Translations under genes and position numbers: made by a program
DNA from: Clostridiales bacterium
GTDB taxonomy: Bacteria; Bacillota; Clostridia; Oscillospirales; Oscillospiraceae
Reading direction: 5' to 3'
Assembly (NCBI GenBank): GCA_022787565.1
Contig: JALFVN010000009.1
Coordinates: 1 to 44,092 of the forward strand
DNA: 44,092 bases
The notes under the pieces: model-generated
What the model saw: only the letters and a program-made list of their open reading frames with translations
Databases searched by the model: none
What the model was told of the DNA's origin: nothing
In this document: one piece after another, positions 1-44,092 of the stretch
Numbering within the stretch: the first letter of the stretch is position 1
How the letters are laid out: each line of letters starts with the position of its first letter

Positions 1-204
1 GCTTGTCAAAAAAGTCCTGTCGGGACTTTTTTGACCGCTTCTTCCGCCGAGCGTTTTGAAATATTCAAAACGCTGCTTCGCCCAAAAAGCTTGAAAAATC
101 AAGCTTTTTGGCGGCGGGTTATTGTAACGCGAGGCGGGCCTTACCCCCTCGCGCTCCCCCGCTGCTCTGTTGTCGGCGATTAAAGCATAGTTTTTTGACA
201 GCCT
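1..204. repeat. multi-hairpin dispersed repeat, copy 1 (short form)
   Basis: Non-coding element also present, longer, at 35059-35456. The first ~122 bases align without gaps to the second copy, with about 11 substitutions. It folds into three hairpins: 5-17 with 23-35, 52-60 with 64-72, and 84-94 with 99-109. The outer sequence TGTCAAAAAA at 4-13 is inverted exactly at 191-200, giving terminal inverted repeats as in a MITE. A strong terminator hairpin follows directly. The left boundary may lie outside the window. No ORF is supported inside it. Confidence 0.75.
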
Positions 205-244
205 CAAAGGTAGAGTCCGATTTTTCGGACTCTACCTTTGCTTT
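205..244. terminator. rho-independent terminator next to repeat copy 1
   Basis: A perfect 16-bp stem (205-220 with 225-240) with a TTTT loop is followed by CTTTT. It sits at the same place relative to the repeat as the right-hand terminator of copy 2. It probably ends a gene lying to the left of the window. Confidence 0.75.
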
Positions 245-276
245 TAAAGAATATAGTGCAGTATTGTCTCAGTAGC

Positions 277-306
277 TTGTCTTTTTCTCTCCGGCGGGCA
301 TAAAAT
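277..306 (+). promoter_or_regulatory. putative sigma-A promoter for the hemolysin III gene
   Basis: TTGTCT, an 18-base spacer and TAAAAT, placed so that the transcript would start about 20 bases upstream of the ATG at 333. Confidence 0.45.
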
Positions 307-332
307 AGTTTCGCATAAAGGAGGCCATGATT

Positions 333-1004
333 ATGACAAGAACACCCCTCTGTCAGCGCAGTCTGCCGGACTACACAAGAGCAAACGAGATCGCCAACAT
401 GATCACCCATATTGTGGGCGGTGCCATAGGCGTCATGGTATTGGTATTCGCGGTGCTGATCGCCGCCATGCACAAAAACCCATGGGGCGTGGTCAGCGGC
501 GCAATTTACGGCGCATCCATGATCCTGTTATACGCTGTCTCCAGCGTATACCACGGGCTGAAACCCTCCATGGGTAAAAAGGTAATGCAGGTCATTGACC
601 ACTGCACCATCTATCTGCTCATTGCCGGGACCTACACGCCCATTCTGCTTTCTGCCATCCGCCCCGTCCACCCGGCCGTAGCCTGGGTCGTTTTCGGCGC
701 GGAATGGGCCCTTGCCGCCTTTGCGGCAGTGTTCACCGCCATCGACCACAAGCAGTACGGAAAGCTTTCCATGTGCTGCTATATCGGCATGGGCTGGCTG
801 ATCCTTCTGGCCCTGAAGCCCACACTGGAGGCCGTGGGCAAAGCCGGCTTTCTCTGGCTTCTGGCCGGAGGCATCGCCTATACCCTGGGTGCCATTCTCT
901 ACGGACTGGGCAGAAAAAATCCCGCCCTGCACACGGTATTTCACCTCTTTGTGGACGCGGGGAGCCTGCTGCAGGCCGTCTGCATTCTGAAATATGTGCT
1001 GTAA
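333..1004 (+). CDS. hemolysin III / PAQR family membrane protein
   Basis: Polytopic membrane protein of about 223 residues with seven hydrophobic segments, the usual size for TrhA/YqfA-type hemolysin III proteins. The PAQR metal-site residues are all present: Ser70 and His74 (SSVYHG), Asp89 (VIDHC), and His200 and His204 (HTVFH). In characterised PAQR receptors these surround a zinc ion. The bacterial members have been linked to membrane-fluidity homeostasis rather than a proven haemolysin role. An in-frame ATG at 327 is only 2 bases from the GGAGG at 320-324, whereas the ATG at 333 has an 8-base spacing, so 333 is preferred. It converges with the next gene with no intervening base and no terminator between them. 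Confidence 0.88.
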   Translation: MTRTPLCQRSLPDYTRANEIANMITHIVGGAIGVMVLVFAVLIAAMHKNPWGVVSGAIYGASMILLYAVSSVYHGLKPSMGKKVMQVIDHCTIYLLIAGTYTPILLSAIRPVHPAVAWVVFGAEWALAAFAAVFTAIDHKQYGKLSMCCYIGMGWLILLALKPTLEAVGKAGFLWLLAGGIAYTLGAILYGLGRKNPALHTVFHLFVDAGSLLQAVCILKYVL

Positions 1005-1877
1005 TCAGGAGAGCATCAGCGTGCCGTCGGAAATGAAGTAATCGTAAGCGTAATAGTAATGCTTTTCCGGTGTAATACCGTAGTGATAGGCGAAAAGCTC
1101 GCTGACAGTCACCAGCTGGTAGCCCTGCTCGATGAGCCAGGGCACCAGGATCTCCGCCGCCTGGACGCTCTCTTTATATATGGAATGCATCAGGATGACC
1201 TGCCCGTCCAGATCCCCGGCCTGCTGGACTTTGTTTACTGTCCTGTCCACATTCTGGTAGAGCCAGTCCTCGGTATCCACCGACCAGCCCACAAATATCT
1301 GATCGTATTGGTTCAGAATGGATTTCACCACGCTGCCCTGAGGCGGGCGGATCAGAACCGGGTCTGTGCCGATGGCATTTTCAAATACCTCTTTGCACAG
1401 CCGCTGATCCTCTGCGATGTCCTCCTGGCTCTGGCCGGGGAGAACATTGTGGTAATAGCTGTGAGATCCGATTTCGCAGCCCAGCTCCGCGGCCCGTTTA
1501 TCGATCTCCGGATACTTTGCAACGTTGCAGCCGATCTCAAAAAAGGTGGCTACAGCGTTGTTTTTTTCCAGGCAGTCCAGGATCAGAGGGCTGTATTCCC
1601 CGCTGGGGCCGTCGTCAAAGGTCAGCGCTACCATGGGCTTGTCCGGGTCCACAGCACGCAGCGGCGCCTGTCCTTCCTCCGGCTGATTTTCCGGCTCCGC
1701 TGCGTTTTCCGCCGCAAGAGCGGTCTCCGCGGAAGGCTCATTTCGCTCCGGCGGCGTTTCCTTATGTTTTTCCCCGTTGTTCCGGGAGATCATCCCCGCC
1801 AGAAGCAGGATGGCAAACAGGCTTACCGCCACCACCGCAGAAAGATTGATCCGTCTTTTTGTTTTTACCGCATGCAT
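1005..1877 (-). CDS. membrane-anchored polysaccharide deacetylase (NodB domain)
   Basis: A 290-residue protein with one N-terminal membrane segment (about 11-30), a Glu/Pro/Ala-rich linker (35-75) and a NodB/CE4 domain outside the cell. CE4 motifs are clear: TFDDGP with Asp88/Asp89, HSYYH with metal ligands His139 and His143, RPPQG at 177-181 (the usual RPPYG with Tyr to Gln), DTEDW at 201-205 and the final LMH with His231. It probably removes N-acetyl groups from peptidoglycan or another envelope glycan, with a divalent metal. The start has AGGAGG 8 bases upstream. Four phased CTTAAT boxes lie just upstream, so a response regulator may control it. Substrate is not predictable. Confidence 0.88.
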   Translation of the reverse strand: MHAVKTKRRINLSAVVAVSLFAILLLAGMISRNNGEKHKETPPERNEPSAETALAAENAAEPENQPEEGQAPLRAVDPDKPMVALTFDDGPSGEYSPLILDCLEKNNAVATFFEIGCNVAKYPEIDKRAAELGCEIGSHSYYHNVLPGQSQEDIAEDQRLCKEVFENAIGTDPVLIRPPQGSVVKSILNQYDQIFVGWSVDTEDWLYQNVDRTVNKVQQAGDLDGQVILMHSIYKESVQAAEILVPWLIEQGYQLVTVSELFAYHYGITPEKHYYYAYDYFISDGTLMLS

Positions 1878-1904
1878 ATCCAGCGCCTCCTGTTTTCTGC
1901 TTAC

Positions 1905-1969
1905 ATTATAAGGCCGCTGTCTTATTTTGTGTTCTTAATTCCTCTTAATACGCCTTAATTTATCTTAAT
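1905..1969 (-). promoter_or_regulatory. deacetylase promoter with four phased ATTAAG boxes
   Basis: On the minus strand a TATAAT -10 (1910-1905) lacks a good -35. Directly upstream are four copies of ATTAAG (CTTAAT on the plus strand at 1934, 1944, 1954 and 1964), spaced exactly 10 bases apart on one face of the helix. Phased direct repeats abutting a poor -35 are typical of OmpR/PhoB-type activators. That assignment is inference. Confidence 0.65.
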
Positions 1970-1999
1970 GACTGATGCGCCCTGCAGGGCAAAAAAGTC

Positions 2000-2028
2000 T
2001 TGTAATGCCAGTTTTTTTCCGATATAAT
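2000..2028 (+). promoter_or_regulatory. sigma-A promoter of the GntR gene
   Basis: TTGTAA, a 17-base spacer and TATAAT. It leaves a 5' leader of about 110 bases that contains a small GC-rich hairpin (CGCTCC...GGAGCG). Confidence 0.6.
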
Positions 2029-2145
2029 CTGGTCAATGATTTCTGTTTTGCCCGCTCCTCCGGCGGAGCGGCCGCGAAATATGGCAGAATTGCTTTCCAA
2101 GCTTTCACAAATGGTTTCAGGAGCAATCCATGGGAGGTGCCGGAT

Positions 2146-2892
2146 ATGGATCAATACCAACTGAAGGAATACATCAACGCCAACCCGGACACAAAGCTGC
2201 GCGATCTGGTGGCCCAGCTTCTGTATGACGAGATCGTGGCCCTGCGCCTGAACCCGGGGGCAAAACTGAATGTGAACCAGATCTCCGCCTCTTTAGGCAT
2301 ATCCCGAACGCCGGTAACGGAGGCCATTGCCAAGCTCAGCGAGGTGGGCTTTGTGGTAAACCACCCGGGGCAAAACGGAAATTTTGTGCTGGATCTGAAT
2401 CTGAATGATATGATCAGTCTCTACCAGGTCAGGACCGCCATTGAAAGCGAGGCCGCCGCTCTCTGCGCCCACAACGCGGACGACGCCACGGTACGGGAGC
2501 TTTCCAATCTGGCCGAAGCCTTCAAGGACAGCGTGATCCGCAAGGATATTCGGGGCATGAAGGACACGGACATGCCCTTCCACCGCCTGATCATCGACTC
2601 CTGCGGCAACCCCTACATCCGCCAGAGCTATGAGCTGCTGCTGCCCAAGCTCACCATGTACCAGTCCTCCATGCTGGAATTTATCCGCCGCAGCAACAAC
2701 GAGAACAACCCCTGGATGTCCAGCGTGAAATTCAACCACATCTCCGTGGTCTCCGCCATCCGTATGCGTATGCCCCTGCTGGCCCGGCAGTCCATGGCAG
2801 ACCATGTGGACGCCAGCATGAACTTCACCACTCTCTCCGGCAACGGGGCAGATCCCTTCCTGGCCATCCGCGCCCGGCATGAAACTGATTGA
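2146..2892 (+). CDS. GntR-family transcriptional regulator, FadR/FCD type
   Basis: A 248-residue DNA-binding regulator. The N-terminal winged helix (about 15-85) includes ISRTPVTEAIAKL, typical of the GntR recognition region. The C-terminal all-helical FCD domain (about 90-235) keeps the metal/ligand residues Asp142 and His146 (DMPFH), His198 and His220. FCD-type regulators usually sense small carboxylates or sugar acids and repress catabolic operons. No obvious target operon is adjacent, so the ligand is unknown. The frame is open further upstream, but GGAGG 8 bases before ATG 2146 decides the start. The gene has its own promoter and terminator and is probably monocistronic. Confidence 0.88.
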   Translation: MDQYQLKEYINANPDTKLRDLVAQLLYDEIVALRLNPGAKLNVNQISASLGISRTPVTEAIAKLSEVGFVVNHPGQNGNFVLDLNLNDMISLYQVRTAIESEAAALCAHNADDATVRELSNLAEAFKDSVIRKDIRGMKDTDMPFHRLIIDSCGNPYIRQSYELLLPKLTMYQSSMLEFIRRSNNENNPWMSSVKFNHISVVSAIRMRMPLLARQSMADHVDASMNFTTLSGNGADPFLAIRARHETD

Positions 2893-2896
2893 ATAC

Positions 2897-2930
2897 AAAA
2901 CAAGAGCTTCCGTCCCGGAAGCTCTTGTTA
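2897..2930 (+). terminator. terminator after the GntR gene
   Basis: A 13-bp perfect stem (2900-2912 with 2916-2928) with loop TCC and an A-run on the left, between two convergent genes. It may work in both directions. The T-run is short. Confidence 0.65.
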
Positions 2931-2950
2931 TATACGAAAGATTCTGTTTT

Positions 2951-3838
2951 TCAATTGACGCGCTCGCTGCCCCAGAAGAACAGGGCCACGGTGCCGGGGC
3001 CGGTATGGCTGCCGATGGTGGTGCCGATATTGTAGATCTCCACCTTGCCGTTGAGCTTAGGAAAGCGGACCTCCACCAGATCGGCCACCTGACGGGCGTC
3101 CGCCAAGCAGGCGGAATTGCAGATATAGCACTTGCCGTCGTAGTTCAGGCCGTCTCTTGCGCACTCCTCCATTTTGTCCACAATGGTCTTGATGACCTTT
3201 TTCTTGGTGCGGATCTTGTAGCGGGGGATCAGCCTGCCCAGATTGTCCATGTTCAGCAGCGGGCAGATATCCAGCATACCGCCGAAGAAGGCCGCGGTCT
3301 TGGAGACCCTGCCGCCCTTCACATAGAAGCTGAGATCGGTGGAGAAGAACCAGTGGTGGACCTTCAGGCGGTTTTCCTCGATCCACTTGGCCAGTTCAGC
3401 CGCGCTCAGGCCCTCGTCCCGCTTGTCGGCGGCCCGGTCCATCAGAAGTCCGTAGCCGGAGGACGCACCCAGGGAGTCCACAACATATACGTTTCTCTCC
3501 GGGAAACGCTCTTTCACGATAAGGGCCGCGTTCCTTGCCGCGTTCACCGTGCCGGACAGGCCGGAGGACAGGCTCACATGGACAATGTCCTTCCCCTGCT
3601 CCAGGAAGGGGGTGAAGTAGTCCACATATTCGCCGATGCTCACCTGGGCCGTGCGGGTATCCGCCCCCTTGCTCATGGCCTCATAAAACTGATCGAAGGG
3701 CACGCTCTGGCCCAGATCGTCAGGGTATTCCTTATCGTCCAGGAAGTAGTGGAAGCAGATATAATGAATGTCCCGGCTTTCAAAATGCTCATGGGTCAGA
3801 TCGGCAGTGGAGCAGCAGCTCAAAACATAATCACTCAT
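2951..3838 (-). CDS. DegV family fatty-acid-binding protein
   Basis: A 295-residue cytoplasmic protein of the DegV/FakB fold, close to the usual family length. Recognisable blocks in order are TRTAQVSIGEY (ligand-pocket Thr-x-Gln-x-Ser type motif), SLSSGLSGT, VVDSLGASSGYG and the GGRVSK motif that begins the second domain. Characterised FakB members hold a fatty acid and present it to the FakA kinase for phosphorylation. No fakA-like gene is visible here, so the role in acyl-phosphate supply is by family only. The ATG at 3838 has AAGGAC upstream; an upstream in-frame extension to 3964 has no ribosome site and would cross the preceding terminator. Confidence 0.88.
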   Translation of the reverse strand: MSDYVLSCCSTADLTHEHFESRDIHYICFHYFLDDKEYPDDLGQSVPFDQFYEAMSKGADTRTAQVSIGEYVDYFTPFLEQGKDIVHVSLSSGLSGTVNAARNAALIVKERFPERNVYVVDSLGASSGYGLLMDRAADKRDEGLSAAELAKWIEENRLKVHHWFFSTDLSFYVKGGRVSKTAAFFGGMLDICPLLNMDNLGRLIPRYKIRTKKKVIKTIVDKMEECARDGLNYDGKCYICNSACLADARQVADLVEVRFPKLNGKVEIYNIGTTIGSHTGPGTVALFFWGSERVN

Positions 3839-3875
3839 GAAGTTTCGTCCTTTCCGTTTATTATGGGATAAGCAA

Positions 3876-3904
3876 ATTTTACGTCGGACGCCCGCAAATC
3901 GCAA
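3876..3904 (-). promoter_or_regulatory. possible promoter of the degV-like gene
   Basis: Minus strand TTGCGA, a 17-base spacer and TAAAAT, about 40 bases before the start codon. The match is moderate. Confidence 0.4.
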
Positions 3905-3935
3905 ACTACTCCGCCCATATCCCGTTCTACAGTTG

Positions 3936-3968
3936 CAAAAAAGGGCCGGTAGAGTGTTCTCCACCGGC
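3936..3968 (-). terminator. terminator after the XRE regulator gene
   Basis: On the minus strand a 10-bp stem (3968-3959 with 3954-3945, one mismatch) is followed by CCCTTTTTT. It separates the XRE gene from the degV-like gene downstream. Confidence 0.7.
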
Positions 3969-3988
3969 TCTACGATTTGTAGACCCCT

Positions 3989-4606
3989 TTATTTTGTGCG
4001 GTTTTTTCCGGGCAGCTTCGGTTTTCTGCGGATATTACAGCTGAGAAAAACAATGATCTCCGCCGGAATGGCAATGAGAAACAGCGGCCAGGGCTTTGCC
4101 AGAGGTACAAACACATACAAAATCACAAAGATGGACAGCACAAAGGCTGCCAGAGCAAACTGCAGGTGCCTGGCCTTTTTGAAAACGCAGTCCAGTATCA
4201 TGTAGGTGAGGATAGCAACGGAGCCGCCCACGATGAACACTCTCCACTCGATGATATCCAGCAGCCACATGGTGACAAACACCGTCAGCGCCACGGTCAT
4301 CACCGCGATCACGGCAATGGAAATGATGACATTCACGCTGTAGCTGCGCGTGCTCTCCTGTTTCTCGTCTCTGGGGGCCTCCCAGCTGTCGTGGTTGGAC
4401 AGCAGGTAGTCCACGCTGACGCCGAAGATCTCCGCCATCTGCAGCAGCACATAGGCGTCGGGTATGGCCTCGCCCCGCTCCCACTTGGATATGGTTTTAT
4501 CGGAATAATTCAATTTTGCGCCAAGCTCCGCCTGGGTCATTTCGTTTTCTGTGCGCAGCTTGATGATGTTGCTGGCAGAAACCAACTTAAGCTCTGAAAG
4601 TTGCAA
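3989..4606 (-). CDS. XRE-family HTH regulator with membrane segments
   Basis: A 205-residue protein. Residues about 12-66 form a Cro/CI-type helix-turn-helix (MTQAELGAKLNYSDKTISKW), followed by IPDAYVLLQMAEIFGVSVDYLL, typical of Firmicute XRE regulators. A charged linker leads to about four hydrophobic segments (residues 90-195) and a basic tail. This puts the DNA-binding domain on the cytoplasmic face of the membrane. Translation appears to start at TTG (4606), preceded by AAGGAG with a 7-base gap. A second regulator of the same plan lies at 41256-42251. Target genes and signal are unknown; autoregulation is plausible. Confidence 0.82.
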   Translation of the reverse strand: MQLSELKLVSASNIIKLRTENEMTQAELGAKLNYSDKTISKWERGEAIPDAYVLLQMAEIFGVSVDYLLSNHDSWEAPRDEKQESTRSYSVNVIISIAVIAVMTVALTVFVTMWLLDIIEWRVFIVGGSVAILTYMILDCVFKKARHLQFALAAFVLSIFVILYVFVPLAKPWPLFLIAIPAEIIVFLSCNIRRKPKLPGKNRTK

Positions 4607-4795
4607 GATCCTTCTCCTTTATGCCGTTTTCAGGGTGTGTACAGCTAAATTTTCCGGCTGGCGGGTCTCCTCCGCCGCGGAAAAGTTTTTTCTTATTTTA
4701 CGTTTTATTGCGCCGTAAGTCAAGCCATTATATTGTCGTATCAGCATGGTGCCGGAAAGCAACGGGGAACGTCAGAGAAAAAACTGGTCCTGTGA

Positions 4796-4824
4796 TTGAT
4801 TATAATCCACAAAAGTGGTACAAT
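4796..4824 (+). promoter_or_regulatory. sigma-A promoter of the yjdF-like/kinase operon
   Basis: TTGATT, a 17-base spacer and TACAAT, 52 bases before ATG 4877. The rest of the 4607-4876 gap shows no gene or further structure. Confidence 0.6.
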
Positions 4825-4876
4825 TCTTAAAAATATTTTAATTTCCTGGTGAATACTGCAAAGGAGCGAAGAGCGA

Positions 4877-5701
4877 ATGGGAAGAAAAAGAAATAATCAG
4901 GTCCGTGACCTGAAGGCCGTCATCCGCAACAACCGGCAGACCTTTATCCTCTGGGCCGTGCTGCGCCTGCTGGTGATTGCCGTGATGGTACTGTCTGTTC
5001 TGCGCGGCGATTACGCCAGCATGTTTGTCTGTCTGCTGGTGCTGGTTCTCTTTCTTATCCCCGCCTTTATCCAGAAGAACTTCGGCATAGAATTTCCCTC
5101 GGGTCTGCAGATCGTGATCCTGCTGCACATCTTTGCCACAGAAATTCTGGGCGAACTGAGCTGCTACTACGTGCGTTTTCCCCATTGGGACACCATCATG
5201 CATACCGTCTGGGGCTTTCTCTGCGCGGCGGTGGGTTTTTCCCTGGTGGATATTCTGAACCGGGATAACCGGACTCATTTCAATCTGTCCCCTGCCTATC
5301 TGGCTCTGGTTGCCTTCTGCTTCTCTATGACCATCGGCGTAATCTGGGAATTTTTCGAGTTCGGCGTGGATGTGATTTTTCTCAAGGACATGCAGAAGGA
5401 CACCATTGTCCACCACATTTCCAGCGTCATGCTGGACGAGACAAACAGCAATATTCCCATCCTGATCGACAGCATCAGTACCGTAACCGTAAACGGTCAG
5501 GACTTGGGTCTGGGCGGATATCTGGATATCGGGCTGTACGACACCATGGAGGACCTGTTCGTCAACTTTATCGGCGCGCTGGTGTTCTCCCTCATCGGCT
5601 ATTTCAGCGCAAAAAAAGAGAGCATGCGCAAATTTGCGGACAACTTTGTCCCCCGGCTCCGTGATGACAAGCCGGCAGAAAGGGGCGATGAACAGACATG
5701 A
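4877..5701 (+). CDS. YjdF-like (DUF2238-type) integral membrane protein
   Basis: A 274-residue protein with about six to seven membrane segments. Conserved-looking polar residues lie inside or beside segments: HWDTIMHTVWGFL, GVIWEFFEFGVD, and DTMEDLFVNFIGA near the C-terminus. These resemble the YjdF/DUF2238 family, whose biochemical role is unknown. The His/Asp/Glu pattern within the membrane hints at metal or proton binding, which is inference. The start has AAGGAG 10 bases upstream. The stop overlaps the next gene's start as ATGA, so it is translationally coupled to a sensor kinase and may take part in its signal input. Confidence 0.7.
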   Translation: MGRKRNNQVRDLKAVIRNNRQTFILWAVLRLLVIAVMVLSVLRGDYASMFVCLLVLVLFLIPAFIQKNFGIEFPSGLQIVILLHIFATEILGELSCYYVRFPHWDTIMHTVWGFLCAAVGFSLVDILNRDNRTHFNLSPAYLALVAFCFSMTIGVIWEFFEFGVDVIFLKDMQKDTIVHHISSVMLDETNSNIPILIDSISTVTVNGQDLGLGGYLDIGLYDTMEDLFVNFIGALVFSLIGYFSAKKESMRKFADNFVPRLRDDKPAERGDEQT

Positions 5702-6987
5702 GTCTTTCCCATCTTTCTCCCATCCAGCTGATCTTCGACATTTTATACTGCGGCTCCTGGATTCTCGTGATGAACTTCACCTATCCTTACCGGTTCAGCC
5801 GCCGGGTCACCTATCTGCTGGAGATCGTCTGGCTTATCCTCTGCATCGTTGTGCCCAGAAGTCTGCCCTTCATGTCGTCCATCCGCACCATTTTCAGCAT
5901 TTCGCTGTTCTTTTCCGTCTGTATCCTGGTTTTCGATGCGCCCTGGCCCAGGGTGCTGTTTAACTCCGCAATGATCCTCCTGCTGATGATCACCAACGAG
6001 ATTATCGGCGCGGCGCTGTACTATCCGCCGGAAGCCCTGGCCGGTACGCCAGAGCTGCTGAGCCCGAAAGGTCAGATTCTGTTTTTGGGGCCAAATCTGG
6101 TCACAGGCGTCGTGCTGTTTTCCCTTTACGGTCTGCTGATCAACCGGGTCAAATTTGATCTGTCCAGGCGGGACTGGTTTTTGTTCTGTGTTTTCCCCGC
6201 CAGTCAGTATCTGCTCATGTTCGGCTGGCTGGATGCGATCAGAACCGCGGCGGACGAAAGCCGGGTCATTTTCTTCATCATTGCCATCGCGGCCTCTGTC
6301 CTTGCCGATACAGGGCTTTTCCTCTCCGTTCGCCATATTGCCCAGCGCGCCCAGCTCAAGGCGGAAAATGCGCAGCTGGCCCGCCAGGTGGAGGCCCAGG
6401 AGAAGCATTATGCCGATCTGACCGCCCAATATGAGAGCATCCGCCGTATGCGCCATGACATCGCCAACCATCTGGACACCATGCAGGCCCTGCTGGAAAA
6501 CAGCCGCAGCGGCGAGGCGGCCGCCTACCTCTCCGAGCTGAAAGCCGGCGCCTATGACTCCACCCTGGGTATCTGCGAAAATCCCATTATCGACGCCTTT
6601 CTGCACAACAAGATCGAGTCAGCCGGCGCCGCCGGTGTGGAGATCCGTGCCCGGGTCTCTCTCAGCGCCGGTCTGCCGGTGAGCAATGTGGATCTGGTGC
6701 GGGCCTTCGGAAATCTGCTGGACAACGCGGTGGAGGCCTGCGCCGACATTGCAGGGGCCTGTGTGAGCCTGCGCTGCGCCCAGCTGAGCGGCTGCCTTGT
6801 GATCTGCACGGAAAACCCCGTCTCCCACGCCCCGGCGGAAAAGCAGCGCCGGATCCCGGAACTGGAGCGGGGCGTGGGCAGCCGGGTACTGAAGGATCTG
6901 GCGGAAAAATACAACGGAAGCCTGAAGCAGGAACAGAAAGACGGTATTTTCAGGGCAGAGCTGATCCTGAATCTGAATCAAAGCTGA
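5698..6987 (+). CDS. GHKL-domain sensor histidine kinase, AgrC-like
   Basis: A 429-residue protein with about six N-terminal membrane segments (up to about residue 212), a coiled-coil (214-250) and a cytoplasmic kinase core. RRMRHDIANHLDTM carries the likely phospho-acceptor His253 in a SPOB-type dimerisation helix. The GHKL ATPase has the N-box NLLDN (339-343) and the glycine box RGVGSRVL (391-398). This layout matches AgrC/LytS-like quorum or envelope sensors, which normally pair with a LytTR response regulator. No response regulator or peptide-signal gene is adjacent, so the kinase is orphan within this window. It is coupled by ATGA overlap to the YjdF-like protein upstream. Confidence 0.85.
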   Translation: MSLSHLSPIQLIFDILYCGSWILVMNFTYPYRFSRRVTYLLEIVWLILCIVVPRSLPFMSSIRTIFSISLFFSVCILVFDAPWPRVLFNSAMILLLMITNEIIGAALYYPPEALAGTPELLSPKGQILFLGPNLVTGVVLFSLYGLLINRVKFDLSRRDWFLFCVFPASQYLLMFGWLDAIRTAADESRVIFFIIAIAASVLADTGLFLSVRHIAQRAQLKAENAQLARQVEAQEKHYADLTAQYESIRRMRHDIANHLDTMQALLENSRSGEAAAYLSELKAGAYDSTLGICENPIIDAFLHNKIESAGAAGVEIRARVSLSAGLPVSNVDLVRAFGNLLDNAVEACADIAGACVSLRCAQLSGCLVICTENPVSHAPAEKQRRIPELERGVGSRVLKDLAEKYNGSLKQEQKDGIFRAELILNLNQS

Positions 6988-6993
6988 AATAAT

Positions 6994-7033
6994 ACCTGCG
7001 GTTCCCGGTTGGGAACCGCAGGTGTTTTTTTTA
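6994..7033 (+). terminator. strong terminator after the kinase gene
   Basis: A 13-bp perfect stem (6994-7006 with 7011-7023), loop GGTT, then a run of eight T. The T-run overlaps the end of the convergent thioesterase gene. Confidence 0.85.
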
Positions 7034-7423
7034 TTTTTGCTTTGCCTGAGCCTTGGCCAGAAAGCTCTCGTTATTGACAATAAATCTCTGGTGGGTACCT
7101 TCGCCGATCTTCTCGTCCCCCGCCCAGGCGGTAACGATGAAGCTGAGCTTGCGCCGGTCCACCTCGACCAGTTCACTTTCAGCCCGGACCGTCATGCCAA
7201 CGGGAGTGGCTGCCAGGTGTGAGATCTCCAGCCGGGTCCCCACGGTGCCCTGCCCTTCCTCCAGATAGGGCTGGACGGATTCCAGCGCGGCCTTTTCCAT
7301 CAGCGCCACCATGGCGGGAGTGGCGAAGACCTCCAGTGCGCCGCTGCCCATAACAGCTGCGGTATTGTCATGGGTCACGAGCACTTCTGCCCGGCCTTTT
7401 AAGCCTGTTTTCAGTTCTGCCAT
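7031..7423 (-). CDS. FlK-like hotdog-fold thioesterase
   Basis: A 130-residue hotdog protein. Sequence blocks GSGALEVFATPAM, ALMEKAA and ISHLAATPVGM match the fluoroacetyl-CoA thioesterase (FlK) group. The catalytic residues of FlK (Thr42, Glu50, His76) correspond in spacing to Thr35, Glu43 and His69 here. Most relatives in anaerobes are not fluoroacetate enzymes; they probably hydrolyse an acyl-CoA that is toxic or surplus. The gene follows the aminotransferase with a 4-base gap and no convincing ribosome site, so coupled translation and a shared pathway are likely. Confidence 0.82.
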   Translation of the reverse strand: MAELKTGLKGRAEVLVTHDNTAAVMGSGALEVFATPAMVALMEKAALESVQPYLEEGQGTVGTRLEISHLAATPVGMTVRAESELVEVDRRKLSFIVTAWAGDEKIGEGTHQRFIVNNESFLAKAQAKQK

Positions 7424-7427
7424 AAGC

Positions 7428-8612
7428 TTATTTCAGGTTGGCTTTGATGACTTCGGCCAGTCTCTGGATGCCCTCGATGATCCGCTCGTCGGGCATGCAG
7501 GAGTAGTTCAGGCGCATGCAGTGCTTGTTTCCGCCGTTGGGGAAGAAGCCCTCGCCGGGAACATAGGCCACCAGCTTATCCAGGGCCTGGGGTGCCATGG
7601 CCTTGGTGTCGATATAGTCGGGCAGCTCCACCCAGGTGAACAGGCCGCCGTCGGGCCGGGTGTACTTGGCCTCAGGCGGGAAGTATTTGTCCATGGCGTC
7701 CAGCATCACGTCGCAGCGGTGCTTGTAGGTCTCCCGGATCAAGTCCACATGGGCGTCAAGGTCGTTGGTGTCCAGGAACTTGGACACGACCATCATGGAG
7801 ATGGTGGCAGTCTGCAGAACGGCAGCCTGCGCGATCAGGGCAAATTTCTCGATCAGGGCGGTGTCGGCGCAGATCCAGGCCAGACGGTAGCCGGGAGCCA
7901 GGATCTTGGAGAAGGTGCCCAGATAGATGACGCGGCCTTCGGTGTCCATGGATTTCAGTGCAGGCAGATACTCGCCCTTATAGCGCAGCTCACCGTAGGG
8001 GTTATCCTCGATGACATACACATCGTGCCTGTTTACGATCTCCATAAACTGCTTGCGGCGCTCCAGAGGCCAGGTGCGTCCGCTTGGATTCTGGAAGTCG
8101 GGGATGACATAGATGAGCTTGACATTCTTGTTCTCGGTGAGCGTCTTATCCAACTCTTCCATGATCATGCCGTTTTCATCGGTGGGCACTTCCAGGAAGT
8201 TGGGCTGGTAGAGATTGAAGGCGTTGATGGCGCCCAGATAGGACGGGCTCTCCATGACCACCGCGTCGCCGGGGTTCAGGAACAGCAGACCGCAGTAATC
8301 CAGGCCCTGCTGGCTGCCGGCAGTCATGATGATATGGTCGATGTCGGTATGGATAGCGTTTTTCTTGAGCATACGCTCGGCGATCTGCTCTCTCAGCCGG
8401 GGCAGACCTTCAGTGGGGCCATACTGAAGCGCCACTCTGCCGGACTCTCTCAGCACGGCGTCGCTGGCTTCACGGATCGGATCAATGGGGAACAGCTCCG
8501 GCGCGGGCAGGCCGCCGGCAAAAGATATGATTTCGGGTCTTGCGGTTACTTTAAGTATCTCTCTGACGTCTGACGCTTTTACATTTTTCATTCTGTCTGC
8601 GAAATTGTACAT
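7428..8612 (-). CDS. PLP-dependent aminotransferase (class I/II, LysN-like)
   Basis: A 394-residue cytoplasmic aminotransferase. The PLP lysine is Lys236 in GTFSKILAPGYRLAW. Other cofactor residues are in QNPSG (174-178), EDNPYG (202-207), and a C-terminal MRLNYS block carrying the carboxylate-binding Arg. It resembles 2-aminoadipate/branched or aromatic amino-acid aminotransferases of the LysN/MocR-derived group and lacks the GntR domain of MocR. The substrate cannot be fixed from sequence. AGGAGG precedes the start. The operon partner is an acyl-CoA thioesterase, which would fit amino-acid fermentation through a 2-oxo acid and its CoA derivative, but this is inference. Confidence 0.85.
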   Translation of the reverse strand: MYNFADRMKNVKASDVREILKVTARPEIISFAGGLPAPELFPIDPIREASDAVLRESGRVALQYGPTEGLPRLREQIAERMLKKNAIHTDIDHIIMTAGSQQGLDYCGLLFLNPGDAVVMESPSYLGAINAFNLYQPNFLEVPTDENGMIMEELDKTLTENKNVKLIYVIPDFQNPSGRTWPLERRKQFMEIVNRHDVYVIEDNPYGELRYKGEYLPALKSMDTEGRVIYLGTFSKILAPGYRLAWICADTALIEKFALIAQAAVLQTATISMMVVSKFLDTNDLDAHVDLIRETYKHRCDVMLDAMDKYFPPEAKYTRPDGGLFTWVELPDYIDTKAMAPQALDKLVAYVPGEGFFPNGGNKHCMRLNYSCMPDERIIEGIQRLAEVIKANLK

Positions 8613-8657
8613 GAGTTATTCCCTCCTGAATAGATTTTTATATAACCTCATGGATAA

Positions 8658-8686
8658 ACATTACCACAAATCTTTTCTTCTGTAAA
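8658..8686 (-). promoter_or_regulatory. possible promoter of the aminotransferase operon
   Basis: Minus strand TTTACA, 17 bases, TAATGT with a TG one base upstream (extended -10). The match is moderate. No clear terminator for the operon ending at 8748 was found in 8613-8747. Confidence 0.4.
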
Positions 8687-8747
8687 TAATAAAACCAAAC
8701 TTTAATTCGTTCATTTTTTGACACATCCTGCAGGCTTTCCGACAGTT

Positions 8748-9377
8748 TCAGCCCAAAAAGTTCAGAATTGCCACCTGAGGCTCCGTGTTTTCGTCAATTT
8801 CGATGGTGTCTGTGTCATAGTGCCGGATAAGCTCCGGGGAATCAAAAAGATCCGTCAGCGCCTCGATATGCTCAAGACGGCGGGTGCCGTAGTTTTTAAA
8901 GCGGTAGTGCATGGGGATGATGATTTTGGGCATCAGTTCCTCCGACAGGCGCCAGACCTCCTGTGCCGGCAGAGCGGTGCAGCTCCCGGCCCCCACCATC
9001 ATCACGTCCGCGCCGAACATGCGGCCGGACTGTTCTCCCGTAGGCTTTGTGCCGATATCCCCCGTATGGACCAGCTTCAGCCCGTCCGCCTCCAGAATAT
9101 GGACAAGGCTGCTGCCCCGCATCCTGCCGCTCACCGTGTCGTGGTCCACGGAAAAGGAGCTGATGGTAAAGGGGCACTGGCTCTCCGGCTTGCCGGACAG
9201 GGTGACTGCCTCCCGGCAGTTGTGCCCGTAGTGCTCATGGCTCACCAGCACCTTGTCCGCCCTTACATTCAGCTTGGGGTAGCCATAGGTATATTTGTAG
9301 TTATAGGGGTCGATCACCACCGTGTACCCCCTGTGTTTTATGGAAAAGCAGGCATGGCCCAACCATTGAATCTCCAT
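8748..9377 (-). CDS. MBL-fold metal-dependent hydrolase with altered HxHxDH motif
   Basis: A 209-residue protein of the UPF0173/COG2220-like metallo-beta-lactamase fold, starting WLGHACFSI. The usual Zn motif HxHxDH reads HEHYGH: the aspartate that normally binds the second metal is glycine (codon GGG at about 9225). Downstream metal residues remain (HTGDIG and PMHYR). It may use one metal, or the change may alter or abolish activity. The ATG at 9377 has GGAGGG inside the end of the DUF4037 gene and lies 2 bases after its stop, so it is the last gene of a three-gene operon. A longer reading to 9953 in this frame is a shadow of the DUF4037 gene. Confidence 0.82.
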   Translation of the reverse strand: MEIQWLGHACFSIKHRGYTVVIDPYNYKYTYGYPKLNVRADKVLVSHEHYGHNCREAVTLSGKPESQCPFTISSFSVDHDTVSGRMRGSSLVHILEADGLKLVHTGDIGTKPTGEQSGRMFGADVMMVGAGSCTALPAQEVWRLSEELMPKIIIPMHYRFKNYGTRRLEHIEALTDLFDSPELIRHYDTDTIEIDENTEPQVAILNFLG

Positions 9378-9379
9378 CT

Positions 9380-10303
9380 TTATCCCTCCATTACATGCAT
9401 AGCCCGGATCTCCGGGTTTTCTATATGCTCCATGATGTGCAGCGCGTGAGGCTCCAGATAGTCCCAGCTGCCGCAGCTCAGGCCCTGCTTTTGCAGCTGC
9501 CGGATAACAGCTGCGCAGATATCCTCGATCACGGCGCTTTTCAGGGACTGACCCTCCCGGTCGTTGGGGCCAGTCATCAGAAATTCCAGGGCGTCCTTCA
9601 TTTCCCCCAGCAGGGGCAGGGCCGCCATGGCCCTGAACTGCCATTTGTAATAGGGCATATGGGCGCGGTTGAGCAGGAAGATCACCGCGCAGGCGGCGTT
9701 GACAAACTCGCCCAGGGCCAGCATGGCCGCCCCCTCCTCTCCGTGGCGCAGACAACGGGCATAATTGTACTGCCCGGACTGCGCCATCAGGGCACAGCCG
9801 GCGGCCAGCTTCTTTTTCCGTACGTCCTCGGGCATATTGTGGAGGATAGCCTCCCTGATTTCGGTAAACCTCCCCTGATCGTCCCGCCAGACCTGGCCGT
9901 TGCTGGCCTCCGCCAGCGCCCAGGAGGGCAGACTCATCCACTGCTGCCAGCACTCCGGCGCGCCGGCTGAGCCGGTATACCGGCGGTAAAAATCACTGAT
10001 GCGCCGCACACCCAGAGATTTTTCCCCCAGAGCGCTGCGCTCCCCGCTCTTTCCGCCTGTCAGCTCCCGGTAGGCCCGGGAGAGCGGAACGCCGATGGCA
10101 ATGTCCGTATCGTCATTGATCCAGAGGCAGAAGCCCCGCTGAAAATCGTGGTCCCGGGACACCTCATCGTCAAAACCGAAGCACTCCGAGCCGTGGCCCG
10201 CAAGGCCCACGGCAATGCGGCCTTCATAGGCGGGAAAGCGGCTGCGGATCAGCTCCGCCCCCTGCTCTTCATAAAAGGCTCTGGCCTCCTCAAGTCCCCG
10301 CAT
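9380..10303 (-). CDS. DUF4037 protein with nucleotidyltransferase-like motif
   Basis: A 307-residue cytoplasmic protein. The motif HGSECFGFDDEVSRDHDF (37-54) is diagnostic of DUF4037. It has the form GS-x11-DxD (Gly38-Ser39, Asp51, Asp53), as in polymerase-beta-type nucleotidyltransferases. The rest (about 110-300) looks all-helical. Function is unknown. By fold it may transfer a nucleotide to a protein or small molecule, which is inference. It overlaps the TPR gene by 14 bases and sits 2 bases before the MBL gene, so the three are almost certainly co-translated. Confidence 0.8.
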   Translation of the reverse strand: MRGLEEARAFYEEQGAELIRSRFPAYEGRIAVGLAGHGSECFGFDDEVSRDHDFQRGFCLWINDDTDIAIGVPLSRAYRELTGGKSGERSALGEKSLGVRRISDFYRRYTGSAGAPECWQQWMSLPSWALAEASNGQVWRDDQGRFTEIREAILHNMPEDVRKKKLAAGCALMAQSGQYNYARCLRHGEEGAAMLALGEFVNAACAVIFLLNRAHMPYYKWQFRAMAALPLLGEMKDALEFLMTGPNDREGQSLKSAVIEDICAAVIRQLQKQGLSCGSWDYLEPHALHIMEHIENPEIRAMHVMEG

Positions 10304-11096
10304 AGATTTTCTCCGCCCTTTCCTTCAGCTCCCTTGCCCAGAGGAAATAGCCGAAATAGTCAAAGCTGGGGGCACACTTGGAAATGCTGAAGGCGTGGTA
10401 GCCGTCCCGGGCCAGCCCCGGCGTGTTCAGACATTCCCAGGCCCGCTCCATGCACTGGCCGACGCGCTCATCCTCATGGTCCTGCCGGTCGTACAGCTCC
10501 GCCATGTTGCAGAGCGTCACGGCGATCTCGTTTTCCCCGGCGGGCAGCCGGGCCATGATCTCCATAGCCAGCTTATAATACCGCTCCGCCTCCTCATAGC
10601 GCCCCGCGTCGGCACAGGACAGGGCCATGTTGTTATACAGTCCGGCAAAGCGATAGTCCATGGGGTCCAGATTCTGGGCATATACCCGGCAGACATGGGA
10701 GAAAAACGGGGTGGATTCCTCCGCCAGGCCGAAGCACTTCATGGTGGTGGCGGCGTTGAGCATAACGGTAGCGCCGGACAGGGTCTGACCCATATTATGC
10801 TCACGGATGATTCTCAGGCCGTCTTCCACAGCGCTCAGGCCCTTTTCCTCATTTTTGCTGCGGCGATATTGGCCCATCAGCTCGCTGAGCATGCTCAGTT
10901 CGCCCCGCCAATCCCCCGCGGCGGCCGCCTGTTCCCGGCGTGCCTCCAGAAATCGCTCTGCCTCGCGCTCTCTTCCCTGTTCATAGAGCGCATCCAGTTC
11001 TTTGATGACTACCGGTACGTCCAGTACCCGGGGGCAGGGACGGTTGTCCGGTTCGCCGGTATATTCTCTCGTGTCAAAGCAGCACACAGGTTCCAT
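10290..11096 (-). CDS. tetratricopeptide repeat protein
   Basis: A 268-residue soluble protein made mostly of helical pairs. A clear TPR unit is NNMALSCADAGRYEEAERYY, followed by TLCNMAELYDRQDHEDERVG; earlier repeats are more divergent (residues 30-130). No signal peptide or catalytic motif was found. TPR proteins act as binding scaffolds. Its stop lies inside the DUF4037 gene (14-base overlap), suggesting the two products form a complex. It is the first gene of the TPR/DUF4037/MBL operon, with a minus-strand promoter at 11138-11166. Confidence 0.8.
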   Translation of the reverse strand: MEPVCCFDTREYTGEPDNRPCPRVLDVPVVIKELDALYEQGREREAERFLEARREQAAAAGDWRGELSMLSELMGQYRRSKNEEKGLSAVEDGLRIIREHNMGQTLSGATVMLNAATTMKCFGLAEESTPFFSHVCRVYAQNLDPMDYRFAGLYNNMALSCADAGRYEEAERYYKLAMEIMARLPAGENEIAVTLCNMAELYDRQDHEDERVGQCMERAWECLNTPGLARDGYHAFSISKCAPSFDYFGYFLWARELKERAEKIYAGT

Positions 11097-11102
11097 CAGA
11101 GA

Positions 11103-11166
11103 TTGCCCTTTCTTTCTTCAAGGTGTATAATACATTTATTATATGCAAAAAATAGCAGAAAAGCAA
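11103..11166. promoter_or_regulatory. overlapping divergent promoters
   Basis: Plus strand: TTGCCC (11103-11108), 17 bases, TATAAT (11126-11131), driving the thioredoxin-domain gene. Minus strand: TTGCTT (11166-11161), 17 bases, TATAAT (11143-11138), driving the TPR operon. The two -10 boxes are only 6 bases apart, so the polymerases probably exclude one another. Confidence 0.55.
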
Positions 11167-11181
11167 GTTGGAGGCTGTGGC

Positions 11182-13167
11182 ATGAGCAACAGATTAGCGA
11201 AGGAAAGCTCCCCCTATCTGCGCCAGCACGGGGAGAATCCGGTGGACTGGTATCCCTGGTGTGAGGAAGCTTTTCAGCGGGCGAAGCAGGAGGACAAGCC
11301 TGTTTTTCTCAGCATCGGCTACTCCACCTGTCACTGGTGCCATGTGATGGCCCACGAGTCCTTTGAGGACAGGCAGGTGGCGGAAATTCTGAACCGGAAC
11401 TTTATTTCTGTCAAGGTGGACCGGGAGGAGCGGCCGGATGTGGACGCGGTATACATGCAGGTCTGCACCGCCATAACCGGCAGCGGCGGCTGGCCCCTCA
11501 CCATTATCATGACGCCGGAGCAAAAGCCCTTTTTTGCTGCCACCTATCTGCCCAAAAACAATACGTTCCGGCAGACCGGGCTTCTGCCCCTGCTGCACGC
11601 TGTGGCGGAACGCTGGAAGAACGGACGGGAGGAGCTTGTGCGTACCGGCGACGACATTACCGCTTTTCTCAGCCGCCAGAAGGTGGAAAAGAGCAGTTTC
11701 CCCTGCGAGGAGGATCTGAAGCGGGCAGCAAAGCAGCTGGCAGACTCCTATGATGAGGAATACGGCGGCTTCGGCTCCGCGCCCAAATTTCCCTCCGCCC
11801 ACAACCTGATCTTCCTGCTGCGCTACGCCGCCCTCAGCGGCGACAAAAGTGCAAGGCGGCAGGTGGAAAACACCCTGCGGCAGATGTATAAGGGCGGCAT
11901 CTATGACCATTTCGGCGGCGGCTTCGCCCGGTACTCCACCGACCGGGAGTGGCTGGCCCCCCATTTTGAAAAGACGCTGTACGATAACGCGCTTTTGGCC
12001 CTGGCCTATACCGAGGCCTGGCAGGACGGGCACATGGCCCTGTACCGCCAGGTGGCGGAGGATACCCTGGACTACTGTCTCCGGGAGCTGCAGCACGAAA
12101 AAGGCGGTTTTTTCAGCGGCCAGGACGCGGACAGCGAGGGCGGCGAGGGAGCTTACTATCTCTTCACTCCCCGGCAGATAAAATCCGTGCTGGGTGAGGA
12201 TGACGGGCGGCATTTCTGCGAGTGCTACGACATCACAGAAGAGGGCAATTTTCAGGGAAAAAGCATCCCCAACCTGCTGCTGAACACCCGCTGGAACCTG
12301 CTGCCCGAAGGCTACGGGGAATTCCGGGAGAAGCTGCGGGAGTACCGCCGGAAGAGGATGGCCCTGGGGCTGGATGACAAGGTGCTCACCGGATGGAACG
12401 GCCTGATGCTGATGGCTCTGTCCCGGGCGGCCTGGGCTTTTGGCGATAAGCGGTATCTGGCCGCGGCGCAAGAGCTGGCGGCATTCATGGAAAAGGAGCT
12501 GGGTCGCGGAGCGCAGCTGAAGGCGGTATTCTGCCGGGGCGAGGCAAAGCTTCCCGCCCAGCTGGACGATTATGCCTTTTATGCCCTGGGCCTGCTGGAG
12601 CTGTACCGGGCGGACTTTGACCCGGCCCATATCCTTTTGGCCAAGGAACTGGCGGAGCAGATCCTCGACCGCTTTGCCGACGAAAAGGGCGGCGGCTTTT
12701 TCCGCACCGCCGAAGATGCGGAGGCACTGATCGTCCGCCCCAAGGAAATCTTCGACGGGGCCATGCCCTCCGGCAACAGTGCGGCGGCGGTGCTGCTGAG
12801 CGCATTGTGGCGGCTGACGGCGGAGATCCGCTGGCGGGAAGCCCGGGAAAAGCAGCTGAGCTTTATCTGCGCCAACCTGAAGCGCTACCCGGCAGGCTGC
12901 GCCTTTGGTCTGTGCGCTTTAATGGATGAGATCTATTCCACCCGGGAGCTGGTCTGCGCCGCCCCCGGCGAGGAGACCCCCGACATGCTGAAAACCGTCA
13001 CCGCCAGGTACGCCCCGGAGCTGAGCGTGCTGCTGAAAACACCGGCAAGGGCTGACGTGCTGGCTCAGGCCGCGCCCTTTACCGCAGACTATGCCCCCAA
13101 AGACGGCAAAGCCGCTTTCTATCTCTGTGCCAATGGCGTCTGCCAGCTTCCGCTGACGGATATATAG
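11182..13167 (+). CDS. thioredoxin-domain protein, YyaL/DUF255 type
   Basis: A 661-residue protein of the YyaL/SPATA20 family. An N-terminal thioredoxin-like DUF255 domain begins [12 protein letters not shown] and carries Cys50-His-Trp-Cys53 in [10 protein letters not shown]. The C-terminal two-thirds is an (alpha/alpha)-barrel similar to N-acylglucosamine 2-epimerases, with [25 protein letters not shown] and [13 protein letters not shown]. Length is normal. The physiological substrate of the family is unknown; a redox-linked sugar or protein function is only inferred. GGAGG 7 bases before ATG 11182 sets the start; a longer in-frame reading to 11143 lacks a site. It has its own promoter. Confidence 0.88.
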
Positions 13168-13177
13168 GGGCAAAAAA

Positions 13178-13269
13178 CTGTCTTTCTGAGGATCAAAGCG
13201 GCGAAGGCCTCCTTGCTCCTTCCGTTCTGTTCACGGGATTCTTCGCCGCTTCGCGGCTCAGAATGACAG
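13178..13269. repeat. CTGTC..CTGAG/CTCAG..GACAG dispersed palindromic repeat
   Basis: Starts CTGTCTTTCTGAG and ends CTCAGAATGACAG, so the ends are near-perfect inverted repeats around an inner GGGATTCTTCGCCG segment. It belongs to the same family as the tandem pair at 42298-42492. Repeats with TCATTCTGAG/CGAAGAATC are widespread in bacterial intergenic DNA. Confidence 0.75.
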
Positions 13270-13290
13270 CCAATGAAACGCCAAGGGACA

Positions 13291-13334
13291 AAAGATCCCG
13301 TATTCAGAAGGTTTTTTCTGAATACGGGATCTTT
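13291..13334. terminator. bidirectional terminator, left edge of surface locus
   Basis: A perfect 19-bp stem (13291-13309 with 13316-13334), loop GGTTTT, between convergent genes. The arm GATCCCGTATTCAGAAG recurs in the terminator at 23152-23212. Confidence 0.85.
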
Positions 13335-13349
13335 CACATTTTTATCCTA

Positions 13350-14486
13350 TTATTTCCCGTGCCTGCCGGAATGCTTCTTTTTCCGGTGCCGGGCAAAAAA
13401 CGCCGCTGCGGCAGCGAGAACCGCACAGGCGATCAGCAGGGCGAAAAACACGGTCCTGTTCCGGGCCTCTTCCCGGGCTTTTGCCGCGTTTTCCGCCGCA
13501 AGCCTTGCGCTCTCCTCGGCGGCAGCCTTCTCTGCGGCTTCTCTCTCCGCCTCTGCCTTCTGTACTTCCGCAAGCGCCAGCTGTTCGGCAAGTTTTTCCT
13601 GTTCTATCTGTTCTTCCTTTTCGGCGTACCGTTGATCCAGTTCGGCGCTGTAAGAGACCAGTTCCTCACAGAGCCTGCCGCAGAAGGCTTTCGCGTAATA
13701 ATAGCCAAAGTCTCTTGTCAACACCGTGACCAGGATGGGGGTATCCGTATAGACGATACCGGCGATATGGTTCACCTGCTCGCCTCCAATGGTCAGGGAG
13801 CCGAATTTCTGGGCAATAACGAGATCAGTCAGCTCATTCTGTCGGAGAAACTCGCCGGGCTGGGCCTGGGACATATAGTCGATCACCGAGGGATACTGGT
13901 CGGAATTGGCATACAGCTCCCGCAGAATGTCGATCAGGAAGCGGCAGGAATACTTTGGTGTTTCCTCCCAACTCAGGAAACCCTCAGGCAGTTCATCATC
14001 CGTCCAGCCTGCCAGCTTCTGCTCATTTTCCCTCACTTTAGGCCAGGTATAAAAATAACTGGCGGTAGTAAAAGCGCGGGTATTGTCGGAGTTAACCAGA
14101 CATTCCCGGAGCACTTCATCCGGTCCGCCCGCATAGTCGCCGATGGGGTTTTCACCGTTCAGCACGTCGTTTGCCAGCATCATCATCAGCGGAAGCTTGA
14201 AAACGCTGGCGGTATAATACCACTCGTCCCCGTAGTAAAACAGGGCCTCGTTGGTCTTGGTGTAGCAAAAGCCCACGCTGATACCGCAGTAATCGTCAGC
14301 TTCCCTTCCGAATTCCCGGATCAGAGCGTTTACGATTTCGGTAAACCCTTCCTCGTCCGCCACCAGGATCGGCTCATCCTCCTCCGGCAGCTCCGTCTCC
14401 GTTCCTTCCGCCCAAGCAGCCGGGGCAAGCAGATAGAGCATGGCCGCCGCGATAAAAAAGGAAAGCATTCTCGTTGCAAGTTTCAT
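13350..14486 (-). CDS. membrane-tethered serine hydrolase, class A beta-lactamase fold
   Basis: A 378-residue exported protein. Signal peptide 1-26 (ending AAWA). The catalytic domain (45-275) has the beta-lactamase/transpeptidase triad of motifs: SVFK (Ser94, Lys97), SDN (133-135) and KFG (227-229) in place of KTG/KSG. A charged coiled coil (about 285-343, rich in Ala/Glu/Lys) leads to a C-terminal membrane helix (346-365) and a basic tail, so the enzyme stands off the outer membrane face on a stalk. Possible roles are peptidoglycan carboxypeptidase-like activity or an inactive sensor; the KFG change argues against a standard beta-lactamase. It is the last gene of the six-gene operon, 9 bases after the glycosidase. 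Confidence 0.8.
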   Translation of the reverse strand: MKLATRMLSFFIAAAMLYLLAPAAWAEGTETELPEEDEPILVADEEGFTEIVNALIREFGREADDYCGISVGFCYTKTNEALFYYGDEWYYTASVFKLPLMMMLANDVLNGENPIGDYAGGPDEVLRECLVNSDNTRAFTTASYFYTWPKVRENEQKLAGWTDDELPEGFLSWEETPKYSCRFLIDILRELYANSDQYPSVIDYMSQAQPGEFLRQNELTDLVIAQKFGSLTIGGEQVNHIAGIVYTDTPILVTVLTRDFGYYYAKAFCGRLCEELVSYSAELDQRYAEKEEQIEQEKLAEQLALAEVQKAEAEREAAEKAAAEESARLAAENAAKAREEARNRTVFFALLIACAVLAAAAAFFARHRKKKHSGRHGK

Positions 14487-14495
14487 TGCCGCTCC

Positions 14496-15695
14496 TTATT
14501 TTTCCGGGATCGCCGTGGCAAAGTAAATAATGTCGCTCACGATCTGTTCACTGTTGTACTGCATAGGGTTGACCACCTGACCGTCCAGGATGATGACGCC
14601 GGTCTGTCCGCCGTCCAGCGTGTAAGCGTTGGGGCAGTCATGGTCCAGCATCACATCGGTGAGCTCCCTCAGCGTACAGCCCCACTTGCTGTATTCACTG
14701 TACGCGGAATTTGCGTTTACCGCCACGGTGAGGTAGTGGAGCGTCCCCATCTGGGCAATGGCCAGTCTGGGATAGTTATCTCCGATCTCCCCAAAGGAAT
14801 AAAATCCGGGGCAGACGTCTTCTCCCTCCGAGATCAGCACCGGGCCGAAGCAGAGCGAAAAGGAAATGTTATTTTCAGCGATAAACGCCTCAGCCGCTTT
14901 TTCGTCGGTGAAGCTGTTGGCTTTTTTCAGGATGAAGTCTCCCTCTTCCGTAACAAAGCACACATCGCAGCTGGGCACAAAGCGTTCAAGCTTTCCTTCA
15001 TAGACGCAGACGCCCGTCACCCGGGACCAGTGGTCATACAGATCAGCGCTGCTGGCGCAGACGGCGTTCACCTCTTTGGCCAGCTCCGAGGGGTAATCAT
15101 ACTGATTGCAGTCAAAGCAGTCCTGGACGATCTTCCTGCGAAGCTGGGATGCGTCGGAAACGAAGACCTCGCTGAAAGTACCCCAGCAGTTGCCCACCGG
15201 CTCATTCCAGACCAGCACCAATATGGACTCGTCCAGATAGTATTTCAGCGTCGCCCCTTCCACCAGGGGCAGCTCCTCGCTCCATACGGTCTCCTGATCG
15301 CCGATAAGCTGCTTTGCGTAAGCGGAATTGAGAAGCTTGCGAATTTCAGCGGGATCATCTGTCTCGCCGTAGCAGCGCTCATCCGGGACGTATCCGGCCC
15401 CGGCCCCCTCCGGGATCGCGTATTCCTTCCGCACATAGGAAAGCTTGCCGGGAAGGGCTTCTCTTCTCGCCTGCACCGCACTTTCCAGATCGGCCTGGGC
15501 GGTAAATTCCGTCAGCCCCTCCGACCAGGTATGTCCCGTCTCCTCACTGCTGATCCTGCGCAGGATCTCCGCAGGGGAATATTCCAGCAGCAGCGGAACG
15601 GCCAGAACCAGCAGCAGTACCGCAAGCAGGAAAAGGACAATAACCTGTACTGCGCTGCTGTTTTTTTTGCGTTTTTGCACTCTGCTCTCTCTCAT
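14496..15695 (-). CDS. phosphodiester glycosidase (NAGPA domain), membrane anchored
   Basis: A 399-residue protein with an N-terminal membrane anchor (about 15-40) and an exported phosphodiester-glycosidase domain (about 190-395). Typical blocks are EVNAVCASSADLYDHW, GVCVYEGK, GFYSFGEIGD and NAYTLDGGQTGVIILDG; the LDGG segment is the family hallmark. The founding member, mammalian uncovering enzyme, removes GlcNAc from a GlcNAc-1-phosphodiester. Bacterial members probably cleave sugar-phosphodiester bonds in envelope polymers. ATG 15695 overlaps the previous stop as ATGA, which decides this start over an in-frame ATG at 15734 that would overlap by 43 bases. Confidence 0.8.
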   Translation of the reverse strand: MRESRVQKRKKNSSAVQVIVLFLLAVLLLVLAVPLLLEYSPAEILRRISSEETGHTWSEGLTEFTAQADLESAVQARREALPGKLSYVRKEYAIPEGAGAGYVPDERCYGETDDPAEIRKLLNSAYAKQLIGDQETVWSEELPLVEGATLKYYLDESILVLVWNEPVGNCWGTFSEVFVSDASQLRRKIVQDCFDCNQYDYPSELAKEVNAVCASSADLYDHWSRVTGVCVYEGKLERFVPSCDVCFVTEEGDFILKKANSFTDEKAAEAFIAENNISFSLCFGPVLISEGEDVCPGFYSFGEIGDNYPRLAIAQMGTLHYLTVAVNANSAYSEYSKWGCTLRELTDVMLDHDCPNAYTLDGGQTGVIILDGQVVNPMQYNSEQIVSDIIYFATAIPEK

Positions 15696-16333
15696 TTGCT
15701 CTCGTCCGTCCTTCCGTTTGCCAGGATATTGCACAGCGCCTCAGAAAGGATCAGTTTCGGTGGCGTATCCATTGTGGTCTGAATGACAACGGTATCGGTC
15801 CGGAGATAAGCCTCCGCGTTTTCCATCCGTCCTGCCAGAACCTGGGCAAAAACCCTGTCCAGCACGTCCTGTCGGAAATTCAGCTCCTGGTCATAGATCT
15901 CCGCGGAACTTGCCGCTTCCTCCAGCTCCTGGTTCAGAATCTGCTGGATCTCCTCTTCCATGCCCTCTGTCAGCGCTGCGGCATCGAGCCAGGTAACAGA
16001 CACCGTGTTGGCCACACCCTCATTTTTGATGACCTGGGAGGACAGGATCTGATAGGAAAAACTGCTTCTGGCAAGCTCGCCCAGCTCCCCGGTATACATG
16101 CCGGCGGCGATGCTGTAATTTTCCGTCAGCGCCTCCACGGTCTGGGCATCTCCCGCGGAAAAGGCCCGGAAAAATTCGTCAACCGCAGCGCAGGATTGGG
16201 AAATCGCTGCCTGCTTTCTTGTCTCTGCCGGGGTGAAGGTCTCCCGGAAAAAGCCGATCCTGATGCCCAGGACGGCAGCGGCCAGAATGGCGGTCACCGC
16301 AATGGCAATGCTTAAAATCTTGTTCTTTTTCAT
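15692..16333 (-). CDS. exported membrane-anchored protein of unknown function
   Basis: Not recognised. A 213-residue protein with one N-terminal membrane segment (about 6-27) and an outside domain. Residues 45-130, with VDEFFRAFSAGDAQTVEAL and a later VSVTWLDAAAL, have the look of an NTF2-like/DUF4878-type fold found in many Gram-positive lipoproteins, but no Cys lipobox is present. The C-terminal half (130-213) is mainly helical. It is coupled by ATGA overlap to the phosphodiester glycosidase and begins 13 bases after the PIG-L gene, so an accessory role to those enzymes is the simplest guess. Confidence 0.65.
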   Translation of the reverse strand: MKKNKILSIAIAVTAILAAAVLGIRIGFFRETFTPAETRKQAAISQSCAAVDEFFRAFSAGDAQTVEALTENYSIAAGMYTGELGELARSSFSYQILSSQVIKNEGVANTVSVTWLDAAALTEGMEEEIQQILNQELEEAASSAEIYDQELNFRQDVLDRVFAQVLAGRMENAEAYLRTDTVVIQTTMDTPPKLILSEALCNILANGRTDESK

Positions 16334-16346
16334 CTTGCAAATCTCT

Positions 16347-17651
16347 TCAATCTTCGTTATACAGCTCTCTGGAGGTATTCTCCAGCAGATCGTTTTTCAA
16401 AACATCCTCGCCTATGGTACTCCGGTACAGGCCGAACACATGGCTGTCCTGGGTGCCGCCCTGCCTTACATAGCTGTAATTAACCTGTGTAACATGATAC
16501 TTCAGAGCCTGCACCGCTACCTCCATAGCGGTCTTGCCGTCAAAGGCATCCAGCGGTTTATCAAAATCCTCAATATAGATCTGATTCTCTCCATACAGAT
16601 GGATATACATTTTCTGGGTATCCCAGGCTCCGTAGGTCTCCGCGCTCTCCGGGAATTCACCGGCGTCAGCCGCCAGCCCCACAGCTTCCTTGAGACAGCG
16701 GCCGTTCAGTTTGTGTGTATTGTGGCCGTATTCTCCGTTAAGATCGTGCCCCACGACCACAAGGGGTTGATACTTGCGGATCATCTCCACCTGGAATCCG
16801 ATGAAGTTCTCCTCGCCGTAAAAGTTCTGGGTCTCATAATAAGAGTCGAACATCCGGTCCACCGCGTCGTAATTGATTTCGGGATAATAGCGCTCACCGG
16901 CGTACCAGAGGCCGTTTAACAGTTCATGGACCCTGTATACCCCGTCCCCGAACACATGGTTTGTCATGTAGACCACCTGGACCTTATAGCCCAGTTCGCC
17001 TGCATAGAGGGGAATGATACCGGCAAAAAAGCACCACTCGTCATCGGCATGGGTGGGGAACATCAGAATGTCCGCCTCGCCCTCCATCAGGGACCACTGC
17101 TGTACCCAGTCGGGATAATAGCCTTCGGTAAAGGCGTACAGCTCGCAGATGGCGGAATCCTCGGGCACCTTCAGATAGATCCTGTCCGTGGGCTCTTCCA
17201 GATCATAGCACTGGTGCAGAAACACCTGGTTTTCCACCGTCCGGTAGTTTTCGCCGTCGGTGCTCAGATACCACTCATCGGGCATGTTGTGCCACAGGAT
17301 ATACAGGCGGCTGAAGGGGGTCTCTGCGCTGATCTCCACAGGGGTATCCGCCATGATCGTCTGCACATAATACTGTGACCCGTCCAGCAGACCGCCGTTA
17401 CCCGGGGCTTGGAGACTGACTTCCTCCGCCTCAAATTCATATTCCGGTTCCGGCTCCGGCGTGACTTCCGGCGTTTCCTCCGGCAAAGGCTCCGGCAAAG
17501 GCTCCGGCGTCTCTTCGGGCAAAGGCGCTTCAGACCCTGCAGGGGCCGTCTCCGCCGGCAGCGGGGCCGGTTCCTCCCTGGTTTTACCGCAGCCGGCCAG
17601 CACAAGTAACAGCAAAAGCCCCGCGATCAGGATAACAAATTTTTTCTTCAT
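16347..17651 (-). CDS. PIG-L family deacetylase lipoprotein
   Basis: A 434-residue lipoprotein: lipobox LVLAGC with Cys21, then a Pro/Glu-rich spacer (about 25-75) that includes a tandem LPEPLPEE-type repeat. A beta-rich region (80-180) precedes the LmbE/PIG-L domain (about 192-420). Its metal motif is THADDE (His201, Asp203, Asp204; Ala replaces the usual Pro) with GHDLNGEYGHNTH (His302, His310, His313). Family members remove N-acetyl from GlcNAc-linked substrates with Zn. An exported, spacer-mounted version suggests action on an envelope glycan. ATG 17651 has GAGG upstream and is followed by a standard lipoprotein signal; longer readings have neither. Confidence 0.85.
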   Translation of the reverse strand: MKKKFVILIAGLLLLLVLAGCGKTREEPAPLPAETAPAGSEAPLPEETPEPLPEPLPEETPEVTPEPEPEYEFEAEEVSLQAPGNGGLLDGSQYYVQTIMADTPVEISAETPFSRLYILWHNMPDEWYLSTDGENYRTVENQVFLHQCYDLEEPTDRIYLKVPEDSAICELYAFTEGYYPDWVQQWSLMEGEADILMFPTHADDEWCFFAGIIPLYAGELGYKVQVVYMTNHVFGDGVYRVHELLNGLWYAGERYYPEINYDAVDRMFDSYYETQNFYGEENFIGFQVEMIRKYQPLVVVGHDLNGEYGHNTHKLNGRCLKEAVGLAADAGEFPESAETYGAWDTQKMYIHLYGENQIYIEDFDKPLDAFDGKTAMEVAVQALKYHVTQVNYSYVRQGGTQDSHVFGLYRSTIGEDVLKNDLLENTSRELYNED

Positions 17652-17673
17652 GATTATTCCTCTACTCCCTCGC

Positions 17674-19170
17674 TCAATACCAGGCCCAGCCGAAAAGCAC
17701 ATAATAGACAATATACTGCCAGGCAGAAAAATCAACCGTGATATCGCAGGACGAAGAGGCAAAGCCGTCCTCAGACGCGCAGATGATCTCAGCGCTCCCC
17801 CTGCCAACGGCGGTTACGGCGCCGTTTTCATCCACAACAGCCACATTCTCGTCGGTGGAATGCCACTGCACGGCCTTGTTTGCCGCGTTTTCCGGCAGTA
17901 ACAGCGCGCTCAGCTCCGTTTTCTGCTTATAATGCAGCGCAAGGCTGCTTTCCGAAAGCCGTATCTCTTCCGCTGCCACCAGCTTGTCCAGGATCACGCT
18001 CTCCAGCTGCTCGCCGCAGCGGGTGCAGTACAGCGCCCCCTCGCCCTGGCTGTCGTAGCTTGGCGGCGTGAGGACCGTCAGCTCCTCCGACGGCACATGG
18101 TACGGCAGAACATAGCTGTCTCTCCAGCGGTATCCGCAGGTGGTACACCTGTGCTCCGTGTAGCCGCAGTGATGGCAGTCCGCCTCAACCACAGTGTCCT
18201 CATATACCGGGGACGCGCATTTTTCCGGGGACAGCTCCGTGTCGTAGACAAATACTTCGTCTCTGACGAAACCGGACTCGTCGTTTTCCACACGGGGCGC
18301 CCAGTGGAACAGATCCTCACCCACCAGGGCCTCGCAATAGGCCCGGCGGTCGTAGTTCTTCTCGAAGAAATGGATGGCCCCGGCCACACGGTTGTGGTCT
18401 ATGGTCTTTTCCACATATTCAAACTGCATCCGGAAGCTCATGCCCACAAGACCGCCGCTGTGCACATAACCGTGGGTGGAAATATAGCCGTCGATCTCCA
18501 CGTCGTTATAGGACATGTTGCAAAGGCCGTTGGATTCCAGGCCGCCCAGATACATCTCGCACTTGGCGTTATCCGGATTTCTGTCGTAAAACAGCAGCTC
18601 GGCCTTCACACCGCAGTTTCGGATGGTGGTGTCGCCGAAGCCCACAACGCCGCCGACGCCCACGTTGGTTCCGCCGGCGTAGAGGCGTACTCTGCCTTCC
18701 AGCGTACAGTTTTCAATGACGGTATTGATGCCGTAACCCACAAGCATGGCGCAGAAGCAGTCCTCATCGCTGGTGATATCCACATCCACCCCCAGCAGGC
18801 TGAGATCTTTGATCACCGCGTCATTGGCCACGGAAAACAACGCGGCAAAGCGTGTTTCGTTGTACCGCTTCATGTTTCCGTCAAAGGTCAGCATGGTCTC
18901 TTCGGAAAGGCAGTCAATGCTCAGGTTGACGATGGTATGACCCGCACCGTCAAAGCTGCCGAAAAACGCCAGGGGCTGCCAGTCTACACCGGCCATGTCG
19001 ATGTCGCTGCAAAGAATATAAGTCCCGTAAGGGTCATCCCGGATCTGCAGAAGATCCTGGGCAGTATAGACATAATGGGTCTCCGTGCCCTCTGCCAAAG
19101 CCGTGGCGCCGGGCAGCAGAGTCAGGAATAACAGGGTTGTGATCAGAAGGAAAATGCTTTTTCGTTTCAT
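17674..19170 (-). CDS. exported beta-helix/Ig-like surface protein
   Basis: A 498-residue protein with a signal peptide (1-26, ending ALA). Residues about 35-320 form parallel-beta-helix/GLUG-like repeats (SDIDMAG, FGSFDGAGHTIVNLS, GGLVGMSF). A Cys-rich patch follows (about 335-390: CHHCGYTEHRCTTCG, CTRCG). A BIG2-type Ig domain covers about 405-485 (VAVVDENGAVTAVGRGSAEI). The C-terminus ends in a short aromatic hydrophobic stretch (WQYIVYYVLFGWAWY) that may embed in the membrane. It probably binds a surface polymer rather than cleaving it. Start and upstream stop overlap as TAATG, so it is coupled to the LRR lipoprotein. Confidence 0.78.
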   Translation of the reverse strand: MKRKSIFLLITTLLFLTLLPGATALAEGTETHYVYTAQDLLQIRDDPYGTYILCSDIDMAGVDWQPLAFFGSFDGAGHTIVNLSIDCLSEETMLTFDGNMKRYNETRFAALFSVANDAVIKDLSLLGVDVDITSDEDCFCAMLVGYGINTVIENCTLEGRVRLYAGGTNVGVGGVVGFGDTTIRNCGVKAELLFYDRNPDNAKCEMYLGGLESNGLCNMSYNDVEIDGYISTHGYVHSGGLVGMSFRMQFEYVEKTIDHNRVAGAIHFFEKNYDRRAYCEALVGEDLFHWAPRVENDESGFVRDEVFVYDTELSPEKCASPVYEDTVVEADCHHCGYTEHRCTTCGYRWRDSYVLPYHVPSEELTVLTPPSYDSQGEGALYCTRCGEQLESVILDKLVAAEEIRLSESSLALHYKQKTELSALLLPENAANKAVQWHSTDENVAVVDENGAVTAVGRGSAEIICASEDGFASSSCDITVDFSAWQYIVYYVLFGWAWY

Positions 19171-20657
19171 TATGCATAGCCTCTTTGCCATGACTTGTCA
19201 AAATCCAGTTTGTCCAGCGGGGAGTTATAGTTCCCATAGCCGATCTGCTCTCTCAGCAGAGCATAGCGTTCCGCATAGCTGCCGTCGGACAGCGTACGCC
19301 AGCCGAAAGCGGTCAGATCGTCGCCCTCTCTGAAGACGATCTCGCAGTCCGGGAGGCGCTGGACGATCTCCTCCTTCTGCGCGTAAGGGATGTAATAATC
19401 GTTGATGCCCCACAGGCGCTTCAACTCCGTCAGTCCGTACAGCGGGGAGATATCCTTTGCCGGAATAAGGCTGATGTTCAGATGCTCCAGCTTGGTACAG
19501 GACGCCAGCGGGGACAGATCCTTTACCTCGGTTCCGAATATCTCCAGATACTCAAGCTCCGGGCAGTTTGCCAGAGAAGAAATATCCTTAACGGCTGTAA
19601 GGCCGACAATGAGCACTTTGAGCTTGGGCATATTGGCGGTAAAGCTGATGTCCGTCAGCCACTCGTCATGCCCCAGGTCGATATATTCCAGATCCCGGCA
19701 ATAGTCCAGCACATGGCAGTTTTCATCCCGGACATACACAGACCAGAGAACCGTTGCATCCGTAAGAAGGCTGTCTGAGTAGAAGTGAACCCGCCAGGCG
19801 ATCCCCTTGTCCGGAAACTCGTCCCGCAGTTTACTAAGCTCCTCATAGGAGGGGCCGCAGTTATCCAGTACAAAGCGTTTGCACCCGGCAAGCAGCGGGA
19901 GAGCCATCCTGACCGTGTCCAGATCATCGTTGCCGAGACCTGCCTTTTCGTAAATGATCTCTTCCCTGTCCCAGCTCAGCTCCTGGCCAAAAAGGGTAAA
20001 GGCGCACTTGAGCTGAATGTTCTCCGGCAGCGCATCTCTCAGTGCCGCCAGTTCCTCCAGCGACCAGCCGCAGGAGCCGTCCTCCCGCAGCAGATTGACC
20101 GCAGACGCCTTGGGAAACAGTTCAGCGATGGTTTCCGCGCTGCGCAGGACATCTTCACTGAAGGGCGTGCCGCTCAGATCTATTTCAGACGCGTCGCTCC
20201 TGACCTTTTCGCCGGCAAAATCGGCATAATAGGAAAAATCCACCGCAGGACAGGCGTCTCTGACAGCCCTGATCTGTTCCGGGCCCAGAAGATCGTCAAC
20301 GGAGACCGATTTCAGGTTTTTGAAATACCGGCTGTAATGGCAAAAAGCCTCCACCATGTTCTGATCCATGGTCTCAAACAGAAGCTCCTCGTCTGTATTC
20401 CACGCAGTCACATCCCCTATGGCGATCTCATAGCGCACAGAGACCTGGGGATGGGCGGATATGTATTCCTCAATGGCGTCATAGCAGTCGCTGTTGACGA
20501 TCTGAAGTTCCTTCAGGCTTTTATATGCTTTCAGGTCAGAGATGGTCTCTGCCGTGACTTCGGTTTCAAGGCTCTCCAGCTTTGCTTTCCCGCCGCAGCC
20601 GGAAAGCATGAGCACAAGCAGCAGGGCGAATACGATTTTCCAGGTAATTTTTTTCAT
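19170..20657 (-). CDS. leucine-rich repeat lipoprotein
   Basis: A 495-residue lipoprotein with lipobox LMLSGC (Cys21). The C-terminal part (about 320-430) carries leucine-rich repeats of the bacterial type: LEYIDLGHDEWLTDIS, LKVLIVGLTAVKDISSL, LEYLEIFGTEVKDLSPL, LEHLNISLIPAKDISPL. The middle region (about 30-310) shows weaker repeats such as LKELQIVNS. LRR lipoproteins usually bind protein or glycan partners at the cell surface. It is the first gene of the six-gene minus-strand operon, divergent from the CotH lipoprotein gene across a 98-base gap. No convincing minus-strand promoter was found in that gap. Confidence 0.82.
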   Translation of the reverse strand: MKKITWKIVFALLLVLMLSGCGGKAKLESLETEVTAETISDLKAYKSLKELQIVNSDCYDAIEEYISAHPQVSVRYEIAIGDVTAWNTDEELLFETMDQNMVEAFCHYSRYFKNLKSVSVDDLLGPEQIRAVRDACPAVDFSYYADFAGEKVRSDASEIDLSGTPFSEDVLRSAETIAELFPKASAVNLLREDGSCGWSLEELAALRDALPENIQLKCAFTLFGQELSWDREEIIYEKAGLGNDDLDTVRMALPLLAGCKRFVLDNCGPSYEELSKLRDEFPDKGIAWRVHFYSDSLLTDATVLWSVYVRDENCHVLDYCRDLEYIDLGHDEWLTDISFTANMPKLKVLIVGLTAVKDISSLANCPELEYLEIFGTEVKDLSPLASCTKLEHLNISLIPAKDISPLYGLTELKRLWGINDYYIPYAQKEEIVQRLPDCEIVFREGDDLTAFGWRTLSDGSYAERYALLREQIGYGNYNSPLDKLDFDKSWQRGYA

Positions 20658-20694
20658 TTTGACTCCACTTCTGTTTTCGCTGCATGGTCCGTAA

Positions 20695-20723
20695 TTGACA
20701 TTTTTGCTCCTGAATGATATTTT
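20695..20723 (+). promoter_or_regulatory. sigma-A promoter of the CotH lipoprotein gene
   Basis: TTGACA, a 17-base spacer and TATTTT, with the ATG 33 bases beyond the -10. Confidence 0.65.
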
Positions 20724-20755
20724 CTATATGCATTCGACCCGAACCGGAGGAACAC

Positions 20756-23092
20756 ATGAACCATTTTTTACATAATAAAAGGGGAATAAGTCTCTTTGCG
20801 GCAGCGCTGTTCCTGCTTCTCACCGCCTGCGCAGCCCGGGATGCCCAGATGGCTGAGCCGGCCTTACCTGAGGAAACGGAAGCCGCCGGCGAGCTTATTT
20901 TCTATAATAAATCTCTCGAGATCAGCGAGGTCATGCTGCATAACAAGGCCACGCTCATGGACGGGGATGGCCATTTTCACCCCTGGATAGAGCTGCACAA
21001 TATGTCCGACGCCGATGCGGAGCTGAGCGGCTGGTCTCTCTCCGCCGGGGGAGACTCCTGCACGCTTCCCGATGTGGCCCTGGCCCCCGGAGAATACACG
21101 GTTCTCTTTCTGACCGGCTCCTCTCCCTGTGAAGGAACGGATGCCGCCGCTCTTACTCTGAAAGCTGAAAATACGCTTACGCTGACTGCGCCGGATGGAG
21201 AAGATGTCTTCTCCCTGGTCTGCACGGATACGTCCCCGGATATGTCCCTGGCAATGGATGAGGACGCCTCCTTCGGCTGCTCCGTCTACCCCACGCCGGG
21301 CTATCCGAACACCGACAGCGGATACTGCGCCTGGCAAAGCGGAAAAGCTGTGCCCGTTCCCGTTGCCATCAACGAAGTTTCTCCCGCCTCCGCCCTCTGC
21401 GAGGACTATGTGGAAATAAAAAACACGTCCGATTCCGACGTGAACCTGTCAGATTACTGTCTCTCCGACAGCTTCGGCAAGCTCTACCGATCTCCGCTGC
21501 CGGATATGCTGCTCTCCCCGGGAGAAATTGCGGTTTTTTATTGTGATGACGTCCTTGACTTCTCCCTTGACCCGGATGAGGAGGCCGTCTATCTTTCCAA
21601 CGGCTCCGGCTGTGTCGATTATCTTCCGCTGGCAAGCATCCCCGCCGGAGGAAGTGCAGGCCGGATCGACGGGGAGCCGGGCGTTTTTCTCTTCTCTTCG
21701 CCCAGTCCTGGGGAGGAAAATCCCGATGGCGCAAGACAGGTCTCCGCGCCGCCCGAGGTCAGCGTTCAGCCGGGAATATATGAAAAAATACAGGAACTGA
21801 CGGTAGAAATTCTCAGCCCATCAGTGGTTTATTATACAACCGATTATTCTTCTCTGTCAACCGACTGTTCGGTTTATTCCCAGGCCCTGACCCTTACGGA
21901 GACCACGGTGATCCGCGCCTTTGCCCGGGAAGAGGGCAAGCTTCCCAGCCCCACCGTCACCTTCAGCTATATCATCAACGAAGGGCTTTCCCTGCCGGTC
22001 ATCAGTCTTGTCACCGACTCCGGCGCCTTCCGCGATTTGAGCAAGACCGAGGAAATCTCCGGCAATCTCTCCTTTTTTGAAGAATCAGGGTCCTTTTCCG
22101 CCAACTGCGGCATCACGCTCAGCGGCAACAAGAGCCTGAACTACCCCAAGAAGAGCCTGAACATCAAATTCCGCAGCTGCTATGGTCCCTCCACCGTAAG
22201 TTATGACCTGTTCGGCGCGGAGGTAAAGGAATTCAGTTCTCTGAATATCCGGGCCGGGCAGGATTATGTGTACAGCTTTATCAAAAACGAGCTGTGGCAG
22301 GACCTGTGCCTGGAAGCGACGGACAATGTCCTCTCCCAGCACAGCCGCTACTGTGCCATGTTCTTCAACGGCGAATTTTATGGCATTTACGCCCTGAAGG
22401 AAAACATGTCCGCTTCCCTTTACGCCTCGGTCAAGGGCGTTGACAAGGACGACGTGGAGGTGGTGAAGCTGCCCGCCCAGCGGGGGAGCAGCTTTTATGA
22501 GGAGGTTGAACTGTACTGCCAGCAAAACGATCTCAGCGACGAGGAATGTTACGCCCATCTTGCTGCGCTGATCGACATGGACAGCTTCGTTGATTACTAT
22601 GTTGTCATGGGCTTTACCGGCAATAACGACCTTTACAGCAATGTTCGCCTGTACCGGTCGGAGAAAAACGGGTTGAAGTGGTCTCTGGCCTTTTATGATC
22701 TGGACCTGGCCTCCAGGGATCCGGCCCATGCCTACACAAACCTCACTTCCCACTATGATTTTGACGGCAGCCCGACCCTGGAGCTGATGTACAGAAAGCT
22801 GCTTCAAAACAGCGATTTCCGCCAGCTTGTGATCGAGCGCTTCTCCGCTCTTTACGGCAATGTGCTCTCCAACGAGAATCTTGTCAACAAAATTGAAGCG
22901 TACAGAGCGATCCTTACGCCGGATATGCAGCGGGATCACGACCGGTGGTATCTGGAAACCGCCGTTTGGGAACGCTGTCTGAACAATCTGGCCGGGCTCT
23001 TCACCAAAGAGGATTGGCAGGGCCGTGCTTTGGATAACTTCTGCCGGATCCTGAACATCAGCGCGGAAGAAAGAGCGCTTTACTTCCCCTGA
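20756..23092 (+). CDS. CotH-kinase-domain lipoprotein with lamin-tail domains
   Basis: A 778-residue lipoprotein, lipobox LLTAC with Cys25. Domains in order: lamin-tail-like (about 53-160, ISEVMLHN...HPWIELHN), a second lamin-tail-like (about 202-318, INEVSPAS...YVEIKNTS), a chitobiase/hexosaminidase C-terminal-type Ig domain (about 332-405, VVYYTTDYS...VIRAFA), and CotH (about 412-770, ITLSGNKSLNYPKKSLNIKF, NGEFYGIYALKE, FYDLDLAS). CotH of Bacillus is a secreted protein kinase acting on spore coat; most CotH proteins in anaerobes are uncharacterised. GGAGG 5 bases before ATG 20756 sets the start. It is divergent from the LRR lipoprotein and probably part of the same surface system. Confidence 0.85.
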   Translation: MNHFLHNKRGISLFAAALFLLLTACAARDAQMAEPALPEETEAAGELIFYNKSLEISEVMLHNKATLMDGDGHFHPWIELHNMSDADAELSGWSLSAGGDSCTLPDVALAPGEYTVLFLTGSSPCEGTDAAALTLKAENTLTLTAPDGEDVFSLVCTDTSPDMSLAMDEDASFGCSVYPTPGYPNTDSGYCAWQSGKAVPVPVAINEVSPASALCEDYVEIKNTSDSDVNLSDYCLSDSFGKLYRSPLPDMLLSPGEIAVFYCDDVLDFSLDPDEEAVYLSNGSGCVDYLPLASIPAGGSAGRIDGEPGVFLFSSPSPGEENPDGARQVSAPPEVSVQPGIYEKIQELTVEILSPSVVYYTTDYSSLSTDCSVYSQALTLTETTVIRAFAREEGKLPSPTVTFSYIINEGLSLPVISLVTDSGAFRDLSKTEEISGNLSFFEESGSFSANCGITLSGNKSLNYPKKSLNIKFRSCYGPSTVSYDLFGAEVKEFSSLNIRAGQDYVYSFIKNELWQDLCLEATDNVLSQHSRYCAMFFNGEFYGIYALKENMSASLYASVKGVDKDDVEVVKLPAQRGSSFYEEVELYCQQNDLSDEECYAHLAALIDMDSFVDYYVVMGFTGNNDLYSNVRLYRSEKNGLKWSLAFYDLDLASRDPAHAYTNLTSHYDFDGSPTLELMYRKLLQNSDFRQLVIERFSALYGNVLSNENLVNKIEAYRAILTPDMQRDHDRWYLETAVWERCLNNLAGLFTKEDWQGRALDNFCRILNISAEERALYFP

Positions 23093-23151
23093 GCCTCATC
23101 CGCAGGTACAGGGAAATCCGCAGAGAATACACCGGGCAGCATGAAAAACAA

Positions 23152-23212
23152 AAAAAGACAAAGGATCCCGTATTCAGAAGAGAAACCTTCTGTTTACGGG
23201 ATCCTTTGCTGC
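23152..23212. terminator. bidirectional terminator, right edge of surface locus
   Basis: A stem of about 22 bp with two mismatches (23159-23180 with 23187-23208), with an A-run to its left, between convergent genes. Its left arm GATCCCGTATTCAGAAG is identical to that of the terminator at 13291-13334. Confidence 0.8.
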
Positions 23213-23224
23213 GTTCAGGATAAC
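23203..23224. repeat. half copy of the CTGTCATTCTGAG repeat
   Basis: CCTTTGCTGCGTTCAGGATAACAG resembles the right end of the units at 42298-42492 (CCTTCGCTGCGCTCAGGATGACAG) and overlaps the terminator arm. It is degenerate and lacks the left half. Confidence 0.5.
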
Positions 23225-23246
23225 AGCAAAAAATTTTGTTTATCGC

Positions 23247-25046
23247 TTATACCAGCTTTTCCATTTCGTCCACCAGCTCGCCGAAGAGCTGGAGAGCGGA
23301 ATTCACCGGGTCGGGACTGCTCATGTCCACACCGGCGATCTTCAGCAGGGAGATGGGATCACTGCTGCCGCCGCTGGAGAGGAAGCGCTTGTAATCCTTA
23401 ACAGCACTCTCGCCCTCGCTGAGGATGCGGTTGGCGATGGCCACAGCGGCGGAGAAGCCGGTGGCATACTGGAACACATAATAATTATAGAAGAAGTGGG
23501 GAATGCGTGCCCATTCCAGAGCGATCCCGTCGTCAGACACCATGTCCGGGCCGAAGTACAGCTTGTTCAGCTCGTGGTACCTGGCGGAGAGGGCGTCGGC
23601 AGTCAGGGCTTCGCCCCGCTCGGCCATGCGGCCGATCTCCAGTTCAAACTCGGCAAACATGGTCTGGCGGTAAACGGTACCTTTGAAGGAGTCCAGGAAA
23701 TGGTTGATAAGATATGCCCGCTGCTTTTTGTCCGTGGTCTTTGAAAGCAGATGGCGCATGAGCAGAACCTCGTTGCAGGTGGAGGCCACCTCGGCCACGA
23801 AGATGACGTACTCGCTGGTGCTGACCGGCTGGTACTTGCAGCTGTGATAGCTGTGCAGAGCGTGGCCCATCTCATGCGCCAGGGTGAACATGCTGTCCAG
23901 GGTGTCCTTATGGTTCAGCAGCACATAGGGGTGGGGACGGGAGTTGCCGGAGGAATAGGCGCCGCCCCGCTTGCCCTCATTTTCATACACGTCGATCCAG
24001 CGGTTATTGAAGCCTTCCTTCAGCAGAGCCACATAGTCGTCGCCCAGAACCTGCAGAGCTTCCAGCACCGTCTCCCTGGCCTGATCATAGCTGATCTTCT
24101 CGGCGGCGTCGGCCACGATGGGAGTGTACACATCGTACATATGCAGCTCGTCCACGCCCAGCATTTTCTTGCGCAGTGCCACATAGCGGTACATCTTGTC
24201 CAGATTGGCGTGGACTGCCTCGATCAGGTTCAGATAGACCTCCTGGGGCACCTCGGTCTCATCCAGGGCGGCGGCCAGGGTGTTGGGATATTTCCGCGCA
24301 GAGGCAAAGAAGCGGCGCTGCTTGAACTCTGCGTCCAGCGTGGCGGCAATGGTGTTCCTGTATTCAGCCATGCGGGCATAATAGGTCTCGAAGGTGTTTT
24401 TGCGCAGCACCCGGTCGCTGCTCTCCAGCAGGGGAACAAAAGAGCCGCCGGTAAGCTGGTGCTTCACGCCATCTTTGTCCTCCACCTCCGGGAATTTCAA
24501 ATCCGCGTTGCGGAACACGCTGCCGATGTCATCCGGACTATGGGCCATCTCCCCCGCTGCAGCCAGAAGGGTCTCCTCCGGCGGGGTGAGAATATGCTCC
24601 GCTCTGCGCCGGATACGGTACAGGCTGCGGCGATAGGTCTCCAGCTCCGGCTGGGCCACGAAGAAAAGGTTCAGGGTATCCTGGGGGATGGCCATGATCT
24701 CCGGCGTGGAGAAGGCCGCTGCGCTGGAAATAGCCACAAAGGTGCTCATAGCCTTGCCGCGCATATCCTGATATACACTGTTTCCCTGATCCTGGTCGTT
24801 TTTGCAGCTGGCATAGCCATACAGGGGAGACAGGCGCAGTTCCACTTCATCCTCCAGACGGAAGAAGGAAAGCAGCGTCTCCGCGCTCTCGCCCAGCTTG
24901 CCCTGGAAGGCCGCGATCCGTCCGGGCATTTCCTTGAGGGCCTCGTTTTCTTTATACCATGCCTCGTCGCTTTCAAACATGTCCTGCAGGTTCCAGGTAT
25001 ACTTCTCGGGAACCTCACTTCTTTTGGGAATTGTATTTTCTGCCAT
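23247..25046 (-). CDS. pepF: oligoendopeptidase F (M3B metallopeptidase)
   Basis: A 599-residue cytoplasmic zinc peptidase, normal length. The zinc motif is HEMGH (391-395, His391, Glu392, His395) in a LAHEMGHALHSYHS context, with the third ligand Glu419 in FVAEVAST. The C-terminal FYNYYVFQYATGFSAA block is typical of PepF. It degrades short peptides (about 7-17 residues) for amino-acid supply or peptide turnover. GGAGG 7 bases before ATG 25046 sets the start. The gene is monocistronic, with a good promoter and a bidirectional terminator. Confidence 0.95.
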   Translation of the reverse strand: MAENTIPKRSEVPEKYTWNLQDMFESDEAWYKENEALKEMPGRIAAFQGKLGESAETLLSFFRLEDEVELRLSPLYGYASCKNDQDQGNSVYQDMRGKAMSTFVAISSAAAFSTPEIMAIPQDTLNLFFVAQPELETYRRSLYRIRRRAEHILTPPEETLLAAAGEMAHSPDDIGSVFRNADLKFPEVEDKDGVKHQLTGGSFVPLLESSDRVLRKNTFETYYARMAEYRNTIAATLDAEFKQRRFFASARKYPNTLAAALDETEVPQEVYLNLIEAVHANLDKMYRYVALRKKMLGVDELHMYDVYTPIVADAAEKISYDQARETVLEALQVLGDDYVALLKEGFNNRWIDVYENEGKRGGAYSSGNSRPHPYVLLNHKDTLDSMFTLAHEMGHALHSYHSCKYQPVSTSEYVIFVAEVASTCNEVLLMRHLLSKTTDKKQRAYLINHFLDSFKGTVYRQTMFAEFELEIGRMAERGEALTADALSARYHELNKLYFGPDMVSDDGIALEWARIPHFFYNYYVFQYATGFSAAVAIANRILSEGESAVKDYKRFLSSGGSSDPISLLKIAGVDMSSPDPVNSALQLFGELVDEMEKLV

Positions 25047-25084
25047 TGAATAACCTCCGTTGAACATTCTGTAATAATGGTTTT

Positions 25085-25113
25085 ATTATACCACAGTATT
25101 TCGTTTCTTGCAA
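25085..25113 (-). promoter_or_regulatory. promoter of pepF
   Basis: Minus strand TTGCAA, a 17-base spacer and TATAAT with TG one base upstream (extended -10). Confidence 0.65.
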
Positions 25114-25166
25114 TTGCCGCCTTTCCTTCGAATATACTGGTATCAAAAAAGCGAAAGGATGATCCC

Positions 25167-26300
25167 ATGGAAATATATACGGTAAGCCCGGGTGACAGTT
25201 TATGGCGCATTGCCAGACGCTACGGCACTGACGCGGAAGAGCTGGCCCGCATCAACCAGCTCAATGATCCCTCCCGCCTGGTGTCAAGGCAGGCCTTACT
25301 TGTCCCCTCGGCTGAAACAGGCAGCCGTCCCCCCATTGAGGTGAACGGCTATGCCTATCCCAATATTGCCCGGAACGTGTTAGACGAGACCCTGCCCTAT
25401 CTCAGCACGCTCTGCCCTTTCAGCCATCATATGACCGTCACCGGGGAACTGATCCCCATTCCCGACAGCGCCATGGTGGAGGCCGCCCGGGCAAACGCTG
25501 TGGCTCCCCTGCTGACCGTCACCAATCTGGGGGAAAGCGGCGGCTTTTCCGGAGAAATCGCCCACGCGGTATTCACCGACCGGCAGGTGCAGGACCGCTT
25601 TTTCGAAAACCTGTTCTCCGCCCTGCATCAGAAGCCCTATTACGGCGTGAATTTCAACATTGAGTACGTTTTTCCCTATGACCGGGACAGCTACAGCCAG
25701 TTTCTCCACCGGGCTTCCGAAGCCCTCCACGCCCAGGGCTATTTTCTCAGCACCGCTATCGCCCCCAAGGAGAGTGACAGCCAGGAGGGGATCCTCTACT
25801 CCGCCCACGACTACGAAGCCCACGGCCGCTGGGCCGACCGGGTGATCATCATGACCTATGAATGGGGCTATACCTACAGCGCTCCCCAGGCGGTGTCGCC
25901 GGTGAACCGGGTGAGGCGGGTGCTGAAATACGCGGTGACACAGATTCCCGCCGGGAAGATTCTGATGGGTTTTTCCAACTATGGCTACAGCTGGAATCTG
26001 CCCTGGCGGCAGGGTGACGCGGCAAAGGTCATCTCCAATTCTGCCGCCATGAACCTGGCCGTCTCCGTGGGGGCGGAGCTGAAATTTGACCAGACCGCCC
26101 AGGCCCCCTTTTTCAGCTACACCGACAGCGCCGGTCAGCGGCATGCGGTTTGGTTTGAGGACGTGCGCAGCGTGCAGGCCCGGCTTCAGCTGGTGAAGGA
26201 ATTCGGCCTTGCAGGAATAAGCATCTGGACCATCAACCAGCTTTTCCGCCCCGCCCTTCTGCTCTTGCAGAGCATGTACAGCGTGGAGAAGCTCATTTAA
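25167..26300 (+). CDS. LysM plus GH18 glycosidase, spore cortex-lytic type (YaaH-like)
   Basis: A 377-residue protein. One LysM domain (2-45, YTVSPGDSLWRIARRYGTDA) is followed by a GH18 domain (about 55-370). It has the same plan as Bacillus YaaH/SleL and related spore glucosaminidases that cut cortex muramic-delta-lactam peptidoglycan during germination. The GH18 active-site segment reads GVNFNIEYV: the catalytic Glu is kept, but Asp residues of the DxxDxDxE signature are Asn. There is no signal peptide, as in spore-loaded enzymes. ATG 25167 follows AAAGGATG; the longer frame to 25077 lacks a site. Spore association is inferred. Confidence 0.82.
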   Translation: MEIYTVSPGDSLWRIARRYGTDAEELARINQLNDPSRLVSRQALLVPSAETGSRPPIEVNGYAYPNIARNVLDETLPYLSTLCPFSHHMTVTGELIPIPDSAMVEAARANAVAPLLTVTNLGESGGFSGEIAHAVFTDRQVQDRFFENLFSALHQKPYYGVNFNIEYVFPYDRDSYSQFLHRASEALHAQGYFLSTAIAPKESDSQEGILYSAHDYEAHGRWADRVIIMTYEWGYTYSAPQAVSPVNRVRRVLKYAVTQIPAGKILMGFSNYGYSWNLPWRQGDAAKVISNSAAMNLAVSVGAELKFDQTAQAPFFSYTDSAGQRHAVWFEDVRSVQARLQLVKEFGLAGISIWTINQLFRPALLLLQSMYSVEKLI

Positions 26301-26309
26301 ACATAGAAG

Positions 26310-26333
26310 ATCCCCCGGCGCGAGCCGGGGGAT
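26310..26333. terminator. GC-rich hairpin between convergent genes
   Basis: A 10-bp perfect stem (26310-26319 with 26324-26333), loop GCGA. There is no real T-run on either strand, so termination may be weak. Confidence 0.5.
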
Positions 26334-26346
26334 TCGAGATTATATC

Positions 26347-27738
26347 TTACTTCTTGCTCTTGATGTATTTGTCGATGCTCTTGGCGCCGGTCTTGCCTGC
26401 GCCCATGGCCAGGATGACGGTGGCCGCGCCGGTGACAGCGTCGCCGCCGGCGAAGACGCCCTCGCGGGAGGTCTGGCCGTTCTCGTCTGCCTCAATGCCG
26501 CCCTTTTTGGTGGTGGCCAGGTTCTTGGTGGTGGACTTGATCAGGGGGTTGGGGCTGGTACCGATGGCGATGACCACCGCGTCGCAGTCCAGCACCCAGT
26601 TGGAGCCTTCCACGGGGACAGGACGGCGGCGGCCCTTCTCGTCCGGCTCGCCCAGTTCCATCTTCTGCAGCTCGATGCCCACCACATGGCCGTTCTCATC
26701 GCCCTTGATGGAAACCGGGTTATTGAGCAGCATGAACTCGATCTCTTCCGGCTCGGCGTGCTCCACCTCTTCCTTACGGGCGGGCAGCTCGTCCTTGCCG
26801 CGGCGGTAGGTGATGTAGACATGCTCCGCGCCCAGGCGCTTTGCCACACGGGCAGCGTCCATGGCCACGTTGCCGCCGCCCACGATGGCTACGCGGTTGA
26901 ACTTCTTGATGGGCGTATCGTAATCGTCCCGGTAGGCTTTCATCAGGTTCACGCGGGTGAGGAACTCGTTTGCGGAATAAACACCCAGCAGATTTTCGCC
27001 GGGGATATGCAGAAACTGGGGCAGACCCGCGCCGGAGCCGATGAACACGGCCTCATAGCCGTCCTCGAACAGCTCGTCCACGGTCAGAGACTTGCCGATA
27101 ATGGCGTTGGTAACGATCTGGACGCCCATGGCCTTCAGGTTTTCGATCTCCGCAGCCACGATCTCCTTGGGGAGACGGAACTGGGGGATGCCGTAGACCA
27201 GAACGCCGCCGGCCTTATGGAATGCCTCGAAAATGGTCACGTCATAGCCCATCTTACGCAGGTCACCCGCGCAGGTCAGGCCCGCAGGGCCGGAGCCGAT
27301 GACGGCGATCTTGTGCCCGTTGGATTCGGGCACGGTGACGGCAGGCTTATCCTCCTTGGCCATGTGGTAGTCAGCCACAAAGCGCTCCAGACGGCCGATG
27401 CCCACGCTCTCGCCCTTGATGCCTCTCACGCACTTGCTCTCGCACTGCTTCTCCTGGGGGCAGACGCGGCCGCAGACGGCCGGCAGGGAGTTGGTGGAGG
27501 TGATAATATCGTAAGCGGCGTCAAAGTCGCCCTCGGCCACTTTGGCGATAAACTCGGGGATGCGCACGGATACGGGGCAGCCGGTGCGGCACAGGGAGTT
27601 TTTGCAGTTGAGGCAGCGCTTTGCCTCGTCGATGGCCATCTCGGCGGTGTAGCCCAGAGCCACCTCGTCAAAGTTTTTGTTCCTTACCAGAGGATCCTGC
27701 TCCGGCATGGGATTTTTCTGCATTTTCATATTAGCCAT
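26347..27738 (-). CDS. nfnB: NfnB/GltA-type NADPH-dependent Fe-S flavoprotein
   Basis: A 463-residue cytoplasmic flavoprotein. Two [4Fe-4S] sites are formed by Cys42, 45, 50, 54 and Cys89, 93, 99, 103. FAD binds GSGPAG (148-153), NADPH binds VGGGNVAMDAARV (from 286), and the C-terminal FAD block is GGDAVTGAATVILAMG. Often annotated as glutamate synthase small subunit (gltA), but no large subunit is present. The adjacent NfnA-type gene points to NfnAB, which bifurcates electrons between NADPH, NADH and ferredoxin in anaerobes. Its start overlaps the nfnA stop by 8 bases with GGGAGG upstream. Confidence 0.9.
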   Translation of the reverse strand: MANMKMQKNPMPEQDPLVRNKNFDEVALGYTAEMAIDEAKRCLNCKNSLCRTGCPVSVRIPEFIAKVAEGDFDAAYDIITSTNSLPAVCGRVCPQEKQCESKCVRGIKGESVGIGRLERFVADYHMAKEDKPAVTVPESNGHKIAVIGSGPAGLTCAGDLRKMGYDVTIFEAFHKAGGVLVYGIPQFRLPKEIVAAEIENLKAMGVQIVTNAIIGKSLTVDELFEDGYEAVFIGSGAGLPQFLHIPGENLLGVYSANEFLTRVNLMKAYRDDYDTPIKKFNRVAIVGGGNVAMDAARVAKRLGAEHVYITYRRGKDELPARKEEVEHAEPEEIEFMLLNNPVSIKGDENGHVVGIELQKMELGEPDEKGRRRPVPVEGSNWVLDCDAVVIAIGTSPNPLIKSTTKNLATTKKGGIEADENGQTSREGVFAGGDAVTGAATVILAMGAGKTGAKSIDKYIKSKK

Positions 27739-28597
27739 TGCGTTTTCCTCCCGTCATTCTGCAGATATGCTGAGCGGCCTCATCCTGCTCGTCCTTATAG
27801 AAGGCGGCGCGCTTGAGGAGAGAGTCGAAATCCACTTCATGGGCGTCAAAGTCCGGGCCGTCCACGCAGGCGAACTTGGTCTCTCCGCCCACAATGACGC
27901 GGCAGCCGCCGCACATGCCGGTGCCATCCACCATGATGGGGTCAAGGGAGATGATGGTCTTGATCCCGTAGGGGCGGGTGACGTCGGCCAGGAATTTCAT
28001 CATGATATCCGGGCCGATGGCAATGACCCGGTCAAACTGGGGCTTGCCCTCGGCGATATTGGCGTCGATCTCCTGCTGGAGGTACTGGGTGGTGAAGCCT
28101 TTTTCGCCGTAAGTGCCGTCGTCCGTGCAGATAATGAGCTTGTCGGAGGCCGCCTTCAGCTCCTCCTTCAGGATGACGATATCCGCGCTGCGGAAGCCGG
28201 CGATGAAGGTCACTTCAATGCCCAGCTTGTGCATCTCCTTGGCAATGGGATAGGCAATGGCGCAGCCCACGCCGCCGCCCACCACGCAGACCTTCTTCAG
28301 GCCTTCCATCTCGGTGGCTTTGCCCAGAGGGCCAACAAAGTCGGAGATATAATCCCCCTCCTCCACGGTGTGGAGCATTCTGGTGGTGCGGCCGGCTGCC
28401 TGTACCATAACGGTAACGGTGCCCTTTTCCCGGTCCCATCCGGCAACAGAGACGGGAACGCGCTCGCCCTGCTCATCCAGACGGAAGATCACGAACTGAC
28501 CCGCCTGGGCATGACGCGCCACCAGCGGGGCCTCGATCTCGAAGAGGCAGATGGTCTTTGCCTCGTTTAAAAATCTTTTGCTTACAACCTTGTACAT
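27731..28597 (-). CDS. nfnA: NfnA-type ferredoxin/NAD reductase subunit (PyrK-like)
   Basis: A 288-residue flavoprotein of the sulfide dehydrogenase/PyrK group. N-terminal FAD domain with RVPVSVAGW, NAD domain with VVGGGVGCAIAYPIA (106-119), and a C-terminal [2Fe-2S] site VDGTGMCGGC...FAC. The four likely ligands are Asp224, Cys229, Cys232 and Cys244, the unusual one-Asp/three-Cys pattern known from Thermotoga NfnA. With NfnB it forms the NADH-dependent reduced ferredoxin:NADP+ oxidoreductase. GAGGTG precedes ATG 28597. Confidence 0.9.
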   Translation of the reverse strand: MYKVVSKRFLNEAKTICLFEIEAPLVARHAQAGQFVIFRLDEQGERVPVSVAGWDREKGTVTVMVQAAGRTTRMLHTVEEGDYISDFVGPLGKATEMEGLKKVCVVGGGVGCAIAYPIAKEMHKLGIEVTFIAGFRSADIVILKEELKAASDKLIICTDDGTYGEKGFTTQYLQQEIDANIAEGKPQFDRVIAIGPDIMMKFLADVTRPYGIKTIISLDPIMVDGTGMCGGCRVIVGGETKFACVDGPDFDAHEVDFDSLLKRAAFYKDEQDEAAQHICRMTGGKRNG

Positions 28598-28640
28598 CAA
28601 AACACCTCTATTTGCTTTGTAGTTTTGTTCATCCTGCTTT

Positions 28641-28669
28641 ATTTTACTCTCCTGTGCCCCTAAAGTCAA
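28641..28669 (-). promoter_or_regulatory. promoter of nfnAB
   Basis: Minus strand TTGACT, a 17-base spacer and TAAAAT, 43 bases before the nfnA start. Confidence 0.6.
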
Positions 28670-28704
28670 ACCTTATTCTATGACTAATTACAAAGCCTTC
28701 TGTA

Positions 28705-29607
28705 TCATCTCCGGTTCTGTTTGGCGGCAGCCTCTTTCAGCTCCGTCACATAACGCACCACATAGTTGGCAAAGCGCCGGGTGGCAGGGCCGGCCTTTTC
28801 CCCGGCGGCAATGGCAATGCCGATGGTGCGCTTTGCCTCCGGGATCAGGGGCAGGATCTGCACATTGTCGCTTCTGCCCTTCAAGAGCAGCTCCGGCATG
28901 ATGCTGATGCCCAGCCCCTGCTCCACCATGGCGATGATGGCATAATCGTCCTTGGTATAAAAGCGGACATTGGGCTTTACTCCCGCGGCCTCCAGTGCCC
29001 GTCGGGCGTCGTGGTCGGAGCTCTGGAGCAGACTGATAAAGGGCTCCGTCTCGCACTCCACCAAGGGAAACTTGGGGTAATGTTCAAAGCGGCTGCCCCG
29101 GGGCAGTATGGCCAGAAGCCTGTCCTCCATCAGGGGGATGCACTCGCAGTCCAGCGCGCAGGGCACGTTCACAAAGCCGATATCGATGCTGCCGTCCTGG
29201 AGCCACTGCTCCACGTCGTGATAGTCTCCGTTCAGCAGTTTGAAATCCACACTGGGGTAGTCCTGCTGGAACTCCTTGAGCACCGCGGGCAGCCAGTGGA
29301 CGGCGACGGAAGTAAAGGCCCCGATCCGTACGGTGCCGCTTTCCAGCCCCCGGATGGCCGAGGCGGTCTGCTTCAGCCGTTCCGCGCTGCCCAGCAGATC
29401 CCGCACCGCAGGCGCCATCCGCTCTCCCTCCAGCGTCAGCTTCACGCCCGCACGGCTCCGCTTCAAAAGGGCAAAGCCCAGTTCCTCCTCCAGACTGTTG
29501 ATGCTGTGGCTGACAGCGGACTGGGTGCAGCCCAGTTCCTCCGCCGCATTGGTCAAGCTCCCCTGTTCCACCACGGTGATGAAAGCCTGATATTTCTGTA
29601 TGTTCAT
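28705..29607 (-). CDS. LysR-family transcriptional regulator
   Basis: A 300-residue LTTR. N-terminal winged HTH (1-60) with FITVVEQGSLTNAAEELGCTQSAVSHSINSL spanning recognition and start of the linker helix; effector-binding domain 90-295. ATG 29607 follows GGGAG; an upstream in-frame ATG at 29640 lies inside the palindrome and lacks a ribosome site. It is divergent from putP across a region holding a perfect 30-bp palindrome, so control of itself and of the symporter is the likely role. The effector may be the transported substrate (proline or similar), which is inference. Confidence 0.9.
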   Translation of the reverse strand: MNIQKYQAFITVVEQGSLTNAAEELGCTQSAVSHSINSLEEELGFALLKRSRAGVKLTLEGERMAPAVRDLLGSAERLKQTASAIRGLESGTVRIGAFTSVAVHWLPAVLKEFQQDYPSVDFKLLNGDYHDVEQWLQDGSIDIGFVNVPCALDCECIPLMEDRLLAILPRGSRFEHYPKFPLVECETEPFISLLQSSDHDARRALEAAGVKPNVRFYTKDDYAIIAMVEQGLGISIMPELLLKGRSDNVQILPLIPEAKRTIGIAIAAGEKAGPATRRFANYVVRYVTELKEAAAKQNRR

Positions 29608-29628
29608 GCGCTCTCCCGCCTTTACATG

Positions 29629-29658
29629 AATTCTTTTCATGTGAACATGAAAAGAATT
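29629..29658. promoter_or_regulatory. perfect 30-bp palindrome, likely operator
   Basis: AATTCTTTTCATG (29629-29641) and its exact inverse CATGAAAAGAATT (29646-29658), separated by TGAA. It lies between the divergent LysR and putP genes, 22 bases from the LysR start. Confidence 0.7.
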
Positions 29659-29720
29659 AAGATAATTGATATTATAGACGAAAAAAAGCAGAAAGCAAGG
29701 GAAAGATGCTGTTTTCTCCC

Positions 29721-29748
29721 TTGTCAGTTCCGACCGGGAGCGTATAAT
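29721..29748 (+). promoter_or_regulatory. promoter of putP
   Basis: TTGTCA, a 16-base spacer and a consensus TATAAT, 32 bases before ATG 29781. Confidence 0.65.
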
Positions 29749-29780
29749 TGCAACATCTTCACAAAAAGGCAGGACTTATC

Positions 29781-31307
29781 ATGAACGCATCCGTATTTAT
29801 TCTGATCTCCATCATTGTATATCTGCTGGGTATGCTGGCCATCGGCGCATATTATTCCCGGCGAAACAACAGCTCTACCGACTTTTATCTGGGCGGACGC
29901 AAGCTTGGGCCCATTGTGGTGGCGCTGAGTACCGAAGCCTCCGACATGAGCAGCTGGCTTTTGATGGGCGTCCCCGGACTTGCCTATTTCTGCGGCCTGG
30001 CCGACGCCGTATGGACGGTCATCGGTCTGGCGGTGGGTACATATCTGAACTGGCTGATTGTGGCCAAACGGCTGCGCCGCTATTCGGTGAAGGTTGACGC
30101 CATCACCATCCCCGATTTCTTCGCCCACCGTTTCCGCGACAGGAGCGGTCTGATCGAGGGGATCGCCGCCCTGATCATCATTGTTTTCTTCGTTCCCTAC
30201 ACTGCTTCCGGCTTTGCTGCCTGCGGCAAGCTGTTCACCAACCTCTTTGACGTGGACTATATAGCGGCCATGCTTATCAGCGCCGCTGTCATCGTGGGCT
30301 ACTGCGCCATGGGCGGCTTTATGGCAGCCAGCGTCACCAGCCTGATCCAGAGCATCGTCATGACCGCAGCCCTTGTGGTTATTCTGATTTTCGGCATCAA
30401 CACAGCAGGCGGCTGGGGCGCCGTGGTGGAAAACGCCAGGTCCATTCCGGGCTACCTGAGCCTGACCGCCAGCACCACCATCAACTCCGCCGTTCCCGGG
30501 AAATACGGCTTTCTGACCATTGTCTCCACGCTGGCCTGGGGTCTGGGCTATTTCGGCATGCCCCACATTCTCAACCACTTCATGGCCATTAAAGACGAGG
30601 AGAAGCTGAAAATCTCCCGCCGCGTAGGCGAGACCTGGGTCATCATCTCCATGAGCGTTGCCATCATTGTGGGCATTGTGGGCTTTGCCATGAGCCGCAC
30701 GGGCGCGATTACCACCTTTGAAAGCTCCTCCGCCGCTGAGGCAGTCATTGTCCACATCGCCTCCCTTCTGGCCGAAAACGGCGTTCTTGCCGCTCTGCTG
30801 GCCGGACTTGTGCTGGCCGGTATTCTGGCCTCCACCATGTCCACCGCTGACGCCCAGCTGCTGGCCGCCGCCTCCAGTATCTCCCACAACCTGCTCCAGG
30901 GCGTGTTTCATCTGAAGCTCTCCAACAAGCAGGAGATGCTGATCGCCCGCGTCACCGTCCTCGCCGTGGCCGTAATGGGCTGCCTCTTTGCCCGTGATCC
31001 CGGCAGCTCCGTGTTCGGCATCGTCTCCTTCGCCTGGGCCGGTTTCGGCGCGGCCTTCGGCCCGGTAATGCTCTTCTCCCTGTTCTGGAAGCGCAGCAAC
31101 CGTTACGGTGCTCTGGCCGGACTCATCACCGGCAGCGCGGTGGTATTTATCTGGAAGTATCTGGTCCGTCCCCTGGGCGGAGCCTGGAACATCTATGAGC
31201 TGCTGCCCGCCTTCATCGCGGCCTCCATCGTCATTGCAGTTGTCAGCCTGCTTACCCCTGCTCCCGAAAAGGAGATCGTGGAAGAATTCGAATCTGTGGG
31301 AAAATAA
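29781..31307 (+). CDS. putP: sodium/proline symporter (SSS family)
   Basis: A 508-residue membrane protein with about 12-13 segments, standard PutP length. Signature blocks are STEASDMSSWLLMGVPG (Na+/substrate site region, close to the SASDMSGWLLMG of PutP), LAWGLGYFGMPHIL, and ILASTMSTADAQLLAAASS (SSS family signature). It imports proline, or a related compound, with Na+. ATG 29781 follows AGGA; the frame extends to 29748 without a ribosome site. It is monocistronic and ends in a strong terminator. Likely controlled by the divergent LysR regulator. Confidence 0.9.
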   Translation: MNASVFILISIIVYLLGMLAIGAYYSRRNNSSTDFYLGGRKLGPIVVALSTEASDMSSWLLMGVPGLAYFCGLADAVWTVIGLAVGTYLNWLIVAKRLRRYSVKVDAITIPDFFAHRFRDRSGLIEGIAALIIIVFFVPYTASGFAACGKLFTNLFDVDYIAAMLISAAVIVGYCAMGGFMAASVTSLIQSIVMTAALVVILIFGINTAGGWGAVVENARSIPGYLSLTASTTINSAVPGKYGFLTIVSTLAWGLGYFGMPHILNHFMAIKDEEKLKISRRVGETWVIISMSVAIIVGIVGFAMSRTGAITTFESSSAAEAVIVHIASLLAENGVLAALLAGLVLAGILASTMSTADAQLLAAASSISHNLLQGVFHLKLSNKQEMLIARVTVLAVAVMGCLFARDPGSSVFGIVSFAWAGFGAAFGPVMLFSLFWKRSNRYGALAGLITGSAVVFIWKYLVRPLGGAWNIYELLPAFIAASIVIAVVSLLTPAPEKEIVEEFESVGK

Positions 31308-31320
31308 GCATAACACGTTA

Positions 31321-31361
31321 AAACCCGGTGATTTCCGACAAAGGAAGTCACCGGTTTTTTT
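31321..31361 (+). terminator. terminator after putP
   Basis: A 12-bp stem (31325-31336 with 31343-31354) with one G-T pair, followed by seven T. Confidence 0.8.
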
Positions 31362-31373
31362 ACATTCTGCTAT

Positions 31374-31402
31374 TTGACGGAAACGGGCAATGGTGATATC
31401 AT
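31374..31402 (+). promoter_or_regulatory. promoter of nagA
   Basis: TTGACG, a 17-base spacer and TATCAT, 38 bases before the GTG start. Confidence 0.55.
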
Positions 31403-31427
31403 TCAGTTGAAATCAAATTTTATTCCG

Positions 31428-31440
31428 GGAGGGATCCTCC
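31428..31440 (+). promoter_or_regulatory. ribosome site of nagA inside a small inverted repeat
   Basis: GGAGG-GAT-CCTCC: the Shine-Dalgarno sequence and the bases just before the GTG start are exactly complementary. The 5-bp hairpin would hide the ribosome site. Confidence 0.5.
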
Positions 31441-32553
31441 GTGATTCTCAACAACGCAAGGATTTTTCGCAGCGGCCATTTTGAGACCGGCTCCATTGCC
31501 TTTTCAGACACCGTAAGCGGCTTTGAACCGGGTCCCGGCATTGACGTGAAGGGCGCCTATGTTGTCCCCGGCTTTATCGACGTCCACACCCACGGTGCCG
31601 CCGGACTGGACGCCAGCGACTGCACGGCAGAGGAGATCCCCGCCCTGTCCCAGTATTACTGCGGCCACGGCGTCACCTCCTTCTGCTTCACCACCATGAC
31701 CATCCCCGAGGCGGCGCTTGTCCGGGTAATGAACAACATCCGGGGCTTTTCCCGGCCCGCAGACGGGGCAAAGTGTGCCGGCGTCCATATGGAAGGCCCT
31801 TTCCTGTCCTACAAGAAGCGGGGCGCTCAGGCGGCGGAGAATCTGCGCCTGCCGGACATCGACATGTTCCACCGCCTCAACGAGCTCAGCGGCGGACAGA
31901 TACGCCTCATTACCGTAGCCCCGGAGCTGGAGGGCATGACGGAGTTTATCCGGGAAGTCTCCAGGGTCTGTACAGTATCTCTGGGCCACAGCACTGCGGA
32001 CTTTGACACCGCCATGGCCGGCTTTGCCGCCGGCGCTTCCCACGCGACCCATCTCTTCAACGGCATGCAGCCTTTCCACCACCGGGATCCGGGCCTTGTG
32101 GGCGCAGCCTTTGCCGCCGGGGCAAGGGCAGAGCTGATCTGTGACGGCATCCACATCCACCCGGCGGTCATTCTGGCCGTGCACAGGATGTTCGGAGAAA
32201 GGCTTGTCATCATCAGTGACTCTCTCCGCTGCGCCGGACTGACCGACGGGCATTACGACCTGGCCGGTCAGCCCATTGTGGTCAAGGGCGGCAAAGCCAC
32301 CCTGCTGGACGGCACCATTGCCGGTTCCTCCACCAACCTGCTGGACGAGCTGAAAAACCTGGTGTCTTACGGAGTGCCCCTTGAGGCGGCTATCACCGCC
32401 ATGACCGAATCCCCGGCCCGGGCCATCCGCATGTTCGACCGTATCGGCTCTCTGGACGTGGGCAAGTGCGCCGACCTGCTGGTGCTGGACAAGGAGCTGA
32501 ATCTGAAGGCCGTCTTTATTGACGGTGAACCCGCCTGGGGCAGTCTGGAATAA
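31441..32553 (+). CDS. nagA: N-acetylglucosamine-6-phosphate deacetylase
   Basis: A 370-residue amidohydrolase. Metal and catalytic motifs in order: HTHG (His49, His51), HMEGPF with Glu118, SLGHS, HATHLFNGM and the catalytic Asp in IISDS. It converts GlcNAc-6-phosphate to glucosamine-6-phosphate plus acetate, the first step in amino-sugar catabolism and wall recycling. The start is GTG, with GGAGGG 7 bases upstream. No nagB or PTS gene is adjacent, so it stands alone with its own promoter and terminator. Amino sugars released from host mucin or from its own peptidoglycan are plausible sources. Confidence 0.93.
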   Translation: MILNNARIFRSGHFETGSIAFSDTVSGFEPGPGIDVKGAYVVPGFIDVHTHGAAGLDASDCTAEEIPALSQYYCGHGVTSFCFTTMTIPEAALVRVMNNIRGFSRPADGAKCAGVHMEGPFLSYKKRGAQAAENLRLPDIDMFHRLNELSGGQIRLITVAPELEGMTEFIREVSRVCTVSLGHSTADFDTAMAGFAAGASHATHLFNGMQPFHHRDPGLVGAAFAAGARAELICDGIHIHPAVILAVHRMFGERLVIISDSLRCAGLTDGHYDLAGQPIVVKGGKATLLDGTIAGSSTNLLDELKNLVSYGVPLEAAITAMTESPARAIRMFDRIGSLDVGKCADLLVLDKELNLKAVFIDGEPAWGSLE

Positions 32554-32562
32554 AGTCCGGGC

Positions 32563-32606
32563 AAAAAAAGAACACCGTTGTTCACTTTTGAACAGCGGTG
32601 TTTTTC
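32563..32606. terminator. bidirectional terminator between nagA and the abrB-like gene
   Basis: A 14-bp stem (32571-32584 with 32589-32602, one G-T pair), an A-run on the left and a T-run on the right. Confidence 0.8.
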
Positions 32607-32616
32607 GTTTTTCTGA

Positions 32617-32862
32617 TCAGAGCTTTGCTCTGAGCTTTGCGATGCAGTCGGGGCAGACGTTCTTGCCCTTGAAGTTGATCACATTCTTTGCATTGTCGCA
32701 GAAAATGCAGGTGGGCTGATATTTGCGGAGAATAATATTATCTCCGTCAACATATATTTCCAATGCGTCTTTCTCCGCGATATCCAAGGTGCGTCTCATT
32801 TCGATAGGCAGAACGATACGGCCAAGTTCATCGACCTTGCGGACAATTCCAGTTGATTTCAT
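32617..32862 (-). CDS. AbrB-family transition-state regulator with Cys4 C-terminus
   Basis: An 81-residue DNA-binding protein. The swapped-hairpin AbrB/SpoVT domain (1-47) is clear: STGIVRKVDELGRIVLPIEM. The C-terminal part has CIFC (about 52-55) and CPDC (about 72-75), a probable zinc knuckle seen in clostridial AbrB proteins. AbrB-type proteins repress post-exponential and sporulation genes during growth. AAGGAG precedes ATG 32862; the longer frame to 32937 lacks a site. It is divergent from the spore-maturation genes spmAB, a suggestive pairing. Confidence 0.88.
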   Translation of the reverse strand: MKSTGIVRKVDELGRIVLPIEMRRTLDIAEKDALEIYVDGDNIILRKYQPTCIFCDNAKNVINFKGKNVCPDCIAKLRAKL

Positions 32863-32905
32863 TGCTTTTTTCTCCTTTTTCCAATAGCTACACTCCAGCA
32901 TTTGA

Positions 32906-32934
32906 ATCATACCACCATTATTCGACAATGTAAA
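32906..32934 (-). promoter_or_regulatory. promoter of the abrB-like gene
   Basis: Minus strand TTTACA, a 17-base spacer and TATGAT with TG one base upstream (extended -10). Confidence 0.65.
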
Positions 32935-32991
32935 CAAAATTTTTTCTTTGAAACAAAAATTTAATATTTGCAGAATAAGGATGGTGATTTT

Positions 32992-33561
32992 ATGTTTTCG
33001 TTTTTACTTTTTGCCATATTACTGTTATCAACGCTATTCTCCCTGATTTTTGGGACAAGCATGGAAACCGGTTCCTCTTTGTTCGAAGGGGCCGGAAAAG
33101 CCGTGGAATTCAGTCTTTCCATAGGCGGTGGGATTTGCCTGTGGAGCGCGGTAATGGAACTGATGGAACGCTGCGGCGTGGCCTCCGCCATCTCAAAAGC
33201 GCTTCGTCCTCTGCTGATCCGTCTGTTTCCCTGCGCCGCCAGGGACAGAGAGACGCTGGACGCGCTGAGCCAGAATGTGAGCGCAAATCTCCTGGGGCTT
33301 GGAAACGCCGCCACCCCGGCGGGCATCCGGGCAGCAAAGGGCATTGCCGGACTCGGCGCAAAGGCAGAGGACGAGCTCTGCCTGCTGGTGGTGCTGAACA
33401 CCGCCTCCATCCAGCTTATCCCCTCCACCATTGCGGCTGTCCGGGCCTCTTCAGGTGCCTCCTCAGCCTTTGACATCACCCCTGCCGTGTGGATCAGCTC
33501 CCTGTTCTCCGTATGTGCCGGACTGGGGGCGGCGGCTGTGCTGCGGCGGCTGTGGAGATGA
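32992..33561 (+). CDS. spmA: spore maturation protein A
   Basis: A 189-residue membrane protein of the SpmA/nucleoside-recognition group with four or five hydrophobic segments. The signature NLLGLGNAATPAG (about 101-113) is present. SpmA and SpmB are needed for dehydration of the spore core in Bacillus and Clostridium; their transported species is unknown. ATG 32992 is preceded by AAGG at a long spacing; a TTG at 32968 is the alternative. The stop overlaps the spmB start as ATGA. No dacB-like gene is upstream, unlike in Bacillus. Confidence 0.9.
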   Translation: MFSFLLFAILLLSTLFSLIFGTSMETGSSLFEGAGKAVEFSLSIGGGICLWSAVMELMERCGVASAISKALRPLLIRLFPCAARDRETLDALSQNVSANLLGLGNAATPAGIRAAKGIAGLGAKAEDELCLLVVLNTASIQLIPSTIAAVRASSGASSAFDITPAVWISSLFSVCAGLGAAAVLRRLWR

Positions 33562-34079
33562 GACCCCTGCTGGACCTTTCAGCCCCGCTGCTGATCTGCC
33601 TTATCTGTATCGCGGCGGTATTTCAGGGCGTGGACATCTACGGTGCCATGGTCTGCGGGGCAAAAAAGGGGCTGCAGACAGTGCTGGATATTCTGCCGGC
33701 CCTGATCGTATTGTTCCCCGCAATCTATATTCTGCGCGCAAGCGGTCTGCCGGAGCTGCTGTGCCGGCTGCTCTCCCCGGTTTTCCGGCTTTTGGGTATA
33801 CCGGAGGAAACCGCTCTCCTTATGCTGCTGCGGCCCATGTCCGGCAGCGGAGCCCTGGCCGCAGCCTCGGAGCTGATCGCCCGGTACGGCGCAGATTCCC
33901 TGATCGGCCGCACTGCCGCCGTGATGATCGGCTCCAGCGAGACCACTTTTTATGTCATCGCCGTCTACTTTGCCGCCGCCGGGGTAAAAAACAGCCGTTG
34001 GGCCGTACCCGCCGCTCTCTGCGCCGATCTGGCCTGCTTTCTCTCCTCAGCCTGGATCTGCCGGCTGCTGTGGGGATGA
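33558..34079 (+). CDS. spmB: spore maturation protein B
   Basis: A 173-residue membrane protein partner of SpmA, normal length. Typical blocks are FQGVDIYGAMVCGAKKG, LRPMSGSGALA and GSSETTFYVIAVYF. The gate-like motif families belong to the nucleoside-recognition domain. GGAG in the spmA end is only 0-3 bases from the ATG, so translation most likely depends on coupling by the ATGA overlap. Role with SpmA in spore core dehydration is from family knowledge. Confidence 0.9.
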   Translation: MRPLLDLSAPLLICLICIAAVFQGVDIYGAMVCGAKKGLQTVLDILPALIVLFPAIYILRASGLPELLCRLLSPVFRLLGIPEETALLMLLRPMSGSGALAAASELIARYGADSLIGRTAAVMIGSSETTFYVIAVYFAAAGVKNSRWAVPAALCADLACFLSSAWICRLLWG

Positions 34080-34082
34080 CAC

Positions 34083-34111
34083 TTGGCATTTGTCAGATAA
34101 TATGATAGAAT
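34083..34111 (+). promoter_or_regulatory. promoter of the yitT-like gene
   Basis: TTGGCA, a 17-base spacer and TAGAAT, 31 bases before the start codon. Confidence 0.5.
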
Positions 34112-34142
34112 ATATCATTCTTAACAACGTACAGGTGATAAA

Positions 34143-35018
34143 ATGAAGCGTCTGTTCGACTCCTCTCCGGTAAAAAACAACCTGACCGATGTGGTTTTCG
34201 CCATTATCGGCTCTGCGCTGGTGGGCGCCGCCCTCTCCATCTTCGTTGCGCCCAACGATATCGCCCCCGGCGGCGTGTCCGGCCTGGCCATAGCCCTGGC
34301 CTATATCACGCCGATCCGTGTCAGTATTTGGACGCTGGCGCTGAACATTCCCCTGCTGCTGTGCGCCTGGCGTATTCTGGGAAGACGCGCACTGATCTTC
34401 ACCCTGATTTCCACCGTTCTGCTTTCCGTATTTATTGACCTGAGCGAGGCCTTTCTTCCCTCCTACACCAACAATCCCCTGCTGGCCGCCTGCTGCGGCG
34501 GCGTCATTGCGGGGCTGGGCATCGGGTTGCTGTTTCTCCGGGGCATCAGCACCGGAGGCACAGATTTGCTGGCCCTGCTGTTAAAGCGGGTCTTCCCCAA
34601 CGTCCCCAGCGGTACGCTGCTTATGGTGATCGACGCCACCGTCGTGGCCTTTGCGGTATTGATCTTCCGGGACATTGAGGTAGCGCTCTACTCTGCCATC
34701 ACCATTTTCATCACCTCAAAGATCGTGGACGCCATGGCCCAGGGCGTGGATTACGCCAAGGTGATCTATGTGGTCACGGCCCGGGGCGACAAGGTGACCG
34801 AAGTGCTGAACACCTACACCGACCGGGGCTGCACCATCATCCCCGCCTTCGGCGGCTACACCAAGGACAATAAGCAGGTGGTCATCACCGTCACCCGCCG
34901 CAATGTTCTCTCCCAGACCCTCAGGCTCATCAAGCAGACCGATCCCGCCGCTTTCACCTTTGTGATGGACTCCACCGAGGTCCACGGCGAGGGCTTCAAG
35001 CGGGATGATCTGAGCTGA
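34143..35018 (+). CDS. YitT family membrane protein (DUF161 plus DUF2179)
   Basis: A 291-residue protein with five to six membrane segments (about 15-200), including APNDIAPGGVSGLAIAL and RGISTGGTDLLALLLKR, then a cytoplasmic DUF2179 domain (about 210-290; VIYVVTARGDKVTEVLN, RGCTIIPAFGGYT). The architecture is that of YitT/YvjA/YebE proteins, an abundant Firmicute family of unknown transport or sensing role. AGGTGA precedes the ATG. It is followed by a terminator and then by repeat copy 2. Confidence 0.88.
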   Translation: MKRLFDSSPVKNNLTDVVFAIIGSALVGAALSIFVAPNDIAPGGVSGLAIALAYITPIRVSIWTLALNIPLLLCAWRILGRRALIFTLISTVLLSVFIDLSEAFLPSYTNNPLLAACCGGVIAGLGIGLLFLRGISTGGTDLLALLLKRVFPNVPSGTLLMVIDATVVAFAVLIFRDIEVALYSAITIFITSKIVDAMAQGVDYAKVIYVVTARGDKVTEVLNTYTDRGCTIIPAFGGYTKDNKQVVITVTRRNVLSQTLRLIKQTDPAAFTFVMDSTEVHGEGFKRDDLS

Positions 35019-35057
35019 AAAAAACTGCCATCCCCATAGTGAGGATGGCAGTTTTTT
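35018..35057 (+). terminator. terminator after the yitT-like gene (left copy)
   Basis: A 15-bp perfect stem (35019-35033 with 35043-35057), loop 9, with A-run and T-run. The 40 bases 35019-35058 recur exactly at 35457-35496. Confidence 0.9.
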
Positions 35058-35058
35058 C

Positions 35059-35456
35059 AGCTTGTCAAAAAAGTCCTGATCGGACTTTTTTGACCGCTTC
35101 AGCCGCCGAGCGTTTTGAGGAATTCAAAACGCTGCTTCGCCCAAAAAGCCTGAAAAATCAGGCTTTTTTGCGGCGGGTTATTGGATTGCGAGTATTGCGC
35201 TTCGTCGCTGCCTGTGGCAGATGAAGACGATGCGCAATTTCCGCAGCCGCGCTGTTTGCGGGCCGTCGTGAAACAGGCCTGCAAACAGCATTGCGGCAAG
35301 GAGAGCAAGGGGTCTTGGTCTCTCTGAGGCTCGGTCACGCTGCGGCTCTGACATGCCACCGGCATGTCATTCACTACCGCAGCGTCGCTTTGCTACCCCT
35401 CGCGCTCCCCCGCGGCTCTATTGTCGGCAGCAGAAGCACAGTTATTTGACAGTCCC
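35059..35456. repeat. multi-hairpin dispersed repeat, copy 2 (long form)
   Basis: A 398-base non-coding element. Bases 35060-35181 match 1-122 at about 91%, and the last ~70 bases match 130-204 more loosely. About 200 extra bases (35186-35390) carry further inverted repeats: 35194-35200/35232-35238, 35251-35264/35276-35289, and 35338-35345/35377-35384 enclosing 35349-35357/35361-35369. Ends TGTCAAAAAA (35063-35072) and TTATTTGACA (35442-35451) are inverted repeats with one mismatch. Both flanks are the same 40-base terminator. No protein is supported. Confidence 0.78.
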
Positions 35457-35496
35457 AAAAAACTGCCATCCCCATAGTGAGGATGGCAGTTTTTTC
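35456..35496. terminator. duplicate terminator (right copy)
   Basis: Exact copy of the terminator at 35019-35058. The A-run/T-run design lets it serve the minus-strand gene fragment ending at 35507 as well. Confidence 0.85.
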
Positions 35497-35506
35497 GGTT
35501 TGATCT

Positions 35507-35893
35507 TCAGCGCTGTCCGGAAAAAACATCCGGGGAGACTGCGTTGGGATTGGGGCGCAGCGTGCTCTGCACCGCCTCGATTTGCTGTACGGTTCCGGTG
35601 TTGGTCTTTTTCACATAGTTCCAGGCGATAAACACGCCCAGAAGCATGAACAGGATGGGCACAAGGCTGTCCTGGGCCACCAGCATGAAGCCCTCCAGGT
35701 TCAGCAGCTCCTCCATGGTATAGGCAAAGGCCTCTCCAAAGCTGACGGCGTATTCCATCATCAGGTAAATGCTCACGCTGAGATACTGCATCACGAACAC
35801 GCCCAGCAGGGACAGCAGCACCACAATGACGATGGAGGCCTTATTCTGCTTGCCGTTGAATTTCCTGTATCCCCTCTTTGATCTGTTTTTATT
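35507..35893 (-). pseudogene. 5'-truncated membrane-protein gene fragment
   Basis: The frame is open from 35893 to the stop at 35507 (128 codons), bounded upstream by TAA. The translated segment begins with a basic stretch (KRGYRKFNGKQNKASIV) leading straight into two membrane segments. There is no ATG, GTG or TTG before GTG 35824, which would start inside the first membrane helix. It therefore looks like the C-terminal part of a larger membrane protein whose 5' end is lost. A short real gene from GTG 35824 (105 residues) is the alternative. It lies next to repeat copy 2. Function not recognised. Confidence 0.5.
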
Positions 35894-35920
35894 TTATCAT
35901 GCCATACAGGCGAAAGCAAG

Positions 35921-35959
35921 AATAAAGCATGCCCTGCACAAGATCTCCGTGCAGGGCAT
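35921..35959 (-). terminator. terminator after the ABC operon
   Basis: An 11-bp perfect stem (35929-35939 with 35949-35959), followed on the minus strand by CTTTATT. Confidence 0.7.
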
Positions 35960-35981
35960 TAGGATTGAATTCAATGCTTTT

Positions 35982-36809
35982 TCAGCTCAGATTCAGCCGG
36001 TGTTTCAGGCAGTATGTGGTCAGCAGGTAAAGGATCACACCTTCGATCAGGGTGTAGATCATGGAGCCCAAAGAGAGTTCCTGCAGCGTCGTCATTACAG
36101 AGCTGCCCGCCTCCACCGTTACAGTCATTGCCAACCCCTCAACGAAAATGCCCAGAAGGGAGCTGACGAAGGAAAAGACAAAGCTGATGGCGATAAAGAA
36201 CACCACCGACAGCAGCACCTTGTTATTGGAAAAGCTGTGGCCCAGGGCCATAGCAGCGTAAAAATGCAGGCATGTGGTCAGGGAGCTGAGGATGATCATG
36301 GCAGCAAACTGCGCAATAGCGCCGGTAAGCTGCAAGGGCGTAATGCTGGTTTTTTCAAAGAACAGCCGAAGCATTTCCCCAAAGGAGGGCATATTTTGGA
36401 ACATCTCTCCCAGCTCGGTATAGGTAAGGGTGAACACCGCGATGAACACCGCTCCGATGGCGATCAGGCCCGTGGCCAGAAACCACACAAAGGAGACGAT
36501 GAGCTTGGACCAGACGATCTCGTGCACGTTCACTGGAAGGGTCAGGGTCAGGTAGCCCTCATCCCCCAGAACGTTTTTATAAAAGCGCTGGATCATCACC
36601 ACCATGGCCATGACGCCCATGGTAAACAGGCCCAGGAAAAAGGCAAAGATAAACAGGCCGAACAGAATATCCAACGCGCCGTTTTCTGCGTCTGCGATCT
36701 GCGCAAAACCCAGGTTAGCCAGCACCGACAGCAGCACCACCACGCCGAACATGGGCAGCATGGTGCGGGCCGTGGCCTTGAACTCGTGCTTCAACAGTTT
36801 TCCTAACAT
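35982..36809 (-). CDS. ABC transporter permease
   Basis: A 275-residue membrane protein with six hydrophobic segments, starting MLGKLLKHEFKATARTMLP, a typical amphipathic N-terminus of ABC-2-type permeases from YtrA-controlled operons. GDEGYLTLTLPV, also typical of such permeases, precedes the third segment. It pairs with the ATPase encoded just upstream, overlapping it by 7 bases. Substrate is unknown; relatives are linked to cell-envelope stress or antimicrobial peptide response. Confidence 0.82.
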   Translation of the reverse strand: MLGKLLKHEFKATARTMLPMFGVVVLLSVLANLGFAQIADAENGALDILFGLFIFAFFLGLFTMGVMAMVVMIQRFYKNVLGDEGYLTLTLPVNVHEIVWSKLIVSFVWFLATGLIAIGAVFIAVFTLTYTELGEMFQNMPSFGEMLRLFFEKTSITPLQLTGAIAQFAAMIILSSLTTCLHFYAAMALGHSFSNNKVLLSVVFFIAISFVFSFVSSLLGIFVEGLAMTVTVEAGSSVMTTLQELSLGSMIYTLIEGVILYLLTTYCLKHRLNLS

Positions 36810-37498
36810 CTGAATACCTCCCTGAAATAGGCGTCCACGCTCTTGCCCTGCTGCTCCCGGATATCGTCCACCGAGGACTTGAGCACGACCCGGCCGCGGT
36901 TGATGAAGATCACATCGTCCAGCACCTGCTCCACATCGGCGATCAGGTGGGTGGAGATGACGACGGAGGCCGTGGGGTTATAGTTGCGGATGATGGTCTC
37001 CAGGATATAGTCTCTGGTGGCCGGGTCCACGCCGCCGATGGGCTCGTCCAGCAGATACAGTTCCGCCTTCCGGCTCATCACCAGGATCAGCTGCACCTTC
37101 TCCCGGGTGCCCTTGGACATCTGCTTGATCTTCTGCTTCGGGTCAATGCCCAGCTTTTCCAGCATCTCCCGGGCCTTGTCCGGCTGAAAATCCGCGTAAA
37201 AGTCCGAAAACATGTTCAGCAGCTTTTCCGCGCTCATCCATTCCGGCAGGCAGGGCCTGTCCGGCAGGTAGGACACCTGGGCTCTGGTGACCTTACCCGG
37301 CTTTTCGCCGTTGATCAGCAGCTCGCCTCCCGTAGGCGTCAGCAGGCCGTTTGCCAGCTTGATCAGTGTGGTCTTGCCACTGCCGTTGGGGCCCAACAGC
37401 CCCACCACGCGGCCCGGCTCCACGGTGAAGCTCACGTCGTCCAGCGCCTGAACGCTGCCGTAACGCTTGCAAAGGTTTTTACATTCCCATGTCGGCAT
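36803..37498 (-). CDS. ABC transporter ATP-binding protein
   Basis: A 231-residue ATPase. Walker A GPNGSGKT (36-43), Walker B LYLLDEP (147-153, Glu152), D-loop GGVDP, H-loop His184. The signature motif is MSKGTREK (127-134) rather than LSGGQ, a degenerate form common in the YtrB/EcsA-like group. The start overlaps the GntR gene by 20 bases. It forms an exporter or envelope-function ABC system with the next gene. Confidence 0.9.
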   Translation of the reverse strand: MPTWECKNLCKRYGSVQALDDVSFTVEPGRVVGLLGPNGSGKTTLIKLANGLLTPTGGELLINGEKPGKVTRAQVSYLPDRPCLPEWMSAEKLLNMFSDFYADFQPDKAREMLEKLGIDPKQKIKQMSKGTREKVQLILVMSRKAELYLLDEPIGGVDPATRDYILETIIRNYNPTASVVISTHLIADVEQVLDDVIFINRGRVVLKSSVDDIREQQGKSVDAYFREVFRC

Positions 37499-37868
37499 TG
37501 TTTTTTTCCTCCTCTATACTCGCTTTCAGCAGCGAGAGTATCTCCTCTTTTGGGTAACCCAATCTGCCCATCTGCTCCAAAAAGTCTTTGATCCGGTCCT
37601 CGGCCAGATGCTTTTTTGCGCTCTCTATCACCTTTGTATCCTCCGTGACAAATCTTCCGCTTGTACGCTGGGTATACACCATGCCTTCCCGCTCCAGCTC
37701 CTGCAAAGCCCGCTGCATGGTGTTGGGGTTCACCCCCGCGTCCATAGCAAGCTCCCGCACCGAAGCCAGCCGCTCTCCCGGAAGATACTCCCCCGACACA
37801 ATGGCCAGCTTGATCTGAAAAATCAGCTGAGCATAGATGGGCAGGTCAGCTCTGATATGCCATTCCAT
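37479..37868 (-). CDS. GntR-family regulator, YtrA type
   Basis: A 129-residue regulator: winged HTH (1-72) with IYAQLIFQIKLAIVSGEY and SVRELAMDAGVNPNTMQRAL, then a short helical dimerisation tail (75-129), the YtrA subfamily layout. YtrA proteins repress the ABC transporter operon they start. Here it is the first of three overlapping genes (regulator, ATPase, permease). A perfect 14-bp inverted repeat sits over its promoter, so self-repression is very likely. AGGAGGTG lies directly upstream of the ATG. Confidence 0.92.
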   Translation of the reverse strand: MEWHIRADLPIYAQLIFQIKLAIVSGEYLPGERLASVRELAMDAGVNPNTMQRALQELEREGMVYTQRTSGRFVTEDTKVIESAKKHLAEDRIKDFLEQMGRLGYPKEEILSLLKASIEEEKNNADMGM

Positions 37869-37882
37869 CTCGCACCTCCTGT

Positions 37883-37935
37883 GTATTATTGTATTAGACG
37901 CTTAATACAATAATACATCCGTGCTGTTTTGTCAA
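37883..37935 (-). promoter_or_regulatory. promoter and perfect operator of the YtrA-type operon
   Basis: GTATTATTGTATTA (37883-37896) and its exact inverse (37903-37916) flank a 6-base spacer. On the minus strand TTGACA (37935-37930), 17 bases and TATTGT (37912-37907) form a promoter whose -10 lies in one arm. Confidence 0.8.
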
Positions 37936-37970
37936 TAGGCTTTTGGAAAAAATCATAATTTTTTGCTGTG

Positions 37971-38003
37971 CAAAAAAGCGCCAGGGCAGAAAAGCCCCGG
38001 CGC
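37971..38003 (-). terminator. terminator after the coiled-coil gene
   Basis: A 10-bp GC-rich stem with one mismatch (37978-37987 with 37994-38003), then TTTTTT on the minus strand. Confidence 0.75.
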
Positions 38004-38011
38004 GGTCAGTT

Positions 38012-38479
38012 TTATTCGCTTTTTTCCTCTTCCGGCTTTCTCATGCTGAACTGGAGAAGCTGGTACAGGCCCTCATGGTCGTCGTAAAACTTCTGGAGCT
38101 TGACGGAGATATTGTCCCAATAGGCGTCTGCCTCCTGCTCCCGGGCACGGCAGCGTTCCTCGGTTTTCAGCAGCAGGGCGCGGGCCTTTTTTTTGCTCTC
38201 CTCCTCCATGCGGGCACAGATCTGCTCCTGCTCCCCGCTGAGGCGCTGTATGTTCTCCAGATACTGAGCCGCGGCCTCCTCCGCCGCCTGAAACACGCCG
38301 TTGAGACGTAAAGACGCCTCGGCAATGGAGCCGGCCTTATCGATTTCCAGCTGCCGGTCGGCAAGCTTGCGGTTTGCCTCGTCCAGCTGGGCCTGGAGCT
38401 GGTCAATGCGTTTGCTCTGCTCCACCAGCAGCTCCAGAAGCTCCGTCCGGTTCAGTTTTTTCAAATCATTATCCGTCAT
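38012..38479 (-). CDS. coiled-coil protein of unknown function
   Basis: A 155-residue soluble protein, almost entirely helical. It starts with LKKLNRTELLELLVEQSKRIDQL, a heptad-rich segment (about 5-50), followed by AGSIAEASLRLNGVFQAAE and a second charged coiled coil (75-135). No signal, membrane segment or catalytic motif was seen. I do not recognise a named family. It has its own extended -10 promoter and terminator, and stands between the ABC operon and the metal-efflux operon without obvious linkage. GGAG lies 9 bases before the ATG. Confidence 0.72.
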   Translation of the reverse strand: MTDNDLKKLNRTELLELLVEQSKRIDQLQAQLDEANRKLADRQLEIDKAGSIAEASLRLNGVFQAAEEAAAQYLENIQRLSGEQEQICARMEEESKKKARALLLKTEERCRAREQEADAYWDNISVKLQKFYDDHEGLYQLLQFSMRKPEEEKSE

Positions 38480-38503
38480 GGCGATCCGCTCCGTTTTTTT
38501 GCC

Positions 38504-38532
38504 ATTGTATCACAGTTTTCCTGTTTGCGCAA
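38504..38532 (-). promoter_or_regulatory. promoter of the coiled-coil gene
   Basis: Minus strand TTGCGC, a 17-base spacer and TACAAT with TG one base upstream. Confidence 0.55.
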
Positions 38533-38566
38533 CGGTCAGCCATACGGCGTGCGAAGCTTTTCCGTC

Positions 38567-38929
38567 TTATTCCTCAATATGCTCCATGCCCTGGCTGACG
38601 ATGGTGCGCACATGGTCGTCAGCAAGGGAGTAGAACATGGATTTCCCCTCCCGGCGGCACTTGACCAGCTTGTTGCGCTTGAGGATGTTGAGCTGGTGGG
38701 AGATGGCGGACTGGGTCATATTCAGCGCCGCCGCCAGGTCGCAGACGCAGACCTCCGCCTCAAATAAGACGAAAAGAATTCTAATCCGTGTGGAGTCGCC
38801 GAAGACCTTGAAAAGCTCCGCCAGATCAAGCAGACTCTCCTCCGCCGGCAGCTTCTCCCGCACGATCTTCAAAAGCTCCTCGTGCACCTCCACGGCTTCG
38901 CAGCATTCGCTGCTGTGGTCATGTGTCAT
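38567..38929 (-). CDS. ArsR/SmtB-family metal-sensing repressor
   Basis: A 120-residue winged-helix repressor. It carries both classical metal sites: the CadC-like alpha-3 motif VCVCD (Cys61, Cys63, Asp64) with a His/Cys-rich N-terminus (HDH, ECC), and the SmtB/CzrA-like alpha-5 set Asp104, His106, His117, Glu120. The recognition helix is MTQSAISHQLNILK. It should release DNA when Zn, Cd or Pb binds. It is the last gene of the operon it presumably controls, 13 bases after the ATPase; a matching operator is at 41055-41074. Confidence 0.9.
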   Translation of the reverse strand: MTHDHSSECCEAVEVHEELLKIVREKLPAEESLLDLAELFKVFGDSTRIRILFVLFEAEVCVCDLAAALNMTQSAISHQLNILKRNKLVKCRREGKSMFYSLADDHVRTIVSQGMEHIEE

Positions 38930-38942
38930 TGGCGTTCTCCTT

Positions 38943-40811
<1,869 letters not shown>

Positions 40812-40813
40812 GG

Positions 40814-41032
40814 TCAGAAAAAGATCTCGCAGTCGCTCTCCACCTTTTTGCAGGCCTTGAGCACATTCTGCATAACCGCTTTCACGTCCGCGCCCTCTTC
40901 AAACTCCACGTTCATCTTCAGCGCCATAAAATTCACCACCGCGTCCTTCACGCCCTCGGTCTTTTTCGCGGCAAGCTCCATCTTGTTGGCGCAGTTGGCG
41001 CAGTCCACTTCGATCTTATAGCTTTTCTTCAT
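40814..41032 (-). CDS. free-standing HMA metal-binding domain
   Basis: A 72-residue ferredoxin-like HMA protein: YKIEVDCANCANKME with Cys11 and Cys14. The acidic residue before the first Cys (Asp10) is typical of Zn/Cd rather than Cu domains. It probably delivers metal to, or regulates, the adjacent ATPase, substituting for the missing fused domain. GGAGG 8 bases before ATG 41032 sets the start; the ATG at 41056 has no site and lies next to the operator. First gene of the efflux operon. Confidence 0.88.
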   Translation of the reverse strand: MKKSYKIEVDCANCANKMELAAKKTEGVKDAVVNFMALKMNVEFEEGADVKAVMQNVLKACKKVESDCEIFF

Positions 41033-41054
41033 GCTCTCGTCCTCCGAAACTTTC

Positions 41055-41113
41055 ATTTGAACAATCGTTCATATGTTCAGCTGTCATTATACACCTTTCT
41101 CCTCCGCTGTCAA
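41055..41113 (-). promoter_or_regulatory. promoter and ArsR-type operator of the Zn/Cd efflux operon
   Basis: Minus strand TTGACA (41113-41108), 16 bases, TATAAT (41091-41086). The imperfect palindrome ATATGAAC-GATT-GTTCAAAT (41074-41055) just downstream fits the SmtB/CzrA-type consensus (TGAAC...GTTCA) and would cover the transcription start. Confidence 0.75.
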
Positions 41114-41170
41114 GCGTTTTTTCTTGCAAAGACGGATTCTGCCGCGTAAAATAGGCATTGCAACTGCCGG

Positions 41171-41199
41171 TTGACAAATCGACCGGCCCACTTTATGGT
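41171..41199 (+). promoter_or_regulatory. promoter of the XRE membrane regulator, with inverted repeats
   Basis: TTGACA, 17 bases, TATGGT. The -35 is enclosed by GCCGGT...ACCGGC (41166-41187). TGCTTTG...CAAAGCA (41221-41241) lies just before the ribosome site. Either could be a self-operator. Confidence 0.5.
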
Positions 41200-41255
41200 A
41201 TGCAACGCGGTTTCATGCTATGCTTTGTCCACAACAAAGCAAAGGAGAGGACAAC

Positions 41256-42251
41256 ATGATATTGGCAGACAAGATCATTGAACTGAGAAAAAAGAACGGC
41301 TTGTCCCAGGAGGAGCTGGCAGAGAAGCTGGGCGTATCCCGGCAGGCAGTGTCCAAATGGGAGGGCGCCCAGTCTGTGCCGGACATCCAGCGCATACTGG
41401 AGATGAGCCGTCTTTTCGGCGTCAGCACAGACTATTTATTAAAAGACGATATGGATTTTGGCAGCGAGGCCATCACCGAGAGCGCCGCGGAGAGCGACAG
41501 TCCCCTTCGCCGGGTGGATATGGAAACAGCCAGCGCCTTTCTGGCCTTCCGCCGGAACTGGGCGCCCAGGATCGCCCTGGCCGTCTTCCTCCTTATCATT
41601 TCCCCGGTGGCGCTGATCATGCTGGGGGCTTTCAGCGAGTACGGCGTACTGGACATCAGCGATAATGCGGCAGGCGGTATCGGCGTGATCATTTTGCTGC
41701 TGCTTGTGGCGGGAGCCGTCAGCATCTTCATTATCTACGGCATGAAAAACCAGCCCTATGAATTTTTGGAGAAAGAGAATATCGACACCGCCTACGGGGT
41801 CACGGGCATGGTGCGGGAGTATAAAGAGCGCTGCGCGGCTGTTTGCTCCACCCAGATCGTTCTGGGGGTGGTGCTGTGCATCCTCAGCGTCCTGCCCCTT
41901 TTCGGCGCTCTCTGCGTTACGGAGAATGAGCTTGTCATCCTCCTCTGCGTGTGCCTGCTGATGGTCATTGTGGCCGTGGGCGTGGTGTTTCTGGTGCTGG
42001 CCGGGATGAACCGGGGCGCCGCCAACATGCTGCTGCAGGAGGGGGATTATTCCCGTGAGGAGAAGAAGAGAAACCGCCTCACCTCCACCGCAGCCGGTGT
42101 GTACTGGCTTCTGGTCACGGCGGGATTTCTGGCCTGGAGCTTTGTCACCGGCGCATGGAACCGAACCTGGATCGTCTGGCCCGTGGCCGGCGTGCTGTTC
42201 CCGGCGGTAATGGCCGTGGTGGGGGCCATCCGCAGCAAAAACGAGAACTGA
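41256..42251 (+). CDS. XRE-family HTH regulator with membrane segments
   Basis: A 331-residue protein. The HTH (5-60) has GLSQEELAEKLGVSRQAVSKW and VPDIQRILEMSRLFGVSTDYLL. A linker leads to about six membrane segments (105-325), so DNA binding occurs at the membrane. Same general plan as the regulator at 3989-4606 but a larger membrane part. AAGGAGAGG 6 bases before ATG 41256 sets the start. It has its own promoter and terminator. Signal and targets are unknown. Confidence 0.87.
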   Translation: MILADKIIELRKKNGLSQEELAEKLGVSRQAVSKWEGAQSVPDIQRILEMSRLFGVSTDYLLKDDMDFGSEAITESAAESDSPLRRVDMETASAFLAFRRNWAPRIALAVFLLIISPVALIMLGAFSEYGVLDISDNAAGGIGVIILLLLVAGAVSIFIIYGMKNQPYEFLEKENIDTAYGVTGMVREYKERCAAVCSTQIVLGVVLCILSVLPLFGALCVTENELVILLCVCLLMVIVAVGVVFLVLAGMNRGAANMLLQEGDYSREEKKRNRLTSTAAGVYWLLVTAGFLAWSFVTGAWNRTWIVWPVAGVLFPAVMAVVGAIRSKNEN

Positions 42252-42257
42252 TACCGA

Positions 42258-42291
42258 AACCCGGCTTTGCCAAGCAAAGCCGGGTTTTATT
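42258..42291 (+). terminator. terminator after the XRE regulator gene
   Basis: A 13-bp perfect stem (42258-42270 with 42274-42286), loop CAA, then TTTTATTAT. Confidence 0.82.
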
Positions 42292-42297
42292 ATCGAT

Positions 42298-42389
42298 CTG
42301 TCATTCTGAGGAACGCAGTGACGAAGAATCCCCTGAACAGAACACCGGGCGTACCCGGACGGGATCCTTCGCTGCGCTCAGGATGACCG
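42298..42389. repeat. CTGTCATTCTGAG dispersed repeat, tandem unit 1
   Basis: CTGTCATTCTGAGGAACGCAG...GACGAAGAATCC...GGGATCCTTCGCTGCGCTCAGGATGACC. Outer and inner arms are inverted repeats, with a central CCGGGCGTACCCGG hairpin. Nearly identical to the next unit. Confidence 0.82.
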
Positions 42390-42400
42390 CGAAAAACAAA

Positions 42401-42492
42401 CTGTCATTCTGAGGAACACAGTGACGAAGAATCCCGTGAATAGGACACCGGGCGTACCCGGACGGGATCCTTCGCGGCGCTCAGGATGACAG
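42401..42492. repeat. CTGTCATTCTGAG dispersed repeat, tandem unit 2
   Basis: Second direct copy, 103 bases downstream of the first, differing at a handful of positions and ending CTCAGGATGACAG. It stops 8 bases before the end of the M20 peptidase gene. Confidence 0.82.
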
Positions 42493-42500
42493 ATTATTTT

Positions 42501-43937
42501 TCAGCACTGCTTCATGACCCGGATGAAGAACTCCACCGAACGGCGGACGGTCTCCAGGCGGATATGCTCGTTGTTGCCGTGGATGGTGCGGCGTTCCTCT
42601 GCCGTCAGATCCATGGCGGAGAAGCGGTACACCCGGTCGGACAGGTCCCGGTAATGGCGGCTGTCGGAGCATTGGACCATCAGGTAGGGGGCCACCACGC
42701 AGCCCTTCCAGGTGCCCGCCACAGCGGAGGCCACCCGCTTCCAGCCCGCGCAGTCGGTGCGGGAGATGGGGCTGGGCTCCATGTGGTCGCCTACGGTGAG
42801 CTTGATGTCGCTGTCGCCGATGACGCCCCGGATGTATTCCACGGCGGACTCCACCGAATCCTCCGGGTTCAGGCGCATGTTGGACACCATGGAAGCAGAG
42901 GGCGGGATCACATTGGGGGCCTTGCTGCCGCTCATCTGGGTAAAGGCCACGGTGGTACGCACAAGGGCGTTCAGCTCGCCGCCGCTTTTTCTGCAGATCA
43001 GGTCAAGCAGTCCGCCAAAGCACCAGAGGTTGGCAAAGATCATCCGGTAAAGGAAACCGGAACGGCGGCCCAGGGTGTCGAACATCTCCAGTACAGGCTT
43101 GGTAAAATGGGCCTTGAAGGGGTGGGCCTCCACCTTGGCACAGGCCAGGGCGAGCTTGCCTACCGGGGTATGGGGCGCGGGAGCGGAGGCGTGGCCGCCG
43201 CCGCTGGAAATGCTGTATTCCAGATTCAGCATACCCTTTTCCGCAATGCCGATCAGCCCGCAAGGCTCCTTCACGCCGGGGAACACATTTTCCACCACAG
43301 CGCCGCCCTCGTCCAGCACCAGGGCCGGGGTAATCCCCTTCTCCGCAAACCAGTTGACGATGTTCACCGCGCCCTTGCCGTTGACCTCCTCGCCGCCGGA
43401 AAAGGCGAAATAGATGTCGTTTTCCGGGGTAAAGCCCTGCTTGATCAGATTCTCCGCCGCAGACAGGATGCCGTTGAAGGTCACCTTGGTATCCAGCGTG
43501 CCCCGGCCCCACATGGCCCCGTCCTTGATGACGGCCTCAAAGGGCGGCACGTCCCAGTTGTCCTCCTCCACCGGCACCACATCGTAGTGGGCCATCAGCA
43601 CGGCGGGCTCACCCTCACTTTTGCCCTTCCAGGTGAAGAGCAGGCCCCGGTCCGCCAGACGCAGCATGGGGCAGGTCTTTGCCACGTTGGGGTACAGCTC
43701 CGGCAGCAGGGCGATGAGCTTTTCAAACTCCCCATCGTCCTCCAGACTCTTGTCCGCGTTGGAGACGGTGCGGCATTTTACCAGCTCGCCCAGGGCCTTT
43801 ATCGCGGCGTCGGCGTCAAAACGGATCTCCTCAAAGGCAGGCTCTTCCCCTGCCTTGGGCCTGAAGGCCAGCGTGCGCAGCAAAAGCACCGCCAGCAGCA
43901 GCGCCGCAAGGCCCAGTATCACATACAAAACGACCAT
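42501..43937 (-). CDS. M20 family metallopeptidase (carboxypeptidase-like)
   Basis: A 478-residue zinc peptidase with an N-terminal membrane segment (2-22). M20 metal/catalytic blocks are MAHYDVVPV, WGRGTLDTK, FSGGEEVNGKG and the late SRHYRD. The size and the N-terminal anchor resemble the carboxypeptidase S/PM20D1 branch, which cleaves or forms N-acyl or dipeptide bonds. The catalytic domain orientation (cytoplasm or outside) is not certain. AAGGAG lies 8 bases before the ATG. It follows the partial membrane-protein gene by 12 bases, suggesting an operon. Confidence 0.87.
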   Translation of the reverse strand: MVVLYVILGLAALLLAVLLLRTLAFRPKAGEEPAFEEIRFDADAAIKALGELVKCRTVSNADKSLEDDGEFEKLIALLPELYPNVAKTCPMLRLADRGLLFTWKGKSEGEPAVLMAHYDVVPVEEDNWDVPPFEAVIKDGAMWGRGTLDTKVTFNGILSAAENLIKQGFTPENDIYFAFSGGEEVNGKGAVNIVNWFAEKGITPALVLDEGGAVVENVFPGVKEPCGLIGIAEKGMLNLEYSISSGGGHASAPAPHTPVGKLALACAKVEAHPFKAHFTKPVLEMFDTLGRRSGFLYRMIFANLWCFGGLLDLICRKSGGELNALVRTTVAFTQMSGSKAPNVIPPSASMVSNMRLNPEDSVESAVEYIRGVIGDSDIKLTVGDHMEPSPISRTDCAGWKRVASAVAGTWKGCVVAPYLMVQCSDSRHYRDLSDRVYRFSAMDLTAEERRTIHGNNEHIRLETVRRSVEFFIRVMKQC

Positions 43938-43949
43938 AATTCTTACTCC

Positions 43950-44092
43950 TTACAAAAGGTTTTTCTTATAGAGGATCCGGGACACCGCCAGCGTGAACAG
44001 CACGCCCACCGGCACCATGATGCCCACGGTGCCCGCATTCAGTGCGGGGACGAAGATGAACAGCACCAGCATCAGCAGCACCGGCGCCACGG
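43950..44092 (-). CDS. membrane transport-like protein, C-terminal end only
   Basis: The frame is open from the window edge to TAA at 43950 (about 46 residues). It holds two hydrophobic segments (VLLMLVLFIFVPA and VGIMVPVGVLFTLAV) and ends RILYKKNLL. This is the end of a polytopic membrane protein, perhaps a transporter feeding the M20 peptidase encoded 12 bases downstream. The family cannot be named from this fragment. Confidence 0.55.
   Translation of the reverse strand, partial: VAPVLLMLVLFIFVPALNAGTVGIMVPVGVLFTLAVSRILYKKNLL

Follow-up and report, generated by a model that had tools for sequence, protein, structure and literature searches.

A compact locus of exported proteins

Genes for seven exported proteins of unlike families stand side by side in the genome of an uncultured Oscillospiraceae bacterium from the gut, raising the question of whether their products act together on one surface glycan or merely share a location. 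We analyzed the locus in a 44,092-nucleotide stretch of this genome (the window; genes are named as in Table 1). The original prediction of a seven-gene locus at 13350..23092 was confirmed: open frames were found for 7/7 genes, with six tightly packed and COTH divergent. According to the gene coordinates, LRR and BIG overlap by 1 bp and UNK and PDG by 4 bp, while 22 bp separate BIG from PIGL, 13 bp PIGL from UNK and 9 bp PDG from SH. From spacing alone, we infer that the six minus-strand genes form one operon.

Export and anchoring were called with a simple hydropathy and motif scan rather than a signal-peptide program. All products (7/7) have a hydrophobic N-terminus, three carry lipoboxes, and SH has a membrane segment at its C-terminus. 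The proposal that every product is exported or anchored was therefore borne out for 7/7.

Table 1. Coordinates of the locus features in the window
Feature	Position	Strand	Evidence
Six-gene run LRR, BIG, PIGL, UNK, PDG, SH	13350-20657	-	spacing between neighbours -4 to +22 bp
LRR, leucine-rich-repeat lipoprotein, first gene in run	19170..20657	-	LRR_4 E 2e-11 (Pfam), lipobox LSGC
BIG, signal peptide, beta-helix and Big_2 Ig domain	17674..19170	-	Big_2 8.5e-13 plus GLUG (Pfam)
PIGL, lipoprotein deacetylase of the PIG-L type, Pro/Glu linker	16347..17651	-	PIG-L E 1.7e-5 (Pfam), lipobox LAGC
UNK, membrane-anchored protein, possibly NTF2-like	15692..16333	-	no Pfam family, AF2 pLDDT 87
PDG, membrane-anchored phosphodiester glycosidase (NAGPA)	14496..15695	-	NAGPA E 1e-10 (Pfam)
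SH, class-A-like serine hydrolase, signal peptide, C-terminal stalk, membrane segment	13350..14486	-	Beta-lactamase2 (PF13354) E 5e-14
COTH, divergent lipoprotein with lamin-tail, chitobiase-C and CotH kinase domains	20756..23092	+	CotH E 5e-36, LTD, CHB_HEX_C_1, lipobox LTAC
Promoter-like site for COTH, TTGACA-17-TATTTT	20695..20723	+	consensus scan
Terminator-like hairpin 3' of SH	13291..13334	.	20 pairs, arms TCTGAATACGGGATC
Related hairpin 3' of COTH	23164..23203	.	arm as in SH-side hairpin, 0 and 2 mismatches

The promoter-like site is weak evidence, since 5 such sites were seen in the region against 4.8 expected; for COTH itself, a start at 20756 is more likely than one at 20714. Insertion of the locus as one block between hairpin repeats was considered and rejected, as the arm of the SH-side hairpin occurs 10 times in the genome and the neighbours in locus L217 are ordered differently.

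Domains and active-site motifs

PDG scored 42.5 bits against NAGPA (PF09992), passing the curated cutoff of 25, and a profile of its alignment (A3) matched NAGPA structures. Its NGDFY motif reads SADLY, which could indicate an inactive enzyme. We did not take this as decay because the N is replaced in 25/61 rows (by S in 8/61, including the window), while D and Y of the motif, the R and LDGG are kept in 61/61 rows, the window among them. The predicted activity of PDG is cleavage of a sugar-1-phosphodiester.

PIGL reached 25.8 bits against PIG-L (PF02585), just below the curated cutoff of 28.2 that its homologues L319 (29.0) and L288 (36.9) passed. It keeps the HxDDE motif as HADDE and a distal histidine in GEYGHxxH, all of which we take to be metal-binding residues; in the alignment, the H, D, D and E are invariant in all rows with letters there (34/36) and the last histidine in 36/36. 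A profile of this alignment (A2) matched MshB. SH carries SVFK (SxxK), SDN and KFG (KxG), presumably with the roles they have in class A-like serine hydrolases, and each of three motif residues (S and K in SxxK, the K that opens KxG) is present in 22/23 rows. At E≤0.001, the SH profile (alignment A4) matched only beta-lactamase-type chains (4 sequences, best 3cjm). COTH scored 125 bits against CotH (PF08757, cutoff 23.8) and matched LTD in two stretches; a single-sequence search found no solved relative at E≤0.01.

BIG combines GLUG motifs in its beta-helix and conserved Cys pairs (alignment A1) with a short aromatic-rich C-terminal helix, in which the hydropathy scan called no membrane segment. 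Its model (AF2 pLDDT 88) matched IgA1 protease and Big_2 domains in Foldseek, and in a search of viral folds most of its matches were to phage tail proteins, through their Big_2 domains. It is plausible that the LRR, Ig and lamin-tail domains serve to hold a polymer. The UNK model weakly resembles NTF2-like domains, with weak Foldseek matches that include chains of ketosteroid isomerase, PBP5 and the CaMKII hub, 0/353 at E≤0.001.

Recurrence and fusion of the families in relatives

The run LRR-[SH]BIG-PIGL occurs in 5/102 genomes of the genus, the source genome included, so that LRR precedes [SH]BIG-PIGL in four relatives also. In trees built from rows of 400 bits or more, the five BIGs of these runs form one clade at 96/96, and the window PIGL stands apart from the PIGLs of the other four operons (AU p 0.0017; 0.051 without one long row). 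Other pairings of the same families were also found. PDG lies ≤5 kb away in 6/24 other PIGL loci fetched, which are part of the strong PIGL matches. Of the best 80 of 213 BIG relatives (several being the same contigs as genus loci), 72 loci yielded gene calls, and in six of these, named Ruminococcus or Clostridia, PDG comes directly after BIG. In locus L312, a single strand encodes UNK+PDG, LRR, SH, SH+BIG, PIGL and LRR. Fusion proteins joined SH to UNK in 12 cases, UNK to PDG in 19 and SH to BIG in 4 (L312 and L319 among them), and PIGL to BIG in one Lachnospiraceae genome (L288), tying together the five families SH, UNK, PDG, BIG and PIGL.

COTH takes part in a second run, COTH-PDG-LRR, in at least 8/61 genomes, a lower bound from places chosen by eye from coordinates and from PDG and LRR lists of limited length, the former covering 37 genus genomes. 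The window PDG and most PDGs of these runs fall in two different clades of a tree of rows ≥90 bits (excluding the PDG next to L182 and the third NAGPA genes with low scores), so links between the arrangements hold at the family level. In two genomes CotH diverges from PDG...PIGL, and in a third genome it diverges from a run that contains UNK-PDG. A survey of 14 regions from 13 genomes of other genera, with gene calls usable in all but two regions, found a PDG or LRR label beside CotH in 0/12 annotated regions, using a gene caller trained on the source genome and HMMs trained on the genus, both weaker on distant or AT-rich DNA.

Around the 24 BIG genes of the genus, these neighbours exceed chance, with PIGL in 5 against 0.03 expected and LRR in 5 against 0.47 expected; these are rough estimates with gene densities entered by hand, and the genomes are not independent. 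SH falls strictly within 3 kb of BIG in 4/24, the window SH being 3.2 kb away. Because the exact window gene order did not recur around any of the 23 further BIG genes of the genus, and 19/24 copies are without PIGL, LRR, SH or PDG in the fetched stretch (several stretches being short contigs of 3-9 kb, such as L183 and L191 at ~3.5 kb), the window locus is, judged by gene order, one arrangement of a putative shuffling module.

Finding the same families adjacent or fused in related species suggests cooperation of their products on a surface sugar polymer. The functional link in the original prediction is supported by this recurrence and these fusions, and the families are not scattered without ever co-occurring. 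Conservation of the gene set held for families that co-occur and fuse in relatives, but not for the exact seven-gene set, nor for the many BIG copies without partners.

Possible joint action on a surface glycan

We put the probability at about one half that this exported, envelope-anchored protein set edits one surface glycan. We infer joint action, the substrate of each protein and the cell's own surface polymer as the target. LRR and BIG would bind or hold the polymer, PIGL would strip N-acetyl groups off an amino sugar, PDG would split a sugar-1-phosphodiester, and SH would hydrolyse an acyl or peptide-type bond. UNK, with its possible NTF2-like domain, may couple SH and PDG at the membrane, and the divergent CotH kinase may phosphorylate a partner protein or the matrix.

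The identity of the polymer was originally proposed to be GlcNAc-phosphate-containing. Such a polymer remains putative: the proposal drew on family names alone, and none of the seven is a biosynthetic or transport gene by Pfam. The Stealth phosphotransferase is one enzyme that could make a sugar-phosphate polymer; we rejected it here, as Stealth_CR2 was found in 3/61 genomes and is absent from 58/61, including the source genome.

Several other readings of the locus were weighed against joint editing. Exported members of large surface-protein families could gather passively where the genome tolerates them, without acting together, which would fit LRR, PDG, SH and COTH being multi-copy families in the genus and gene orders that vary widely, with the exact set beside no other genus BIG. 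We judge this improbable, since these families are joined to one another in four kinds of domain fusion and since orders recur even though identity between the window BIG and its operon relatives is only 43-45%. It is likewise unlikely that the genes form a wall-repair unit, with SH carboxypeptidase-like and PIGL and PDG acting on peptidoglycan or teichoic acid. The SxxK, SDN and KxG motifs of SH and the PBP5 chains among the weak UNK fold matches are consistent with wall maintenance, whereas the exclusively beta-lactamase-type matches of the SH profile and the lack of any peptidoglycan-binding Pfam domain in the seven genes argue against it.

The proteins might instead provide food by stripping glycans of foreign origin (other microbes, plants or the host) that are phosphodiester-linked and can be deacetylated. 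NAGPA-type cleavage would fit phosphomannans, and record titles place many named BIG relatives in ruminant guts. Yet Pfam identifies none of the seven genes as a transporter, a regulator or an ordinary glycoside hydrolase, and the hydropathy and motif scan has most of the proteins membrane-bound, not released, making scavenging quite improbable. The point about glycoside hydrolases is qualified by a LysM-GH18 gene at 25167, past the neighbouring peptidase. Least of all do we favor a variable set for surface recognition or antagonism, akin to Bacillota surface proteins with NAGPA and TelC-type domains. Ligand-binding domains adjoin a NAGPA enzyme here and orders are reshuffled, with a parallel in PMC12419801; the seven products, however, have no TelC-type or NlpC/P60 Pfam domain, and PADLOC returned only two weak, partial matches, on which grounds a defence system was also rejected.

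Joint editing of a surface glycan has a bolder form, which we regard as doubtful. Interchangeable couplers (one NTF2-like domain and one beta-helix protein) would gather three enzymes on a single phosphate-containing polymer, namely PDG, a class-A-type hydrolase and a PIG-L deacetylase, and CotH would phosphorylate the scaffold to switch or assemble it, as a modular system of gut Clostridia undescribed so far. A literature search for the families in combination found no paper, and titles and abstract openings from further searches contained no description of the set, with subscription papers outside the search. If the families do act together, they would be a sign of an unstudied surface polymer, perhaps one with phosphodiesters, in Clostridia of the rumen and gut. 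CotH kinases would then have a context beyond the spore coat, and PDG, extracellular PIG-L and Beta-lactamase2, all uncertain family names, would fall into one testable pathway. The fused proteins SH+BIG, PIGL+BIG and UNK+PDG offer single molecules for testing joint action.

Comparison with known systems

The Gram-positive Pel operon is accompanied by the accessory genes CotH, poly-phosphate polymerase, DUF4956 and DUF4832 (PMC7112168), and in that group, spanning Clostridia and streptococci, CotH lies near exported polysaccharide functions, as it may at the window locus. The seven window genes differ in having no VTC, DUF4956 or Pel and in adding PIGL, PDG, SH, UNK and LRR; neither a VTC polymerase nor DUF4956 was found beside COTH in the seven locus genes and ten other window genes scanned. 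In a Pfam check of L184 and L258 only, the genus BIG homologue L184 has VTC-domain and Cthe_2159 neighbours, and the BIG homologue of L258, outside the genus, follows LTD, VTC and DUF4956 proteins. A CotH-VTC-DUF4956-BIG order outside the genus was rejected for L258: on rescanning, its COTH label covered lamin-tail domains only, so the order is LTD-VTC-DUF4956-BIG.

Bacillota surface proteins with a NAGPA and prok-TelC core and ligand-binding domains (PMC12419801) resemble the window set in pairing a NAGPA enzyme with variable ligand-binding domains at the surface; the window has separate genes and no TelC domain seen, with PIG-L and beta-lactamase-like enzymes instead. The ShfP radiation, in which NAGPA is fused to adhesion domains (PMC11188070), similarly mixes LTD, Ig and NAGPA in surface proteins, but its core enzyme is a calcineurin-like phosphoesterase. 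The CotH kinase family is common to the window and to cotB/cotH/cotG, the spore coat module of Bacillus subtilis (PMC7821199), whereas the window CotH differs in being a lipoprotein and in having lamin-tail domains. Finally, SH shares its three motifs and profile match with the class A-type serine beta-lactamase family (3cjm), from which this predicted hydrolase is set apart by a C-terminal stalk and membrane anchor.

Seven exported products at one locus

The original prediction of seven genes for exported proteins, six of them packed and a CotH gene divergent, was borne out by coordinates, gaps, N-termini and Pfam. The packed genes are transcribed in the order leucine-rich-repeat lipoprotein (LRR), beta-helix/Big_2 protein (BIG), PIG-L-type deacetylase lipoprotein (PIGL), a protein without a Pfam family (UNK), NAGPA-type phosphodiester glycosidase (PDG) and class-A-like serine hydrolase (SH), with intergenic gaps of -4 to +22 bp, and 98 bp separate this run from the CotH lipoprotein gene (COTH). 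Every product has a hydrophobic N-terminus, three of the seven carry a lipobox, and SH has an extra C-terminal membrane segment. Pfam backs six of the seven family names, the PIG-L score lying slightly below cutoff.

Profile searches against solved structures matched PDG to NAGPA, PIGL to MshB and SH to the putative beta-lactamase 3cjm, and all three retain conserved motif residues. The BIG model (pLDDT 88) combines a Big_2 domain with a beta-helix whose fold matches a portion of IgA1 proteases. AF2 modeled UNK (pLDDT 87) as an anchor helix plus a domain of helices and sheet, whose best, non-significant fold matches include several NTF2-like proteins.

The window is a complete contig (C4) of a 2.63-Mb, 77-contig draft genome, in which the hairpin arm has 10 exact copies. 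The LysM-GH18 gene lies past an adjacent M3 peptidase gene, and this pair also adjoins the UNK-PDG loci L055, L056 and L073 of relatives (fetched loci are numbered L).

Coordinates of features in the window and in loci of relatives
Feature	Position	Remark
LRR to SH run	13350-20657	minus strand
COTH	20756 (start)	divergent
Terminator-like hairpin, long	13291-13334 (within 13276-13334)	ends LRR to SH run; arm TCTGAATACGGGATC
Terminator-like hairpin, similar	23146-23203	other end of locus; arm TCTGAATACGGGATC
CTGTCATTCTGAGG... repeat	42298-42490	two 90-nt copies, 94% identical
Related inverted copy of CTGTCATTCTGAGG... repeat	13224-13269	
Direct repeat, 133 nt	1-133 and 35060-35192	89% identical, 35 kb between; one copy at the contig end
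LysM-GH18 gene	25167-26300	
Run after CotH	L321:7302-13609	three NAGPA proteins, LRR protein, 464-aa protein without known family
LRR-PDG pair and following genes	L330:7200-12149	then 69-aa gene, 231-aa gene, histidine kinase
LGT homologue	L055:10467-11474	divergent, after PDG (Pfam)
LGT homologue	L069:8304-9293	divergent, after PDG (Pfam)

Fusions and gene order link the families

LRR, PDG, SH, UNK and COTH are large families, so their recurrence side by side must be judged cautiously. Across the window's genus (sample of 102 genomes), PDG-type matches occurred in 37/37 genomes of a first draw, averaging 5.7 per genome among the matches listed (counted by hand), and a draw of 61 genomes contained LRR in 61, SH in 60, UNK in 47 and COTH in 59. 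BIG is rarer, with 24 copies in 21 of the 102 genomes.

By hand count, single proteins combine SH with UNK in 12 loci, UNK with PDG in 19 proteins and SH with BIG in 4 proteins; the last are Pfam-supported, and UNK calls in fusions rest on a custom HMM. PIG-L and BIG form one 734-residue protein in the Lachnospiraceae locus L288, with an adjacent NAGPA gene. SH, UNK, PDG, BIG and PIGL are linked through these four kinds of fusion, and LRR through gene order. Among 72 loci with gene calls from the best 80 of 213 relatives, a PDG-type gene immediately follows BIG in six more (L255, L257, L259, L262, L268, L271), titled Ruminococcus or Clostridia, with Pfam confirmation for L255.

Flanking DNA was retrieved for all 24 BIG copies of the genus, some on short contigs. 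In five (the window, L180, L182, L312 and L319) LRR precedes BIG, PIGL follows and SH lies within the run, fused to BIG in all four loci outside the window. The other 19 had no LRR, PIGL or SH partner within the retrieved stretch; BIG of L184 neighbours VTC-domain and Cthe_2159 proteins. Because the five operon BIGs form a single clade (support 96/96), the LRR-BIG-PIGL arrangement may have arisen once and then been retained, even though the window's copy is just 43-45% identical to the other four. The window PIGL falls apart from the four other operon PIGLs (AU p 0.0017; 0.051 after removing one long-branched row), a hint, though no proof, that it was recruited separately. Nearest to the window's set is L312, where an asnS-like gene, UNK+PDG, LRR, SH, SH+BIG, PIGL and LRR follow one another on one strand.

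A class II tRNA synthetase gene (464-472 aa; identified by Pfam in L045 and L180, by gene size elsewhere) directly precedes UNK+PDG, PDG or LRR in many of L040-L054, L180 and L312. The prolipoprotein diacylglyceryl transferase (LGT) homologues lie at UNK-PDG and SH+UNK-PDG loci, and similar-sized genes occupy that position in others.

CotH adjoins PDG and LRR in the genus

CotH, PDG and LRR match coordinates were used to spot COTH-PDG-LRR places, which were then retrieved. The order COTH, PDG, small ORF (62-69 residues), LRR recurs in L320-L327, at least eight genomes; L326 ends at a contig edge, L324 has no small ORF called and L321 has a second PDG ahead of LRR. Seven of the eight runs continue with another PDG-type gene and a 459-493-residue gene (Pfam for L321), and L334 is an additional CotH-CotH-PDG-LRR run. 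CotH is also divergent from a PDG...PIGL run in two genomes (L203, L205) and, in L038 (genome G013), from a run containing UNK-PDG, whose PDG is nearest to the window's. A quick PDG tree had two clades, separating COTH-PDG-LRR and PIGL-neighbour PDGs from the window and UNK-linked PDGs. Among 116 genomes from the order but outside the genus, 13 have same-type CotH, with PDG or LRR labelled next to it in none of 12 annotated regions. The histidine kinase of L330 is a possible sensor link.

Proposed function and comparison with known systems

Gene order and fusion suggest that the anchored products may edit a surface glycan together. LRR and BIG would hold the glycan, PIGL would deacetylate it, PDG would cleave a sugar-1-phosphodiester and SH would take off an acyl or peptide group, with UNK as a putative coupler between SH and PDG and CotH phosphorylating some partner. 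None of the seven genes is a polymer-assembly gene, and Stealth, a phosphotransferase that is one possible maker of a sugar-phosphate polymer, was not found in the window's genome.

A literature search for these families jointly found no publication. In the parts consulted, PMC7112168 describes CotH with polyphosphate polymerase and DUF4956, adjoining Pel genes, and PMC12419801 and PMC11188070 describe NAGPA in modular surface proteins; those parts of the three papers do not describe the window's gene set. We rate the locus as a putative modular surface-glycan locus.
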